In this document: piece after piece, positions 1 to 64,000 of the stretch
Numbering within the stretch: position 1 is the first letter of the stretch
How the letters are laid out: each line of letters starts with the position of its first letter
Assembly (NCBI GenBank): GCA_017622815.1
Contig: JAGAQH010000026.1
Location: 1 to 64,000 of the forward strand
Reading direction: 5' to 3'
From: Bacteroidaceae bacterium
Lineage (GTDB): Bacteria > Bacteroidota > Bacteroidia > Bacteroidales > Bacteroidaceae
Length of the DNA: 64,000 nt
Notes under the pieces: generated by a model
Databases searched by the model: none
The model's input: only the letters and a program-made list of their open reading frames with translations
What the model was told of the DNA's origin: nothing
Program-made: the position numbers and the translations under genes

Positions 1-106
<106 letters not shown>

Positions 107-118
107 TTTTAGAGAAGA

Positions 119-155
119 GGAGTCCTTTGGAGAATGTTCCAGAGGACTCCTTTGT
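119..155 (+). terminator. rRNA operon terminator
   Basis: A 13-bp stem (119-131 with 138-150, one G-U pair) is followed by TTTGTTGT, directly after the 5S gene. Confidence 0.8.
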
Positions 156-240
156 TGTATATAAACCCCATTAGAAGCCGCCTTTTACTGTATGGGGATT
201 ATTATTTCAGTTCCTTTGCCGTTATTATTCCGTTTCTTGC

Positions 241-248
241 TATCTTTG
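241..248 (+). promoter_or_regulatory. -7 box TATCTTTG for the PI-PLC gene
   Basis: TATCTTTG matches the Bacteroidetes TAnnTTTG box. It lies 22 bases before the ATG at 270 and downstream of the longer possible start at 192, so transcription would begin after that start. This argues for translation from 270 or 279. Confidence 0.7.
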
Positions 249-269
249 TGCAATCAATGTTGCTTTCTA

Positions 270-1298
270 ATGACGTATATGAGATTGTTACTTGCTATAT
301 TGCAACTTAGTCTTGTTTCTTTCGTGTACGCCCAAGATGTCGGTCTTGAGCGATGGATGATGGAAATAGATGATAGTGTAGCGGTGTCATCATTATCCAT
401 CCCTGGGGCGCATGATGCCGCTACAGGCGAAGGCTTGCACTCCTTGCCAGGCTTTGGGGTAACACAATCTCTTGACATTAAGGGGCTGTGGGAAAGTGGC
501 GTGCGAGCCTTTGACTTGCGGCCAGCAGTAAAAGATACCTTATTATATATATACCATGGGAGGCTTAGGACGACGGTGTCATTTTCTGAAGCATTGGGTA
601 TTATATGTGCGCAGTTGGAGAGATATCCAAGTGAATTTGCCATTGTCTTGTTGCGCGAAGAGTCAGACAGTGAGAATGAGAGTGAGCGTTCACTATGGCC
701 GCATCTTGTAGGAAAGGCTATTCAGGAAATAGGGAATAAGGCAGCAGTGTTTTCTCCCGATATGAAGGTTGCAGATGCAAGAGGAAAGGTCCTGTTCCTT
801 ACGAGGAATGCATATAATGGAATGGAGAGGGGAGCATTGCTTGCCGGATGGAACCATTCTAAGGACGGGAATGCCAATGCTCAGATAATTTCCAGTCGTA
901 ATGGTGAGGTGGCAAGATTGCAGGTACAGGATTATTATGCTCCGACAAATGCCAGGAAGCGATTGGAGAAACTTGAAGCAGTGAAACATTACTTTTTATT
1001 GGCATCCAAGGCTCCAGAGGGTGTGTGGACTATAAATTTCCTGAGCGGTTATTCTACAACATGGCTCGGGTGCACGACATTGGCAACCACCTCCGGATAT
1101 AAGAGGAATGCTGCATGGCTTCATCCTCTTGTCTTGGAGGGCATGGAAAACGGCAAACATCCTATGGGCATTGTTTTCATGGACTATGCCGGAGTGGACA
1201 AGGTTGACGGAGGCCTGTGGCACTGGAAGCCTTTTAACGTGTATGGCAGAGAATTGGTAAGAACAGTTATAGAAAGCAATTCCGTTCCTGCAGAGTAG
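270..1298 (+). CDS. Secreted phosphatidylinositol-specific phospholipase C-like protein
   Basis: About 342 residues. An N-terminal signal peptide (MRLLLAILQLSLVSFVYAQ) predicts export. The PI-PLC X-domain features are visible: SIPGAHDAATG with the first catalytic His, then VRAFDLRP and YIYHGRL with the second His. Such enzymes cleave phosphatidylinositol or GPI-type lipids to diacylglycerol and an inositol phosphate; the actual substrate here is unknown. The start at 270 (or 279) is preferred because the promoter box at 241-248 lies inside the longer frame that opens at 192. The gene stands alone between the rRNA terminator and the convergent recQ. Confidence 0.8.
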   Translation: MTYMRLLLAILQLSLVSFVYAQDVGLERWMMEIDDSVAVSSLSIPGAHDAATGEGLHSLPGFGVTQSLDIKGLWESGVRAFDLRPAVKDTLLYIYHGRLRTTVSFSEALGIICAQLERYPSEFAIVLLREESDSENESERSLWPHLVGKAIQEIGNKAAVFSPDMKVADARGKVLFLTRNAYNGMERGALLAGWNHSKDGNANAQIISSRNGEVARLQVQDYYAPTNARKRLEKLEAVKHYFLLASKAPEGVWTINFLSGYSTTWLGCTTLATTSGYKRNAAWLHPLVLEGMENGKHPMGIVFMDYAGVDKVDGGLWHWKPFNVYGRELVRTVIESNSVPAE

Positions 1299-1324
1299 CC
1301 GTACCTTTTTGTGTGCGTGGCAGG

Positions 1325-3271
1325 TTATTGCTTTAGTCCGAGGCGAAGCCCGTCCTGCAGCAGTTCTCCCTCCTCTGTCATTATGCGGATGACGTGCTCT
1401 ATGTCCGCAGCACGGTATTTGGTCAGGTCCAATTCGTAACCGTATTTAGGTCCGTTGGCGAGTTGTGCCCTGATGTCCGCATAGATGCTGTCGTAAACGC
1501 TTTCTGGTGTAGGCTGTGGGTCTTTTGCTTCGCAGTTGTCACAATTATTGCACCTGTCCTTTGCCTTTTCTCCGAAGTATTGTAGCAGCAAGGAGGTGCG
1601 GCAGTTGGAAGTGTCCGTGATATAGTCTATGACGCAGTCTATGCGTTTCTTGAAACGGGCATACCTGTCTTCGTAGGCATGTGGCGGTATGAATACGTCC
1701 TTGCCCTCTACACGATGTTTGGTGAGGGTAAGGTATGGGATGCGCTTGCGTGGTATGTAGCGGATGATGTGCATCTGTCCCAATGCAACGAGCCTTTCGT
1801 ATATCTCTTTGACAGGCATGCCGGTGGCAATGGAGATGTCGTCCTCGTCGATATAGACGAATTCCTGGAATATACCTGTATATCGGCGCAGGAGATAGTT
1901 GAATAGTTTTTCTGTCTCCCCGTGGATGGTATTGTAGAGTTGCGAACGTGTGGCGGTTATGTACAGACGCGATATTGTTTCCTCTTCATCGGTGAAGCGT
2001 ATGTAGCCGGCCAGTTCCAGAAGGGAGAGCATGGGATGCACTTCACTGAAACTGTGGTGGAAGTTAATGCAGAACTCCTGTAACTTGAATTCGCGTGTCC
2101 TTCCATATCCGCCACCCTCTGGTATCTGTAGGAAATAGCAGATGTGGTCGTAGAGTTCCTGTATCTTCTCCTTCGGCGGGAAGGTGCGTTGCAGTTGTCT
2201 TTGAAGGGATGTTATCTCCTTGCCGTTGCAGAAGAGCACTGCATGCGAGAGGTTACCGTCGCGGCCGGCGCGACCTGCTTCCTGATAGTATTGTTCCAAA
2301 GAATCGGGCGGGTCCAGATGTACTACCAGTCTGACATCGGGCTTGTCTATACCCATACCGAAGGCATTGGTGGCCACCATGATGCGTATTCTTCCCTCCT
2401 GCCAATCGCGTTGGCGGAAGTCTTTCTCAAGGTCTGGCAGTCCTGCATGGAAGAATGTTACGGAGTGTCCCTTCATGCCAAGCATGGCGGAAATGTCCTC
2501 TGCCTTTTGTCTGCGGTTGGTATATATTATGGTGCATCCCGGATACAGGTTCAGGATGTGGTCCAGACCGGCCTCGTCCGTGGCGGTGCGGTGCAGGGAG
2601 TAATGTAGGTTGGGACGGGCGAAACTCATGCGGAAGACGTTCTTCCGACTGAATCCGAGTTTCTCCTGTATGTCGTCTATTACTTCGGGAGTGGCGGTGG
2701 CGGTGAGTGCAAGGAATGGTTTGCCGGGCAACAGTTTCCTGAGGTTGCCGAGGGCAAGGTAACTGGGTCGGAAGTCATAGCCCCATTGCGAGATGCAATG
2801 TGCTTCATCCACACAGACGAAGGAGACTTTCATGTGGCGCAGTTTGGTGAGGCACAGTTCGGAGCCAAGTCTTTCGGGCGAGAGATACAGGAACTTGTAG
2901 TCACCCAGGATGCAGTTCTCCAAGGTGGCGATGATCTTGTCGTGCTTCATGCCCGAGTAGACGGCAGTGGCCTTTATGCCCAGTTGGCGCAGACGTCCCA
3001 CTTGGTCCTTCATCAGTGCGATGAGTGGGGTGACCACTATGCAGGTCCCCTCCATGGCAAGTGCAGGCACTTGGAAGGCTATGCTCTTGCCGCCTCCCGT
3101 AGGCATAAGTCCAAGGGTATCCTTGCCCGAGAAAATACTGTCTATAATCTCGCGCTGTATGCCCCTGAAGGAGGTGTATCCCCAGTATTTAAGAAGCAGC
3201 CCCTCTGCCCAGTCGTGGGCGGAAGGGCTGGGAATGTTTTGATTGTCGTGCATAATTTGCGTGTTATGCAT
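1325..3271 (-). CDS. recQ: ATP-dependent DNA helicase RecQ (short form, no HRDC)
   Basis: 648 residues. Superfamily 2 helicase motifs appear in order: Walker A MPTGGGKS near residues 56-63, a DEAH box near 155, TATATPEV (motif III), and QYYQEAGRAGRDG (motif VI). A zinc-binding region, RCNNCDNC, lies near the C-terminus. After the winged-helix part the protein ends in a short tail with no recognisable HRDC domain, unlike the second RecQ at 26317-28488. It unwinds 3'-5' in recombination repair. The gene starts 9 bases after the recJ stop, so the two are probably co-transcribed; RecQ and RecJ act together in end resection in the RecF pathway. Confidence 0.93.
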   Translation of the reverse strand: MHNTQIMHDNQNIPSPSAHDWAEGLLLKYWGYTSFRGIQREIIDSIFSGKDTLGLMPTGGGKSIAFQVPALAMEGTCIVVTPLIALMKDQVGRLRQLGIKATAVYSGMKHDKIIATLENCILGDYKFLYLSPERLGSELCLTKLRHMKVSFVCVDEAHCISQWGYDFRPSYLALGNLRKLLPGKPFLALTATATPEVIDDIQEKLGFSRKNVFRMSFARPNLHYSLHRTATDEAGLDHILNLYPGCTIIYTNRRQKAEDISAMLGMKGHSVTFFHAGLPDLEKDFRQRDWQEGRIRIMVATNAFGMGIDKPDVRLVVHLDPPDSLEQYYQEAGRAGRDGNLSHAVLFCNGKEITSLQRQLQRTFPPKEKIQELYDHICYFLQIPEGGGYGRTREFKLQEFCINFHHSFSEVHPMLSLLELAGYIRFTDEEETISRLYITATRSQLYNTIHGETEKLFNYLLRRYTGIFQEFVYIDEDDISIATGMPVKEIYERLVALGQMHIIRYIPRKRIPYLTLTKHRVEGKDVFIPPHAYEDRYARFKKRIDCVIDYITDTSNCRTSLLLQYFGEKAKDRCNNCDNCEAKDPQPTPESVYDSIYADIRAQLANGPKYGYELDLTKYRAADIEHVIRIMTEEGELLQDGLRLGLKQ

Positions 3272-3280
3272 TGTGTATCG

Positions 3281-5005
3281 TCAGTCAAGTTCGGATGGTT
3301 CAATATCCTCTATGTGCAGTTGGATTTCGCCACGCTTGTGGGTGTTCTCCTCTATGGTGTAGACGATATTGAAAGAGCGTTTGGTCTTGATGTAACGTGC
3401 CTGCGAACTTTGCCCGAAGGCTATGCCGTTCATGATGATGTCGCTTTTGTTGTCTACGAGTTCCAGTTTTATGTGCTCCTGGTCTCGTCCGACAACTTTG
3501 CTTGTTCCGTAGTCATAGACATTGCGTGTGCAGAAGTGCGGCTTGGGATTGTCAGGTCCGAAGGGCTGGAATCGTTTCAGGTCGTAGTAGAACTGACGGT
3601 TTATGTCGTGGAAGTCCAGCATGTCGTCAATCTCCAGTATGGCATCTGTCTGTTCGGGCAGGATATTGTTGTCCACATACTCTTCGAAGCGTCGTTTGAA
3701 CTCCTGGACGTTCTCTGCCTTCAGTGTCAGGCCGGAAGCATAGGTATGTCCGCCGAAGTTCTCGAGTATGTCGCGGCAACTCTCTATTGCCTTGTAGATG
3801 TCGAAACCTGCTACTGAGCGTGCCGAACCGGTGGCCATATCTCCGTCGCGTGTAAGTACCACGGCAGGGCGGAAGTATATTTCCGTCAGTCTGGAGGCAA
3901 CGATGCCTATGACTCCCTTGTGCCACTCCTCGTTGTAGATGACGATGGCCTTGTGGTCAGATTTGTGTACCAGGGAGGCGACGATCTGGTTGGCCTGTTC
4001 TGTCATAGCCTTGTCCAGGTCTTTGCGCTGTTCGTTGTAGTGGTTTATCTGCGCAGCTTTGTGCATGGCCTGCACAGGATCAATGCTTACGAGCAGTTCT
4101 ACCGATTCGCGTCCGTTCTCTATTCGCCCCGATGCGTTCAGGCGCGGACCTATCTTGTATATTACGTCAGACAGGGTGATTTCCTTGCCGGCCAGGCCGC
4201 ATATATCCATGATAGCCTTCATACCCACGCTTGGGTTCTGGTTCAGTTGTCTGAGGCCGTGGTATGCGAGTATCCTGTTTTCTCCCATTATGGGCACTAT
4301 GTCCGATGCAATGCTTACGGCACAGAGGTCCAGCAGAGGTATGAGTTCGGAGAATGGAATTCCATTGTTCTTGGCAAAGGCCTGTATGAGTTTGAATCCC
4401 ACTCCACACCCCGAGAGGTCTCCGTATGGGTATGTGGCATCTGTACGTTTCGCGTTCAGAATTGCCACAGCCGGAGGCAACTGGTCGTCTGGCACATGAT
4501 GGTCGCATATAATGAAGTCAATACCCTTGTCCTTGGCGTATTGTATTTCGTCTATGGCTTTTATGCCGCAGTCCAGTACGATGATGAGTTTTACTCCCGT
4601 TTCCTCGGCAAAGTCTATGCCCTGACGCGAGACACCATATCCTTCCTCATACCTGTCAGGTATGTAATAGTCTATGTTTGTAGAATACTGTTTCAGGAAC
4701 TTGTACACAAGTGCCACGGCAGTTACTCCATCCACATCATAGTCACCATAGACCAGAATCCTTTCCTTTCTTCCCAGTGCATCGTTCAATCGTTTTATGG
4801 CCACTGCCATGTCGCGGAAGAGGAACGGGTCCAGAAGGTCTGTGAGTTGGGGGCGGAAGAATTTCCTTGCCTCGTTAGATGTGGTAATGCCTCTGTCAAG
4901 CAGAAGTTTGCCAAGGGTCGGGTTTATTCCCAACTCCTTGGCAAGTGTTGTTGCTTTTTCCTGACTGTCACGCTCTGGCTCGTTGAAGTGCCATTTGTAG
5001 TTCAT
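3281..5005 (-). CDS. recJ: Single-stranded-DNA-specific exonuclease RecJ
   Basis: 574 residues, the usual length. DHH-family motifs: GDYDVDGV near residues 87-94, the DCGIKAIDE stretch, DHH near 165, then the DHHA1 region with GxxNASGRI (PRLNASGRIENGRE) and a C-terminal OB-like region. It degrades single-stranded DNA 5'-3' with Mn/Mg. It lies 18 bases downstream of the C1 peptidase stop and 9 bases upstream of recQ, so the operon continues from the peptidase genes or starts inside them. Confidence 0.95.
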   Translation of the reverse strand: MNYKWHFNEPERDSQEKATTLAKELGINPTLGKLLLDRGITTSNEARKFFRPQLTDLLDPFLFRDMAVAIKRLNDALGRKERILVYGDYDVDGVTAVALVYKFLKQYSTNIDYYIPDRYEEGYGVSRQGIDFAEETGVKLIIVLDCGIKAIDEIQYAKDKGIDFIICDHHVPDDQLPPAVAILNAKRTDATYPYGDLSGCGVGFKLIQAFAKNNGIPFSELIPLLDLCAVSIASDIVPIMGENRILAYHGLRQLNQNPSVGMKAIMDICGLAGKEITLSDVIYKIGPRLNASGRIENGRESVELLVSIDPVQAMHKAAQINHYNEQRKDLDKAMTEQANQIVASLVHKSDHKAIVIYNEEWHKGVIGIVASRLTEIYFRPAVVLTRDGDMATGSARSVAGFDIYKAIESCRDILENFGGHTYASGLTLKAENVQEFKRRFEEYVDNNILPEQTDAILEIDDMLDFHDINRQFYYDLKRFQPFGPDNPKPHFCTRNVYDYGTSKVVGRDQEHIKLELVDNKSDIIMNGIAFGQSSQARYIKTKRSFNIVYTIEENTHKRGEIQLHIEDIEPSELD

Positions 5006-5023
5006 TGTGCAGTCGTGGAAGTA

Positions 5024-6232
5024 TTAGATGCCCAGCTTCTTACGGATGTCCTTAGGAATGGCGTTCTTGTTGATGACGATGTTCATGGTCTTGTAGGCAA
5101 CGTAAGGCTTGCTCACATACCAGAAACCCTTGTAGGGACCATACTCGCCCCAAGAGTTCTTCATCATGAAGTACTCCTTGCCGTTCTGGTCCTTTGCGAT
5201 ACCATAGATCTGCATGCCATGGTCGTCGGTAGTGGTCCAGTTGTCATAGCCTTCCTGACGCATTTCCTGAGTGATGACCTTCTCGCCTGCGGCATCGGCC
5301 TGTGCAATCTTGGCACCAGCCTTCTCGCCAGTCCAGCGGCTCTGGTCGCTACCTACACCGGCGGTTGCCTTGGTGTCGGGCACGGTGGCAACACACTTGT
5401 TCTTACCGGTACGGCGGCTGAAGCCGTCCTCGCTCACGTCAGCACCCCATGCAAAGGTGTAGCCGTTCTTGACGCCCTCGTCCATAACGCGCATGAACTC
5501 GTCCAGGGGCAGGTTGTAGCTGGTAGCCCAGCGCCAGTTGTCCTGAATCTCCAGTACGAACTGAGTGTAGAAGGGATGATGTGTGTAGCTGGTCAGAGAA
5601 ACGTAGTCGTTGGGATCCAACTTCAGGTAGTCCTTTACGAAGCTCTGGGGAGTGTACTTCTTGCCCTTGTACTCAAACTCCTTGGGGCACTCGCCGAAGT
5701 AGTTGTCGATCATGCCCTGCACGTCCTTCTTCCACATGGGGTTCAGCTTCTTGGCGTTGCTGCCGGAGATAGCCTTGATGTATGCTTCCATGGGAGGGAA
5801 GAAGTTGGTGAAGTTGAACAGAGAGTCGCCATAGGGGGTGATGGGGTAGGGCATTATGCCTTCGGGGATAAGACCATAGCGCTCCATGCAGAAGATAGCA
5901 TCATAGAAAGAACCACCCTGACTGAAGCTTGCGTCACCATGGGTGCGGACATTGCGGTCGGCACGGTCGGTGTAGGTCTTGCTTACGAGGAAAGACTCGC
6001 ACAGGTCGATGTCCTTCTTGCTGGGGTCCTTCTTCAGCACCTCGCTCTCCAGGAATGCAAGAGCAGAGTAGCTCCAGCAGGTACCGGAGTTGTTCTGGTT
6101 CTTGATGCTGGTAACGGGGTTCTCCAGCACTGTGGTGAACACGAGAGAGTCGGCAGGAACCTTCTTGGCATCCTGAGCCATTGTGGGCAGAGCGCATACA
6201 GCTGCTACTGCCATTAAGAGAAACTTGTTCAT
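5024..6232 (-). CDS. Secreted C1-family (bleomycin hydrolase/PepC-like) cysteine peptidase
   Basis: 402 residues with signal peptide MNKFLLMAVAAVCALPTMAQ. The papain-type active site is clear: QNNSGTCWSYSA with Cys near residue 52, a His in DDHGMQIYGIA, and Asn in MMKNSWGEYG. It resembles C1B peptidases (aminopeptidase C), but the signal peptide places it in the periplasm or outside, unlike cytoplasmic PepC. It sits between aminopeptidase P and recJ in one leftward run, suggesting peptide breakdown together with PepP. The start at 6232 is set by the signal peptide. Confidence 0.9.
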   Translation of the reverse strand: MNKFLLMAVAAVCALPTMAQDAKKVPADSLVFTTVLENPVTSIKNQNNSGTCWSYSALAFLESEVLKKDPSKKDIDLCESFLVSKTYTDRADRNVRTHGDASFSQGGSFYDAIFCMERYGLIPEGIMPYPITPYGDSLFNFTNFFPPMEAYIKAISGSNAKKLNPMWKKDVQGMIDNYFGECPKEFEYKGKKYTPQSFVKDYLKLDPNDYVSLTSYTHHPFYTQFVLEIQDNWRWATSYNLPLDEFMRVMDEGVKNGYTFAWGADVSEDGFSRRTGKNKCVATVPDTKATAGVGSDQSRWTGEKAGAKIAQADAAGEKVITQEMRQEGYDNWTTTDDHGMQIYGIAKDQNGKEYFMMKNSWGEYGPYKGFWYVSKPYVAYKTMNIVINKNAIPKDIRKKLGI

Positions 6233-6271
6233 TGGTTTATGTATTTATTGGTTTGTGTTTGCAGGGTTTGT

Positions 6272-6307
6272 TTTTTATAGCAACTATAGTATCTATAGCA
6301 TCTATAG
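6272..6307. repeat. 9-bp tandem repeat with CTATAG core, 4 units
   Basis: Units TTTTTATAG, CAACTATAG, TATCTATAG and CATCTATAG follow without gaps in the 78-base interval between the pepP stop and the C1 peptidase start. The same 9-bp pattern recurs at 13415-13432, 48125-48169 and 48934-48987. Confidence 0.85.
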
Positions 6308-6310
6308 TAT

Positions 6311-7711
6311 TTAGTCCTTGTTTATGAACTCCTCCACCTCGTTGATGTGGTAGGGGATGAGTTTGTCGCCGATGAAGCGGCAACCGTCCTTGGTGATGAG
6401 GATGTCGTCCTCCAGGCGTATACCACCGAAGTCCTTGTAGGTCTCCAACAGGTCGTAGTTGATGAAGTCCTTGTGCAGACCCTTTGCCCTCCAGTCGTCA
6501 ATGAGGGCAGGGATGAAGTATATGCCGGGCTCGTCGGTCATCACCCAACCTTCCTGCAGGCGTCTGCCACAGCGCAGGCAGTTGGTGCCGAACTGTTCCA
6601 GATTGGGGCGTGTCTCCTCGTCGAAGCCTACGTATATCTGTCCCAGTCCTTCCATGTCGTGCACGTCCATGCCCATCATGTGGCCAAGGCCATGAGGCAG
6701 GAACATGGCATGTGCACCCTGGCGCACGGCCTCTTCCACGTCGCCCTTCATCAGGCCCAGTTCCTTCAGGCGTGTTGCCATCAGACGGCATACGTCCATG
6801 TGCACATCCATCCACTTCACACCGGGTGCTGCCACAGAGAGGGCCAGGTCATGACATTCCTCCACGATGCTGTATATCTCGCGCTGGCGCTGTGTGAAGC
6901 GTCCGCCGATGGGGGTGGTGCGGGTATGGTCGGAACAGTAGTTCTCGTTGGTCTCGGCACCGCAGTCGCACAGCAGCAGTCTGCCCTCCTCCAGAGGTGC
7001 AGGGCTGGGGTAACCGTGCATTATCTCGCCGTGCATTGTCACGATGGGCGAGAAGGACACCATGCAACCTTTTGCCGATGCTATGCCTGAGATACGTCCG
7101 CATATCTCCTGCTCAGTGATGCCCGGGCGTGCCATCTTCATGGCCGTGGTGTGCATCTCATAACCGATGGCACAGGCACGTTCTATCTCCAGAATTTCCT
7201 CTGCAGACTTCACGGCACGCTGGTCGATGACGGCCATGATGAGTTCCAGGCTTGCCTTGGCACGTTGCTCGGAGGGGTGGATGTCCGTGAGGTCCATCAA
7301 CTGTATCATCAGGTCGTGGCGGTAGGGAGGCAGGAAGTGCACCTTGCGGCCCTGGGCAACGGTCTTGTCAATGAGTTCCTTCAGTTTTGCCATGGGGGCA
7401 GAGTTCTCCACTCCACTCTGTGCAGCCATGTCGGCCACGCTGTCCACCGAACCGAACCATACGATGTCCTCAATGTCTATGTCGTCGCCAATCAGCCACT
7501 CCTTGCCCTCATCGGTGTCTATCACGCCCACCAATCCTTCGCGGTGCTGTCCGAAATAGTACAGGAACGAACTGTCCTGACGGAAGCGATAGGCATTGGC
7601 GGGATAGTTGACGGGCGAGAGGTTGTTACCCATCAGTACAATAAGTCCCGACTTTATGCGCTGGCTCAATGCCTGGCGGCGAGCTATGTATGTCTCTTTA
7701 CTGAATAGCAT
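6311..7711 (-). CDS. pepP: Xaa-Pro aminopeptidase (aminopeptidase P)
   Basis: 466 residues. An N-terminal AMP_N domain (ARRQALSQRIKSGLIVLMGN) is followed by a pita-bread M24 catalytic domain. Metal ligands are visible in LLLCDCGAETNENYCSDHTRT (Asp pair), FLPHGLGHMMGMDVHD (His), TDEPGIYF and IRLEDDILIT (Glu). It removes an N-terminal residue ahead of proline, normally in the cytoplasm; no signal peptide is seen. It heads the run pepP, C1 peptidase, recJ, recQ, with tandem -7 boxes 38-55 bases upstream. Confidence 0.94.
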   Translation of the reverse strand: MLFSKETYIARRQALSQRIKSGLIVLMGNNLSPVNYPANAYRFRQDSSFLYYFGQHREGLVGVIDTDEGKEWLIGDDIDIEDIVWFGSVDSVADMAAQSGVENSAPMAKLKELIDKTVAQGRKVHFLPPYRHDLMIQLMDLTDIHPSEQRAKASLELIMAVIDQRAVKSAEEILEIERACAIGYEMHTTAMKMARPGITEQEICGRISGIASAKGCMVSFSPIVTMHGEIMHGYPSPAPLEEGRLLLCDCGAETNENYCSDHTRTTPIGGRFTQRQREIYSIVEECHDLALSVAAPGVKWMDVHMDVCRLMATRLKELGLMKGDVEEAVRQGAHAMFLPHGLGHMMGMDVHDMEGLGQIYVGFDEETRPNLEQFGTNCLRCGRRLQEGWVMTDEPGIYFIPALIDDWRAKGLHKDFINYDLLETYKDFGGIRLEDDILITKDGCRFIGDKLIPYHINEVEEFINKD

Positions 7712-7749
7712 GTTGTTTTAGTGGATTAGTTATGGTTTGCTTTCTTGTG

Positions 7750-7766
7750 CAAATATAGCAAATATA
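7750..7766 (-). promoter_or_regulatory. Tandem -7 boxes (TATATTTG) for pepP
   Basis: On the minus strand TATATTTG occurs at 7757-7750 and again at 7766-7759. Both fit TAnnTTTG and lie 39-48 bases upstream of the pepP start. Confidence 0.6.
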
Positions 7767-7816
7767 TTTGTAATCCCAATGTCATCTATATTAAATAATG
7801 TAAAGATGGCTTTGAA

Positions 7817-9007
7817 TTACCATCCTGTCTGCTCCCAAGATGTGGTCTCGTACCATTCTGTGTCCTGGAATTGTCTGTTCCATCCCTTTGAATCGTACTT
7901 CACGTCGGGTATGTTCATGGAGATGCCACCATACAGGTTTTCGTCCTGCATGGTGCAATGGAAGTTGCCATGCGTGCCGGGGCTGTATACAGTGTCCCAA
8001 CTGTTTGCCCATGTGGGGTAGAGGATGGTTTTCTTCCATGCCATTTCCCATGCGGCAAAGTCGTCCTGGCTGAGGGCACGGTGCATTGCCGAACGCATGT
8101 CGTATGGGACAGGCATGGCATTCTGCGTGTTGTATGTGTTGCCGTAGGCAGGGGCGTAGATCTGTATGCCTGGAGTTTTGGGCATGTTGTTTTTTGAGAA
8201 GGCTGACGGTATGTATTTTGCCGTTTCGGCGCAGAATTCGGGGAAGTCTGCGCACGATACCGCAGAGAGCAATACGCCGTTGCCGTTTCTGTAGCCAGAG
8301 GAATATCCCTCTATGATGTCCTGTGGGTTGGCTTTGCACAGAGCCTCCATTATCAGATGGTATGGTGCGCCATCGCCGGGAATTTCTGTGGGCGAGCCTA
8401 TGATGTAGGATGCATGTCTGTATATTTGTGAAGCCACTTCCACACTCTGCATGTAGCATGCGTCAAAAAGGATGTACTCCATGTGCGGCAGTGAGGCAAG
8501 CACATTTGAGAGTTCGCTGATTTCTATCCAATTACCCTTGTTGGACGTGCTGTTATTCTCGTTGTCCACGATGATGGCGCGGGAGTTTCTGGTTTCGTCT
8601 ATCCATCCGGTCCCATGACTCCAGAGCACCAGTGAGTACTTCTCTGAGGGGAAGCCTTTCACGATGTCTTTCAGGATGTTCTCCATTATGGCAGGGTCTG
8701 CGCTGTCCATATCGCTCTTGTACTCCTTCCATGTGGTTTTGCCCTTGCGGTTGAGTAGGAAGATGGAGGGTTTCAGTTCCGCATCGCGGTACACCACCAC
8801 TTGGCAGTTCTCTGGTATGTCCTGCATGCCCATCTGCATTTCCTGCAGGTCGTAGTAACTGAATTTCTGCAGGGAGTTCTCCGCTCCCATATACACGATG
8901 ACGGTATTGCCTTTCAGTTTCTCGTCTGGCTGCGGTATGTTGTCGTTGCAGGATGCCAGCGTGAGGATGCTCATTGCTATTCCGAGTATGTAAAGTATTC
9001 TGTTCAT
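7817..9007 (-). CDS. Clostripain-family (C11) cysteine peptidase, lipoprotein
   Basis: About 396 residues. The N-terminus MNRILYILGIAMSILTLASC is a lipoprotein signal with the acylated Cys at residue 20. The C11 catalytic pair is visible as LVLWSHGTGW (His) and ILFDACYMQSVEVA (Cys). The family cleaves after Arg/Lys and includes secreted gut Bacteroidales enzymes. The frame opens at 9070, but the -7 box at 9031-9038 lies inside that extension, so 9007 is the likely start. It lies 105 bases upstream of pepP with that gene's own promoters between. Confidence 0.9.
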   Translation of the reverse strand: MNRILYILGIAMSILTLASCNDNIPQPDEKLKGNTVIVYMGAENSLQKFSYYDLQEMQMGMQDIPENCQVVVYRDAELKPSIFLLNRKGKTTWKEYKSDMDSADPAIMENILKDIVKGFPSEKYSLVLWSHGTGWIDETRNSRAIIVDNENNSTSNKGNWIEISELSNVLASLPHMEYILFDACYMQSVEVASQIYRHASYIIGSPTEIPGDGAPYHLIMEALCKANPQDIIEGYSSGYRNGNGVLLSAVSCADFPEFCAETAKYIPSAFSKNNMPKTPGIQIYAPAYGNTYNTQNAMPVPYDMRSAMHRALSQDDFAAWEMAWKKTILYPTWANSWDTVYSPGTHGNFHCTMQDENLYGGISMNIPDVKYDSKGWNRQFQDTEWYETTSWEQTGW

Positions 9008-9030
9008 GATTTTTGGAAAATTAATGCCTG

Positions 9031-9038
9031 CAAAGTTA
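9031..9038 (-). promoter_or_regulatory. -7 box TAACTTTG for the clostripain gene
   Basis: CAAAGTTA on the plus strand reads TAACTTTG toward the gene, 23 bases before its ATG. It fixes the start at 9007 rather than 9070. Confidence 0.7.
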
Positions 9039-9127
9039 GGATAAATAAATGAGAATTCGGTCATGTGCATGGGATAAAATCAGCACTTCCTTCCATTTTC
9101 CTGTTCGGGGCTTCCCGTACTTGCGCC

Positions 9128-9196
9128 AGTCCTCATACTAAGAGTACTGCAGTCCTCATACTAAGAGGACTCGAGTCCTTATAGTAGGAGGACTCT
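9128..9196. repeat. Three tandem 23-bp palindromic units
   Basis: Units at 9128-9150, 9151-9173 and 9174-9196, each a small hairpin AGTCCTC-ATACTAA-GAGGACT plus a 2-base joint. Units 1 and 2 differ by 3 bases; the third is more diverged but keeps the dyad. They lie between the divergent clostripain and kinase genes. The rest of the 253-base gap (9008-9260) shows no gene. Confidence 0.85.
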
Positions 9197-9260
9197 TCAC
9201 TTGACGGGGAGGGTCCGGGTTTGTCGTGAGTAAAAATGCCGTTGTCATATAATAAAAGGT

Positions 9261-10388
9261 ATGCCCGTTACGTTATCAATGTATATGCAATGGGCAGATA
9301 AGATAAAGCGCGTGAGGATAACGCTGATAGTGGTGGCGGTGCTGTTGAGTGTGGCATCGCTGGTTGTAAGCCACTATCTTGTTCGCGACCTCAAACGTGA
9401 GGAACAGGTCAAGATGGAGACATGGGCCGAGGCCATGCGCTCCCTGGGCGAAGCCGACTCTGATGCCGACCTCTCTCTGGTGCTGAAGGTTCTGAACAGC
9501 AACAATACCATACCGGTCAAGGTTGTGGACGACGAGGGCAGGGTGCAGATGGAGCGAAATGTTGAGGAGTACGAAGGCATGCCGCCACACTCCATCCGGA
9601 TTTCCTTGTCGGAGGACGATTGGCTGGATGTGTACTATGCCGACTCGCTTCTGCTCCGCCGTCTTGCCCTGTGGCCCTATGTGCAGTTGGGTATAGTGTC
9701 CATCTTCGTTATCGTGGCCATATATGCCCTGCTCAGCAGCAAGAAGTCCGAGCAGAACAAGGTGTGGGTGGGCCTCTCCAAGGAGACGGCGCATCAGTTG
9801 GGAACCCCCATCAGCAGCCTGATGGCATGGGTGGAGGTGCTCAAGGAGACGTATCCCGACGATGCCCTTATCCCCGAGATGGGGCGTGATGTGCAGCGCC
9901 TCCAACTCATAGCCGAGCGCTTTTCCAAGATAGGCTCCCTGCCGGAGTTGAAGAATACGGATGTATGCGAGGTGGTGGGCCACGTGGTGGATTATATCCG
10001 ATGCCGCGCCAGCAACCGTGTTTCCATTACGGCAGACTTGCCGGAGGGCAGGGTGGAGGTTCCTTTGTGTGCTCCCTTGTTTGAATGGGTGGTGGAGAAT
10101 CTGTGCAAGAACGCTATAGATGCCATGGACAGTAAGGGAAGCATAGCCATAACCGTGAACAAGGAACCGTATATGTGCTCAATCGAGGTGGCCGACACGG
10201 GCAAGGGCATCCCTCCCGGCAGATGGAACACCATCTTTCTGCCTGGTTATACCACCAAGTCGCGAGGATGGGGACTGGGCTTGTCCCTGGCCAAAAGGAT
10301 AGTGGAAGAATACCATCGCGGACGCATCTTCGTGAAGAGCAGCGACCCGTCCACGGGGACCGTTTTCCGTATAGAACTGAGGTTGTAA
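9261..10388 (+). CDS. Membrane sensor histidine kinase, orphan
   Basis: 375 residues. One transmembrane helix near residues 15-38, a periplasmic segment of about 95 residues, and a second helix near 135-155 (YVQLGIVSIFVIVAIYALL). The kinase core has an H-box KETAHQLGTPISSLMAW, an N-box VENLCKNAIDAM, and G-boxes DTGKGIPPG and GLGLSLAKRI. It autophosphorylates and passes phosphate to a response regulator, but none is adjacent, so the partner is unknown. ATG at 9261 follows an AT-rich stretch (catataataaaaggt) with no Shine-Dalgarno; no clear TAnnTTTG box was found. Confidence 0.88.
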   Translation: MPVTLSMYMQWADKIKRVRITLIVVAVLLSVASLVVSHYLVRDLKREEQVKMETWAEAMRSLGEADSDADLSLVLKVLNSNNTIPVKVVDDEGRVQMERNVEEYEGMPPHSIRISLSEDDWLDVYYADSLLLRRLALWPYVQLGIVSIFVIVAIYALLSSKKSEQNKVWVGLSKETAHQLGTPISSLMAWVEVLKETYPDDALIPEMGRDVQRLQLIAERFSKIGSLPELKNTDVCEVVGHVVDYIRCRASNRVSITADLPEGRVEVPLCAPLFEWVVENLCKNAIDAMDSKGSIAITVNKEPYMCSIEVADTGKGIPPGRWNTIFLPGYTTKSRGWGLGLSLAKRIVEEYHRGRIFVKSSDPSTGTVFRIELRL

Positions 10389-10454
10389 GGCAAAGATTTT
10401 GAACAGTAAAGAAAAAAAGAGGCTGTAATCTTGGCGGATTTCAGTAAAAAGTCG

Positions 10455-10462
10455 TATCTTTG
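10455..10462 (+). promoter_or_regulatory. -7 box TATCTTTG for yceD-rpmF
   Basis: Extended form GTCGTATCTTTGC, with TTG at 10431-10433 as a -33 element. Only 7 bases separate the box from the ATG at 10470, so the transcript may have almost no leader. Confidence 0.75.
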
Positions 10463-10469
10463 CACCCCG

Positions 10470-10979
10470 ATGGATAGAGTGGACGGCTATAAAGTGGACC
10501 TGAAAGGTATGACAGAGGATGCTGTGTCGCATCGCTGGCATCTGACGGACGACTTCTTCTCCGCCGTTCATGGGCCGGAAATAGCATCCGGGCAAGTTGA
10601 CGTGGCACTGCGGGTGAAACGTACCTCCGAGGCCTTCGACCTGGACTTCCAGTATGAAGGAACGGTGGATGTGGAGTGTGACCGTTGTCTGGAACTCATG
10701 ATTCAGCCCATCCAAGGAGAATGCAGCCTGAAGGTAAGGCTGGGAGTAGAGGATGACGATGACGGTGAACTGATTACCGTGGCAGAGAATCCCGGAGTCC
10801 TGGACTTGTCTTGGCATTTGTATGAAATGCTCGCATTGGAGATACCTATCCGCCATGTACATCCCGAAGGGGAATGCAACGCACAGGTGGAGCAGGCACT
10901 CAAGGGGGTAGGGCACGAAAGGCAGACAGACCCCAGATGGGCTGCGTTGGAACAATTGAAAACAAAAACTAATAAATAA
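10470..10979 (+). CDS. yceD: DUF177/YceD family 23S rRNA accumulation protein
   Basis: 169 residues from ATG 10470. The YceD features are VDLKGMTEDAVSHRWHLTDDFF at the start (the family's LKGL..G.hEFEFEVDDEFF region) and VDVECDRCLELM with the conserved Cys pair. The longer frame from 10431 is rejected because it runs through the promoter box. YceD is linked to large-subunit rRNA in other bacteria and nearly always precedes rpmF, as here (12 bases apart). The nearness of promoter and ATG suggests a leaderless message. Confidence 0.88.
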   Translation: MDRVDGYKVDLKGMTEDAVSHRWHLTDDFFSAVHGPEIASGQVDVALRVKRTSEAFDLDFQYEGTVDVECDRCLELMIQPIQGECSLKVRLGVEDDDDGELITVAENPGVLDLSWHLYEMLALEIPIRHVHPEGECNAQVEQALKGVGHERQTDPRWAALEQLKTKTNK

Positions 10980-10991
10980 AGATAAAACAAA

Positions 10992-11171
10992 ATGGCACAT
11001 CCTAAAAGAAGACAGTCAAAGACTCGTACTCTCAAGAGAAGAACCCATGACAAGGCAGTAGCACCTGCATTGGCAGTTTGCTCAAACTGCGGTGAATTCT
11101 ATGTTTACCACACTGTATGCCCCGCTTGCGGTTACTATCGTGGCAAGCTGGCTATTGAGAAGGAGGCTTAA
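10992..11171 (+). CDS. rpmF: 50S ribosomal protein L32
   Basis: 59 residues, starting MAHPKRRQSKTRTLKRRTHD. Two zinc-type Cys pairs (CSNCGEF and CPACGYY) mark this as the Cys-containing L32 form. It follows yceD by 12 bases and ends just before a terminator. Confidence 0.96.
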   Translation: MAHPKRRQSKTRTLKRRTHDKAVAPALAVCSNCGEFYVYHTVCPACGYYRGKLAIEKEA

Positions 11172-11207
11172 TAGCATCATTAGCCAAGTAAAAAGGTCTT
11201 GAATATA

Positions 11208-11257
11208 GCCGTAGGAGCACCTGCACTTGTTGCGGATACTCTACGGCTTTATTTTTA
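11208..11257 (+). terminator. Terminator after rpmF
   Basis: GCCGTAG (11208-11214) pairs with CTACGGC (11241-11247), followed by TTTATTTTTAT. Confidence 0.75.
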
Positions 11258-11260
11258 TCT

Positions 11261-11336
11261 CTTGTCCGCACGCGCGTATATTATATAATGTATGTCCGGT
11301 GAAGAAGACCATAGGACAGCCATACTGGCGGACAAG
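11261..11336 (+). other. Long-range inverted repeat upstream of fabH (possible structured leader)
   Basis: CTTGTCCGC (11261-11269) pairs perfectly with GCGGACAAG (11328-11336). Inside it GTATG (11290-11294) can pair with CATAC (11321-11325), and TGTCC with GGACA. It lies between the rpmF terminator and the fabH start at 11373. No family is recognised. Confidence 0.4.
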
Positions 11337-11372
11337 ACGTTTTAGGGGAACCTTAAAGTATTAGTTCTTGAG

Positions 11373-12476
11373 ATGGAAAAGATAAATGCTGTAATTACCG
11401 GTGTGGGAGGCTATGTACCCGACTACATCCTGGACAACGAGGAGATGTCTACCATCGTGGATACCAGCGATGAGTGGATTATGGAACGCATCGGCGTGAA
11501 GACACGCCATATCCTCAAACCCGAACAGGGCACCGGCACAAGCTACATGATGATACGTGCCGTAAAGCAACTCTTGCGCAAGACCGGAGCGGACCCCATG
11601 AGCGTGGATATGGTTCTGTGTGCCACCACCACACCCGATTACCATTTCCCCTCTACTGCCTCCCTTGTAATAGGTGCATGCGGACTGAACAACGCTTTCG
11701 GTTTCGATATGGAGGCTGCATGTGCAGGCTTCCTCTTTGGTCTGGAGGCAGCCGCTTCCTACATCCGTAGCGGACGCTACAAGCGCATCATCCTGTGCGG
11801 AGGCGATCACATGAGTTCCATGACCAACTATACCGACCGCAATTCATGTCCCATCTTCGGTGATGGTGCTGCCTGTGTGATGATGGAGGCAACGACGGAG
11901 GAGATAGGCCTGATAGACGGATACTACCGTACCAATGGCGTAGGCCTTGGGAATCTGCGCATGAAGGCAGGCGGTTCGGCAAAGATGCCCACCCATGAGA
12001 GCGTTGACAATATGGAGCACACCGTATATCAGGAAGGAAGGGCTGTCTATAAGCATGCCGTACTGAACATGTCTTCTGCCGTGAAGATTGTGGCCGGCCG
12101 CAACGGTCTCAGTGCCGAGAATATCAACTGGCTGGTTCCCCATCAGGCCAACATCAACATAGAGGTTTCCGTAGCCAGCCGTATAGACATTCCCGAAGAG
12201 CAGGTAATGGTGAACATCGACCACATGGCAAACACCTCTGGCGGTACACTGCCCCTCTGCCTGTGGGAATACGAGCCAAGACTGAAGAAGGGCGACAAGA
12301 TCGTCTTCACCGCCTTCGGAGCCGGCTTCACATGGGGCGCAAGTTATATGATCTGGGGTTACGACGGTGCCGCTGAGGCAGCCAAGGAACCTGCAGAGTT
12401 CTACAAGGAAGGCGAAATCTCACGTGAGGAGTGGTATGCCAAGCGTGCCGCAGTACGTGAGGCAGAAGGCAAATAA
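11373..12476 (+). CDS. fabH: 3-oxoacyl-ACP synthase III (KAS III)
   Basis: 367 residues. It condenses acetyl-CoA or branched acyl-CoA with malonyl-ACP to start fatty-acid synthesis. The catalytic triad is visible: Cys in EAACAGFLFG near residue 117, His in VPHQANINI near 257, and Asn in MANTSGGTLPL near 287. A C-terminal tail of about 40 residues (AAEAAKEPAEFYKEGEISREEWYAKR...) extends beyond the typical ending. It follows rpmF as in many bacteria, but plsX is absent from the cluster. The era start is 10 bases downstream. Confidence 0.95.
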   Translation: MEKINAVITGVGGYVPDYILDNEEMSTIVDTSDEWIMERIGVKTRHILKPEQGTGTSYMMIRAVKQLLRKTGADPMSVDMVLCATTTPDYHFPSTASLVIGACGLNNAFGFDMEAACAGFLFGLEAAASYIRSGRYKRIILCGGDHMSSMTNYTDRNSCPIFGDGAACVMMEATTEEIGLIDGYYRTNGVGLGNLRMKAGGSAKMPTHESVDNMEHTVYQEGRAVYKHAVLNMSSAVKIVAGRNGLSAENINWLVPHQANINIEVSVASRIDIPEEQVMVNIDHMANTSGGTLPLCLWEYEPRLKKGDKIVFTAFGAGFTWGASYMIWGYDGAAEAAKEPAEFYKEGEISREEWYAKRAAVREAEGK

Positions 12477-12485
12477 AGCAACGTA

Positions 12486-13403
12486 ATGATGACTCAGGAA
12501 GGCACAGCACAAAGGAAAGGGCACAAGGCAGGTTTCGTGAACATCGTGGGTAACCCCAACGTGGGCAAGTCCACACTGATGAACCTGCTTGTGGGAGAGC
12601 GTATCAGCATAGCCACATTCAAGGCACAGACCACACGTCACCGCATAATGGGCATACTGAACACGCCCGAGATGCAGATATGCTTCTCGGACACCCCGGG
12701 AGTATTGAAACCCAACTACAAGTTGCAGGAGCAGATGCTCCAGTTCTCCGTTTCCGCCTTGCAGGATGCCGATGTGCTTCTCTATGTGACGGACATGGTG
12801 GAGACGCCCGACAAGAACAGCGACTTCATAGAGAAGGTCCAGCACATGAAGGTGCCCATCATCGTGGTCATCAATAAGATAGACCTGAGCAACCCTCAGG
12901 CCCTGCAGGCAAAGTACGACGAGTGGCACCAGATACTGCCCCAGGCAGAGGTAATGCCCATCTCGGCCCTGCACCGTTTCGGCGTGGAGCAGTTGCTGGG
13001 ACGCATTAAGGAACTTCTGCCCGAGTCCCCTGCCTATTTCGACAAGGACCAGTGGACAGACAAGCCCGCCCGCTTCTTCGTCAACGAGATTATACGCGAG
13101 AAGGTCTTGCTCTATTACGACAAGGAGATACCCTACAGCGTCGAGGTGGTGGTGGAGTCCTTCAAGGAGACGGAGAAGAACATCCACATCAATGCCGTCA
13201 TCTATGTGGAGCGCGACTCGCAGAAGGGTATCATCATCGGCCACAAGGGCGTAGCGCTGAAGAAGGTGAGCACCGAGGCACGCAAGTCCCTGGAGAAGTT
13301 CTTCGGCAAGAGCATCTATCTGGAAATTTTCGTCAAGGTGGACAAGGACTGGCGCCAGAGCGCCAAGGCCATGAAGCAATACGGTTACGATCTTGGCGAC
13401 TAA
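12486..13403 (+). CDS. era: GTPase Era
   Basis: 305 residues. G1 GNPNVGKST, G3 DTPG and G4 NKID, then a C-terminal KH domain (KGIIIGHKGVALKKVSTEAR) that binds the 3' end of 16S rRNA. It assists 30S assembly. It is co-transcribed with fabH (10 bases apart) and probably with der. The ATG at 12486 is followed by ATG ACT, so 12489 is an equal alternative. Confidence 0.96.
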   Translation: MMTQEGTAQRKGHKAGFVNIVGNPNVGKSTLMNLLVGERISIATFKAQTTRHRIMGILNTPEMQICFSDTPGVLKPNYKLQEQMLQFSVSALQDADVLLYVTDMVETPDKNSDFIEKVQHMKVPIIVVINKIDLSNPQALQAKYDEWHQILPQAEVMPISALHRFGVEQLLGRIKELLPESPAYFDKDQWTDKPARFFVNEIIREKVLLYYDKEIPYSVEVVVESFKETEKNIHINAVIYVERDSQKGIIIGHKGVALKKVSTEARKSLEKFFGKSIYLEIFVKVDKDWRQSAKAMKQYGYDLGD

Positions 13404-13414
13404 GCGCCAGGCAA

Positions 13415-13432
13415 TCTCTATAGTCTCTATAG
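13415..13432. repeat. 9-bp CTATAG repeat, 2 full units
   Basis: TCTCTATAG twice, followed by the decayed TTTCTATTC, in the era-der gap just after the era stop. Same family as 6272-6307. Confidence 0.8.
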
Positions 13433-13479
13433 TTTCTATTCCCCTCCCTTAAAGACCAACCCTCAAAAACAAAACAACG

Positions 13480-14790
13480 ATGTCAAATTTAGTAGCGATA
13501 GTAGGAAGACCCAATGTCGGCAAGAGTACCCTCTTCAACCGACTCACTCAGACACGCCACGCCATAGTAAGTGACGAGGCAGGCACCACACGCGACCGCC
13601 AGTATGGCAAGTGCGAGTGGGGCAAGAACGAGTTTTCCGTGGTGGACACCGGCGGATGGGTAGTGAACAGCGATGATATATTCGAAGAGGAGATACGCAA
13701 GCAGGTACAGTTGGCCACGGACGAGGCCGACGTAATCCTGTTCCTCGTGGACGGACACAATGGTGTCACCGACCTTGATGAGGCCGTGGCAGGCATCTTG
13801 CGCCGTACCAAGAAACCCGTGATACTGGTGTGCAACAAGGTGGACAACAACGAGGTGTACCTGGCTGCAGAGTTCTATTCCCTCGGTCTGGGCGACCCTT
13901 ATTGCATCAGCGCCGCTACTGGCAGTGGCACCGGTGACCTTCTGGACCTCATCATCAGCAGTCTTCCCAAGAACAGCGAGGAGGCACCCGAAGAGAATAT
14001 CCCCCGCTTTGCCGTGGTGGGACGTCCCAATGCGGGCAAGTCCAGCCTTATCAATGCCTTCATAGGCGAGGACCGTCATATAGTTACTGACATTGCCGGC
14101 ACCACACGCGACAGCATCTACACACGTTACGACAAGTTCGGCTTCGACTTCTATCTTGTAGATACCGCCGGTATCCGCAAGAAGAGCAAGGTCAACGAGG
14201 ACCTCGAGTTCTACAGCGTCATGCGCTCCATACGTGCCATCGAGAACTCCGACGTCTGCGTCCTCATGATTGATGCCACCCGTGGCATTGAGTCTCAGGA
14301 CATGAACATCTTCCAGTTGATACAGAAGAACAACAAGTCGCTAGTTGTGGTTGTAAACAAGTGGGACCTTGTGGAGGAGAAGTCTACCATCGTGATGAAG
14401 ACCTTCGAGGAGGCCATCCGCGACCGCATGGCTCCATTCACAGACTTCCCCATCATCTTTGCTTCTGCCCTTACCAAGCAGCGCATCTTCAAGGTGCTGG
14501 AGACCGCCAAGGAGGTGTACGAGAACCGTCGCCGCCGTGTAAGCACCGGCAAACTCAACGAGGAGATGCTGCCCCTCATCGAGGCATATCCCCCACCATC
14601 AATCAAGGGCAAGTACATCAAGATCAAGTACTGTTCGCAGATACCGGACACACACGTGCCCACATTCGTGTTCTATGCCAACCTGCCCCAGTATGTAAAG
14701 GAACCCTACCGTCGTTTCCTTGAAAACAAGATACGCGAGCGCTGGGACTTCAACGGATGCCCCATCAATGTCTTCATCAGACAGAAGTAG
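13480..14790 (+). CDS. der: Ribosome assembly GTPase Der (EngA)
   Basis: 436 residues with two GTPase domains. The first has [13 protein letters not shown] and NKVD; the second has [14 protein letters not shown] and NKWD near the middle. A C-terminal KH-like domain ends in NVFIRQK. It acts in 50S subunit assembly. It lies 76 bases after era and upstream of a small lipoprotein gene. Confidence 0.97.
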
Positions 14791-14830
14791 AGGTATCTTC
14801 AATGTAAAATATATACAAAGAACTCATCCA

Positions 14831-15226
14831 ATGAAGAAAGCAGCCTATTTCCTTCTGTGCATCATGTTCGTGCTCTCTTGTTCGGAAAGCAGAGACCTGT
14901 CGGATTTCAGTTCTGGCGGTGCAAGGTCAGCCGCAGAGTACTTCTACGAACTCCTTGCCAAGGGTCAGAGCCAGGCATACGTGGACAACATGCAGGAATC
15001 TGCCTCCATGGACACCGCTAAGTACGGCCAGTTCGTAGACCTCATGGAACAGTTCCTGCACGAGGAAAAGGAACTTCGTGGCGGCATCCTCAGTGCCAAG
15101 GCGGAGCGCGACACTATGGTCGACACCATATCCATGGTTTACCTCAATGTCCATTTCGGCGACAGCACCCGTGAGGAAATCATGCTCCCCGTGGTCTACA
15201 CCCGCGGACGCTGGTGGATAAGGTAA
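14831..15226 (+). CDS. Small lipoprotein, DUF4878-like
   Basis: 131 residues. MKKAAYFLLCIMFVLSC is a lipoprotein signal peptide with Cys at residue 17. The body (ARSAAEYFYELLAKGQSQAY near 31-50, and a C-terminal LPVVYTRGRWWIR) looks like the NTF2-fold DUF4878 lipoproteins of Bacteroidetes, based on pattern only. The start at 14831 is chosen over upstream codons because it gives the signal peptide. It is 40 bases after der and may share its transcript. Function unknown. Confidence 0.75.
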   Translation: MKKAAYFLLCIMFVLSCSESRDLSDFSSGGARSAAEYFYELLAKGQSQAYVDNMQESASMDTAKYGQFVDLMEQFLHEEKELRGGILSAKAERDTMVDTISMVYLNVHFGDSTREEIMLPVVYTRGRWWIR

Positions 15227-15372
15227 GTTGGTAATATAAGGCATAGGGCATCCTATCCGTATCGTAGAGACGTTTTGGGGTGTCTCTTGTGTTATTCATT
15301 GCCCCGAGTATTGAACGCCATTGCCTCCGTCGTTATCTTCCCTCTTTCATTAGATTTTTACAGAAATATTAA

Positions 15373-15380
15373 TAACTTTG
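15373..15380 (+). promoter_or_regulatory. Upstream -7 box TAACTTTG before the acyltransferase gene
   Basis: TAACTTTG fits TAnnTTTG. A second G7 tract (15407-15413) lies between this box and the next one at 15460. Confidence 0.5.
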
Positions 15381-15406
15381 CAACGACATCTAAGGTATGC
15401 AGACTT

Positions 15407-15413
15407 GGGGGGG
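15407..15413. repeat. G7 homopolymer in the acyltransferase 5' region
   Basis: Seven consecutive G between two -7 boxes. A short ATG frame at 15397 runs through it, and its length would change with the number of G. Confidence 0.7.
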
Positions 15414-15459
15414 ATGGACGCAGACGCACTAAACGCAACACTATATATAGAAAAACATA

Positions 15460-15467
15460 TAACTTTG
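15460..15467 (+). promoter_or_regulatory. -7 box TAACTTTG for the acyltransferase gene
   Basis: The box ends 4 bases before the ATG at 15472, so a transcript from here would be leaderless. Transcripts from the upstream box at 15373 would carry a leader of about 85 bases. Confidence 0.55.
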
Positions 15468-15471
15468 CAAA

Positions 15472-16514
15472 ATGAAGAGAGAATCTAACATAGAAATGTG
15501 TCGTATTGTAACAATGCTATTGGTATTGTTGCTACATGCTAATTACCTCTCGCTGGGGGGGTGGAATATGCTGATATACAAGAAGATAGCCTGTCGGCGT
15601 TTGTTAAGGCGTTTGCAGAGCAACTATGTATAATATGCGTAAATGTGTTTGTTTTAATATCAGGATGGTTTGGTATCCGACCTAATGTCAGAGGTGGACT
15701 TTCTCTATTATTCCAAGTCTTTTTCTATCATATATTATTCATAGTGCTATTTCTTTGCATAGGAGAAACTGTGTCCTTAACTCAAATTCTAGAAGGATTC
15801 TACTTCGGAAAACCATATTGGTTTGTTATATCTTATCTAATTTTATATGCGCTTTCTCCTGTACTAAATGCTTTCATTGAATCTTCAACACCTCGGATAT
15901 ACGCATCTGTTTTGATTGCGTTCTTTTTGATGGAATTTATATATGGATGGATAACGAATTTAGCGGCATTTAATAGTGGTTATACGACAATATCGTTTAT
16001 TGGTTTGTATCTATTAGCCCAATTTGTACGAAGATATTCATGCAAGCTACTAAGCTTAAGCGCATATAAATGTTTTTTGTTGTATATCCTTTTTTCGATT
16101 TTACCAGTAGGCATATTCTTTTTAACGGGACATAGATGTAATATGATAGCCTATTCTTCGCCATTTGTTATTCTTTCCTCTTTGTTCTTCTTTCTAGCGT
16201 TTAATCAAATGAGAATATCAAGTAAAGTAATAAATTATTTGGCTTGTTCGTCTTTGTCTATTTATTTAATCCATTTACATCCTTTGATATATAAACATTT
16301 TATAAATTTAATGAGAACCACATATGAAGTATTAGGCGGCTGTTTGTATGTGATTTTTGTTCTAATGTTTGCTGTATGTTTTGGGATGTTCTGCGTGCTT
16401 TTGGATAAAGCGAGAATCCTTTCGTGGAATTATTTATGTTCCCATATTGTCAACAAGGTATTGTTGAGATTTAATAAGTTGATAGATAGATTATATTCAT
16501 GTTTGGGCTTTTAG
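15472..16514 (+). CDS. Acyltransferase family 3 membrane protein, frame broken at a G7 tract (OFF as sequenced)
   Basis: The ATG at 15472 encodes KRESNIEMCRIVTMLLVLLL and then HANYLSLGG, the N-terminal helix and catalytic-His region of acyltransferase-3 (OafA/WcfO-like) proteins. At seven G (15555-15561) the frame fails: as sequenced it reads on to an early stop, while the remaining 317 residues continue in the +2 frame from 15561. One extra G joins them into about 347 residues with roughly ten membrane helices. The family O-acetylates surface sugars. The gene is markedly AT-rich compared with its neighbours and uses different codons, suggesting transfer. The broken frame may be phase variation, a true mutation or a sequencing error. 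Confidence 0.8.
15555..15561. repeat. G7 tract, possible slippage switch in the acyltransferase gene
   Basis: Seven G at codons 28-30 of the frame from 15472. With eight G the reading is LGGVEYADIQED with no stop; with seven it leaves the frame. Confidence 0.8.
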
Positions 16515-16540
16515 AAAATCAGCCCAAACATGTCTTTTTC
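16498..16540 (+). terminator. Terminator of the acyltransferase gene
   Basis: CATGTTTGGGCT (16498-16509) pairs perfectly with AGCCCAAACATG (16521-16532), then TCTTTTTC. The stop codon lies in the loop. Confidence 0.85.
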
Positions 16541-16927
16541 ACTCTGTGTATAGTATTAACGCTAATACTTAATAACTTTTCGGTGTTTTGTATAGAGTAA
16601 CCGCGTTTTAAGTGTGAAATAACATCTTTGTACTCCTCTTTCTTTTGTTGTTTCTGTATACTTTTTGCGACATAACTTGCCACCATTAACAAGATAACTA
16701 TCTATGCCACTATTTATGTATATTCGCAGAATAAACATAAATACAATCAAAAGATATACCACTATCCAAACTCTGCTGTTTTTGTGTAATACTGTGGATG
16801 CATCTTGTGTACAGCATAACCTTGATCATTGAATGGCTGGTGTTAATCACTCAACAATATATCCCCGATGCCCTTGGTGGTGTTGGGGGATTTGTGTGTA
16901 TTAACTAAAAGAAAATCGGCATAAGAC
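16541..16927. other. AT-rich gap without a recognisable gene
   Basis: 387 bases between the acyltransferase terminator and the mlaF stop, with base composition like the acyltransferase gene. A 66-codon minus-strand frame at 16562-16762 has no recognisable features. A weak hairpin (ATCCCC...GGGGAT) lies at 16860-16891. Possibly the remnant tail of the acquired segment. Confidence 0.5.
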
Positions 16928-17683
16928 CTACTTGTTCGCGTCCCTGACCTTGCGGAGCATGTCGCTGGCGAAGATGAAGGAGGTGAGACGCTCGTTGGTG
17001 GAGGACATGACTTCGTCCTTGGTGCCTACCCATTCCAGTTCTCCTTCATATATATATATAATGTGTTCGCCTATGCCCATGACGGAGTTCATGTCGTGGG
17101 TGTTGATGATGGTGGTCATGTTGTACTCCTCGGTGATGCCGTGGATGAGTTCGTCGATTACCAGCGAGGTCTTGGGGTCAAGGCCTGAGTTGGGCTCGTC
17201 GCAGAAGAGGTATTTGGGATTCAGCGCTATGGCACGGGCTATGGCCACGCGCTTCTGCATGCCGCCGGAGATTTCGCCGGGGAACTTGTCTTCCGCTCCT
17301 TTCAGGTTGACGCGCTCCAGGCAGAACTTGGCACGCTTTATGCGGTCTGTCAGGTTCATGTCGGAGAACATGTCCAGAGGGAACATGACATTCTCCAGGA
17401 CGGACATGGAGTCGAAGAGGGCCGCAGCCTGGAATATCATGCCCATTTCGCGGCGCAGCATTACGCGCTCCTTCTGCGTCATCTGCACGAAGTCGCGCCC
17501 GTCGTAGAGGATTTGTCCTTTCTCGGGGGTGAAGAGTCCCACGATGTTTTTCATCAGCACCGTCTTTCCGGAACCGGACTGACCGATGATGAGGTTGGTC
17601 TTGCCGTCCTCGAACTGTGCGTTTATTCCCTTCAGCACTTCCTTGTCTCCGAAGGACTTGTGTAAATCTTTCAGTTCTATCAT
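16928..17683 (-). CDS. mlaF: ABC transporter ATP-binding protein, MlaF type
   Basis: 251 residues. Walker A IGQSGSGKT near residues 33-41, signature ISGGMQKRVAIARA, Walker B YLFCDEPNSGLDP. The ISGGMQKR form is characteristic of the MlaF/Ttg2A group, which powers phospholipid movement between inner and outer membrane. Its start overlaps the permease stop by 4 bases (ATGA), so the two are translationally coupled. No MlaD-type substrate-binding gene is adjacent. Confidence 0.9.
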   Translation of the reverse strand: MIELKDLHKSFGDKEVLKGINAQFEDGKTNLIIGQSGSGKTVLMKNIVGLFTPEKGQILYDGRDFVQMTQKERVMLRREMGMIFQAAALFDSMSVLENVMFPLDMFSDMNLTDRIKRAKFCLERVNLKGAEDKFPGEISGGMQKRVAIARAIALNPKYLFCDEPNSGLDPKTSLVIDELIHGITEEYNMTTIINTHDMNSVMGIGEHIIYIYEGELEWVGTKDEVMSSTNERLTSFIFASDMLRKVRDANK

Positions 17684-18423
17684 GAGAGTAGCTGTGTTAG
17701 GAATATGTCGGCAAACAGGATGAGCATGCTGCTGCTCACCACGGCATTTGTGCTGGCCTTGCCCACGTCGAAGGAACCGCCCTCCACGTTGTAGCCGTGG
17801 AAACTGCTCACGGAGGAGATGATGAAGGCAAAGACAAGACTTTTGATTATGCTTGCCCAGATGTACCAGGGGACAAAATCATGTTGAAGACCCAGTGTGA
17901 GGTCGTCCACTGTGATTACTCCCGCCAAGGCCGTGGCGTATGCCCCCACAAAACCGAAGACTATGCTGAAGATAACCAGCATGGGAATCATGGTCACAAG
18001 TCCCAGTATCTTGGGCAGGATGATGAAACTGGCAGAGTTGATGCCCATAATCTCCAGGGCGTCTATCTGTTGGGTCACCCGCATGGTGCCTATTTCGGAA
18101 GCGATGTTGGAACCCACCTTGCCTGCCAGGATGAGGCACATGATGCTGGAGGAGAATTCCAGCAGCATGATTTCGCGTGTGGTGTAGCCAGTGGTGAATG
18201 CCGGCATCCATGGGGATGCGATGTTCAGTTTTATCTGTATGCATATCACGGCACCTATGAAAAAGGATATCAGCAGGACTATGCCTATGCTGTCCACTCC
18301 GAGGGCCACCATTTCCTTGACGTATTGTTTGAAGAACATGCGCCATCTTTCGGGCAGGGACATGACCCTTCCCATAAGGCACAGGTATTCTCCAAATTTA
18401 GTTATGCTCTTATTCAGTAACAT
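17680..18423 (-). CDS. mlaE: ABC transporter permease, MlaE family
   Basis: 247 residues. Hydrophobic MlaE-family protein with the typical central TTREIMLLEFSSSIMCLILAG and ASEIGTMRVTQQIDALEIMG, then SSFHGYNVEGGSFDVGKAST. It forms the membrane part of the lipid transporter with MlaF. The open frame extends to a TTG at 18450, but that codon overlaps the -7 box at 18448-18455, so ATG 18423 is the start. The promoter lies in a repeat shared with guaB. Confidence 0.9.
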   Translation of the reverse strand: MLLNKSITKFGEYLCLMGRVMSLPERWRMFFKQYVKEMVALGVDSIGIVLLISFFIGAVICIQIKLNIASPWMPAFTTGYTTREIMLLEFSSSIMCLILAGKVGSNIASEIGTMRVTQQIDALEIMGINSASFIILPKILGLVTMIPMLVIFSIVFGFVGAYATALAGVITVDDLTLGLQHDFVPWYIWASIIKSLVFAFIISSVSSFHGYNVEGGSFDVGKASTNAVVSSSMLILFADIFLTQLLS

Positions 18424-18447
18424 TCTTAATGTCTTTTTTGACGGATG

Positions 18448-18515
18448 CAAAGTTACGATTAAGTGAGCGAAATATCAAATTTATTTGAATATTTCCGAGC
18501 GAGAGTAACTAAGAC
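18448..18515 (-). repeat. Promoter-bearing repeat, copy in front of mlaE
   Basis: Read on the minus strand it contains TCTTAGTTACTCTCGCTCGG, AAAT.TTCAAATAAATTTG, TTTCGCTCACTTAATCG and TAACTTTG. It matches the segment at 28951-29017 before guaB over nearly its whole length. It includes a -33 TTTG and the -7 box TAACTTTG (18455-18448). Confidence 0.85.
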
Positions 18516-18521
18516 GGTAGT

Positions 18522-18529
18522 CAAAGTTA
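18522..18529 (-). promoter_or_regulatory. Second, upstream -7 box TAACTTTG for mlaE
   Basis: CGTAACTTTG lies 74 bases upstream of the CGTAACTTTG at 18457-18448. The same tandem spacing (75 bases) is found before guaB. Confidence 0.6.
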
Positions 18530-18657
18530 CGCATTTTAATGGATAATGGGAGGCGTGGGCACGATATTTTGCTGTCCTGGCGGAATTTTTGAGAAACATT
18601 AACGATAAATTCGGGCAATAAATACAGGTCGCCGGCTTGAGAATGAAGAAATCTTCG

Positions 18658-18665
18658 TACATTTG
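18658..18665 (+). promoter_or_regulatory. -7 box TACATTTG for lptB
   Basis: Within TTCGTACATTTGTGG. It ends 7 bases before the ATG at 18673 and lies inside the longer frame starting at 18637, supporting the shorter start. Confidence 0.6.
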
Positions 18666-18672
18666 TGGCAAG

Positions 18673-19467
18673 ATGGAAACACAGAACAACAAGGAGAATG
18701 TGGAACTGCGCAGCGAGGGGCTTGTCAAGGTGTATGGCAAGCGCACCGTTGTGAACAATGTTTCATTCAATGTACATCAGGGAGAAATTGTGGGATTGCT
18801 CGGTCCCAACGGTGCAGGCAAGACCACCAGTTTCTATATGACCACCGGTCTCGTTGTCCCCAATGCCGGCCACATCTGGCTTGGTGACGAGGAGATAACG
18901 GACGATCCTGTCTACAAGCGTGCCCGCAAGGGTATAGGCTATCTGGCGCAGGAGGCTTCCGTTTTCCGCAAGATGAGTGTGGAGGACAATATCGCCTCTG
19001 TGCTGGAGATGACGGGCAAGCCCCGTGACTACCAGAAGGAGAAACTTGAGAGCCTTATTGCCGAGTTCCGCCTGCAGAAGGTGCGCCGCAACCTTGGCGA
19101 CCAGTTGTCGGGTGGTGAGCGCCGCCGTACGGAGATAGCGCGTTGCCTGGCCATAGACCCCAAGTTCATTATGCTCGACGAACCTTTTGCCGGTGTGGAC
19201 CCCATTGCCGTGGAGGATATCCAGTACATTGTGTGGAAACTGAAGCAGAAGAACATAGGTGTGCTCATCACCGACCATAATGTTGAGGAGACACTCTGTA
19301 TTACCGACCGTGCCTACCTCCTGTTTGAAGGCCAGATTCTCTTTCACGGCACCCCCGAGGAACTCTCGCAGAACCCCGTGGTGCTGGACAAGTACCTGAC
19401 GCACTCCTTCAAACTTCGCAAGAAGGACTTCCAGAAGATGGATGAGATACGCAACCAGCAGGTCTGA
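18673..19467 (+). CDS. lptB: LPS export ABC transporter ATP-binding protein
   Basis: 264 residues from METQNNKENVELRSEGLVK. Walker A GPNGAGKTT, the LptB-typical YLAQEASVFRKMSVEDNI, signature LSGGERRRTEIARCLA and Walker B FIMLDEPFAGVDPIA, then VLITDHNVEETL. It drives extraction of lipopolysaccharide from the inner membrane with LptFG and the Lpt bridge. The start at 18673 is favoured over 18637 because of the promoter box. The gene is divergent from mlaEF, another envelope lipid transporter. Confidence 0.93.
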   Translation: METQNNKENVELRSEGLVKVYGKRTVVNNVSFNVHQGEIVGLLGPNGAGKTTSFYMTTGLVVPNAGHIWLGDEEITDDPVYKRARKGIGYLAQEASVFRKMSVEDNIASVLEMTGKPRDYQKEKLESLIAEFRLQKVRRNLGDQLSGGERRRTEIARCLAIDPKFIMLDEPFAGVDPIAVEDIQYIVWKLKQKNIGVLITDHNVEETLCITDRAYLLFEGQILFHGTPEELSQNPVVLDKYLTHSFKLRKKDFQKMDEIRNQQV

Positions 19468-19510
19468 GTTGGCCTATAACCCGAATAACAACATTAACCG
19501 CTTAACTATA

Positions 19511-20323
19511 ATGAAACTCTTACACACAACCGCTTGCCTCGTAGTTGCCGCCTTTCTGGTAGCATGTTCAAACGAAGAACCTGCACCAAAGCCTAACCTG
19601 CGACCCGACCTTCCCGGTAGTACCGAGACACACATTAGGAGCGTAGTGCACAGTGGTAGCATAGAGGGAAGTTACGATTGGGAGTTTGAGTATGTCGACG
19701 AGCGTCTGGTGGGTGCCAAGGGAAGCCTGTACAATCCCACAAGCCATGAGGTTGAATACACCAGCCAACTCACATACACCCCCGACAACGTGACCATAGC
19801 CAATTCCGGAGACTTGCAGATGAACGTCACTCTGGACGAGAACAACTTCATAGAGACTCTGACGGTAAACAAGGACGAGTATCGCTTCTTCTACGCCGAC
19901 GGCAGACTCATTGCCTGGGAGAAGACCCTGAAGGACATCAACTTCGGAGCAGAGGCCCCGCATGCAAGGGGTGCCATTGAATATAAGGACGGGGACATTG
20001 CTATCATCACATATTCCGAGAACAACGACGATCCCACCTATTACCATTGTACGCCCTCTTCGCTGTACAATACCAACGGCCTGCTCCCAGAAACGCTCTC
20101 CAAGCAAATGGGATGTTTCGGTTTCGAGCACCTGTATTATGCCGGTTTGCTGGGCAAGGCAACAAAGCATCTGGTTCGCGCCATCCAGATTGACTTCCCC
20201 GAGGAGGCAAAGCGCGAGGACTATCAGATAGAATTCAGTTACTCCACCAACAGGGAGGAGCAGACCGAACTCTGCACATACAACATCAATGGCGAGGCGG
20301 CATCGGTGAACTATACTTATTAG
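19511..20323 (+). CDS. Lipoprotein, DUF4595-like
   Basis: 270 residues. MKLLHTTACLVVAAFLVAC is a lipoprotein signal with Cys at 19, followed by SNEEPAPKPN. The body has repeated beta-strand patterns ending in aromatic residues (YDWEFEYVDERLVGAKGSLY, EYRFFYADGRLIAWEK), resembling the Bacteroidetes DUF4595 lipoproteins; this is by pattern only. Function unknown. It begins 43 bases after lptB and ends at a terminator. Confidence 0.7.
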   Translation: MKLLHTTACLVVAAFLVACSNEEPAPKPNLRPDLPGSTETHIRSVVHSGSIEGSYDWEFEYVDERLVGAKGSLYNPTSHEVEYTSQLTYTPDNVTIANSGDLQMNVTLDENNFIETLTVNKDEYRFFYADGRLIAWEKTLKDINFGAEAPHARGAIEYKDGDIAIITYSENNDDPTYYHCTPSSLYNTNGLLPETLSKQMGCFGFEHLYYAGLLGKATKHLVRAIQIDFPEEAKREDYQIEFSYSTNREEQTELCTYNINGEAASVNYTY

Positions 20324-20347
20324 TACTCCAAATATAAAACAACGTTT

Positions 20348-20379
20348 GGAGGCGTGCCACGGCATGCCTCCTTTTTTAT
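20348..20379 (+). terminator. Terminator after the DUF4595-like gene
   Basis: GGAGGC-GTGCC pairs with GGCATGCCTCC (20348-20371), followed by TTTTTTATT. Confidence 0.8.
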
Positions 20380-20530
20380 TATGTCTGGCATAAGTTAAAA
20401 CGACCCCATTCTTCCGGGAAAGGAGGGTGCCCGTAATGCAAAGTTATTCCTGTCCTTAGGCAAAAGCAACAGGATCGGGAAACATAAGCAACAAGAACAT
20501 GAGATATTAAATAGACTCAATGTTAGGTCG
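20380..20530. other. Gap without a gene
   Basis: No credible frame. A minus-strand TAACTTTG box (20446-20439) is present but has no gene in front of it. Confidence 0.5.
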
Positions 20531-20596
20531 AATTGTACTTAATGCTGAGTCTAATTGTACTAAGCATTGTGTACAATTGTACCCAATACTGAGTAC
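20531..20596. repeat. Three tandem 22-bp units with GTACAATTGTAC-type core
   Basis: Units at 20531-20552, 20553-20574 and 20575-20596, each beginning AATTGTAC and ending GAGTCT, GTGTAC or GAGTAC, so that joined units make the palindrome GTACAATTGTAC. The units share the first 8 bases and the spacing; the middles diverge. Located between the convergent lipoprotein and transporter genes. Confidence 0.85.
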
Positions 20597-20737
20597 ATAT
20601 TTATTATCATGTTTTTCAAACGAATATTTACCGGTACAAATGCATTATGCATCACGTAACTTAATGTTGATTGTTGAAGCACCTCGTTTGCCGGACAGCA
20701 ATAAATGTTAATTGCCTTGAAGGGATATGGATGTACA

Positions 20738-20775
20738 ATATAGGGTATGCCTCGGATTGGAGGCATACCCTATAT
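20738..20775. repeat. Perfect 15-bp inverted repeat
   Basis: ATATAGGGTATGCCT (20738-20752) and AGGCATACCCTATAT (20761-20775) with an 8-base loop, 39 bases beyond the transporter stop. No T-run follows on either strand, so it may be a terminator of another kind or a repeat. Confidence 0.7.
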
Positions 20776-20814
20776 GATTGGTGTTGGGAGCAATCCTGCC
20801 GGATGCTTTGGATG

Positions 20815-22425
20815 CTACATTACCGTCATGGAAATGACCTGGATGGCAATGATGAGGCACACCATGGCAATGGGGTAGACGGTGGCGTATGCCACGCTGG
20901 GGATGTTGCTGTCCACCATGGAGTCGGCGGCGGCAAGACCGGGAGTGGAGGTCATACCACCGGTGATGGTGCCCAGAAGGTCGAGCATGGAAATCTTGAA
21001 GACCAGTCTGCCTACCAGAGTGGCTATGAGCATGGGAACCAGTGTGAGTGCAGCACCGATGCCGAAGAGCAACAGGCCGCTTGTCTGGAATGTGGATACG
21101 AGTGTCTTTCCTGCGGATGTACCTACCTCGGCAAGGAAAAGCAACAGGCCCAACTGGCGCAGAAGTTGGTTCGAGGGGCCTGACATTGACCAGATAATGG
21201 GACCGGTCTTGCCTATGGCGCTAAGCAAAAGGGCTACCAGCAGGACACCGCCGGTAAGGCCCGGGGATATGCTCATGCCGTCGCCGAAACTGATGCTCAT
21301 CTTGCCCACTATGACGCCAAGGACGATACCCAATGCAATGGGGAAGAAGTCGGTGTCGGACAGTATCTTGGCGTTGTTGCCCAGCATGCAGGCAAAACCG
21401 TTCAGACCCTCCTTCTCTCCGACAACCATCAGTTTGTCGCCGAACTTCAGTTCCAGGGTTTCCGAAGGAGTGAGGTCGATACCGCTTCGGCGTACACGGG
21501 TCACGGTACAACCGAAGTTCTGGTGCAGGCGCAACTCGCCTAACTGCTTGCCTACCATCTTCTTGTTGGTGAGCAACAATTGTTGGATGTCCTGGTCAAC
21601 GTCCAGCGGCAGTTCGCCTTCCTTACGTTCTCCAAGGAGCACTTCAGCCTGTGCCAGGGCCTCCTTTGTGCCTACGCACTGAACCCAGTCGTTCTCGTGC
21701 AGGACGGTGATACCCATGGGGATGGTAATCTTGTCGTCTGACTTCATACGGGAGATGATGGCGCCTGTCATGTTGGCGAACTTCAGTTCCATCAGCGTGC
21801 GTCCGAATACGGCGTCGTTGGTTACCTTGAACAGGCAGGTCTCCATCTCGGGGAACTTGCTTCTGCGTTGTGCATCCAGTTCCTTAGCCTCCTTTTCCAG
21901 GTCGATGCGCATGATCTTGGGCAGAAGTTTCACGAAGAGGATTACACCGATTACACCGAAGGGATAGGCTATACCATAGGATATGGGAGCCAGGTCGCTG
22001 GCTGCCAAGTGTTTTGTGCTGTCAATCGCAACCGCCAGACCGGGGGTGGAGGTCAGTGCTCCGGCCATCAGGCCCACCAGGCTCGGAGTGTCTATGCCGT
22101 AGAGGTATTTCAGTCCTACACCGGTCAGGGCTGCCGATGCAATGAGCAGGGCAGTGATGATGATGAGTGTCTTGCCCTTGCTCTTGAACGAGTCGAAGAA
22201 ACCGGGACCGGCCTGTATGCCGATGGTGAAGATGAAGAGCACCAGGCCGAAATTGCCCAAGTCCTTGGGAATGAATACGCCGAAGTGTCCGAAGAGCAGT
22301 GCGATGAAGATAACGGCAGAGACGTCCAGTGACACTCCCTTGATCTTGATTCTTCCCAGCATGAAGCCCAGGGCAACGATGGTGAAGAGCGCGAAATACG
22401 ATGATTTCAGCAGGTCGAATAGCAT
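20815..22425 (-). CDS. AspT/YidE-type putative transporter with two TrkA-C domains
   Basis: 536 residues. Two blocks of hydrophobic helices (about 1-180 and 370-536), each with a GxxxSTPGLA motif (GALTSTPGLAVAI and GGMTSTPGLAAAD), flank a soluble middle of about 190 residues with two RCK_C/TrkA-C regions (ISRMKSDDKITIPMGITVL and VTRVRRSGIDLTPSE). This is the architecture of the aspartate:alanine exchanger and YidE/YbjL family; the substrate here is unknown. A weak -7 box (TATCTTTA at 22463-22456) lies upstream of ATG 22425. Confidence 0.88.
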   Translation of the reverse strand: MLFDLLKSSYFALFTIVALGFMLGRIKIKGVSLDVSAVIFIALLFGHFGVFIPKDLGNFGLVLFIFTIGIQAGPGFFDSFKSKGKTLIIITALLIASAALTGVGLKYLYGIDTPSLVGLMAGALTSTPGLAVAIDSTKHLAASDLAPISYGIAYPFGVIGVILFVKLLPKIMRIDLEKEAKELDAQRRSKFPEMETCLFKVTNDAVFGRTLMELKFANMTGAIISRMKSDDKITIPMGITVLHENDWVQCVGTKEALAQAEVLLGERKEGELPLDVDQDIQQLLLTNKKMVGKQLGELRLHQNFGCTVTRVRRSGIDLTPSETLELKFGDKLMVVGEKEGLNGFACMLGNNAKILSDTDFFPIALGIVLGVIVGKMSISFGDGMSISPGLTGGVLLVALLLSAIGKTGPIIWSMSGPSNQLLRQLGLLLFLAEVGTSAGKTLVSTFQTSGLLLFGIGAALTLVPMLIATLVGRLVFKISMLDLLGTITGGMTSTPGLAAADSMVDSNIPSVAYATVYPIAMVCLIIAIQVISMTVM

Positions 22426-22569
22426 AATACGTGTAAGTTAATGTTAATTTGTGTGTAAAGATATGAATTTAATGTCAAAGCCTATTATGCGGTGTCCGTT
22501 ATAGAGGGTAAAAAACGCAAATGGAGAAAAAACATGCCTGCATATCGCGCATTCCTCATTATTTTTTAT

Positions 22570-22577
22570 TACCTTTG
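22570..22577 (+). promoter_or_regulatory. -7 box TACCTTTG for tig
   Basis: TTACCTTTGCACG fits TAnnTTTG; it lies 67 bases upstream of the tig ATG. Confidence 0.7.
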
Positions 22578-22643
22578 CACGCTGAATGCGCTTATGCGCA
22601 CGTGTTATTGATGTGATTAAATCGTAAACAAAGATATAAACCA

Positions 22644-23993
22644 ATGAACATTTCATTCGAGAAGACTGGCAACGTAACAGCGTTGCTGACCATTACACTG
22701 GCTAAGGCTGACTATGCCGCCAATGTGGAAAAGACACTGAAGGACTATCGCAAGAAGGCTTCTCTGCCCGGTTTCCGTCCCGGTCAGGCTCCTATGGCTC
22801 TGCTGAAGAAGCGTTTCGGCCAGGAGGTTCAGGCTGAGGAGATGAACAAGATGCTGGGTACCGAACTCTACAAGTATATCCGCGAGGAGAAGATCGACAT
22901 CCTGGGCGAGCCCCTTCCCAGTGACAAGCAGGGTGAGGTAAGTCTGGAGGCTGACGAGCAGACTTTCCTGTTCGACATTGCCCTGGCTCCCCAGATGGAT
23001 GCCAAGTTGAGCAGCAGCGACACCGTGGAGTACTACAACATCACCGTGGACGACGCTATGATCGACCAGCAGATCCAGATGTACACCAGCCGTGCCGGCA
23101 GCTACCAGAAGGTAGAGGAGTACCAGGCCAAGGACATGGTGAAGGGTACCATCACCGAGTTGGACGAGAACGGTCAGCCCGTAGAGGGTGGCATTGAGGT
23201 TGAGGCTGCAGTAATGCTGCCCGACTACATGAAGGACGAGGAGCAGAAGCAGAAGTTCGAGGGTGCCAAGGTAGGCGACGTTATCGTCTTCAACCCTTCA
23301 AAGGCATACAACAGCGATGTTGAACTGTCTTCTCTGCTGAAGATTACAAAGGACGAGGCTGCCCAGAAGACAGGTGACTTCCAGTACCAGATCAGCGAGA
23401 TTACCCGTTACGAGGCTCATGCCCTGAACCAGGAGTTGTTCGATCAGGTTCTGGGCGAGGGCAAGGTTAGCGACGAAGCAGGTTTCCGTGCCGCCATCAA
23501 GGAGACTCTGGAGAGCCAGTTCCGTGTGGACAGCGACTTCCGCTTCGTTATGGACCTGAAGAAGTACATCGTTGCCCGCGTAGGCGAGGTTGAGTTCCCC
23601 GAGGAACTGCTCAAGCGCATCATGAAGATGAACAACCAGGACAAGGACGACGAGTTCATCGAGAAGAACTTCAAGCCCAGCGTTGAGGAACTGAAGTGGC
23701 ACCTCATCAAGGAGCAGTTGTGCGACCAGATGGAAATCAAGGTTGAGCAGCCCGACGTGATGGAAACCGCCAAGGAGGTTACCCGCATGCAGTTTGCCCA
23801 GTACGGCATGAGCAACATCCCCGAGGACGCTCTGGAGAACTATGCCAAGGGTATGCTGGAGAACAAGCAGCAGGCCGAGGGTCTGGTGAACCGTACCGTA
23901 GAGCGCAAGCTCGGCGCCGCCGCCAAGGCTGTGGTTACTCTGGACGAGAAGACCGTAAGCCTGGACGAGTTCAACAAGGCATTCGAGGAATAA
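22644..23993 (+). CDS. tig: Trigger factor
   Basis: 449 residues. The N-terminal ribosome-binding domain carries LPGFRPGQAPMALLKKRFG (the family GFRxGxxP signature, residues about 41-59), followed by a reduced FKBP-like middle and an extended helical C-terminal arm rich in Glu and Lys. It is the ribosome-bound chaperone for nascent chains. It precedes clpP and clpX, the classic order, but a 108-bp inverted repeat lies between tig and clpP. Confidence 0.94.
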   Translation: MNISFEKTGNVTALLTITLAKADYAANVEKTLKDYRKKASLPGFRPGQAPMALLKKRFGQEVQAEEMNKMLGTELYKYIREEKIDILGEPLPSDKQGEVSLEADEQTFLFDIALAPQMDAKLSSSDTVEYYNITVDDAMIDQQIQMYTSRAGSYQKVEEYQAKDMVKGTITELDENGQPVEGGIEVEAAVMLPDYMKDEEQKQKFEGAKVGDVIVFNPSKAYNSDVELSSLLKITKDEAAQKTGDFQYQISEITRYEAHALNQELFDQVLGEGKVSDEAGFRAAIKETLESQFRVDSDFRFVMDLKKYIVARVGEVEFPEELLKRIMKMNNQDKDDEFIEKNFKPSVEELKWHLIKEQLCDQMEIKVEQPDVMETAKEVTRMQFAQYGMSNIPEDALENYAKGMLENKQQAEGLVNRTVERKLGAAAKAVVTLDEKTVSLDEFNKAFEE

Positions 23994-24013
23994 CTTAGTA
24001 AATAACACAAGAA

Positions 24014-24121
24014 GACCCTCCCCCTTACCCCTCCGCAAGGGAGGGGAGTAGTTACTGCAGACTGACGGAAAACTCAGTTCATTCTACTCCCCTCCCTTGC
24101 GGAGGGGTGAGGGGGAGGGTC
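24014..24121. repeat. 108-bp near-perfect inverted repeat between tig and clpP
   Basis: Arms 24014-24051 and 24084-24121, 38 bases each, match at 37 of 38 positions around a 32-base loop. Each arm is itself a small hairpin (CCCCTCC-GCA-AGGGAGGGG). The loop contains ACTGA and TCAGT that can pair. It resembles a MITE or a transcribed hairpin; no transposase is near. Related C/G-rich hairpins occur at 41356-41400 and 48846-48902. Confidence 0.9.
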
Positions 24122-24150
24122 ATTGGCTCTATATTATATATAATGTATAT

Positions 24151-24816
24151 ATGAAAGACTTTCGTAAGTTCGCGACCGGCAAGATGGGAATCAACGGTAT
24201 GGTGCTGGACGACATAGTGTCCATGCAGAACCAGTACATGAACCCCTACATCCTGGAGGAGCGTCAGTTGAACGTCACACAGATGGACGTGTTCAGCCGA
24301 CTGATGATGGACCGCATCATCTTCCTCGGTACACAGGTGGACGACTATACCGCCAACACCCTTCAGGCACAGTTGCTATATCTGGACAGCGTAGATCCGG
24401 GTAAGGACATCAGCATCTACATCAACTCCCCCGGCGGCAGTGTGTATGCCGGTTTGGGCATATACGACACCATGCAGTTCATCCAGAGCCCGGTGGCCAC
24501 CATCTGCACTGGTATGGCTGCTTCCATGGCCGCCGTGCTGCTCGTGGCAGGAGCCGAGGGCAAGCGCTCGGCCTTGCAGCACTCCCGTGTGATGATACAC
24601 CAGCCTCTTGGCGGTGCGCAGGGCCAGGCTTCGGACATAGAGATAACTGCCCGTGAGATATTGAAGTTGAAGAACGAGCTCTATACCATCATTGCCGACC
24701 ACTCGCACCAGCCTTTCGACAAGGTGTGGGCCGACAGCGACCGTGACTACTGGATGACAGCCCAGGAGGCCAAGGAGTATGGTATGGTGGACAATGTTCT
24801 CTCACGCAAAGCCTGA
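24151..24816 (+). CDS. clpP: ATP-dependent Clp protease proteolytic subunit
   Basis: 221 residues from ATG 24151. Catalytic Ser in [10 protein letters not shown] near residue 125, His in [10 protein letters not shown] near 150, and Asp further on. The frame extends upstream into the inverted repeat, but family alignment and the AT-rich run ending at the ATG support 24151. It forms the chamber of ClpXP. The clpX start is 9 bases downstream. Confidence 0.95.
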
Positions 24817-24824
24817 GTGAGCGT

Positions 24825-26054
24825 ATGGCAAAGAAACTGAACCGTTGCTCCTTTTGTGGCCGTAGCGAGAAGGATGTACCTCTGATGCTCAACGGCCTTG
24901 AAGGCTTCATCTGCAGCGATTGTGTGGAGATGGCACACCAGATGGTTCGTGAGAACCTGAAGTCCGGCAGAGGCAAGGACGACTTCTATGATGCCGACAA
25001 GCCTCTGATGCGTCCTGCAGAGATCAAGGCCAGGTTGGATGAGTATGTCATCGGTCAGGATGAGGCCAAGATAGCCCTGTCCGTGGCCGTCTACAACCAC
25101 TACAAGCGTTTGCGCCAGCAGGCATTGGGTAAGGCCGACGATGATGTGGAGATAGAGAAGAGCAACATCATCATGATAGGCTCCACCGGTACGGGCAAGA
25201 CCTTGCTTGCACGCACCATAGCCAAGATGCTTGACGTGCCGTTCTCCATTGTCGATGCCACGGTGCTGACGGAAGCCGGCTATGTGGGCGAGGACGTGGA
25301 AAGCATCCTGTCGCGCCTGTTGCAGGCGGCCGACTATGACCAGCCCAAGGCAGAACGAGGTATTGTGTTCATAGACGAGATAGACAAGATAGCACGCAAG
25401 GGCGACAATCCCAGCATCACACGCGACGTCAGTGGTGAGGGTGTGCAGCAGGGTCTGTTGAAATTGCTGGAGGGCAGTGTTGTGAACGTGCCGCCAAAGG
25501 GAGGCCGCAAGCATCCCGACCAGGACTATGTGCACATGGACACCCGCAACATCCTGTTCATCTGCGGCGGTGCCTTCGATGGCATCGAGCGCAAGATAGC
25601 ACAGCGCATGAACACCCACACGGTGGGTTACAACAATGTGTCCGTGCGTCACAACATAGACAGCAAGAACCTGTTGAAGTACATACAGCCGCAGGACTTG
25701 AAGAGTTTCGGCCTCATTCCCGAACTCATAGGCCGTCTGCCGGCACTGACCTACCTGCGTCCCCTGGACAGGGAGGCCTTGCGCAATATCCTCACCGAGC
25801 CCAAGAACTCGCTCATCCGCCAGCAGAAGAAACTCTTTGAGATGGACGGAGTGAAACTGGAGTTCGCGCCAGAGGCTCTGGAGGTTATGGTGGACAAGGC
25901 TATGGAACGCAATCTGGGTGCCCGTGGTCTTCGCGGTATCGTGGAATCGGTTATGACCGACCTCCAGTTCTCCGTACCCGGTACGGGCCAGACGGAACTT
26001 ACCATCACCGCCGATTATGTGCGTGAGCAGTTGGCCAAGTCCGAGGTGCTGTAA
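24825..26054 (+). CDS. clpX: Clp protease ATP-binding subunit ClpX
   Basis: 409 residues. N-terminal zinc finger with Cys 8, 11, 30 and 33, Walker A GSTGTGKT at about 119-126, Walker [12 protein letters not shown], pore loop GYVGEDVES, sensor-2 region GARGLR. It unfolds substrates for ClpP. It ends before a strong terminator. Confidence 0.97.
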
Positions 26055-26086
26055 CGTATGTGCCGACTCTGAAGGCGGACATGTAG

Positions 26087-26131
26087 CACGCGCGCCCCGA
26101 CGCAAGATGTCGGGGCGCGCGTGTTGTTTTT
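26087..26131 (+). terminator. Strong terminator after clpX
   Basis: A perfect 15-bp GC-rich stem, CACGCGCGCCCCGAC (26087-26101) with GTCGGGGCGCGCGTG (26109-26123), loop GCAAGAT, then TTGTTTTTG. Confidence 0.9.
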
Positions 26132-26277
26132 GGGCCATTTCAGTGTGCATGTTGTAATTGCTGATGTACATAAAAACTATGGAAATATGCTCCCTGTGAC
26201 CAAGAAAAGGCAGGAATAGACATTGGAAAGTAGTCTTGTTTTTGCTCTATTTCCTTGGATATGTCGTTTTTATTCGT

Positions 26278-26285
26278 TACCTTTG
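26278..26285 (+). promoter_or_regulatory. -7 box TACCTTTG for the second recQ
   Basis: TTCGTTACCTTTG lies 31 bases before ATG 26317 and inside the longer frame from 26236, supporting the shorter start. Confidence 0.7.
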
Positions 26286-26316
26286 TAGACGTGCGCCACT
26301 ATCTGCGACTACCACT

Positions 26317-28488
26317 ATGGATAAAATTGACCTTATTTCTAAACTAAAGCGCTATTTCGGTTTCAGTTCGTTCAAGGGACAGCAGGAGGATGTCATCAAC
26401 AACCTTCTGAGAGGGAACGATACGTTTGTCCTGATGCCTACGGGCGGAGGAAAGAGCCTGTGCTACCAACTGCCGGCCTTGATAATGGAGGGCACTGCGA
26501 TAGTCCTGTCGCCCCTTATAGCCCTGATGAAGAATCAGGTGGATGCCATACGCCAGGTCAGCGAGGACGATGGCATTGCACATTATCTTAACTCCAGCCT
26601 TACCCGTCAGCAGGTGGATGAGGTCAAGGAGGATATCCAGGCAGGGCGCACGAAATTGCTTTATGTGGCTCCAGAGTCGCTTACCAAGGAGGAGACCAAG
26701 GATTTCCTGCGTAATATAAAGGTAAGTTTCTATGCCGTGGACGAGGCACACTGTATCTCCGAGTGGGGACACGACTTCCGCCCGGAATACCGCAGGATAC
26801 GTCCTATAGTCAATGAGATTGGGCGTGCTCCCATCATAGCGCTTACCGCCACGGCTACTGACAAGGTGCGCCGCGACATAAAGAAGAGTCTGGGCATACT
26901 GAAGGCTAATGATTTTGTCAGTTCCTTCAATCGCCCCAACCTCTACTATGAGGTGCGCCCCAAGACCAAGGACGTGGACAAGGACATCGTCCGCTTCATC
27001 CTGCAGCACCCCGGCAAGAGCGGCATAGTGTACTGCCTGTCGCGCAAGAAGGTGGAGCAGTTGGCGGAGATACTCAGAGCCAACAATATCAATGCACGCG
27101 CCTACCATGCCGGTATGGAGACGGCGGAGCGCAACCAGACCCAGGACGACTTCATCATGGAGCGCCTGGATGTGATTGTGGCCACCATAGCCTTCGGTAT
27201 GGGCATCGACAAGCCCGATGTGAGGTTTGTGATACATTACGACATACCCAAGAGCCTGGAAGGATATTATCAGGAGACGGGACGTGCCGGCCGAGATGGA
27301 GGCGAGGGCATGTGCGTGGCGTTCTACTCTCCCAAGGACCTGGTGAAACTGAGAAAGTTCATGGAAGGCAAGCCCGTGGCAGAACAGGACATAGGCAACC
27401 AGTTGCTGGCCGAAACGAAGGCATACGTGGAGAGCGGAGTGTGCCGCCGCCGTCTGTTGCTGCACTACTTCGGAGAAGCGTATCCCGAGGACAACTGCCA
27501 CCGTTGCGACAACTGTCTGCATCCGCATGAATACGTTGAGGGTAGCAAGGACCTGCTTAAGGTTCTCAACGTTATCCAGGCCGTGAAGGGCAAGTTCAAG
27601 GTGGACCACATCGTGAACATCATGATGGGCATGGATACCGAAGAGATCATATCCCATTGCCACGAACAGTTGCCGGAGTACGGTGCAGGCATGTCGCACG
27701 AGTCGCCCTATTGGCATGCCCTTGTGAAACAAGGCATATTGTCGGGCTATATAGAAAAGGAGGTGGAGAACTATGGTCTGCTTAAACTTACCAAGGCAGG
27801 CAAGAAGTTCATGACATCGCCGGAACCTTTCTATTTCAAGGAGAATACTGAGTTTGGTGACTACGAACCCGAAGCCGAGGAAGGTACTGCCGTGCTCGAC
27901 GAACCTCTGCTGAAGCAGTTGCGCGACCTGCGTCGCAAGCGTGCGCAGGTATTGGACATTCCTCCCTACGTGATATTCCAGGACAGTTCCATGGAGGCCA
28001 TGGCAACCATGTATCCCATTTCTCTCGAGGAACTGCAGAACATCCCCGGAGTGGGGCAGGGCAAGGCGCAGCGTTATGGCAAGGAGTTCTGCGAACTGAT
28101 ACAACGCCATTGCGAGGACAATGAGATAGAACGTCCGCTGGATCTGCGTGTGCGCACCGTGGCAAGCAAGAGCAAACTGAAAGTGAGCATAATACAGAAG
28201 GTGGACCGCAAACTGGACCTTGAGGATATTGCCGACGGACTTGGCATTGAGTTCGACGAACTCCTGGACGAGATGGACGCCATCGTGTATAGCGGAACAA
28301 AGTTGGACATCAACTATTATCTGGAGGATGTGATGGACGAGGACTACATGCTGGACATCTACGATTATTTCCATGATGAGTCGGAGACCGACCGCCTTTC
28401 CGTAGCGGTAAAGACACTTGGACCGGATTATGAGGAAAGGGACATCCGGCTGGTACGCATCAAATTCCTTTCCGAGTTGGCCAACTGA
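26317..28488 (+). CDS. recQ: ATP-dependent DNA helicase RecQ (full-length, with HRDC)
   Basis: 723 residues. Walker A MPTGGGKS, DEAH, TATATDKV and YYQETGRAGRDG give the helicase core; the zinc-binding CHRCDNC sits near residue 400; RQC follows; an HRDC domain (PPYVIFQDSSMEAMATMYPISLEELQNIPGVGQGKAQRYG) lies near 550-610. A C-terminal extension of about 110 residues (KVSIIQKVDRKLDLEDIADGLGIEFDELLDEMD) is helix-turn-helix-like and probably binds DNA. This is the second RecQ in the window. Confidence 0.95.
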   Translation: MDKIDLISKLKRYFGFSSFKGQQEDVINNLLRGNDTFVLMPTGGGKSLCYQLPALIMEGTAIVLSPLIALMKNQVDAIRQVSEDDGIAHYLNSSLTRQQVDEVKEDIQAGRTKLLYVAPESLTKEETKDFLRNIKVSFYAVDEAHCISEWGHDFRPEYRRIRPIVNEIGRAPIIALTATATDKVRRDIKKSLGILKANDFVSSFNRPNLYYEVRPKTKDVDKDIVRFILQHPGKSGIVYCLSRKKVEQLAEILRANNINARAYHAGMETAERNQTQDDFIMERLDVIVATIAFGMGIDKPDVRFVIHYDIPKSLEGYYQETGRAGRDGGEGMCVAFYSPKDLVKLRKFMEGKPVAEQDIGNQLLAETKAYVESGVCRRRLLLHYFGEAYPEDNCHRCDNCLHPHEYVEGSKDLLKVLNVIQAVKGKFKVDHIVNIMMGMDTEEIISHCHEQLPEYGAGMSHESPYWHALVKQGILSGYIEKEVENYGLLKLTKAGKKFMTSPEPFYFKENTEFGDYEPEAEEGTAVLDEPLLKQLRDLRRKRAQVLDIPPYVIFQDSSMEAMATMYPISLEELQNIPGVGQGKAQRYGKEFCELIQRHCEDNEIERPLDLRVRTVASKSKLKVSIIQKVDRKLDLEDIADGLGIEFDELLDEMDAIVYSGTKLDINYYLEDVMDEDYMLDIYDYFHDESETDRLSVAVKTLGPDYEERDIRLVRIKFLSELAN

Positions 28489-28588
28489 GGCTTTCCTGCG
28501 GCCGGCATTCGGGGCACATCGCCGGCATCGGAATTTGTGTGCCCCGACAACAGGGAGCCGTTCTCGTTGAGGACGGCTCCCTGTTGTC
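28489..28588. repeat. Hairpins after recQ
   Basis: GGGGCACA (28511-28518) pairs with TGTGCCCC (28538-28545). GACAACAGGGAGCCG (28546-28560) pairs perfectly with CGGCTCCCTGTTGTC (28574-28588), a 15-bp stem. No T-run follows; instead the 23-bp repeat array begins. Confidence 0.75.
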
Positions 28589-28726
28589 CTGGGTGGCTCG
28601 TCCTTGTTGTCCTGGGTGGCTCGTCCTTGTTGTCCTGGGTGGCTCGTCCTTGTTGTCCTGGGTGGCTCGTCCTTGTTGTCCTGGGTGGCTCGTCCTTGTT
28701 GTCCTGGGTGACTCGTCCTCGTTGTC
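28589..28726. repeat. Six tandem 23-bp repeats
   Basis: Unit CTGGGTGGCTCGTCCTTG plus TTGTC. Units 1-5 are identical and the sixth has 2 changes. No spacers lie between units, so this is not CRISPR. The unit end (TTGTTGTC) echoes the right arm of the preceding hairpin. Located between recQ and guaB. Confidence 0.95.
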
Positions 28727-28869
28727 CGGGGGACTACAAAAAGGCAGTCTTGCCTGCCCTATGGCCCCTTTGGGAAGGATGGGGAAGGGCATAGGGCAAG
28801 TGCAGTTTGGTGGCCTGGAAGTTTGCGCACTTCTTCGTGACTATGGACAATGCTTGAAGGCGCTTCCGT

Positions 28870-28941
28870 CCGGAAATGCTCAAATAAATAAAAACAAAAA
28901 GACCTTTTTGCTTTGTATTTCGCTCACTTATTCGTACCTTT
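28870..28941 (+). repeat. Promoter-bearing repeat, first copy before guaB
   Basis: CGGAAATGCTCAAATAAAT, then about 27 extra bases, then TTTCGCTCACTTATTCG and TACCTTTA. The extra bases bring their own TTTG at 28912-28915, so -33/-7 spacing is kept. Confidence 0.8.
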
Positions 28942-28943
28942 AA

Positions 28944-30530
<1,587 letters not shown>

Positions 30531-30584
30531 GGGGCGGCTCTTTCTGCCTTTCCAACCATATTCAGAACACTCCAACATTTGACC

Positions 30585-32021
30585 ATGCTGAAGAAGATAC
30601 TGACATCCTGCGCCTTGTGCCTTTCTGTCGCTGCCGTTTCTGCGCAGCACAACGATGATCCCGTGGTGATGACCGTGGGCGGTGAGTCCGTTACGCGCAG
30701 CGAGTTTGAATACAACTTCAATAAGAACAACACCGATGCCGTTGTGGACAAGAAGACAGTGAGCGAATATGCCGACCTGTTTGCCGTCTACAAGATGAAG
30801 GTACGTGCCGCCTTGGATGCCAAGATGGATACCATCACTTCTTTCCAGAAGGAATTCCGTCACTATCGTGATTTGCAGATAAGGCCCTTGCTCGTGCCCG
30901 AGGTTGTGGTGGAGCAGCAATGCAAGGATTACTACGACGGTATGCTTCAGGCACTTGGAGGCAAGGACCTCATACGTCCGGCTCACATTCTGGTGCTTGT
31001 GCCGCAGAATGCCGATGCCAAGGTGCAGGAGGAGAAGCGCCTGCTGGCAGACAGTATCTACAATGCCCTGTTGCAGGGCGCCGCTTTCGAGGAACTTGCA
31101 CACACGCTTAGTGATGACGTGCAGACCGGCAAGAACGGCGGAGCATTGCCTTGGGTGGGTCCTGGCAACACTCTGAAGGAGTTCGAGGACGTGGCCTATG
31201 CGTTGCAGGCAGGACAGATGAGCAAACCTTTCCTCAGTCCTGTAGGATACCACATAGTGAAGATGTTGGAACGCAAGCAACTTGAACCGTTCGACACGTT
31301 GCATCCCCAGATACACCGCTTCATGGAGCGACGTGGCGTATACGAGCGTCTGGCAACCGACGCCCTTGATTCCATCGTGAAGAAGTACGATGGACAATAC
31401 ACTGCAGACCAGATTCTTGATATGGAGACAGAGCGCCTCTGTGCTGCCAACTCAGAGTTGAAGTATCTGGTGAAGGAGTATCACGACGGCCTGCTTCTGT
31501 ACGAACTGTGCTCCACCCATATATGGGAGCCTGCCAAGGCAGACACCGTGGGACTGGAACAGTATTTCAAGGCCAACAGGAAGGACTATGCCTGGGACAC
31601 TCCGCATTTCAGCGGCATGCTGTACTACTGCAAGGACAAGGCCGACGTGAAACTTGTGAAGAAGATGCTGAAGAAGCAGAAGGACGACAGCAAGTGGATA
31701 GGAATGGTGCGCGAGCAGTTCAATAAGGACAGCGTGACGGTCCGTATGGACAAGCGCCTGTTTGCCAAGGGAGACAACTCCAATGTGGATGCCGTTGTCT
31801 TCAAGGTTAAGGGTAAGGACGCAAAGCCTCTGGACGGCTTCCCGTATATCGGCCATGTTGGTAAGGTGCTGAAGAAAGGGCCTGCCAAGTGGACGGAAGT
31901 AGGCGCCAAGGTGGTGCAGGACTACCAGAAGGCACAGGAGGACAAGTATGTGGACGGCCTGCGCAAGAAATATCCCGTGGTAATCTTCGAGGAAGTGCTC
32001 TCCACGGTTAACAATCATTGA
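30585..32021 (+). CDS. Periplasmic PpiC-type peptidyl-prolyl isomerase/chaperone
   Basis: 478 residues with signal peptide MLKKILTSCALCLSVAAVSAQ. A parvulin/rotamase domain at about 125-230 has RPAHILVLVP, EELAHTLSDDVQTGKNGGALPWVGPG and PFLSPVGYHIVKM; the long C-terminal part holds a weaker second copy. It probably helps fold outer-membrane proteins. It follows guaB by 54 bases and precedes a second PpiC protein by 3 bases (stop to 32025) or 12 bases (32034). Confidence 0.88.
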   Translation: MLKKILTSCALCLSVAAVSAQHNDDPVVMTVGGESVTRSEFEYNFNKNNTDAVVDKKTVSEYADLFAVYKMKVRAALDAKMDTITSFQKEFRHYRDLQIRPLLVPEVVVEQQCKDYYDGMLQALGGKDLIRPAHILVLVPQNADAKVQEEKRLLADSIYNALLQGAAFEELAHTLSDDVQTGKNGGALPWVGPGNTLKEFEDVAYALQAGQMSKPFLSPVGYHIVKMLERKQLEPFDTLHPQIHRFMERRGVYERLATDALDSIVKKYDGQYTADQILDMETERLCAANSELKYLVKEYHDGLLLYELCSTHIWEPAKADTVGLEQYFKANRKDYAWDTPHFSGMLYYCKDKADVKLVKKMLKKQKDDSKWIGMVREQFNKDSVTVRMDKRLFAKGDNSNVDAVVFKVKGKDAKPLDGFPYIGHVGKVLKKGPAKWTEVGAKVVQDYQKAQEDKYVDGLRKKYPVVIFEEVLSTVNNH

Positions 32022-32033
32022 TAAATGCTGCAA

Positions 32034-33380
32034 ATGAAGAAGTTTATATGTGTGGCACTTGTTGCCCTGCAGTCCATAGTGTCATTCGCACAGAACAACA
32101 TTGTGGACGAAGTGGTTTGGGTGGTCGGCGATGAGGCCATCCTGCGTTCGGAAGTGGAACGCATACGCAATGACTACGGCAGTAACATAAGTGGCAATCC
32201 CTACTGTGTGATTCCGGAGCAGTTGGCCGTGCAGAAACTCTTCCTGCACCAGGCCGAACTGGACAGTATCACCGTGAGCGACAGCCAGGTGAACCAGAGT
32301 GTGGAGGCCAAGATAAACGAAAGGGTGCTGATGGCCGGCAGCAAGGAGAAACTGGAGGAATACATGCGCATGCCCATGAAGCAGATACGTGAGGAACTGT
32401 ATGAGCAGATCCGTGCCGAGATGCTTACCCAAGAGGTGCGCCGCAGTCTGACAAAGGACGTCAAGGTGACTCCGGCCGAGGTGCGTCGTCACTACAAGAG
32501 CATGCCCGAGGACAGCCTGCCCTTCATCCCCACTCAGGTGGAGGTGCAGATATTGGTGCAGCATCCCAGAATCAGCCGTGAGGAGATAGAGCGCGTGAAG
32601 GAGCAGTTGAGAGGATGGTCTGACCGTGTTACAAGCGGAGCAACCAGTTTCTCGGCCCTGGCCCGTATGTTCAGCGAGGACGAAGGTTCTGCCCGTCAGG
32701 GTGGCGACCTCGGCTTCTTCGGCAAGGCCGACATGGACCCTGCATTCTCCAATGTGGCATTCTCACTGACAGATCCCAACAAGGTGAGCAAGGTGGTGCA
32801 GAGCGAATACGGTTTCCATATCATACAGTTGATAGAGGCACGCGGCGACAAGATAAGGGCACGTCACATTCTGCGCCGTCCTGAAGTGGACCGTAAGGAC
32901 GTGGAGGCGTGTCTGGCCAGACTGGACTCTATCTCTGCGGACATCCAGGAGGGCAAGTTCTCGTTCGAGATAGGCGCCCAGGAGATATCCGACGACAAGG
33001 ATACACGCAACAACCATGGTATCATGGTGAATACCAAACAGGATACCGGCGATCGTACCACACGTTTCGAGATGGGCGAACTGCCCGGCGAGGTCTCCCG
33101 CATAGTAAACGATATGGAGGTGGGCGAGATTTCAAAGCCGTTCACCATGATTGACAAGCGCGGACGCGAGGTATGTGCCATCGTGAAACTCAAGAACCGC
33201 ATTCCTGCACACAGGGCATCGGTAACGGAGGATTTCCAGGTGCTGAAGATCGCCGTGGAGGCACGCAAGAGCGAGAAGATGATACAGGACTGGATTCGCG
33301 AGAAGCAGAAGAGTACCTACGTGCGCATAAAGCAAGGATGGGGCGAATGCGACTTTATGTATCCGGGCTGGGTTAGGTAG
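32034..33380 (+). CDS. SurA-like peptidyl-prolyl isomerase
   Basis: 448 residues from MKKFICVALVALQSIVSFAQ (an ATG at 32025 is an equal alternative). An N-terminal SurA-type helical part, then a clear parvulin domain with ILVQHPRISREEIERVK, FSALARMFSEDEGSARQGGDLGFFG and SEYGFHIIQLIEARGDKI, then a second, more diverged one (IRARHILRRPEVDRKDVE). Expected to escort outer-membrane beta-barrels through the periplasm. It is in one operon with the upstream PpiC and the downstream OstA-like gene, a typical Bacteroidales set. Confidence 0.9.
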   Translation: MKKFICVALVALQSIVSFAQNNIVDEVVWVVGDEAILRSEVERIRNDYGSNISGNPYCVIPEQLAVQKLFLHQAELDSITVSDSQVNQSVEAKINERVLMAGSKEKLEEYMRMPMKQIREELYEQIRAEMLTQEVRRSLTKDVKVTPAEVRRHYKSMPEDSLPFIPTQVEVQILVQHPRISREEIERVKEQLRGWSDRVTSGATSFSALARMFSEDEGSARQGGDLGFFGKADMDPAFSNVAFSLTDPNKVSKVVQSEYGFHIIQLIEARGDKIRARHILRRPEVDRKDVEACLARLDSISADIQEGKFSFEIGAQEISDDKDTRNNHGIMVNTKQDTGDRTTRFEMGELPGEVSRIVNDMEVGEISKPFTMIDKRGREVCAIVKLKNRIPAHRASVTEDFQVLKIAVEARKSEKMIQDWIREKQKSTYVRIKQGWGECDFMYPGWVR

Positions 33381-33404
33381 CATGCCTTTGCGACGTTAGT
33401 TTTC

Positions 33405-35063
33405 TTGAAGAATTATTTGACCATACTGGCCTTTGTCGTGTCCGCGTTTCTCCCCGCTACGTTTTGGGCACAGAGCGAGAGCAGAATCCATCTTCTGCAC
33501 TCCGACAGGTTGTATCATGATACAGAGATAGACACCAGGGCACAGATACTGGTGGGCAACGTGCAGTTCCGCCACGACGATGTGCTCATGTACTGCGACA
33601 GCGCCTTGTTCTACGAGGCCTCCAACAGCCTGGATGCCTTCGGCAATGTACGTATGAACCAGGGTGATACGCTGAGCCTTGCCGGGGATGTCCTCTTCTA
33701 TAACGGTCTGGACAAACTGGCCCGTGTGCGCAACAACGTAGTTCTGGTACACGGCAAGACTACGCTCTATACCGACTCGCTGGACTACGACCGCCTGTAC
33801 AACGTGGGCTACTTCTTTGAGGGAGGACATCTCGTCACTCAGGACAACGACATGACGTCCGACTGGGGAGAGTACCGCCCGGAAACCAAAGTGGCCGTGT
33901 TCAACTACAACGTTCATCTTGTAAGCCCCGCTCCGCCGCAGAAGGCACGCACCACTCTCCTTACGGATACCTTATATTATAATACGGTAACTTCTGTGGC
34001 AAATGCCAGGGGACCGAGCACCATAGACGATGGTGGGTGCCATATATATACGGAACTGGGTTACATGAACTCCAAGAACAATGACCTGACCCTGCTGAAC
34101 CGTAGCGAGATGAGCAACAACGGCAAGAAACTGATTGGCGACAGCATCGTATGGAACAGCGTGGACTCCATTGGCGAGGCTTTCGGCAATGTGGTGTACA
34201 CCGACGTGCTGAATAAAAATGCCATGACGGGCAATTACTGTTATTATGACGACAAGACAGGCTACAGTCTTGGTACCGATTCGGCATGCATACTGGATTT
34301 CTCTCAGGGACCCGATACTATGTACATGCATGCCGACAGCATAAAGATGTACACTTTCGATATAAAGACGGACTCGGTCTACAGGACCATGCATGCCTTT
34401 CATCGTGTCCGCATGTACCGCAAGGACATGCAGGGTGTGTGCGATTCCCTGTTCTATACCACCAAGGACTCCATGATGATAATGTACAAGGACCCCATTG
34501 TGTGGACCGGTTCGCAGCAGTTGCTTGGCGAGGAGATACAGGCTTTCATGAACGACAGTACGATAGACAGCATCTATGTGCTCCGCCAGACCCTTTCCTG
34601 TGAAAGGATGGACAGCCTGCACTATAACCAGGTGGCCGGTCATGAGATGCACTCATATATGGAGAACGGGGAACTGAAGATGACACATGTCATAGGCAAT
34701 GTCATCGTCAACTATTTCCCGTTGGACGAGGATAGCCTGATGGTGGCCATGAATCACATGGAGAGTACGGAAATGAAGATGTTCATGGGCGAGAACCGCA
34801 AGATTCGCAAAATCTGGATGCCGGCTGCCACAGGAACCTTCTATCCCATCCCGATGATTCCGGCCGGTGTCCGCTTTCTGGAGAACTTCCAGTGGTTTGA
34901 CTATGTCAGGCCCACAAGTCCTCAGGATATTTTCGTATGGAGGGGCAAGGCCAAAGGCTCGGAACTGAAGAAGAGCGTGCAGCGTAAGGTGCCTTTACAG
35001 AAGTTGAATAGCAAAAATAAGAAACATGGGATTGTTCAAGACTCGGGAGCCAAGGAAATTTAG
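33405..35063 (+). CDS. OstA/LptA-like periplasmic protein
   Basis: 552 residues. It starts at TTG 33405, which gives signal peptide MKNYLTILAFVVSAFLPATFWAQ; no upstream ATG in frame fits. The beta-jellyroll OstA repeats are visible (ILVGNVQFRHDDVLMYCDSALFYE and NVRMNQGDTLSLAGDVLFYNG). Bacteroidetes OstA_2 proteins are thought to take part in lipopolysaccharide transport. Its 3' end overlaps the next gene by 38 bases. Confidence 0.85.
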   Translation: MKNYLTILAFVVSAFLPATFWAQSESRIHLLHSDRLYHDTEIDTRAQILVGNVQFRHDDVLMYCDSALFYEASNSLDAFGNVRMNQGDTLSLAGDVLFYNGLDKLARVRNNVVLVHGKTTLYTDSLDYDRLYNVGYFFEGGHLVTQDNDMTSDWGEYRPETKVAVFNYNVHLVSPAPPQKARTTLLTDTLYYNTVTSVANARGPSTIDDGGCHIYTELGYMNSKNNDLTLLNRSEMSNNGKKLIGDSIVWNSVDSIGEAFGNVVYTDVLNKNAMTGNYCYYDDKTGYSLGTDSACILDFSQGPDTMYMHADSIKMYTFDIKTDSVYRTMHAFHRVRMYRKDMQGVCDSLFYTTKDSMMIMYKDPIVWTGSQQLLGEEIQAFMNDSTIDSIYVLRQTLSCERMDSLHYNQVAGHEMHSYMENGELKMTHVIGNVIVNYFPLDEDSLMVAMNHMESTEMKMFMGENRKIRKIWMPAATGTFYPIPMIPAGVRFLENFQWFDYVRPTSPQDIFVWRGKAKGSELKKSVQRKVPLQKLNSKNKKHGIVQDSGAKEI

Positions 35064-35328
35064 ACGTGTCAGCATATACACTGACGAACGCAAGGAGAAA
35101 CTTGACAAGTTGGTAAACGATTACAAACGTGAGACAGGCGAACTGCCCCCCGCACCTGAGGACTATACGCAAAACAGGTTCAAGGGCAAGTTCTCCCAGT
35201 TCACACCCCGTGCGCAAAGGTATGCCGAAGGAGGTCGTGGCCTGATAAAGTGGCCCGTGGCCCTGGTCATCATTATACTGCTTTTCATGCTGGTTCGCTG
35301 GATAATGACAGGAAGCGTGCATTTTTAG
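35026..35328 (+). CDS. Small single-pass membrane protein
   Basis: 100 residues. A basic cytoplasmic N-terminal part (KTREPRKFRRVSIYTDERKEK) and a transmembrane helix near 76-94 (WPVALVIIILLFMLVRWI). It overlaps the OstA-like gene by 38 bases and precedes mutL by 12, so it is probably translated as part of the operon. No domain recognised; function unknown. Confidence 0.75.
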   Translation: MGLFKTREPRKFRRVSIYTDERKEKLDKLVNDYKRETGELPPAPEDYTQNRFKGKFSQFTPRAQRYAEGGRGLIKWPVALVIIILLFMLVRWIMTGSVHF

Positions 35329-35340
35329 CATACGCGAAGC

Positions 35341-37176
35341 ATGGATATAGTTCATCTTTTGCCCGATTCTGTTGCCAACCAGATAGCCGCCGGCGAGGTA
35401 ATACAGCGCCCGGCTTCTGTCATCAAGGAACTTGTGGAGAACTCCGTCGACGCAGGTGCCAGAACCATTGATGTCTATGTGCAGGAGGCAGGACGCACCT
35501 GCATACAGGTGATAGACGACGGTAAGGGCATGAGCGAGACGGATGCACGTATGGCCTTTGAACGTCATGCCACCAGCAAGATAACACGTGCCGAGGACCT
35601 GTTCACCCTCCGCACCATGGGATTCCGTGGCGAGGCCCTGCCTTCCATAGTGGCCGTGTCCCAGGTCACTCTGCAGACACGCACCCTCGATTCAGAGTTG
35701 GGAACACGTATAGAGATAGAGGGCGGGCGTGTCCTGGATCAGCAGCCATGCGTGTGTGCTGTGGGCGCCAACTTTGAAGTGCGCAATCTGTTCTTCAATA
35801 TACCGGCACGCCGCAAGTTCCTGAAATCCAATCATACGGAACTGAACAACATCATGCAGGAGTTTGAGCGCATCGCTCTTGTAAATCCGTCGGTGGCTTT
35901 CAGCCTGACGTGCGATGGCACAACTTCCGTCCGTCTGATGGCGTCCAACCTCCGCAGGCGCATCGTGGACATGTTCGGCAAGAAGATCGGCGACGACCTT
36001 GTGGCCGTGGATGTGGACACCACATTGGTGAGCATTACCGGTTTTGTGGGCCGTCCCGAGTCGTCCAAAAAGAAAGGTGCGCGCCAGTATTTCTTCGTCA
36101 ACGGGCGCTACATGCGTCATCCTTATTTTGCCAAGGCGGTGGCGGAGGCTTTCAGCGGCCTTGTGCCCGATGGCGAACAGGTGCCGTATTTCCTGTATCT
36201 TACCATCGACCCGGCAAACATCGATGTCAATATCAGTCCCACGAAGACAGAAATCAAGTTCGAGAACGAACCTGCGATATGGCAGATTATACATGCAGGC
36301 ATCAAGGAGTCGTTGGGACGTTTCAGCGCTACACCGACAATAGACTTTGACAATGCCCGGGAAACTGAGATTCCCGTGATGAATGAATCCAGAACGGATG
36401 TCAAGGCCCCGGTGCTGACCATAGACACCTCATATAATCCCTTTGCCAAGAGCGGAGTGTCCTCCAGACCTGAAGGCAATGCCGCCGGCATCCGTCCTAA
36501 GGTGCCGGCAGGAGACTGGGCTGATTTGTACGGCCAGTTGTTGTCGGACAGGGGAGAAGAGCATGCCGTGGACAACACGCTGTTCCCTTCGGAACCTTCG
36601 CCAGAGTTTGAGGTGGGCACCGCACATTTTCAGTATAAGGGCCAGTATGTCGTGTCCACGTCCAGTGCCGGGTTGATGATCGTGAGCCAGTACAGGGCGC
36701 ATGTGCGCATATTATATGATAGGTATATGGCACAGATGGCCAGGCGCGAGAACGTTAGCCAGGGCCTGTTGTTCCCGGAACTGTTGACGCTGCCTTCTTC
36801 CGATGCCCGTATTCTTGAAGACATGTTGGAGGATGTCCGTTATCTTGGTTTCGACGTCACGTCTATAGGTGGAGGCAGTTTCTCCATTAACGGGCTGCCG
36901 GCAGACGTAGGAGGACTGTCGCCTCAGATTCTGCTTCAGGATATGGTGGATTCTGTCCGTGAAGGGGGAACTCCGGGACTCGCCGATTATAAGCACAGGA
37001 TAGCCCTGTCTTTGGCCAAGGCCACGGCGATAGTGGACGGGCAGTTCCTTTCCCAGGAGGAAATGGACGTGCTTATGTCTGATTTGCTGAAATCGACAAA
37101 TCCGAATATCACACCCGACGGAAAGACCATAATTGCCGTTTTGACACAGGAAAATATAGACAAGATGTTCGTCTGA
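35341..37176 (+). CDS. mutL: DNA mismatch repair protein MutL
   Basis: 611 residues. GHKL ATPase with IAAGEVIQRPASVIKELVENSVDAGA, DDGKGM and GFRGEALPS, then the transducer domain with FVNGRYMRHP. The C-terminal dimerisation domain ends in ALSLAKATAIVDGQFLSQEEMD; no endonuclease DQHAAHERxxYE motif is seen (QYRAHVRILYDRYM stands in its place, with DQHA altered). Last gene of the guaB-ppiC-ostA run. Confidence 0.95.
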   Translation: MDIVHLLPDSVANQIAAGEVIQRPASVIKELVENSVDAGARTIDVYVQEAGRTCIQVIDDGKGMSETDARMAFERHATSKITRAEDLFTLRTMGFRGEALPSIVAVSQVTLQTRTLDSELGTRIEIEGGRVLDQQPCVCAVGANFEVRNLFFNIPARRKFLKSNHTELNNIMQEFERIALVNPSVAFSLTCDGTTSVRLMASNLRRRIVDMFGKKIGDDLVAVDVDTTLVSITGFVGRPESSKKKGARQYFFVNGRYMRHPYFAKAVAEAFSGLVPDGEQVPYFLYLTIDPANIDVNISPTKTEIKFENEPAIWQIIHAGIKESLGRFSATPTIDFDNARETEIPVMNESRTDVKAPVLTIDTSYNPFAKSGVSSRPEGNAAGIRPKVPAGDWADLYGQLLSDRGEEHAVDNTLFPSEPSPEFEVGTAHFQYKGQYVVSTSSAGLMIVSQYRAHVRILYDRYMAQMARRENVSQGLLFPELLTLPSSDARILEDMLEDVRYLGFDVTSIGGGSFSINGLPADVGGLSPQILLQDMVDSVREGGTPGLADYKHRIALSLAKATAIVDGQFLSQEEMDVLMSDLLKSTNPNITPDGKTIIAVLTQENIDKMFV

Positions 37177-37252
37177 ACCTCTATAAACCTTCTTTTTGGG
37201 GTCTTGACAACGCTTTTTTATCTAAAAAGATGTGAAAATGAAGAAATATTCG

Positions 37253-37260
37253 TATCTTTG
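37253..37260 (+). promoter_or_regulatory. -7 box TATCTTTG for the first ompA-like gene
   Basis: Within ATTCGTATCTTTGC, 80 bases before the ATG, leaving a leader of about 70 bases rich in A and T. Confidence 0.7.
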
Positions 37261-37340
37261 CAACGGAAAAGGTATAGACTAATATCGCTTATATCGGACA
37301 TTAAGAGTTATAAACAAATAATAAACTAAATTAGAAAAGT

Positions 37341-38483
37341 ATGAAAAAGTTGATGCTTCTGCTGGCGATTGCCGGCATGTCACTTGGCACTTTTGCACAG
37401 GAGACTACAACTACCGAGATTCCAACTCAGAAGCACAAGGTCGTTACCAATGGTTTTTGGGATAACTGGTTTATTGATTTCGGTGGTGAGTTCATTAGCA
37501 ACTTCTCAAATCAGGAAGTTGGCGTGAGCGCAAATCCCTTCTCTTTGGTTAGAGGTAACTGGGGTTTTGACCTGAGCGTAGGTAAGTGGGCTACTCCTTC
37601 TTTCGGTATGCGTGTTAAGGGTCAGGCTGCTTGGGGCAGAACCGTAAACGTTTCTGACAAGGACCAGAACCCTCTGTACAACCAGGTTGTTGTTACTCTG
37701 GAACCCATGATTAACCTGCACAATCTGTTCGCTGGCTACAAGCCCCGCGTATGGAACACCATCGCTTATGCAAGCGTAGGTTATGGCCGTCACATCGCTC
37801 ACGACAATTGCGAGGGCGTTAACTCTGCTATCGTTGGCGCCGGTTGGTTGAATACTTTCAACGTAACAAAGCGTTTCCACATCAACGTTGACATCTATGG
37901 CCGCATGGGTCGTGAGAACTTCGACGGTGTCGGAGCGAACATCAAGGGTGATGACTGGCAGGTAGGTTGGAGCGTTGGTTGCGGTTTCAACCTCGGTAAG
38001 GTGGGTTGGGACAATGCTCCCGATGTTGATGCCATCATGGCTATGAACAAGGCTCAGCTGGCAGCTTTGAACGCTTCTCTGGCAGAGCAGCAGGCTGAGA
38101 ACGAGCGTCTGCAGAAGCTGATCAAGAACCACAAGTGCCCCGAGGCTAAGCAGGTTACTGAGATCATCACCTCTAAGGCTTCTGTATTCTTCAACATCAA
38201 CAAGAGCAAGATCGCTTCTAAGAAGGATCTCGTGAACGTTAAGGAACTGGCTGAGAGCGCAAAGGCAAATGGCAAGACCATCGTAGTAACTGGTTATGCT
38301 GACTCTAAGACCGGTAGCGCTGAGTACAACCAGAAGCTCTCTGAGCGTCGCGCACAGGCTGTTGCTGACGAGCTCGTTAAGATGGGCGTTGATAGCGACA
38401 AGATCGAAGTTGTTGGCAAGGGTGGCGTTGAGGAGCTTTCTCCCATCTCTTACAACCGTCGCGTAGTTGTATCTTTGAAGTAA
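37341..38483 (+). CDS. OmpA-family outer membrane protein (paralogue 1)
   Basis: 380 residues. Signal peptide MKKLMLLLAIAGMSLGTFAQ, an N-terminal beta-barrel to about residue 230, a short coiled coil (LAALNASLAEQQAENERLQKL), then a C-terminal OmpA peptidoglycan-binding domain (TIVVTGYADSKTGSAEYNQKLSERRAQAV). It anchors the outer membrane to the wall. The C-terminal half is nearly identical to the gene at 39831, while the barrels differ, and both have near-identical terminators. Confidence 0.93.
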   Translation: MKKLMLLLAIAGMSLGTFAQETTTTEIPTQKHKVVTNGFWDNWFIDFGGEFISNFSNQEVGVSANPFSLVRGNWGFDLSVGKWATPSFGMRVKGQAAWGRTVNVSDKDQNPLYNQVVVTLEPMINLHNLFAGYKPRVWNTIAYASVGYGRHIAHDNCEGVNSAIVGAGWLNTFNVTKRFHINVDIYGRMGRENFDGVGANIKGDDWQVGWSVGCGFNLGKVGWDNAPDVDAIMAMNKAQLAALNASLAEQQAENERLQKLIKNHKCPEAKQVTEIITSKASVFFNINKSKIASKKDLVNVKELAESAKANGKTIVVTGYADSKTGSAEYNQKLSERRAQAVADELVKMGVDSDKIEVVGKGGVEELSPISYNRRVVVSLK

Positions 38484-38508
38484 GTTAGAGTATAACTTTA
38501 GGATATGG

Positions 38509-38545
38509 AGAGGGAAGCGATGTATGTCGTTTCCCTCTTATTCAT
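38509..38545 (+). terminator. Terminator of OmpA paralogue 1
   Basis: AGAGGGAAGCGA (38509-38520) pairs with TCGTTTCCCTCT (38527-38538). About 70 bases around it are almost identical to those after paralogue 2. Confidence 0.75.
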
Positions 38546-38553
38546 TAAAGAAT

Positions 38554-39657
38554 ATGGAATCAAGCAAGAGAATCATACTTACCGGCGACCGTCCCACAGG
38601 TCGTCTGCACATCGGTCACTATGTGGGTAGTCTCCGCCGTCGTGTGGAACTGCAGAACGAGGGCAATTACGACAAGATGTACGTTTTCATTGCCGATGCC
38701 CAGGCGCTGACGGACAATATCGACAATCCCGAGAAGGTTCGCCAGAACGTCATAGAGGTGGCGTTGGACTATCTGGCTTGTGGACTTGATCCCGAGAAGG
38801 TGACGATATTCATACAGAGCCAGATACCTGAACTCTGCGAACTGTCGTTCTACTTCATGGACCTCGTTTCCGTGTCGCGTCTGCAACGCAATCCCACGGT
38901 AAAGACCGAGGTGCAGATGCGTGGTTTCGCCGGTGAGAGCATCCCAGTGGGCTTCTTCACCTATCCCATCAGCCAGGCGGCTGACATTACCCTGTTCAAG
39001 GCTACCACCGTTCCTGCCGGTCAGGACCAGGAACCCATGCTGGAGCAGAGCCGCGAGATAGTTCGCCGCTTCAACAACATATATGGCGATACTCTGGTGG
39101 AGCCCAACATCATGCTCCCCGACAATGCGGCATGCCTGCGCCTTCCCGGCACCGACGGCAAGGCCAAGATGTCCAAGTCTCTGGGCAACTGCATCTACCT
39201 GAGCGATACCGCCAAGGAACTGAAGAAGAAGGTGAACAGCATGTACACCGACCCCGAGCACATCCACATTGAGCAGCCCGGTCATCTTGAGGGCAATACC
39301 GTCTTCACATATCTGGATGCTTTCTGTACCGACGAGGACTTCCAGAAGTACCTTCCCGAGTACCAGAACCTTGACGAACTGAAGGCGCACTACACCCGTG
39401 GCGGTTTGGGCGACGGAACCTGCAAGAAGTTCCTCTACAACGTGCTGAACGACCGCCTCACTCCCATCCGCGAGCGTCGTCTGGAACTCCAGAAGGACAT
39501 TCCCGCCATCTACGAGATTCTGCGTAAGGGGTGCGAGCAGGCCCGTCAGGCTGCCATTGAGACTATGGATGAGGTGCGCAAGGCAATGAAGATAACTTAC
39601 TTTGACGATGAGGAACTCATAAAGGAGCAGGCCAAGCGATATTCTTCAGCCAAGTGA
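38554..39657 (+). CDS. trpS: Tryptophanyl-tRNA synthetase
   Basis: 367 residues from MESSKRIILTGDRPTGRLHIGHYVGS, with the HIGH-type motif LHIGHYVG and KMSKS in DGKAKMSKSLGN near residue 210. It charges tRNA-Trp. The start at 38554 follows the ompA terminator; the upstream extension from 38524 reads through the hairpin and is rejected. No own promoter was identified. Confidence 0.95.
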   Translation: MESSKRIILTGDRPTGRLHIGHYVGSLRRRVELQNEGNYDKMYVFIADAQALTDNIDNPEKVRQNVIEVALDYLACGLDPEKVTIFIQSQIPELCELSFYFMDLVSVSRLQRNPTVKTEVQMRGFAGESIPVGFFTYPISQAADITLFKATTVPAGQDQEPMLEQSREIVRRFNNIYGDTLVEPNIMLPDNAACLRLPGTDGKAKMSKSLGNCIYLSDTAKELKKKVNSMYTDPEHIHIEQPGHLEGNTVFTYLDAFCTDEDFQKYLPEYQNLDELKAHYTRGGLGDGTCKKFLYNVLNDRLTPIRERRLELQKDIPAIYEILRKGCEQARQAAIETMDEVRKAMKITYFDDEELIKEQAKRYSSAK

Positions 39658-39670
39658 TAGCTATTTAGGG

Positions 39671-39720
39671 ACTTTTGAGGCAAGGAATATGTTTTCTTAG
39701 CCTCAAAAGTTGTTTTTCTT
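39671..39720 (+). terminator. Terminator after trpS
   Basis: ACTTTTGAGGC (39671-39681) pairs with GCCTCAAAAGT (39700-39710), then TGTTTTTCTTT. Confidence 0.85.
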
Positions 39721-39753
39721 TATTAAAATAGGTTAAGGTTGAATAATATTTTC

Positions 39754-39761
39754 TATATTTG
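39754..39761 (+). promoter_or_regulatory. -7 box TATATTTG for the second ompA-like gene
   Basis: TTCTATATTTGTG, 69 bases before the ATG. This differs from the TATCTTTG of paralogue 1, so the two genes may be expressed differently. Confidence 0.6.
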
Positions 39762-39830
39762 TGTCGTGAAAGTGTAGTAATGGTTGATTCATCCTGCAAA
39801 TTAATAAAGTAAAGAATAAAGAATTATATT

Positions 39831-41003
39831 ATGAAGAAGTTGATGTTCTTGCTGGTATTTGCCGGCTTCTCTTTTGGAGCGTTTGCTCAGGAGGTTAAGA
39901 CCAACGAAGTGCCTACTTTGAAGCACAAGGTAGTAACTAATGGTTTCTGGGATAATTGGTTCGTCGGATTTGGAGGGGACTTTATTAGCAATTTCTCAAG
40001 TCAGGAGATAGGTGTAAGCGGAAGTCCTTTTGCCAGCGAACGTTATAGCTGGGGTGGTAGTGTCACATTGGGTAAGTGGGCTACTCCTTCTGTAGGTGTA
40101 CGTGCCAAGGTAGGTTTTGGCTGGGGCAGACAGATTAATAGTGCCGAGGCCGACTTTATGGGACCTGATTATATGTGGGACAATGATTTGACCAACCCCA
40201 AGTTCAGTCAGTTGAACGTCAGCTTGCAGCCCTTGTTTAACCTGCACAATATCTTTGCTGGTTACAAGCCACGCGTTTGGAACACTATCCTGTATGCTAG
40301 CGTAGGCTGTCGTATCAATTTCGTTACAGATGACAGCAGTCCTATGGTAGGTCTGGGTTGGTTGAATGTGTTTAACGTTTCTGACCGTTTCCACTTCAAT
40401 GTGGATCTCTATGCAGACATGGGTCATAACGATCTGGATGGTAATTCTGCTGTTACGGCTACTGGTATGGGTGCTTGTGATTTGCAGCTTGGCGCCTCTG
40501 TCGGTTTTGGTGTAAACCTCGGTAAGGTAGGTTGGGACAATGCTCCCGATGTTGATGCCATCATGGCAATGAACAAGGCTCAATTGGACGCTTTGAACGC
40601 TTCTTTGGCAGAGCAGCAGGAAGAGAATGCACGCATGCAGGCTATTATCAAGAACCACAAGTGCCCCGAGGCTAAGCAGGTTACTGAGATAATTGCTTCC
40701 AAGGCCTCTGTGTTCTTCAATATTGGCAAAAGCAAGGTTGCTTCAAAGAAGGATCTTGTAAACGTTCAGGAATTGGTTAAGTGTGCCAAGGGCAAGACAA
40801 TTGTTGTGACCGGTTATGCTGACTCTAAGACAGGTACTGCTTCATACAACCAGACTTTGTCTGAGAAGCGTGCACAGGCTGTTGCTGACGAACTGGTTAA
40901 GATGGGCGTCAGCCGAGACAAGATTGAAGTTGTTGGCAAGGGTGGCGTTGAGGAACTTTCTCCCATCTCTTACAACCGTCGCGTAGTTGTATCTTTGAAG
41001 TAG
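39831..41003 (+). CDS. OmpA-family outer membrane protein (paralogue 2)
   Basis: 390 residues. Same plan as the gene at 37341: signal peptide MKKLMFLLVFAGFSFGAFAQ, beta-barrel, the linker LDALNASLAEQQEENARMQ, and an OmpA domain nearly identical to its paralogue. The barrel is 10 residues longer and diverged, mainly in likely surface loops. Tandem duplication around trpS is the simplest explanation. Confidence 0.93.
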   Translation: MKKLMFLLVFAGFSFGAFAQEVKTNEVPTLKHKVVTNGFWDNWFVGFGGDFISNFSSQEIGVSGSPFASERYSWGGSVTLGKWATPSVGVRAKVGFGWGRQINSAEADFMGPDYMWDNDLTNPKFSQLNVSLQPLFNLHNIFAGYKPRVWNTILYASVGCRINFVTDDSSPMVGLGWLNVFNVSDRFHFNVDLYADMGHNDLDGNSAVTATGMGACDLQLGASVGFGVNLGKVGWDNAPDVDAIMAMNKAQLDALNASLAEQQEENARMQAIIKNHKCPEAKQVTEIIASKASVFFNIGKSKVASKKDLVNVQELVKCAKGKTIVVTGYADSKTGTASYNQTLSEKRAQAVADELVKMGVSRDKIEVVGKGGVEELSPISYNRRVVVSLK

Positions 41004-41028
41004 GATAGAGTATAACTTTAGGATATGG

Positions 41029-41066
41029 AGAGGGAAGCGATGTATGTCGTTTCCCTCTTTATTCTT
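41029..41066 (+). terminator. Terminator of OmpA paralogue 2
   Basis: AGAGGGAAGCGA (41029-41040) pairs with TCGTTTCCCTCT (41047-41058), then TTATTCTTTTGG. It is a copy of the hairpin at 38509. Confidence 0.75.
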
Positions 41067-41148
41067 TTGGGGGGAGTGTGAGGCCAAGCGCTATGCCGAG
41101 GGCAAGTGACGGCCGATAATCCCAGTACCGGAATTTATAACGCAAAAT

Positions 41149-41230
41149 CGGTACTCCAGTACCGCCACGTCGGTACTGGAGTACTGTCGTGTTGGTATTG
41201 GAGTACCGACACGAAGGTACTGGCATGTGC
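41149..41230. repeat. Tandem 22-bp palindromic units (3 full, 1 partial)
   Basis: Units at 41149-41170, 41171-41192 and 41193-41214, then a decayed one. Each has the dyad CGGTACTGGAGTACCG, with changes, plus a 6-base joint (CCACGT, TCGTGT, ACACGA). A further CCAGTACCGG half-site lies at 41122-41131. Located in the gap between the second ompA-like gene and tRNA-Val. Confidence 0.85.
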
Positions 41231-41355
41231 TCGGGGCTTCCTGCCCCTGCTTTCTTCATCGCAAATTATTGGTGTCGGGCAAACAGGTAAATCTTGTTGG
41301 GTCGTAGGAACTTACGTTGTGCGAAATCTTGAATGTGCCGGGTGCTGGCGAACAG

Positions 41356-41400
41356 ACCCCTCCGCCCTTTGGGCACCTCCCCTAACTTAGGGGAGGAAAG
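41356..41400. repeat. C/G-rich hairpin element
   Basis: CCCCTCCGCCCTTTGGGCA followed by CCTCCCCTAA and CTTAGGGGAGG (hairpin near 41376-41396). Similar in style to the arms of the tig-clpP inverted repeat and to a segment inside gluQ. The rest of the gap 41231-41598 shows no gene. Confidence 0.6.
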
Positions 41401-41598
41401 AGGATGTGGGTTTACTACGCACGCTCACCTCTGGGTAGGAAAGGTGAATTACATCATATTACTATTTGCTGCCTGTCATGTCGTAATGAGGGCTGTCATT
41501 GTGTTGTCACGTCCTCCCTATCAGGCATAAATTGTGTAAAATAGGCATCGCCAATCAAAATAATTCGGTAAATGTTTGCCGGTTCCGTAGAAAAGTCG

Positions 41599-41606
41599 TA
41601 CCTTTG
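41599..41606 (+). promoter_or_regulatory. -7 box TACCTTTG for tRNA-Val
   Basis: AAAAGTCGTACCTTTGC, with TTTG at 41574-41577 as the -33 element, 23 bases upstream of the tRNA. Confidence 0.75.
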
Positions 41607-41629
41607 CATCGCAATTCTACGGAAGGCAT

Positions 41630-41704
41630 GGGCGATTAGCGCAGCTGGTTCAGAGCATCTGCCTTACAAGCAGAGGGTCGGCGGTTCGAATCCGTCATCG
41701 CCCA
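41630..41704 (+). tRNA. tRNA-Val (anticodon TAC)
   Basis: 75 bases. Acceptor stem GGGCGAT/ATCGCCC, D-arm GCGC AGCTGGTTCA GAGC, anticodon loop CTTACAA with TAC, T-arm GGCGG TTCGAAT CCGTC. The 3' CCA is not encoded. Confidence 0.96.
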
Positions 41705-41716
41705 CAAAAGTGATGG

Positions 41717-41765
41717 AAAGAAACTGACGATGACTTTAAGAAGTAATCTCAGTTTCTTTTCTGTT
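41717..41765 (+). terminator. Terminator after tRNA-Val
   Basis: AAAGAAACTGA (41717-41727) pairs with TCAGTTTCTTT (41749-41759), ending in a T-run. Confidence 0.8.
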
Positions 41766-41793
41766 TTAAGGTACCTTACTTAATATAAAGACA

Positions 41794-43137
41794 ATGGAGT
41801 TAAGTCTTTTATCAGCAATCAGTCCTATTGACGGACGTTACCGTGGCAAGACCGAGCCTTTGGCAGGTTATTTTTCTGAGTACGCACTCATCAAGTACCG
41901 TGTGCGTGTGGAAATAGAGTATTTCATTGCTTTGTGCGAACTTCCCCTGCCTCAGTTGGAGGGCTTCCCTGCATCGGCGGAGACTTTGCGCGATATCTAC
42001 CGCAACTTTACCGAGGCTGATGCCCAGCGTGTCAAGGACATCGAGAGCGTTACCAACCACGATGTCAAGGCCGTGGAATACTTCATCAAGGAGCAGTTCG
42101 ACAAGATTGGCGGACTGGAGGCCTACAAGGAGTTCATACACTTCGGCTTGACCAGCCAGGACATAAACAATACCAGCGTGCCCCTCAGCATCAAGGAGGC
42201 TCTGGAGGAGGTCTACTATCCCCAGATAGAGCAGTTGATAGCACAGTTGCGCACCTATGCCGAGGAGTGGAAGGACATCCCCATGCTTGCCAAGACACAC
42301 GGACAGCCCGCTTCCCCCACACGTATGGGCAAGGAGGTGATGGTTTTCGTCTACCGTCTGGAGCGCCAGTTGGAGGCCCTCAAGGCACAGCCCCTCACCG
42401 CCAAGTTCGGTGGTGCCACCGGCAACTACAATGCCCACAACGTGGCATATCCCCAGTATGACTGGCGTGCCTTCGGCAACCGATTTGTCAGCGAGAAGTT
42501 GGGACTGGAGCGTGAGGAATGGACCACGCAGATTTCTAACTACGACTGTCTGGCAGGCGTGTTCGATGCCATGAAGCGCATCAACACCATCATCATCGAC
42601 CTGGACCGCGACTTCTGGCAGTACGTATCCATGGAGTATTTCCGTCAGAAGGTGAAGGCCGGCGAGGTAGGTTCCAGCGCCATGCCCCACAAGGTGAACC
42701 CCATCGACTTCGAGAACTCCGAGGGCAACCTTGGTATGGCCAACGCTATCCTGTCCCACCTGGCACAGAAACTCCCCATCAGCCGCCTGCAGCGCGACCT
42801 TACCGACTCTACGGTTCTGCGCAATGTGGGTGTGCCCATGGGTCACATGCTCATCAGCGTGCAGAGCACAATGAAGGGCTTGGGCAAACTTCTGCTCAAC
42901 CAGGATGCCATCAACCGCGATCTGGACGGATGCTGGGCAGTGTGCGCCGAAGCCATCCAGACAATCCTGCGCCGCGAGGCTTACCCCAACCCCTACGAGG
43001 CTCTGAAGGCCCTGACCCGCACCGGTGCCGGCATCAACGAGTCCACCATAAAGGACTTCATTGAGGGCCTGGACGTAAGCGAGTCTGTGAAGGACGAGTT
43101 GCGCAAGATTACCCCCCACACCTACACAGGTGTGTGA
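41794..43137 (+). CDS. purB: Adenylosuccinate lyase
   Basis: 447 residues. Fumarase/aspartase superfamily signature SSAMPHKVNPIDFENSEGN near residues 292-310, with TSQDINNTS and KTHGQPASPT holding active-site residues. It cleaves SAICAR and adenylosuccinate in purine synthesis. No clear promoter box precedes it; it could be read through from the tRNA. Confidence 0.96.
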   Translation: MELSLLSAISPIDGRYRGKTEPLAGYFSEYALIKYRVRVEIEYFIALCELPLPQLEGFPASAETLRDIYRNFTEADAQRVKDIESVTNHDVKAVEYFIKEQFDKIGGLEAYKEFIHFGLTSQDINNTSVPLSIKEALEEVYYPQIEQLIAQLRTYAEEWKDIPMLAKTHGQPASPTRMGKEVMVFVYRLERQLEALKAQPLTAKFGGATGNYNAHNVAYPQYDWRAFGNRFVSEKLGLEREEWTTQISNYDCLAGVFDAMKRINTIIIDLDRDFWQYVSMEYFRQKVKAGEVGSSAMPHKVNPIDFENSEGNLGMANAILSHLAQKLPISRLQRDLTDSTVLRNVGVPMGHMLISVQSTMKGLGKLLLNQDAINRDLDGCWAVCAEAIQTILRREAYPNPYEALKALTRTGAGINESTIKDFIEGLDVSESVKDELRKITPHTYTGV

Positions 43138-43144
43138 ACAATGG

Positions 43145-43208
43145 GGACACGGAATGCCGTGTCCGTATGCTAAGATTGTTAGAGTGGTGGACACGGCATG
43201 CCGTGTCC
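43145..43208. repeat. Paired 20-bp palindromes (ACACGG core)
   Basis: Palindrome 1 is GGACACGGAATGCCGTGTCC (43145-43164), palindrome 2 GGACACGGCATGCCGTGTCC (43189-43208), followed by CTACA. The 24-base spacer begins GTATGCTAAGA. The layout matches 56521-56588, where the palindrome core is different. Confidence 0.9.
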
Positions 43209-43253
43209 CTACAATGATTATAGGAGAGAAAAACACATTAAGTTCATTAGATT

Positions 43254-44519
43254 ATGACTACAGAAGACGAGAGCTGGCGCAAGCAGTTTGCCAGCGAGGG
43301 AAATGGTGGCGGTGATCGTCCCCAACGCCCTTCATTCGACCGCAACAACGGCGGTTATCAGAGAGAGAGAAGAGAGTATCGCTCCAATGATGGCTACAAC
43401 CGCGAGGGTGGCTACCATCATCGCGAGGGCGGTTACCAGAGAGAGAACAGAGACCGTCGTCCCGGCGGAGACTATAACCGTGGCGGTTACAGACAGCGCG
43501 AAGGCGGATACCAGAGCCGTCCCTATAACCGCGAGGGTGGCTATCAGCGTCGCGAGGGAGGCTATCAGCAGCGCCCCTACAACCGCGAAGGCGGCTATCA
43601 GCAGCGCGAGGGAGGTTTCCAGCAGCGCGAGGGTGGCTATCAGCAGCGTCCCTACAACCGTGAAGGCGGCTATCAGCAGCGCGAAGGCGGTTACCAGTCA
43701 CGTCCCGGTGGCTACAAGAAGCGCCCCCAGGGCTACAATCCTCATGCCAAGTACAGCATGAAGAAACAGATAGAGTACAAGGAGAAGAACTACGATCCCG
43801 ATGAACCCGTACGCCTGAACCGCTACCTGGCCAATGCTGGTGTGTGCAGCCGTCGCGAGGCCGACACCTTCATACAGGCCGGCGTTGTCAAGGTGAACGG
43901 CGTGGTGGTTACGGAACTCGGCACTAAGGTGAAGCGTAGCGACGAGGTGATGTTCCACGACCAGGCCATCAACATGGAGAAGAAGGTGTATGTGCTCCTG
44001 AACAAGCCCAAGGACTACGTTACCACAAGCGACGACCCCCAGAACCGCAAGACCGTGATGGAACTGGTGAAGAACGCCTGCCGCGAGCGCATCTATCCCG
44101 TGGGCCGTCTGGACCGCAATACCACCGGTGTGCTCCTGTTCACCAACGATGGCGATCTGGCTACCAAACTGACACACCCCCAGTACCTCAAGAAGAAGAT
44201 ATACCACGTGTTCTGCGATAAGAATGTCACCGCTGCCGACCTTCGCCAGATTGCCGACGGCATCATGCTGGAGGATGGCGAGATACATGCCGATGCCATC
44301 GACTATGCCCACGAGACAGACAAGAAGCAGGTTGGCATAGAGATACACAGCGGACGCAACCGCATCGTGCGCCGTATCTTCGAACACCTTGGCTACAAGG
44401 TGGTGAAGTTGGACCGCGTCTACTTTGCCGGTCTTACCAAGAAGAACGTGAAGCGCGGCGACTGGCGTTTCCTCACCCAGGATGAGGTGAACATGCTCAA
44501 GATGGGAGCCTTCGAGTAA
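43254..44519 (+). CDS. rluB: 23S rRNA pseudouridine synthase (RluB type) with Arg/Gly/Tyr-rich N-terminal repeats
   Basis: 421 residues. The first 160 or so form a low-complexity tail built of REGGYQQRPYN- and REGGYQQ-type repeats (about 14 copies of xREGGYxxR), rich in Arg, Gly, Gln and Tyr. Then come an S4 RNA-binding domain (VRLNRYLANAGVCSRREAD) and a RsuA/RluB catalytic domain with the Asp in YPVGRLDRNTTGVLLFTNDGDLA. It modifies a uridine in rRNA; the exact position is unknown. Such Arg/Gly tails are expected to bind RNA and be disordered. It lies 116 bases after purB. Confidence 0.9.
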   Translation: MTTEDESWRKQFASEGNGGGDRPQRPSFDRNNGGYQRERREYRSNDGYNREGGYHHREGGYQRENRDRRPGGDYNRGGYRQREGGYQSRPYNREGGYQRREGGYQQRPYNREGGYQQREGGFQQREGGYQQRPYNREGGYQQREGGYQSRPGGYKKRPQGYNPHAKYSMKKQIEYKEKNYDPDEPVRLNRYLANAGVCSRREADTFIQAGVVKVNGVVVTELGTKVKRSDEVMFHDQAINMEKKVYVLLNKPKDYVTTSDDPQNRKTVMELVKNACRERIYPVGRLDRNTTGVLLFTNDGDLATKLTHPQYLKKKIYHVFCDKNVTAADLRQIADGIMLEDGEIHADAIDYAHETDKKQVGIEIHSGRNRIVRRIFEHLGYKVVKLDRVYFAGLTKKNVKRGDWRFLTQDEVNMLKMGAFE

Positions 44520-44558
44520 AACGGAAAACGGAAAGGTGAATGCTGAAAGCCGAAAACG
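44518..44558. repeat. 7-bp GAAAACG repeat, degenerate
   Basis: In register with a 7-bp period: AAAACG, GAAAACG, GAAAGGT, GAATGCT, GAAAGCC, GAAAACG. It begins at the rluB stop. Same family as 59112-59167. Confidence 0.75.
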
Positions 44559-44602
44559 GTTTGCCGTGGTTTTGCCCTTTCACCATACCTATATAATACA
44601 AT

Positions 44603-46024
44603 ATGAAACGTACAAAAGTTATTGACGCACTGGGACGTACCGACTACGGCTCAGACATCATAGTAAAGGGCTGGGTACGCTCCAAGCGTGGCAGCAAGGG
44701 CATCTTCTTCATTGCCCTCAACGATGGTTCCACCATCAAGAACATACAGATTGTAGGCGATGATGCCAACTTCCCCGAGGAGACCGTAAAGCTGATTACC
44801 ACAGGTGCCTGCATCAGCGTGCTGGGCACTCTGGTGGAAAGTCCTGCCGCAGGTCAGGCCAGCGAGGTGCAGGCCAGCGAGATAGAGATCCTGGGTCCTG
44901 CCGACAATACCTACCCCCTGCAGAAGAAGGGTGCTTCATGGGAATACCTCCGCACCGTGGCACACCTGCGCCCCCGCACCAACACCTTCGGTGCCATCCT
45001 GCGCATACGCCACAACATGGCCATGGCCATACATACATATTTCCACGAGCACGGCTACTTCTACTTCCACACCCCCCTCATCACCGCCAGCGACTGCGAG
45101 GGTGCAGGCCAGATGTTCCAGGTTACCACCAAGAACCTCTATGACCTGAAGAAGGACGAGAACGGCAGCATCATCTACGACGACGATTTCTTCGGCAAGC
45201 AGACCTCCCTCACCGTCAGCGGTCAGTTGGAGGGCGAACTGGGTGCTACCGCCCTGGGTGCCATCTACACCTTCGGCCCCACCTTCCGTGCCGAGAACTC
45301 CAACACTCCCCGCCACTTGGCAGAGTTCTGGATGATAGAGCCTGAGATAGCCTTCATGGATCTGGACGAACTCATGGACCTGGAGGAAGACTTCCTCAAG
45401 TACTGCGTGCGCTGGGCACTGGAGAACTGCAAGGACGACCTTGAGTTCCTCAACAAGATGGTGGACAAGGGCCTTATCGCCCGCCTGGAGGGTGTGCTGA
45501 ACGAGACCTTCGTGCGCCTCTCATACACCGAGGGCATACAGATTCTGCAGCAGGCAGTGAAGGACGGCCGCAAGTTCGAGTTCCCCTGCAACTGGGGCGA
45601 CGACCTTGCCAGCGAGCACGAGCGCTACCTCGTTGAGGAGTACTTCAAGAAGCCCGTCATCATGAGCCACTATCCCAAGAAGATCAAGGCCTTCTACATG
45701 AAGATCGATGCCGAGAAGCCCGTTCTGGACGGTGCAGAGATGGAGGAAACTGTACAGGGAACCGATGTGCTCTTCCCCTCTATCGGCGAGATTATCGGCG
45801 GTAGTGTCCGCGAGGAGAGTTATGACAAACTCGTGGGCGAGATAGAGGCACGCAACATCCCCATGAAGGACATGACCTGGTATCTCGATACCCGCAAGTA
45901 CGGTTCATGCCCCCATGCAGGTTTCGGCCTCGGATTCGAGCGTCTGCTGCTCTTCGTTACCGGCATGCAGAACATCCGCGACGTTATCCCCTTCCCCCGT
46001 ACTCCCAGAAACGCAGAGTTCTAA
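44603..46024 (+). CDS. asnS: Asparaginyl-tRNA synthetase
   Basis: 473 residues. N-terminal OB-fold ([23 protein letters not shown]), then a class II core with motif 2 [21 protein letters not shown] and motif 3 [17 protein letters not shown]. It charges tRNA-Asn. The ATG follows an AT-rich run (ctatataatacaat). Confidence 0.96.
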
Positions 46025-46032
46025 AGCATACA

Positions 46033-46076
46033 AACATCGCCGTGGCACAGCAAAGTGTCACGGCGATGTTTTTTGC
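46033..46076 (+). terminator. Terminator after asnS
   Basis: AACATCGCCGTG (46033-46044) pairs with CACGGCGATGTT (46059-46070), then TTTTG. Confidence 0.9.
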
Positions 46077-46113
46077 CTTATGGTCTTTAAGGTCCTTAGA
46101 GTCCTTTAAGTCT

Positions 46114-48108
46114 TTATTGGAGAGAACTTCTGTTTTCGCAAGAACTGCCCAGCACCCCCAGCCACTTCTCTGCCAGTTCCGACTTGGTGCGGATGTGTTC
46201 TTCCACAGCCATGACGAAGGGGTTGGACTCGAACTGGCCGCGGACTTCGCTGAAGTCCAGACTTTGTGTCTCGGTGCTCTGGCCGTCGAAACCGAAGCCG
46301 GTGCGGGCACTCAGGGAGAACTCCTTGCGTGCGTCCTGCCATAGCATTTGGTCGAGGCTGACCACGGAGTCCTTCCATCTTTTTATTATATCGGAGAGCA
46401 TGGCGGGTGTTATCTCGCTGTTTTCGTCTATTCCGTAGAAGTCCAGCATGGTGCGATATGCCCATTGCCATTCCAGATCGTAGTAGTTGCGGTGCATGGC
46501 AGAGAGTTCGGCATTTACCTCTTCCAGGGAGGTTGTTTCTCCGTTCTGTATCCTGTCCAGCAGGGGGACAAGGAGTTTCTTTGGCGCTATCAGTCCGCAG
46601 AGGTCCACCCAGTCGCCCGTTCCGTCCTCGCTGGTGGGGCGGAAAAGGTCCAATCTGCCCTCCACTTTCTCCAGACGTGAGATGACGCTGTTGCCCAGGA
46701 ACTTGTTGATGGCCATGGTGTAGAGGCTTATGCCCTTTTCCATGGCGCTGCCAGTGATGCGTGCGCTCTGGTAGGCGTATGTGTCGGACGTGGCACCGGA
46801 AATCTCTTTCAGTTGCTTCAAGGTCTTCAGTCCGCGCAGCATCTTCTGTATGGTATAGGGTGAGAGCAGGTTGAAGTTGACGTTGTCCAGTCGGCCCTCC
46901 TCGTGCCTCTTGTCGCGTCTGGGCCATTTCTGTGCATCGCGGATGGTGCCCACACTGCGCAGGGCCACGGCCGGGGCAAGATATGTGACGCCGTCCTTTT
47001 CTATCAGGTAACTGAACGGCATGTCCGAGGTGTCGGGGTTTGTGGTATGTCGTCCCATCACCAGCGAGAAGGCACCTATGCGTGCCGGCCACAGGATGTA
47101 GGAGTCGCTGGCGGTCTTGGCACCACGCTCCATGGCCCCCTGGTGTATGGGGCCAAGTTTGTACATGTGGTTGCTCTGGTTGCTGCCGCTGCCGGCATTC
47201 ATGAACGAGAACATGCCGGCTATGAGCAGGGTGCTCTTGTGGTGCGTGACGGTGAACGGGCCGGCAAAGATGGAGCAGGCCTCGCCGTTCTCCTCGTGGC
47301 AGTTGCAGAAGAAGAGGGAGTCGGAGGCGCTGTAACCGTGCTTGAAGGTGCAGGCCTGACCCACGAAGCAACGTGTCAGCGTGGTGCAGTCCTCTATGCA
47401 ACTGCCGTCCAGGACTATGAAGTCGTCGGCAATGACACCGTAGCCAATGTGTATGGGGGATTCCGTTCTGGACATAAGCGAACCGTTCTTCAGGCGGCCT
47501 GCCCCCTCTATCTTGGAGGCGGGACCCACGTAGACGTTCTTTATGTAGCCCGTGTCCACTATGGTGCTGTGTGCTGCTATGGTGCCACGTGTGCCGGTCC
47601 GTTCCTTGGCGCGTTCCATGGCCATTTCCTTCATGTGCCGCACCAGCATGGGGCGGTGGCGGTACATGGCAGTGATGTATGCCTCGTGCGCCGTCAGGCG
47701 GTCGTGTATGGTCACCTCTCTGCCCCCTGTCTCGCAAAGTACGGAAACCTCGGTTCCGCATCCGAAACTTGTCTCGCCGTCCACCAGGATGATGTCGCAG
47801 TTCTCTATGAAGCAATCCTCCTCGATGTCGTAGTTGGCAATGTAGTTCTTGATGTTCTCTATGCAGCAGTCGTTGCCCACGCAAACGTTGTGCAGCGTGG
47901 CATGGAAGATGCCGCTATGCTTCTGTATGCCTCCGGGCATGAGGAAGGATTTCTTGAACTTTCCTATGCGGCATGTGCCGGAAAAGCGCACTTCGCGCAC
48001 GTACTTCAGGTCCAGTTCGGGGTGGATGCTTATCTGTGTCCAATCCTCGGCGGTGCAGTGCTGGGCTTCCAACTGGCTGATTTGCTGGGGTGAGAGGGAA
48101 AGGTGCAT
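46114..48108 (-). CDS. DUF4954 family protein, left-handed beta-helix
   Basis: 664 residues. The first 400 or so show repeated short strands typical of a hexapeptide beta-helix (KIEGAGRLKNGSLMSRTESPIHIGYGVIADDFIVLDGSCIEDCTTLTR); the last 250 are helical. This composition matches Bacteroidetes DUF4954 proteins, which resemble sugar-nucleotide acyltransferases but have no known activity. No signal peptide. It is downstream of gluQ with 56 bases between, filled by the CTATAG repeat. Confidence 0.85.
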   Translation of the reverse strand: MHLSLSPQQISQLEAQHCTAEDWTQISIHPELDLKYVREVRFSGTCRIGKFKKSFLMPGGIQKHSGIFHATLHNVCVGNDCCIENIKNYIANYDIEEDCFIENCDIILVDGETSFGCGTEVSVLCETGGREVTIHDRLTAHEAYITAMYRHRPMLVRHMKEMAMERAKERTGTRGTIAAHSTIVDTGYIKNVYVGPASKIEGAGRLKNGSLMSRTESPIHIGYGVIADDFIVLDGSCIEDCTTLTRCFVGQACTFKHGYSASDSLFFCNCHEENGEACSIFAGPFTVTHHKSTLLIAGMFSFMNAGSGSNQSNHMYKLGPIHQGAMERGAKTASDSYILWPARIGAFSLVMGRHTTNPDTSDMPFSYLIEKDGVTYLAPAVALRSVGTIRDAQKWPRRDKRHEEGRLDNVNFNLLSPYTIQKMLRGLKTLKQLKEISGATSDTYAYQSARITGSAMEKGISLYTMAINKFLGNSVISRLEKVEGRLDLFRPTSEDGTGDWVDLCGLIAPKKLLVPLLDRIQNGETTSLEEVNAELSAMHRNYYDLEWQWAYRTMLDFYGIDENSEITPAMLSDIIKRWKDSVVSLDQMLWQDARKEFSLSARTGFGFDGQSTETQSLDFSEVRGQFESNPFVMAVEEHIRTKSELAEKWLGVLGSSCENRSSLQ

Positions 48109-48124
48109 GGGATGTCTTTTTATA

Positions 48125-48169
48125 TTTATATAGCCTATATAGCCTCTATAGCCTCTATAGTCTCTATAG
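48125..48169. repeat. 9-bp CTATAG repeat, 5 units, supplying the gluQ stop codon
   Basis: TTTATATAG, CCTATATAG, CCTCTATAG, CCTCTATAG and TCTCTATAG, in register. The TAG stop of gluQ (48166-48164 on the minus strand) is part of the last unit, and the preceding Leu codon is formed by it too. Confidence 0.9.
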
Positions 48170-49366
48170 CATTATTTGCTTGTCTAACATTATGTCCTCG
48201 GTGGGGACCTTGTCCCACGAGAAGAGGGTAAGGAGCTCGGTGGGTGTTATGTGCGCCGGGGTGTCGGTCAGGCCGGCGAGGTGTGCCAGCAGGCCTATGA
48301 TTTCCCGGGCAGTGGTGCCTTTGTCGCGGAGATACCCCAGGTCCATGCTCTTGTCGCGCTTGCATAGACGCTGTCCCTCGGCGTTGCAGAGCAGAGGGTG
48401 GTGGAAGAAGTTAACGGTGAGCGGTGAGTGGTGAGCGGTGAGCGAATTGTTTTTCCGTTTTAATCCCGCTTCGCGGTCTTTTCCTCCTTGTTGCTCGGCA
48501 TAATCAAAATAAATTTTGCTTCTGCTCTCGCTTCCTGCGTCGGTTCCGTTTTCCGTTTTCCGTTCAAAAAACAATAGTTCTCTAAGGTGTATCTGTTGTG
48601 GCGAGGACAGGAGCAGGTCTCGTCCGCGCACAATTTCCGTTATGCCCATCAGGGCATCGTCCACCACTACGGCAAGTTGGTAGGCCCAGGCACCGTCCTT
48701 GCGGCGGACGATGTAGTCTCCGCAGTGTTCGGCAAGGTTTATGTCATGCTTTCCATAGTGCCCGTCGGTGAAAGGGATGGTGCAGTCGGGGACGATGAGG
48801 CGGGTGGTGGCGGGGGTAACGGTGAGCGGTGAGCGGTGAGGATACATACCCCCTCCGGAGCGTTGCTCCTCGTTCCCCTGACTCAGGGGGACAGTAGGGG
48901 GTAGGGTGGTGGCGGGAGCAGTGCGGATTACAGAATCTATAGAACCTATAGAGCCTATAGAATCTATAGCACCTATAGCATCTATAGCCCTTGGCCTGCA
49001 CGTCCCCTTATACACCACTCTGCCGTCGGTTTCGTGTGGTGCTTGGGTGGCCATTATGTCGGCACGAGTGCAATGGCAGGGGTAGGTGAGCCCCATTTCC
49101 GTCAGGCGTCGGAGGTATTCCTCGTAGATGTGGCCACGTTGGCTTTGCCATACGGGTTCGCCATCCCAGGGGAGGCCGAGCCATTGCAGGTCGTCCATCA
49201 GTTGGAGGGCATATTCCTTGCGGCTGCGCTGAGGGTCGAGGTCTTCAATGCGCAATACCCACTCGCCCCCTTGGCTCTTGGCGGAAAGCCAGGAGAGCAG
49301 GGCGCAGAATACGTTGCCCAGGTGCATGCGTCCCGTGGGGGAAGGTGCAAATCTGCCTCGTGTCAT
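48164..49366 (-). CDS. gluQ: Glutamyl-Q tRNA(Asp) synthetase with in-frame repeat insertions
   Basis: 400 residues, against about 290-300 for the family. The core is intact: FAPSPTGRMHLGN (HIGH region), a zinc-site CHCTRAD, AWAYQLAVVVDDALMGITEIVRGRDLLLSSPQQ, and LCKRDKSMDLG (KMSKS-like). Two blocks do not belong to the family: about residues 127-185 and 264-318. They are encoded by repeat DNA (9-bp CTATAG, 7-bp GGTGAGC and GAAAACG, a C/G-rich hairpin) that is otherwise intergenic. The start at 49366 is set by the -7 box at 49393-49400. GluQ adds glutamate to the queuosine of tRNA-Asp. Activity may or may not survive. Confidence 0.85.
   Translation of the reverse strand: MTRGRFAPSPTGRMHLGNVFCALLSWLSAKSQGGEWVLRIEDLDPQRSRKEYALQLMDDLQWLGLPWDGEPVWQSQRGHIYEEYLRRLTEMGLTYPCHCTRADIMATQAPHETDGRVVYKGTCRPRAIDAIGAIDSIGSIGSIDSVIRTAPATTLPPTVPLSQGNEEQRSGGGMYPHRSPLTVTPATTRLIVPDCTIPFTDGHYGKHDINLAEHCGDYIVRRKDGAWAYQLAVVVDDALMGITEIVRGRDLLLSSPQQIHLRELLFFERKTENGTDAGSESRSKIYFDYAEQQGGKDREAGLKRKNNSLTAHHSPLTVNFFHHPLLCNAEGQRLCKRDKSMDLGYLRDKGTTAREIIGLLAHLAGLTDTPAHITPTELLTLFSWDKVPTEDIMLDKQIML
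48413..48575. repeat. Repeat insertion 2 inside gluQ
   Basis: Contains four GGTGAGC-type 7-bp units (48416-48443) and, at the other end, a short GAAAACG-type array read on the minus strand (48547-48574). It encodes about residues 264-318, ending SLTAHHSPLTVNFF. It lies between SSPQQIHLRELLF and HHPLLCNAEG of the catalytic core. Confidence 0.8.
48821..48903. repeat. Repeat insertion 1a inside gluQ: GGTGAGC units and a C/G-rich hairpin
   Basis: Three GGTGAGC units (48821-48841), then TACCCCCTCC, GGAGCGTTGCTCC, TCCCCTGACTCAGGGGGA and GGGGGTA, which form nested hairpins (48846-48902). In frame it reads TVPLSQGNEEQRSGGGMYP then HRSPLTVTP. Confidence 0.8.
48934..48987. repeat. Repeat insertion 1b inside gluQ: 9-bp CTATAG, 6 units
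   Basis: Six perfect 9-bp units (AATCTATAG, AACCTATAG, AGCCTATAG, AATCTATAG, CACCTATAG, CATCTATAG). Read on the minus strand they encode (A/S)-I-(D/G) triplets without a stop. Confidence 0.92.
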
Positions 49367-49392
49367 ATAGGGAGGTTTTCTCTTTTGACAGG

Positions 49393-49400
49393 CAAAGGTA
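49393..49400 (-). promoter_or_regulatory. -7 box TACCTTTG for gluQ
   Basis: CAAAGGTA on the plus strand, 27 bases before the ATG at 49366. It lies inside the longer frame starting at 49462. Confidence 0.65.
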
Positions 49401-49444
49401 TTGCTTTTTCTTTGAATAATCAACCGTGTTTCATGTAAATATAC

Positions 49445-49482
49445 AAAAAGCCCCGACTGCACATCGTTGCGGTCGGGGCTTG
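49445..49482 (-). terminator. Terminator after groEL
   Basis: Read on the minus strand: AAGCCCCGACC...GTCGGGGCTT followed by TTTGTAT, 23 bases past the groEL stop. Confidence 0.85.
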
Positions 49483-49504
49483 TAATATATCTGTAGATGT
49501 CTGA

Positions 49505-51181
<1,677 letters not shown>

Positions 51182-51454
51182 TTAGCCCAGGATAGCCACC
51201 ACGTCGCTCTGGCGCATGATGAGGTACTTCTTGCCCTCGTGCTCTATCTCTGTGCCGGCATACTTGCCGTAGAGGACCTTGTCGCCCTCCTTCAGTACCA
51301 TTTCCTCGTCCTTGGTGCCACCTCCCACGGCAACGATGGTGCCCTGCAGGGGCTTCTCCTTGGCTGTGTCGGGAATGATGATGCCACCGATGGTCTTTGT
51401 CTCTGCTGCAGCCGGCTCGATGAGCACACGGTCTGCCAATGGTTTGATGTTCAT
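51182..51454 (-). CDS. groES: Co-chaperonin GroES
   Basis: 90 residues. [14 protein letters not shown] at the start, a mobile loop around [19 protein letters not shown], and [24 protein letters not shown] at the end. No CIRCE element was seen upstream; a weak -7 box (TAATTTTG, 51596-51589) lies 135 bases ahead. Confidence 0.97.
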
Positions 51455-51588
51455 AGTATCCTTATGTATTTGTTTAGTTTGTGTATTCTTTCTCTGCTAT
51501 ATTCATTGCCAAGAGTGTGCCAAGGCGAAGAGAGCGGACAAAATGTCAGTATTCTCCGCTTTTGTTCTTCCCGAGGGTGACAATATTG

Positions 51589-51608
51589 CAAAATTATTGC
51601 TATCTTTG
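51589..51608. promoter_or_regulatory. Divergent -7 boxes between groES and the HD nuclease
   Basis: TATCTTTG at 51601-51608 on the plus strand faces the HD-domain gene. TAATTTTG at 51596-51589 on the minus strand faces groES and is a weaker match. Confidence 0.5.
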
Positions 51609-51645
51609 TTCGCACATGGTATATAATATATAATGTAGCGACGCT

Positions 51646-52503
51646 ATGCAGAAAGAGTTCATGGTTATAGGCCGTGCCAACGCCACCACCCGTCAGGGCA
51701 GTCCCTATGCCCTGCTGAAGGTGACCGATGCCGAGCAGTCCTTTTCCGTATCCGTGTGGGATGTGGCGCCCGACATGGCACCCTTCCCCGGGCAGTTGGT
51801 GCAGTTCGTGCAAGTGAAAGACTTCGGAGGCAAGAAGTCGTGTTCCCTTACGGACATGGTGCTGGGACTGATGGCCGACGAGAATCATCCCCTCTACGGG
51901 CTGATACCACGTCCCATAAACCGCAAGGTGTGGGACGACACCATTGCCAACCTGCTCTCCTTCTGTACGGACAGCACGCTGGTGCCCATCATACAGTCCT
52001 TTGCCGAGAAACTGTACAAACCCTATAGCGAATACCCTGCCGCCACCACCGTGCACCATGCCTATCAGGGAGGTCTGCTGAACCATACCCACCAGATGCT
52101 GCACATGCTGGAGGGCCTGTATCCGTGCCTGCCCTACAGGATAAAGGTGGAGCGCTGCATCCTGGCCATCCTCTTCCACGACTATGGAAAGGTGTATGAG
52201 TACAACCGTCAGGGCGACACCCAACCGGACATGTATCTGCTGGGGCATATCTATATAGGAGCGCACAAGTTGCAGAACGTGCTCGAACAGCACGGCGTGG
52301 AAGCCGAGGAGGTGAAGCGCATAGTGCATTGCATACTGGCCCATCACGGCCAACGCGAATACGGCAGTCCTGTACTGCCATGCATTCAGGAGGCCGCCAT
52401 CGTGACCTATCTGGACAATATCTCTGCCAAGGTGGATGCCATGGAGGCCACTCCAGAGGGAGAATACGTGCCTGCTCTGGGAACCCATGTGCAGAAGGGC
52501 TGA
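51646..52503 (+). CDS. HD-domain 3'-5' exoribonuclease, YhaM-like
   Basis: 285 residues. An N-terminal OB-fold (SPYALLKVTDAEQSFSVSVWDVAPD) and an HD domain with HHAYQGGLLNHTHQML, LFHDYGKV and HCILAHHGQREYG as metal ligands. This is the layout of YhaM/CBF1-type nucleases, which trim RNA or DNA ends. Single gene between groES and the beta-galactosidase, with its own -7 box. Confidence 0.87.
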   Translation: MQKEFMVIGRANATTRQGSPYALLKVTDAEQSFSVSVWDVAPDMAPFPGQLVQFVQVKDFGGKKSCSLTDMVLGLMADENHPLYGLIPRPINRKVWDDTIANLLSFCTDSTLVPIIQSFAEKLYKPYSEYPAATTVHHAYQGGLLNHTHQMLHMLEGLYPCLPYRIKVERCILAILFHDYGKVYEYNRQGDTQPDMYLLGHIYIGAHKLQNVLEQHGVEAEEVKRIVHCILAHHGQREYGSPVLPCIQEAAIVTYLDNISAKVDAMEATPEGEYVPALGTHVQKG

Positions 52504-52583
52504 GGGGCGAGGGTGTCACGCTTGTCACAAAGATGTCACACAAGTGTCACGCCTTGCCGTGAAAGGATGTGCCCGGGAATGGC

Positions 52584-52591
52584 TATCTTTG
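52584..52591 (+). promoter_or_regulatory. -7 box TATCTTTG for the beta-galactosidase
   Basis: GGCTATCTTTGC, 203 bases before the ATG at 52794. If used, the 10-bp repeat array is in the message leader. Confidence 0.6.
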
Positions 52592-52630
52592 CATCGGCTC
52601 CCGCGACGTGGGGCGAAGGGTGAGGTGATA

Positions 52631-52749
52631 TAGGCAGTTCTAGGCAGTCCTATGCAGTCCTAGGAAACCCTAGATATCCTAGGGAACCCTAGGAAATCCT
52701 ATAGGTCCTATGATGTCCTATGAAATCCTATGAGCCCCCTATGCTCTCC
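52631..52749. repeat. Degenerate 10-bp tandem repeat, about 12 units
   Basis: Starts TAGGCAGTTC, TAGGCAGTCC, TATGCAGTCC, TAGGAAACCC and ends with TATGAAATCC, TATGAGCCCC. Units are 9-11 bases; junctions make CCTAGG or CCTATG. The array fills most of the gap before the beta-galactosidase. Confidence 0.9.
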
Positions 52750-52793
52750 TCTAATAAAAGTAAAAACCTAAACACAATAAACACTAACAACAA

Positions 52794-55700
52794 ATGAAAA
52801 GAATCCTAATCTTACTGAGTGTGATACTGGCCACCGCCGGTGTCTATGCCCAGAACTTCCGAAAGGGTGCCCTCTACCAGGTGGACGGTATTCCCACGGA
52901 ATACAAGGGTCAGTTGTTCATCATGGACGAACTGTCTGGTTCGTGGCGCTTCATCGACCCCTTCAAGAAGCGTGCCCTTCGCGTGGGCGAAAGGGGCATG
53001 GAGTATGGCGAGGTGAACGGTAGCGACGAGTTGCAGAAGTGGACTCTGAAGGAGATTGCCCCCGGCAAGTACAGCGCAGTCCCCACCAACAAGACCTCTT
53101 TCCTGGCGCTGAAGAAGGGCGTTACCATCAAGGAGACCGACTCCTTCGGCAGCGACGACAACTGCACCTACCGTTTCCGTAGCGTTCAGAACCCCGCACT
53201 GGTGCTGGGCAACGGCGACGACGGAGCCAACAATGCACGCATCCGTGCCGAGAAGCAGGACACGCTGAACCGTGGTCAGTACTGGAGCATCAAGACCCTC
53301 TCGCTGGGTCGCCATCTCATAGGCGGTGCTTTCTACGACAGCCACTTCGACGACGGCGGTGACAACAAGAGCATCACATGGCTGCTCCAGTGGACGGCAA
53401 ACCCTGCCAATCCCGGCAACGCGCTGATGAGCCTGGAACCGGTGAAGGGACAGAAGGGCGTGTACCGCATCGTTTCTGCCAACAAGAAGAGGATGTTCCG
53501 CATAGACGGCAACCTGATGAAGATAGCCGACACCGACGAGGCCGACAAGGCTTCCTGGTTCACCATAGAGCAGGTGGAGAAGCCCAAGATAGCATCCTCC
53601 ATCTGGGAGGACGAGACTGTCTTTGCCATCAACAAACTCCCCGGTGTGGCAACATACATGCCATACGCCAGCGAGGCTGAGATGAAGGCTGATGCCGACT
53701 ACTACAAGACACCGTGGACAGAGCCCAAGAGCACTCTCTACAAGTCTCTGGACGGCACATGGAACTTCTGGTTCACCTCTGTGCCCGAGAAGGGCAAGAA
53801 TGCTGCAACCGGCAATGTGGAGGTAATGGACGTGCCCGCCTTCCAGGCCGCCCTGGCCCATGCCAACGGTAACGGCAACGTGAAGCCCGATGCCATCCCC
53901 GTGCCCTCATGCTGGGAGATGCAGGGATATGACCGCCCCATCTATTGCAATGTGGAGTATCCCCACGGCAACACTCCTCCCTTCATCAAGGCACGTCCCG
54001 GTTTCAACGACGGCGGCAAGAACTATGCCATCAATCCCGTGGGCACATATCACCGTAGTTTCGACCTGCCCCAGGGTTGGGACAAGCAGCGTACCATCAT
54101 ACACTTCGGCGGTATCTACTCTTGTGCACAGGTTTGGCTCAACGGCAGGTACGTGGGTTACACCCAGGGTTCCAACAATGTGGCCGAGTTTGATTTGACC
54201 CACCTCCTTCGCGTAGGCAAGAACGACCTCGTGGTGCAGGTTCACCGCTGGTGCGACGGTTCATACCTGGAGTGTCAGGACATGTTCCGCATGTCTGGTA
54301 TCTTCCGCAGCGTATATATATATAATGTACCCCAGAAGAGCATACGTAACCATGTGGTGCAGACCAACATCAGCGGCAATGACGGCATTGTCAATGTCAG
54401 CGTAGATGCCGACGTGCCCTCTGTGGCCAAGTTGTACACACCCGAGGGTCAGTTGGTGGCAGAGCAGGCCTTCAAGGGTGGCAAGGCCAAGTTCCTGGTT
54501 CCCGATGCCAATTTCTGGACAGCCGAGACCCCCGCTCTCTACACTTTGGACATCGTGCAGAAGGACCAGAGCGGCAAGGACCTGATGGCATTCTCTACCA
54601 AGGTGGGTATCCGCGAGGTGAAGATTGTCGGTTCGCTGCTCTATGTTAACGGCAAGCGTGTAATGCTGAAGGGTGTGAACCGCCACGATACCAACCCCGT
54701 TACAGGCCGCACCGTCACTACCGACAACATGCTGGAGGACGTACTGCTGATGAAGCGCAACAACATCAACACCATCCGCACCAGCCACTATCCCAACGAT
54801 GCACGCATGTATGCCATGTTCGACCACTACGGACTTTACTGCTGCGACGAGGCCGACCTCGAGGACCATGCCAACCAGTCAATCTCCTACATGAAGTCGT
54901 GGATTCCTTCCTTCGTGGACCGCATAGACCGTATGGTGAGCCGCGACATCAACCATGCCAGCGTAATCATGTGGTCTCTGGGTAACGAGGCAGGTGCCGG
55001 TACCAACTTCAAGGACTGCTACGAGGCTGCCCGCAAGATGGATCCCACTCGCCCCGTACACTACGAGGGCACACGTATTGACCGCGACTTCGGCGGTAGC
55101 GCATACTCCGACTTCTACTCCAAGATGTACCCCTCTATGGACTGGATGGCAAGGAACACCAGCAATATGGACAAGCCCATGTTCCTTTGCGAGTATGCCC
55201 ATGCCATGGGTAATGCCATCGGCAACCTGCCCGAGTACATGCAGAGCATGGAGGAGAGCAACTCCACCATAGGCGGATGCATCTGGGACTGGGTAGACCA
55301 GGCTATCTATGAACCTCTTGAACTGAAGAAGGGCGTTCGTCGCCTGCACACAGGTTATGACTTCCCCGGTCCTCACCAGGGCAACTTCTGCTCCAATGGT
55401 GTGGTAACGGCAGAGCGTCGCCAGACCGCCAAGTTGGCAGAGGTGAAGTTTGCACACCAGTTCATCAAGTTCCAGTATGCCGAAGGCACCCTCACTCTGC
55501 GCAATGCCTACGACTTCCGTTCGCTCAAGGGTATGAAGGTGGAGGCAAAGGTAATGCTCGACGGCAAGGTGAAGAAGACCGTCACCGCCATGCTCGGCGA
55601 TGTTAAGCCCGGTGAGACAACTACTATCGCCATCCCCGATGCCAAGTACATAAAGAAGGCCACCAAGAAGGGTATGCATGCGGTACTCAACGTCGTTGTC

Positions 55701-56456
55701 ACCGACACCGAGGCTTCCCTCTCCACTCCTGCCAACCACGTTGTGGCACACTATGGCGTGGACCTCGTGAAGGGTATGTACCTGCCTGTTATGGACAAGG
55801 GCGAAAAGACAGAACATCCCAAGTTTGCCTTCCAGAACCACCGCTGGATCGAAAATGACCGCTTCGGCGATGCCAACAGCGAGAACAAGGCTGATTGCCA
55901 GATTACCTATAACTACCTGAAGGACGGCAGCATAGACATGATCGTGAAGATTACTCCGAAGAGCAACCTGCGCCGTGTGGGTGTGGCTGCCGAACTTGAC
56001 ACCGCCTTCTGCAATGTGGACTACTACGGTTACGGTCCTTACGAGAACTATCCCGACCGTATGGCAGGTGTGCTCGTGGGCAACTACGAGGGCAAGGTGG
56101 TTACATACAATGCTGACGGCACTTTGCCCGAGGGAACTTTGATGGAGCCTTACATCAAGCCCCAGACCACCGGCGACCGCCTCGTATATAGCGTAAGCCT
56201 CACCGATGCCAAGGGCCATGGCTGGCAGATAGAGTGCCCCGAGGGCATCTACTTCAGCGCCAACCGCTACACCGATGCTGACCTGATGAATGCCCAGCAC
56301 ACATGGGACATCAAGGCACGTCCCTACATCTGGCTGCAGTTGGGTATGGACATCCGTGGTCTTGGCAACGCTTCATGTGGTCCCGGCCCCATGCAGAAGT
56401 ACGTCATCGACGGTAACCAGACCTACGAGTTCCGCGTACGAATGAAGAAGATTTAA
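52794..56456 (+). CDS. Secreted GH2 beta-galactosidase
   Basis: 1220 residues, long for the family. Signal peptide MKRILILLSVILATAGVYAQ; an extra N-terminal part of about 250 residues (LYQVDGIPTEYKGQLFIMDELSG...) with a possible beta-trefoil or ricin-like character; then the GH2 sandwich (SLDGTWNFWFTSVPEKG), immunoglobulin-like and TIM-barrel domains. Acid/base Glu in WSLGNEAGAG near residue 731 and nucleophile Glu in MFLCEYAHAMGN near 800; a C-terminal Bgal_small_N domain follows. It releases beta-linked galactose from outside sugars. No SusCD pair is adjacent. Confidence 0.93.
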   Translation: MKRILILLSVILATAGVYAQNFRKGALYQVDGIPTEYKGQLFIMDELSGSWRFIDPFKKRALRVGERGMEYGEVNGSDELQKWTLKEIAPGKYSAVPTNKTSFLALKKGVTIKETDSFGSDDNCTYRFRSVQNPALVLGNGDDGANNARIRAEKQDTLNRGQYWSIKTLSLGRHLIGGAFYDSHFDDGGDNKSITWLLQWTANPANPGNALMSLEPVKGQKGVYRIVSANKKRMFRIDGNLMKIADTDEADKASWFTIEQVEKPKIASSIWEDETVFAINKLPGVATYMPYASEAEMKADADYYKTPWTEPKSTLYKSLDGTWNFWFTSVPEKGKNAATGNVEVMDVPAFQAALAHANGNGNVKPDAIPVPSCWEMQGYDRPIYCNVEYPHGNTPPFIKARPGFNDGGKNYAINPVGTYHRSFDLPQGWDKQRTIIHFGGIYSCAQVWLNGRYVGYTQGSNNVAEFDLTHLLRVGKNDLVVQVHRWCDGSYLECQDMFRMSGIFRSVYIYNVPQKSIRNHVVQTNISGNDGIVNVSVDADVPSVAKLYTPEGQLVAEQAFKGGKAKFLVPDANFWTAETPALYTLDIVQKDQSGKDLMAFSTKVGIREVKIVGSLLYVNGKRVMLKGVNRHDTNPVTGRTVTTDNMLEDVLLMKRNNINTIRTSHYPNDARMYAMFDHYGLYCCDEADLEDHANQSISYMKSWIPSFVDRIDRMVSRDINHASVIMWSLGNEAGAGTNFKDCYEAARKMDPTRPVHYEGTRIDRDFGGSAYSDFYSKMYPSMDWMARNTSNMDKPMFLCEYAHAMGNAIGNLPEYMQSMEESNSTIGGCIWDWVDQAIYEPLELKKGVRRLHTGYDFPGPHQGNFCSNGVVTAERRQTAKLAEVKFAHQFIKFQYAEGTLTLRNAYDFRSLKGMKVEAKVMLDGKVKKTVTAMLGDVKPGETTTIAIPDAKYIKKATKKGMHAVLNVVVTDTEASLSTPANHVVAHYGVDLVKGMYLPVMDKGEKTEHPKFAFQNHRWIENDRFGDANSENKADCQITYNYLKDGSIDMIVKITPKSNLRRVGVAAELDTAFCNVDYYGYGPYENYPDRMAGVLVGNYEGKVVTYNADGTLPEGTLMEPYIKPQTTGDRLVYSVSLTDAKGHGWQIECPEGIYFSANRYTDADLMNAQHTWDIKARPYIWLQLGMDIRGLGNASCGPGPMQKYVIDGNQTYEFRVRMKKI

Positions 56457-56465
56457 TAAATACAC

Positions 56466-56499
56466 CAAATCAGGCGAGCCTCCAAGCTCGCCTGATTTG
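56466..56499. terminator. Inverted repeat after the beta-galactosidase
   Basis: CAAATCAGGCGAGC (56466-56479) pairs perfectly with GCTCGCCTGATTTG (56486-56499). No long T-run follows. Confidence 0.6.
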
Positions 56500-56520
56500 A
56501 TTCAATAGTAATACAGGTAG

Positions 56521-56588
56521 GGACGCTGCGCGCAGCGTCCCTATCGCAAGACTTTACATTGTTTTGGCGGACGCTGCACGCAGCGTCC
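56521..56588. repeat. Paired 20-bp palindromes (ACGCTG core)
   Basis: GGACGCTGCGCGCAGCGTCC (56521-56540) and GGACGCTGCACGCAGCGTCC (56569-56588), followed by CTACA. The 28-base spacer begins CTATCGCAAGA. Compare 43145-43208. Confidence 0.9.
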
Positions 56589-56618
56589 CTACATGCAGGG
56601 TGTAATTGTAATTCCTTT

Positions 56619-57389
56619 TTACTTTATCCCCCTTGCCTTGAATATCATTTCCTTGGCATCGTTGATTTGACGGAACTTTTCTGCTGCCGCTTTCTTCACG
56701 TCTTCGCCTAAGGTTGCCACCTTGTCGGGATGGTGCTTGAGTGCCAATTTGCGGTAGGCTTTCTTTACATCATCGTCCGAGGCAGAGGGGTCTACTTCAA
56801 GGACTTTGTAGGCCTGCTCCAGAGACTTTCCTCCCAGGTTCATCATTGACTCCACCTCCTCGGCAGATAGTCCCATTGCTATGGACACTTCTTTCAAGGC
56901 CTCGATTTCCGCCTGGCATACATTGCCGTCGCTTTGCGCTATCTTGGCAAGGAAACTGAGCAGTTGGAGGCGCTGCTCATAACTCATGTTCTGCCTTATC
57001 TGCAAACCGCATTCGTGTATGGCATTCCTGAAGGCGGCCGGGTTCTTGGCATCCATCTGTTTTCTCTGCTCGAAGAGGTTGAGCAGAATCTGGTTGCCCT
57101 CGCTTACGGCCGCTTCGCCGAAGTTGACGCGAAGGAACTGGCGGACGAATTCCATTTCGCTATGCATCACCTTGCCGTCGGCCTTGATGATGTACGATGC
57201 CATCACCAGCAGGGAGAACAGGAAACTGTTCCTCTGTCCATAAACGGGGTCTGCATAGGTGGATTGTCCGTTGTCATAGTTGTTGCCGTTGCCTTCAAGC
57301 AGTTTGCCCAAGGCATAACCTGCCAGGGCACCCAATGGGCCTGCCGCCATGAAACCGACAATGCCTCCAATCCATTTACCTAATCCCAT
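56619..57389 (-). CDS. TerB-DnaJ domain protein (DjlA-like)
   Basis: 256 residues. A Gly/Ala-rich N-terminal zipper ([24 protein letters not shown]), a TerB-like helical domain at about 60-175, and a C-terminal J-domain at about 190-250 ([34 protein letters not shown] with the HPD motif). It resembles DjlA, a membrane-associated co-chaperone for DnaK. ATG at 57389; -7 box at 57425-57418. Confidence 0.88.
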
Positions 57390-57417
57390 AGTTGATTCCT
57401 TTTAATGAATTCGGGTG

Positions 57418-57425
57418 CAAACATA
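57418..57425 (-). promoter_or_regulatory. -7 box TATGTTTG for the TerB-DnaJ gene
   Basis: CAAACATA on the plus strand, 29 bases before the ATG. Confidence 0.6.
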
Positions 57426-57668
57426 CGAAAAATAATTGTCATTGGGGTATATATACGGAATGTTTCTTTCCCATTGTTCAAGATGTGACCTCGTTTTTGC
57501 CCTTCCCGTGTAGCAGAACATAGCTTTATTTTATGTGTTGAGAAGAAAAGAAACACATCTCATATAACAGGAGAACGTTAGCGTATTTTCATGGAAACGT
57601 AAAGCTGGAGTGTTAAACAATCTTAAAAGGCTGCGGTGTGCAGAGAACCTGTACGCCGTATTTTTTCA
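57426..57668. other. Gap without a gene
   Basis: AT-rich, no credible frame or repeat; contains only weak dyads. Confidence 0.5.
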
Positions 57669-57676
57669 TACTTTTG
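57669..57676 (+). promoter_or_regulatory. -7 box TACTTTTG for the export operon
   Basis: CATACTTTTGC, 43 bases upstream of the TolC-like gene. Confidence 0.55.
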
Positions 57677-57718
57677 CATAGAATAATCCCCGCTAACCGC
57701 TATATAATATAATAAGGT

Positions 57719-59113
57719 ATGAAGAAAACCATTTGGCTGGCATTGTTGCTACCGGCAATGATGCCTGCTTCTCGAATGCGTGCCCAGGATACCCTTGCCA
57801 TAGGAGAGGGTAGGGTGATGGGCCTGCACGAAATCTATGAATTGGCCGAGCGCGAGAGCCGTGCCATACGAGTAGGTAGCATTGGGCTGGAGGCCGCCAC
57901 TGAAGGCGAGAAAGCCGCCCGCAGTGCCCGTTTGCCACAGGTGAACCTAAGCCTGTCTGGCAGTTACATTGGCAATGCCACGCTGATGAGCCGTGGGTTC
58001 TCCACCTCAGGGACCACGGACGTTATCCTGGCAGGCCTGGGACCACAGAAGGTGACGAACGGCAAGCAGGACACTCCGCACTGGGGCAACTATTTCACGG
58101 CCCAGGTCACTCAGGTGATATACTCCGGAGGTGCCATATCCTCGGGCATACGCATGGCAGGTCTGGGCAAAGAGATGGCTGTGCTGGACGTGGAGAAGGA
58201 CCGCCAGCAGGTGCGATTCCTCCTGACGGGCTTCTATCTGGGCCTGTTCCGCCTGGGCAACCAGTTGAAGGTGGTGGACAAGAACATTGCCCTTACCAGG
58301 CAGGTGATAGGGAACATGAAGGCCAGGATGGAGCAGGGCACTGTGTTGCAGAACGACCTTACCCGATATGAGTTGCAGTTGCAGAGCCTCCAGTTGATAC
58401 GCACCCGTTTGCAGGATGCCAGGTCCATCATCAACCATCAGTTGGTCACCACCCTGCATCTGCCCGAAGGTACGGTGGTGTTGCCTGACTCGGCATATCT
58501 TGTCTCCACCGGCCTTGCACTGAAGGCACATGAGGCGGAGGATGCCTGGCAGACCCTGGCTCAGAGCAATAATCCTGAGTTGCGACAGGCAGACCTTGCC
58601 GTGTCCATGGCAGAGGAGAAGGTGAACGGCGTGAAAGCCGCCTCACGTCCCATGGTGGCTATGGTCATAGAGGATAACCTGGGCGGTCCTTTTGTGAACG
58701 ACCTGATTCCCGTGGATGCCAACGTGAACTCATGGTTCGTGGGCCTGGGAGTGAAATACGAACTCAGCAGTCTTTGGAACAACCGCAACGCCATACGCAA
58801 GGCCAAGAAGGAGCACCGCCAGTCGGTCGAGCGTCTGGCCATGGCACGCGAGCACATGGACTCCCGTGTGCAGGCTGAGTATGTCAACTTCCTTACCTCC
58901 TTTACCGACGTGAAGACCCAGCGCAAACAGGTGGATCTGGCAGTTCAGAACTACGATGTGGTGAACAACCGCTATGAGAACGACCTGGCTCTGCTCACCG
59001 ACATGCTGGATGCTTCCAATATGAAACTGGCGGCAGAAATGGCACTGGTGGATGCCTACATCTCCCTGCTCTACAACTACTACAAACTGAAATATACCGT
59101 GGGAGGGCTTTGA
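57719..59113 (+). CDS. TolC-family outer membrane efflux protein
   Basis: 464 residues with a signal peptide (MKKTIWLALLLPAMMPASRMRAQ). Two OEP repeats of long helices (LRQADLAVSMAEEKVNGVKAASRP near 290) and beta-strand stretches. It makes the outer-membrane channel for export with the downstream HlyD-like and MFS genes. The ATG follows ATAATATAATAAGGT. The 7-bp repeat array starts at its stop codon. Confidence 0.92.
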   Translation: MKKTIWLALLLPAMMPASRMRAQDTLAIGEGRVMGLHEIYELAERESRAIRVGSIGLEAATEGEKAARSARLPQVNLSLSGSYIGNATLMSRGFSTSGTTDVILAGLGPQKVTNGKQDTPHWGNYFTAQVTQVIYSGGAISSGIRMAGLGKEMAVLDVEKDRQQVRFLLTGFYLGLFRLGNQLKVVDKNIALTRQVIGNMKARMEQGTVLQNDLTRYELQLQSLQLIRTRLQDARSIINHQLVTTLHLPEGTVVLPDSAYLVSTGLALKAHEAEDAWQTLAQSNNPELRQADLAVSMAEEKVNGVKAASRPMVAMVIEDNLGGPFVNDLIPVDANVNSWFVGLGVKYELSSLWNNRNAIRKAKKEHRQSVERLAMAREHMDSRVQAEYVNFLTSFTDVKTQRKQVDLAVQNYDVVNNRYENDLALLTDMLDASNMKLAAEMALVDAYISLLYNYYKLKYTVGGL

Positions 59114-59167
59114 AAACTGAAAACGGAAAACTGAAAACTGAAAACGGAAAACGGAAAACGGAAAACG
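59112..59167. repeat. 7-bp GAAAACG/GAAAACT repeat, 8 units
   Basis: Eight perfect 7-bp units GAAAAC(T/G) beginning within the TGA stop of the TolC-like gene, followed by a run of unique sequence to the HlyD-like start. Confidence 0.93.
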
Positions 59168-59258
59168 GTAGACGCTTGATTGGGACTGTGTAAATATGTC
59201 CCATCTGTGATTTCCTGTGCTCCAACTAAATACAAAAAACAGTCAATTAAAAAATATA

Positions 59259-60305
59259 ATGATGGAAATAATGGAAAAGAACAATATCAGCCGAATAGTT
59301 TACAACATCTTCATTGTCCTGCTGCTTGTGGCAGGTGCCGTCTTCGTGGTTTGCCAGTTCGTGCACTTCGGAGATGTGGAGTTTACCGACAATGCGCGTG
59401 TGCGTCAGCACATAGTGCCACAGAACACCCGTGTGCAGGGCTTCATCCGCGAGGTGCGCTTTCAGGAGTTCCAACCTGTAAGGAAGGGTGATACGCTGGT
59501 CATCATCGAGGATACCGAGTTCCGCCTGCGCCTGGCTCAGGCCGAGGCTGACCTGGCACGTGCCCAGGAGGGGCTGAAGGCCACAGGTACAAGCATACAG
59601 ACCACGCAGAGCAACATGCACGTTACCGAGGCCGGTATTGAGGAGGCCCGCGTGAACATGGAGAATGCCGAGCGCGAATACCGCCGCTTCGAGAAACTCC
59701 TGGCACAGAAAGCCGTCACCCAACAACAGTACGACAACATGCGCACGGCATACCTCTCTGCCAAGGCACGATACCAGCAGGTACAGCGCTCACACGCAAC
59801 CCAGTCGATGGTGAAGACAGAGCAGGGACACCACCTTTCCGCCGCACAGGCAACACTGCGCCTGGCCGAGGCCGCCGTGGCTTTGGCACGCCTGAACCTG
59901 TCCTATTGCTACATCATTGCCACCACGGACGGCGTGCTCGGCACCAAGGACATACAGGAGGGGCAGTTGGTGAACCCCGGCCAGACACTGGTGAACATAG
60001 TGGACGATACCGACATGTGGGTGGAGGCCAACTACAAGGAGAGCCAATTGCCCAACATACAGGTGGGCGCCAAGGTGCAGATGCAGGCTGATGCCGTACC
60101 GGGTGTGGTGTATGAGGGCACCGTGGAGCGTATCTCCGATGCTACGGGCAGTTCTTTCTCCCTCCTGCCCATAGACAATGCCACGGGCAACTTCGTGAAG
60201 GTGGAGCAACGCATAACGGTGCGTATCTCCCTGGAGGGAAACACTCCCGAGGACCTGGCACGCCTGCGTGCAGGATATAATGTGGAATGCAAGGTGCTGT
60301 ACTGA
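59259..60305 (+). CDS. HlyD/EmrA-type membrane fusion protein
   Basis: 348 residues. N-terminal anchor (IVYNIFIVLLLVAGAVFVVCQFV), a biotinyl-lipoyl half (VQGFIREVRFQEFQPVRKGDTLVIIED), a long coiled coil, then the second half (YCYIIATTDGVLGTKDIQEGQLVNPGQTL). It links the MFS pump to the TolC-like channel. Several in-frame ATGs at 59259, 59262 and 59271 are equally possible; the frame open from 59217 (GTG) is unlikely. Confidence 0.9.
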   Translation: MMEIMEKNNISRIVYNIFIVLLLVAGAVFVVCQFVHFGDVEFTDNARVRQHIVPQNTRVQGFIREVRFQEFQPVRKGDTLVIIEDTEFRLRLAQAEADLARAQEGLKATGTSIQTTQSNMHVTEAGIEEARVNMENAEREYRRFEKLLAQKAVTQQQYDNMRTAYLSAKARYQQVQRSHATQSMVKTEQGHHLSAAQATLRLAEAAVALARLNLSYCYIIATTDGVLGTKDIQEGQLVNPGQTLVNIVDDTDMWVEANYKESQLPNIQVGAKVQMQADAVPGVVYEGTVERISDATGSSFSLLPIDNATGNFVKVEQRITVRISLEGNTPEDLARLRAGYNVECKVLY

Positions 60306-61906
60306 TGGAGGCTCCAATGTCATTCTCCATGCCCATGTTCCGTAGTTGGGTGCCCAAAGGCATCCAACCATGGATATATGTGCTTACGGTCTTTTGTGTG
60401 CAGTTTTCCAGCGGTGTCTATCTGGGAGCCTTGGATTGTATCCGAGGAACCACCAACTTCATGATTGAGGACCTGCTCATGTTGCTTTATTGCGGTCTGG
60501 CAGGCATGGCCATCTATTTCCCGTTGCTGTTCAGGATGAAGTTCCGCTTCACCAACCAGCAACTGCTCATAGGTGCCGCCATAACCATAGCCGTGTGCAA
60601 CATCATCACCATGTATTGCACCAACATGGGACTACTCATGATAGTGTGCTTCATCTCCGGCATGGCAAAGTTGCAGGGCACATTCGAGTGCATGAGCAAC
60701 ATACAGTTGTGGATAACACCAAGGCGCGACTTTGCTGTATTCTTCCCTGTCCTTCACATTGTCCTGCTAACGGCCATAGAGGGCAGCGGTTTCCTGGCGG
60801 CATGGTTCGGATACCACTTCACGTGGCAGATGATGCACGTCTTCACCGTAGGCACCATGTGCTTCATCGTCCTGACGCAACTGCTTCTGTGCCGCCCCTT
60901 CTGTCCCATGCCCCAGCGCATGCCGTTGAAGGGCCTTGACCTGCAGAGCGGACTTCTCATCAGCGTGCTCATGCTCATGGTGTCCTATATCCTCATCTAC
61001 GGCGACTACCTCATGTGGATGGACAACCGTGGGATACGCATCATGGCAGGCCTGTCCGTGCTGCTCATTGGCATCATCCTGCACCGCCTGCGCACCGTGG
61101 AGCAACCCCTTCTGTCCCTGCGCATCTTCACCTACCGCAATGTCGTGGCCATCCTTGCCGTGGTGGCTCTGGCGGAACTTCTGCTTGGTGCCAAGCATTG
61201 TCTGGAGGAGATACTTTACGTGGAGGTCTTCCATCTGGAGGAGCACACCAAGGAGGAACAGTACCTGTGGGCTCTGCCCGGAGTCTATGTGGGTGTAGTC
61301 ATTTCCCTGCTTTGGCTGAAGGTGTTCAAGTGGAAGATATGGAAACTCCTGGGCATTGGTTTTGCCTGCATCCTGGGGTATGCCGTACTGATGTACGTGA
61401 ACCTCGACGTGCACACCAATCTGGAGCAGTTCCGCCTGGCCATAGCCCTACGCGGATGTGCCTATTGCATTCTGTCCAGCAGTCTCATGTGGGCCTTGCA
61501 CGAGTCCGTGCACGAACTCTTTGAGTTCTTCATGGGACTATTCGTCTTCAACATCATCCACATGTATCTGGCTGGAGCGGCAGGCTATGGTTTCTATACC
61601 AGCATCTTCTCGCACTTCCTCAGCGACAACATGGCACGCTACGGCTCGCATCTCACCCTTACGGGACTGGACATGACTACGTTTAACTTTCCTGCCTTCA
61701 TGGAGCACGATTTCCTTCCCTCCATGATGGCCGTTGCCATAAAGCAGTCCTATGGCATCATCATCTGGATATCCCTCTTTGCCACAATGACCTTCTTCCT
61801 GCTGGATATTCCTGCCGTGCGCACTAATGTACGCCGTGTCCCCATATGGGCAGTAGCCGGCATCGAGTATCTTGCAAAACTCAGTGGGTTGAGAAGGCGT
61901 TCGTAA
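60305..61906 (+). CDS. MFS transporter, EmrB-like
   Basis: 533 residues and about 14 hydrophobic segments, as in DHA2-family drug pumps. The ATG at 60305 overlaps the previous stop (TGATG), so translation is coupled. With the fusion protein and the TolC-like channel it forms a three-part exporter of unknown substrate. No regulator gene is adjacent. Confidence 0.85.
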   Translation: MEAPMSFSMPMFRSWVPKGIQPWIYVLTVFCVQFSSGVYLGALDCIRGTTNFMIEDLLMLLYCGLAGMAIYFPLLFRMKFRFTNQQLLIGAAITIAVCNIITMYCTNMGLLMIVCFISGMAKLQGTFECMSNIQLWITPRRDFAVFFPVLHIVLLTAIEGSGFLAAWFGYHFTWQMMHVFTVGTMCFIVLTQLLLCRPFCPMPQRMPLKGLDLQSGLLISVLMLMVSYILIYGDYLMWMDNRGIRIMAGLSVLLIGIILHRLRTVEQPLLSLRIFTYRNVVAILAVVALAELLLGAKHCLEEILYVEVFHLEEHTKEEQYLWALPGVYVGVVISLLWLKVFKWKIWKLLGIGFACILGYAVLMYVNLDVHTNLEQFRLAIALRGCAYCILSSSLMWALHESVHELFEFFMGLFVFNIIHMYLAGAAGYGFYTSIFSHFLSDNMARYGSHLTLTGLDMTTFNFPAFMEHDFLPSMMAVAIKQSYGIIIWISLFATMTFFLLDIPAVRTNVRRVPIWAVAGIEYLAKLSGLRRRS

Positions 61907-61943
61907 TAACATTCTCCCGTCCGGGAGGACCTGAAAAGAGAAT

Positions 61944-61976
61944 GAAAAAGGCCCCGAGTCATGCGATTCGGGGCCT
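61944..61976 (-). terminator. Terminator of the metalloprotease gene
   Basis: AGGCCCCGA...TCGGGGCCT stem (61949-61976) followed on the minus strand by TTTTTCATT. It lies between the convergent MFS and protease genes. Confidence 0.8.
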
Positions 61977-62007
61977 GATTATAGTAAACGTTATTTTGTG
62001 CAGATAT

Positions 62008-64000
62008 TCACTTCACCACCAGGGCACGCTCTATCTGGTCGGAGAGGTTCTGGAAGTGTGCGCGGCTCTTGGCATCGGCACCGGCATTCCTTATCTTGCT
62101 CTGTATGCTCTTGAGGGCAAGGAGAGTGTTGGCGCGTGGTGCAGAGGCAACGGTGCCGCTCAGGCTCTGGAAGCGGTTGATGAGCAGTACGGTCAGAGTG
62201 TTCTGCAGGGTCTGGCGATAGTTGCTTACACTCTTGCCGCTCTGAGCCTCGGAGAAGCAGAGACGTACGATGTCGGCAATGTACTTGTCGGCAGGGTAGA
62301 GGTCGTTCAGGTAGTTCATGCGGTTTATGAGAAGTGATGCCGCATAGGTTGCTAAGGGCTGGGTGAGTGTGCGTGTGTCGCGTGTCATGGTCTTGCAATA
62401 GTCGTATTCGCGCATCCAAACAGGTTCGTTCAGCACGTTCTTGTCCAGCCACTGTAGAGCCTCCTTCTGCTTATTCAGAGGTGTGGGCTCGAAGGTCGTA
62501 CCGCCCTGGGCACGGGTGTAGTAGGTCTGGTATGTACCGCCGATGTAACCTGCCACGTGGCCTGCATAGCGCTGGAGTTGGCCGCGCATCTGGCCGTACA
62601 TGGTGGAGAGGTTCTCGTCGTGGATGTCGTTCTCGTCGAAGGTCCACTTGGGCAGTTCTGCCATTTCGCGCTTCAGGTTCATCACGCCGTATGTGCTTGA
62701 CTTCACGGCATCGTCACCCAGGTCCTCGGTCTGGCGGCGTGGGTCAACACCACGCAGGCCTTCGCCATCGCCCCACCACAGACGGGGATTCTTCTGTGCC
62801 TTCTGTGTCATGGCCTCCAGAGCCTTGTGGTCCTCCATGGGAGTCTTGGCATCAAGCATGGGACGGTAACCCCATTCGATGGCCCACATGTCGTAGTCGC
62901 CTATGCGGGGGAAGATGCCCTTCTGGCTGATGCCGTCCTCGGGCTGAGCAACGTAGTTGAAACGTGCATAGTCCATGATGGAGGGAGTGTGGCCGTGCTT
63001 CTCCACCCATGCCTTGCTGCGCAGGCTGTCGGTGGGAACCATGGCAGAAGAACCGAAGTTGTGGCGCAGACCCAGTGAGTGACCAACCTCGTGGCTGGAA
63101 ACGAAGCGGATCAGTTCGCCCATCAGTTCCTCGCTGTAGTGCATCTTGCGTGCAGCCTCGTCTATGCTGCTGGCCTGTACCATGTACCAGTCGTGAACCA
63201 ATGACATCACGTTGTGATACCAGCATACGTGAGCCTCCATGATTTCGCCTGTGCGGGGGTCGGAGATATGGGGGCCGTAGGCATTGGCAATGGGGCTTGC
63301 CAGATAGCGGATCATGGAGAAGCGTGCATCCTCCATGCTCATGGTGGTGTCGTTCTCGGGCCACTCCTCGCCACGGATGGCGTTCTTCCAACCGGCCTTC
63401 TCGAAAGCGGCCTGCCAGTCGTTCACACCCATGATGAGGTACTTGCGCCACTGCTTGGGAGTAGCAGGGTCGATGTAGTAGATGATGGGCTTCTTGGGCT
63501 CGATGAGTTCGCCACGGCGCATCTTCTCGGCATCCTCGGCGTTCTTGGGCTCCAGACGGAAACGTGAGATCATAATCTGCTCGCCCACACGCTGCTGCTC
63601 GTCGCTGAACTTGTTGAAACCATGGGTGAAATAGCCCACACGCTGGTCAAACAGACGGGGCATCATGGGTTCTTCGGGCAGAAGTACCATGCTGATGTTC
63701 AGGCCGAAGGTAACCTTGCCGGTATATGCCGATGCAGGCAGTGACCTGCCGGTGCTGTTGTAGGTCTTCACCAGACGGAACTCTGTGTTGGTGGGGAAGG
63801 TCTTGATGTCCTCCACATACGACAGTGCAGCATCCTGCATGCCCAGGGTAAAGGACTTCTTTACGTATGACATCATGCCCAGAGGGTTGTCGGAGTTGAG
63901 GAACTGTGTCACCTTGATGCGTGACTTGCCGTCCTTGTGCTTCTCCAACTTGAAGGCGCCTATGATAGGGTGCTCGTTGCTCACGTTGATGGCCTTGGAG
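62008..64000 (-). CDS. Zinc-dependent metalloprotease, DUF5117/DUF5118 type (5' end outside the window)
   Basis: At least 664 residues; the frame stays open to the window edge, so the start is missing. The zinc motif HEVGHSLGLRHNFG, with three His ligands plus the Met of the SIMDYARFNY turn, marks a metzincin-like enzyme. The sequence ...VGYFTHGFNKFSDEQQRVGEQIMISRFRLEPKNAEDAEK and the following DPATPKQWRKYLIMGVNDWQAAFEKAGWKNAI are typical of the DUF5117 metalloproteases in gut Bacteroidales, usually secreted. Substrate unknown. Confidence 0.88.
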   Translation of the reverse strand, partial: SKAINVSNEHPIIGAFKLEKHKDGKSRIKVTQFLNSDNPLGMMSYVKKSFTLGMQDAALSYVEDIKTFPTNTEFRLVKTYNSTGRSLPASAYTGKVTFGLNISMVLLPEEPMMPRLFDQRVGYFTHGFNKFSDEQQRVGEQIMISRFRLEPKNAEDAEKMRRGELIEPKKPIIYYIDPATPKQWRKYLIMGVNDWQAAFEKAGWKNAIRGEEWPENDTTMSMEDARFSMIRYLASPIANAYGPHISDPRTGEIMEAHVCWYHNVMSLVHDWYMVQASSIDEAARKMHYSEELMGELIRFVSSHEVGHSLGLRHNFGSSAMVPTDSLRSKAWVEKHGHTPSIMDYARFNYVAQPEDGISQKGIFPRIGDYDMWAIEWGYRPMLDAKTPMEDHKALEAMTQKAQKNPRLWWGDGEGLRGVDPRRQTEDLGDDAVKSSTYGVMNLKREMAELPKWTFDENDIHDENLSTMYGQMRGQLQRYAGHVAGYIGGTYQTYYTRAQGGTTFEPTPLNKQKEALQWLDKNVLNEPVWMREYDYCKTMTRDTRTLTQPLATYAASLLINRMNYLNDLYPADKYIADIVRLCFSEAQSGKSVSNYRQTLQNTLTVLLINRFQSLSGTVASAPRANTLLALKSIQSKIRNAGADAKSRAHFQNLSDQIERALVVK

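Follow-up and report, generated by a model that had tools for sequence, protein, structure and literature searches.

How can repeat DNA of the kind that lies between genes come to sit in frame within a gene? The question is raised by the gluQ gene in a 64,000-nucleotide stretch of a Bacteroidaceae genome (the window). A sequence-only reading of this locus had claimed that the product, a glutamyl-Q tRNA(Asp) synthetase, exceeds its family by about 100 residues, and that the surplus falls into two blocks matching repeats that are intergenic elsewhere in the window. The excess length is correct, because 35 of the 58 GluQ frames extracted from related loci (the window species included) encode 293–308 aa, compared with 400 aa here; one frame is a 191-aa fragment, and the remainder are longer. 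When compared with models of the GluQRS family, the product scores 266.7 with NF004314, above the cut-off of 256, and 269.2 bits with TIGR03838, below the cut-off of 276.7.

Composition and coding status of gluQ

Both blocks of gluQ are in frame and free of stop codons (Table 1). The DNA of block A is made up of a CTATAG 9-mer array, a nested hairpin, and a GGTGAGC array, and that of block B of a GAAAACG array, a core of ~100 bp, and another GGTGAGC array; the RNA fold of the gluQ-B core has a z of -0.90. In the solved-structure alignments listed (2cfo, 6b1p, and 1nzj, the last being the E. coli GluQRS), the matched stretches break off before the blocks and resume after them. A known RNA element at gluQ was also considered and dropped, since an Rfam scan of window positions 47900-49600 found nothing above a gathering score.

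Table 1. Repeat features of gluQ and related repeat copies in the window
Feature	Position	Strand	Remark
gluQ (glutamyl-Q tRNA(Asp) synthetase, 400 aa, two in-frame repeat blocks)	48164..49366	-	
Block A (residues ~125-187; directly follows the final zinc-ligand Cys, GTCR, and precedes the conserved R..VP stretch)	~48806..48994	-	alignment
Block B (residues ~266-317; between HLRELLF and the FFHHPLLCN / KRDKS part)	~48416..48571	-	alignment
CTATAG 9-bp array, block A	48932..48987	-	translated as AIDAIGAIDSIGSIGSIDS
Nested-hairpin module, block A	48841..48904	-	translated as LPPTVPLSQGNEEQRSGGGMY; RNA fold z -2.59
GGTGAGC x3 array, block A	48820..48840	-	coding strand GCTCACC, translated HRSPLT
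13-bp direct repeat GGGTGGTGGCGGG, copy 1	48802..48814	.	edge of the 102-bp segment absent from the sister
13-bp direct repeat GGGTGGTGGCGGG, copy 2	48904..48916	.	
GAAAACG array, block B	48544..48564	-	translated ERKTENG
Core repeat (~100 bp), block B	48451..48552	-	
GGTGAGC array, block B	48415..48444	-	translated SLTAHHSPLT
CTATAG array, spacer downstream of gluQ	48129..48170	.	extends to the gluQ stop codon
CTATAG array, intergenic	6276..6310	.	
CTATAG array, intergenic	13415..13439	.	
GAAAACG array, intergenic	59112..59168	.	8 units
P102 copy in the window	24010..24121	.	

Outside the blocks, gluQ is under purifying selection. With the blocks excluded, dN/dS of the gluQ core is 0.020/0.147 relative to the sister species (locus L009), 0.046/0.676 relative to L010, and 0.051/1.10 relative to L011 (final segment trimmed by 4 residues); dS relative to L012 was not computable, and gluQ is the one repeat-carrying gene for which dN/dS was calculated. 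Residues H15, G17, N18, C97, C99, Y119, C123, K336, and R337 are invariant in 39 sequences, and we take them to serve as class I catalytic motifs and zinc ligands, as in GluQRS (YadB). Neither stops nor frameshifts are present in gluQ of five species. Judged by its sequence, gluQ looks functional, and the earlier statement that the catalytic motifs are intact and that no stop is introduced is borne out. A strong GluQ match is found in 20 of the 61 same-genus genomes (the window species included; these are drafts, 61–97% complete), and thus the gene looks dispensable in the genus.

Dispersed repeats in the genome and in other genes

The genome of the window species (2.57 Mb, 88% complete, draft) contains 7- and 9-bp arrays, the ~100-bp core, the nested hairpin, and a palindrome of ~102 bp. 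Within the window, the array patterns CTATAGNNNCTATAG, GGTGAGCGGTGAG, and GAAAACGGAAAACGG have 10, 4, and 4 matches, respectively, each compared with 0 in 100 shuffles. The proposal that the blocks match repeats that are intergenic in the window stands for CTATAG and GAAAACG, but not for GGTGAGC, the core, and the hairpin, whose dispersed copies lie elsewhere in the genome, beyond the window. The exact GGTGAGC pattern, the array of which has stops on one strand, does not occur in the window outside gluQ, and no further window copy of the core or hairpin is present among the matches listed for blocks A and B. Genome-wide, the DNA of block B has at least 78 matches and that of block A at least 56 (E<=10, self included); both counts are lower bounds because only 40 of 159 candidates (B) and 40 of 72 (A) were scored. 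Similarly, the 19-base GAAAACG pattern AAAACGGAAAACGGAAAAC with at most one mismatch has 164 genome matches (overlapping ones counted), compared with 0 for the reversed control. One copy, which by eye is located in a spacer at C20:159014, matches the gluQ-B core with 100% identity over 102 bp.

The palindromic element of ~102 bp, for which we coined the name P102, has ends of GGACCC...GGGTCC. In two folded copies, with hairpin z of -6.39 and -5.29, the arms pair along nearly their full length as MITE-like terminal inverted repeats, which the arrays lack. P102 has at least 61 matches in its own genome (both strands counted for some copies; 40 of 87 candidates scored), and it is in frame in genes for a U32 peptidase, an ABC-F ATPase, a pseudouridine synthase, and a QueA-NUDIX protein. 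An open frame retained in intergenic copies was considered as a mark of coding selection; in the 23 matches examined, several frames are about equally open. Single queries recovered neither an exact 21-base P102 end from viral contigs, nor a P102 match from phages, nor a core match from plasmids, and carriage of the repeats by phages or plasmids was dropped as a candidate.

Two further tandem repeats were noted in the window. A 23-bp unit of ~6.7 copies at 28560-28734 forms a tract that is ~92 bp shorter in the sister (BLAST edges), and a pseudouridine synthase-like protein (by eye; 43253-44519, plus strand) has a long N-terminal REGGYQQ / RPYN tandem-repeat tract, which is an ordinary protein repeat and not of the intergenic type.

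In a sample of the genome comprising the window and 20 stretches (460 kb, selected partly for known matches), 162 repeat stretches were found: 98 intergenic, 29 at ORF ends, 18 at boundaries, and 17 deep in ORFs. Ten of these 17 are intergenic-type repeats, and they are distributed among eight genes: gluQ (three stretches), M18 aminopeptidase, RmlD, U32 peptidase, ABC-F ATPase, DUF3987 (counted though under the Pfam cut-off, 22.5 vs 27 bits), DNA polymerase I (PolA), and a DEAD-box helicase. The other seven were excluded: four are, by eye, protein repeats of the ordinary sort (BspA-like repeats and an RGG-type tract), and three are in ORFs that have no Pfam match (two in L188, and L192:16512). 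Wider looks in the genome added a second ABC-F gene (heptamer), the pseudouridine synthase (P102), and QueA-NUDIX (P102), so that ten genes besides gluQ carry in-frame repeats of the intergenic type. The earlier suggestion of a spreading mechanism that also enters genes is supported by these ten genes, although the agents are several interchanging repeat kinds and not one element. A resemblance to the palindromic elements of Rickettsia, with different repeats, had also been suggested, and the presence of P102 in frame in unrelated genes agrees with it.

Most inserts can be placed relative to protein domains. According to Pfam borders, PolA, both ABC-F proteins, and QueA-NUDIX carry their inserts between domains, and U32 and DEAD carry theirs beyond the last domain. 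The RmlD insert is opposite a gap in the solved homologue 1vl0, and the M18 insert, which adds ~8 residues, is inside a domain. We infer that the insert sites are all surface loops. Of 58 distinct exact heptamer arrays, 4 pass a coding score test on both flanks; the DEAD helicase array failed this two-sided test and is in frame by eye. GAAAACG arrays deep in genes have the reading TENGKRK, not RFPFSVF, in all six cases in the own genome. The RFPFSVF reading occurs near ORF starts (e.g. L175:8500 and L190:4544), where the true start may be downstream. Additionally, a radical SAM-like protein (by eye; L180:12525-13398, minus strand) has a heptamer-derived C-terminal tail, ENGKRKGEI.

Repeat kinds at coding slots in related species

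Sites A and B of gluQ hold repeats, in frame and stop-free, in the window species and at loci L009, L010, L011, and L012, and the kinds of repeat differ. At site B, the window species and L009 have arrays with two different core subfamilies, L010 has arrays with a palindromic compound, L011 passes from a GAAAACG array to a GCTCACC array with no intervening core, L012 has a degenerate array, and L042 has two GCTCACC units; at L013 and L014 these repeats are absent. The L010 gene holds almost identical compounds at sites A and B. At site A, the window species has one 9-mer more than L009, as well as 102 bp that are absent from L009 and are flanked by the 13-bp direct repeat. The difference could equally well have arisen by loss in L009 or by gain, because L010 has a homologous hairpin and array at this site.

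The DNA of block B has matches in the genomes of five of six relatives. G066, the source of L014, has no match and a gluQ without the block. G065, the source of L013, has nine matches, yet its gluQ also has no block. In the GluQ alignment, more distant members of the group also show extra blocks of other kinds at these positions: those at site A are S/L-rich in L018 and L027-L029, and those at site B are short. In GluQ of other clades the blocks are absent. Alignment with relatives is in accord with the sequence-only reading, in that the blocks are missing from other clades.

The nearest genome found, that of the sister species (G061, RGIG4159), is ~92% identical over aligned DNA, and slot lengths in the two genomes were measured between anchors. 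At five coding slots, flanks of 91.5–99.5% identity enclose a repeat that in the sister is absent, diverged, or of another kind. At gluQ A, the slot is 190 bp in the own genome and 79 bp in the sister; the aligned part (94.9%) is no more diverged than the flanks (91.5%), and the difference is the missing segment. At gluQ B (150 and 240 bp; flanks 95.5%), the cores are 79.1% identical, and a 93-bp part of the own core is found unchanged at another sister locus (L161), compared with 79.1% in the sister's own gluQ. For U32 (119 and 137 bp; flanks 97.5%), the element is 84.3% identical with 26 gap columns, and the own element is nearer to the one in an ABC-F gene 2.9 kb away (91.2% over 102 bp) than to the sister's U32. 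At the ABC-F slot (133 and 94 bp; 80.2% with 45 gap columns; flanks 98.0%), a 102-bp palindrome in the own genome is matched in position by a different palindrome in the sister. Likewise, at M18 (54 and 30 bp; flanks 99.5%), GAAAACG units in the own genome stand where the sister has GGTGAGC-type units. Turnover is not universal, because the PolA elements were inherited unchanged (117 bp in both, 98.3% identical without an indel, compared with 93.0% for the flanks).

These comparisons show that repeats of different kinds have been exchanged at fixed slots, and that some copies resemble repeats at other loci more closely than they resemble the orthologous one; recombination is deduced here from sequence comparison rather than observed directly. 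All five non-zero length differences between own and sister coding slots are multiples of 3, compared with 7 of 17 other own-sister indels (lengths from BLAST edges), a control that is weak because BLAST edges gave 88 where anchors give 90 (gluQ B). Direct repeats at three filled/empty pairs measure 13, 20, and ~30 bp (17 exact), with no one fixed size.

Further relatives extend the comparison. The PolA linker, which follows the 5'-3' exonuclease part, contains palindromic elements in the own genome and G061 and GAAAACG-type units in G062. The ABC-F linker, which precedes the C-terminal domain, differs widely among 11 sequences, and in G065 it contains 9-bp-type units such as CAGAATACT. The queA-NUDIX junction was examined in 8 loci. 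In G004, G005, G053, G064, and G065, queA ends in SS(L/I/M)L(I/V)P and a stop. In G062, queA and NUDIX form one frame with a short linker, and in the own genome they form one frame via a P102 linker. In the sister the two are separate, and two P102 halves are ~700 bp apart; two small ORFs in this ~700-bp insertion have no Pfam family above the cut-off. The loci of this own-sister comparison are L250 (C18:161946) and L347:1980-2860. Two queuosine-pathway genes, gluQ in the window and queA on C18, have repeat inserts, which may be coincidence.

Probable origin of the inserts and relation to known systems

Overall, repeats of non-coding DNA appear to be reshaping the linkers of proteins. The explanation that we regard as probable is that slippage and ectopic recombination move repeat modules, and that selection retains the copies that preserve the frame. 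Array units would expand by slippage, and modules would be carried from locus to locus through ectopic recombination, gene conversion, or template switching, presumably beginning where two loci have arrays, palindromes, or short direct repeats in common. Selection would purge copies that break the frame, add stops, or are read as hydrophobic peptide. The insertion sites would be tolerant loops or linkers, many of them between or after protein domains, and GluQ, PolA, and others would thereby retain function with an altered linker.

MITE- or RPE-like transposition, in which a transposase acting in trans or since lost inserts palindromic elements and the arrays are secondary, would account for P102, with its defined MITE-like ends, its one long hairpin, its abundance, and its in-frame copies in four genes. 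We nevertheless consider it unlikely. The search for mobilising enzymes was directed at the Y1/RAYT family only, and PF01797 has 0 matches in the own genome (88% complete; controls matched in 5 of 14). PF01797 is above the cut-off in 17 of the 61 same-genus genomes (6 with E below 1e-15), and RAYT mobilisation was rejected on the basis of the missing Y1_Tnp match in the own genome and the patchy distribution in the genus. Furthermore, there is no fixed target duplication in the few filled/empty pairs examined, and the M18 slot indicates that non-palindromic arrays are also exchanged.

If loops had instead gained low-complexity codons by slow local slippage, the blocks would merely resemble intergenic arrays. 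Arrays are prone to slippage, which may also have produced the S/L-rich site-A blocks of L027-L029. However, local slippage hardly explains the core and the palindromes, because the ~100-bp core is non-tandem and identical to an intergenic copy, and the ~102-bp palindromes are complete. Such drift may hold for simple arrays; it is contradicted for the core and palindrome modules, and as a general account it is very improbable.

Misjoining at repeats during short-read MAG assembly has still less to recommend it. All of the genomes are drafts, L009-L013 are MAGs of one project (RGIG), and repeats are the usual cause of misjoins. However, the genes described retain their frame and their two halves, blocks occur at the same two gluQ sites in five genomes, and the modules (up to ~120 bp) are short relative to usual read pairs. 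Finally, that gluQ and the other carriers are decaying pseudogenes accumulating repeats is scarcely credible: gluQ is indeed patchy in the genus, but for gluQ this is contradicted by the low dN/dS and the intact invariant residues, with five species free of stops and frameshifts, and the repeats are also present in PolA and other conserved genes.

Repeat movement by slippage and recombination, our preferred explanation, can be compared with several described systems. The palindromic elements of Rickettsia (RPE; Ogata et al.) are short dispersed repeats found in frame in unrelated conserved genes, to which they add tens of residues (PMC10969869, PMC3733652). P102 is alike in being a palindromic, dispersed element of ~100 bp that is in frame in unrelated genes. 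In contrast, the 7- and 9-bp arrays and the gluQ-B core are not palindromic elements of that kind, and the system described here differs in its Bacteroidaceae host, its several repeat kinds, its mosaic core, and the difference in slot repeat kind between sister species; RPEs were compared by their description. Intragenic REPs have been described in ORFs of DNA polymerase I, RNA helicases, tRNA synthetases, and tRNA pseudouridine synthase, and recB of two Xanthomonas species has different REPs at about the same site (PMC3733652). Nearly the same gene classes are affected here. The REP families are GTAG- or CGTC-tagged and partly tied to RAYT (PMC3733652), whereas the own genome has no RAYT match. 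The mention of Bacteroidetes in that source concerns CGTC repeats generally, and its section on intragenic REPs names no Bacteroidetes gene (PMC3733652).

Within the Bacteroidales, the BrickBuilt MITE of Porphyromonas gingivalis is also repeat-containing, with a 23-bp minisatellite, but is described as always intergenic (PMC4596501), unlike the in-frame genic copies reported here. Heptamer arrays of TAACTGA are mostly intergenic and are described in Beggiatoaceae, Cyanobacteria, and some Bacteroidetes (PMC4679880). The arrays of the window species share the 7-bp unit length and the location mostly between genes. The unit is different: forward TAACTGA contains stops, whereas GAAAACG is stop-free and is found in genes here. 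In a literature search with most subscription papers outside its scope, no report of in-frame intergenic repeats in Bacteroidales was recognised.

A broader reading is that this lineage continually exchanges repeat cassettes between intergenic DNA and protein linkers via an undescribed recombination or replication route, which would alter the linkers of sister species and join QueA to NUDIX, and that part of the resulting linker diversity would be useful. We put this forward tentatively and consider it doubtful as a whole. Rickettsia and some REP-rich bacteria are the best-known hosts of in-frame selfish repeats, and what differs here is their occurrence in a Bacteroidaceae group whose named relatives are from ruminant guts, with mixed repeat kinds and swaps between sister species. 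Because the mixed kinds differ between sisters at the same slots, these genes offer natural experiments on linker tolerance, on the spread of repeats, and, in the case of QueA-NUDIX, on the origin of a fusion.
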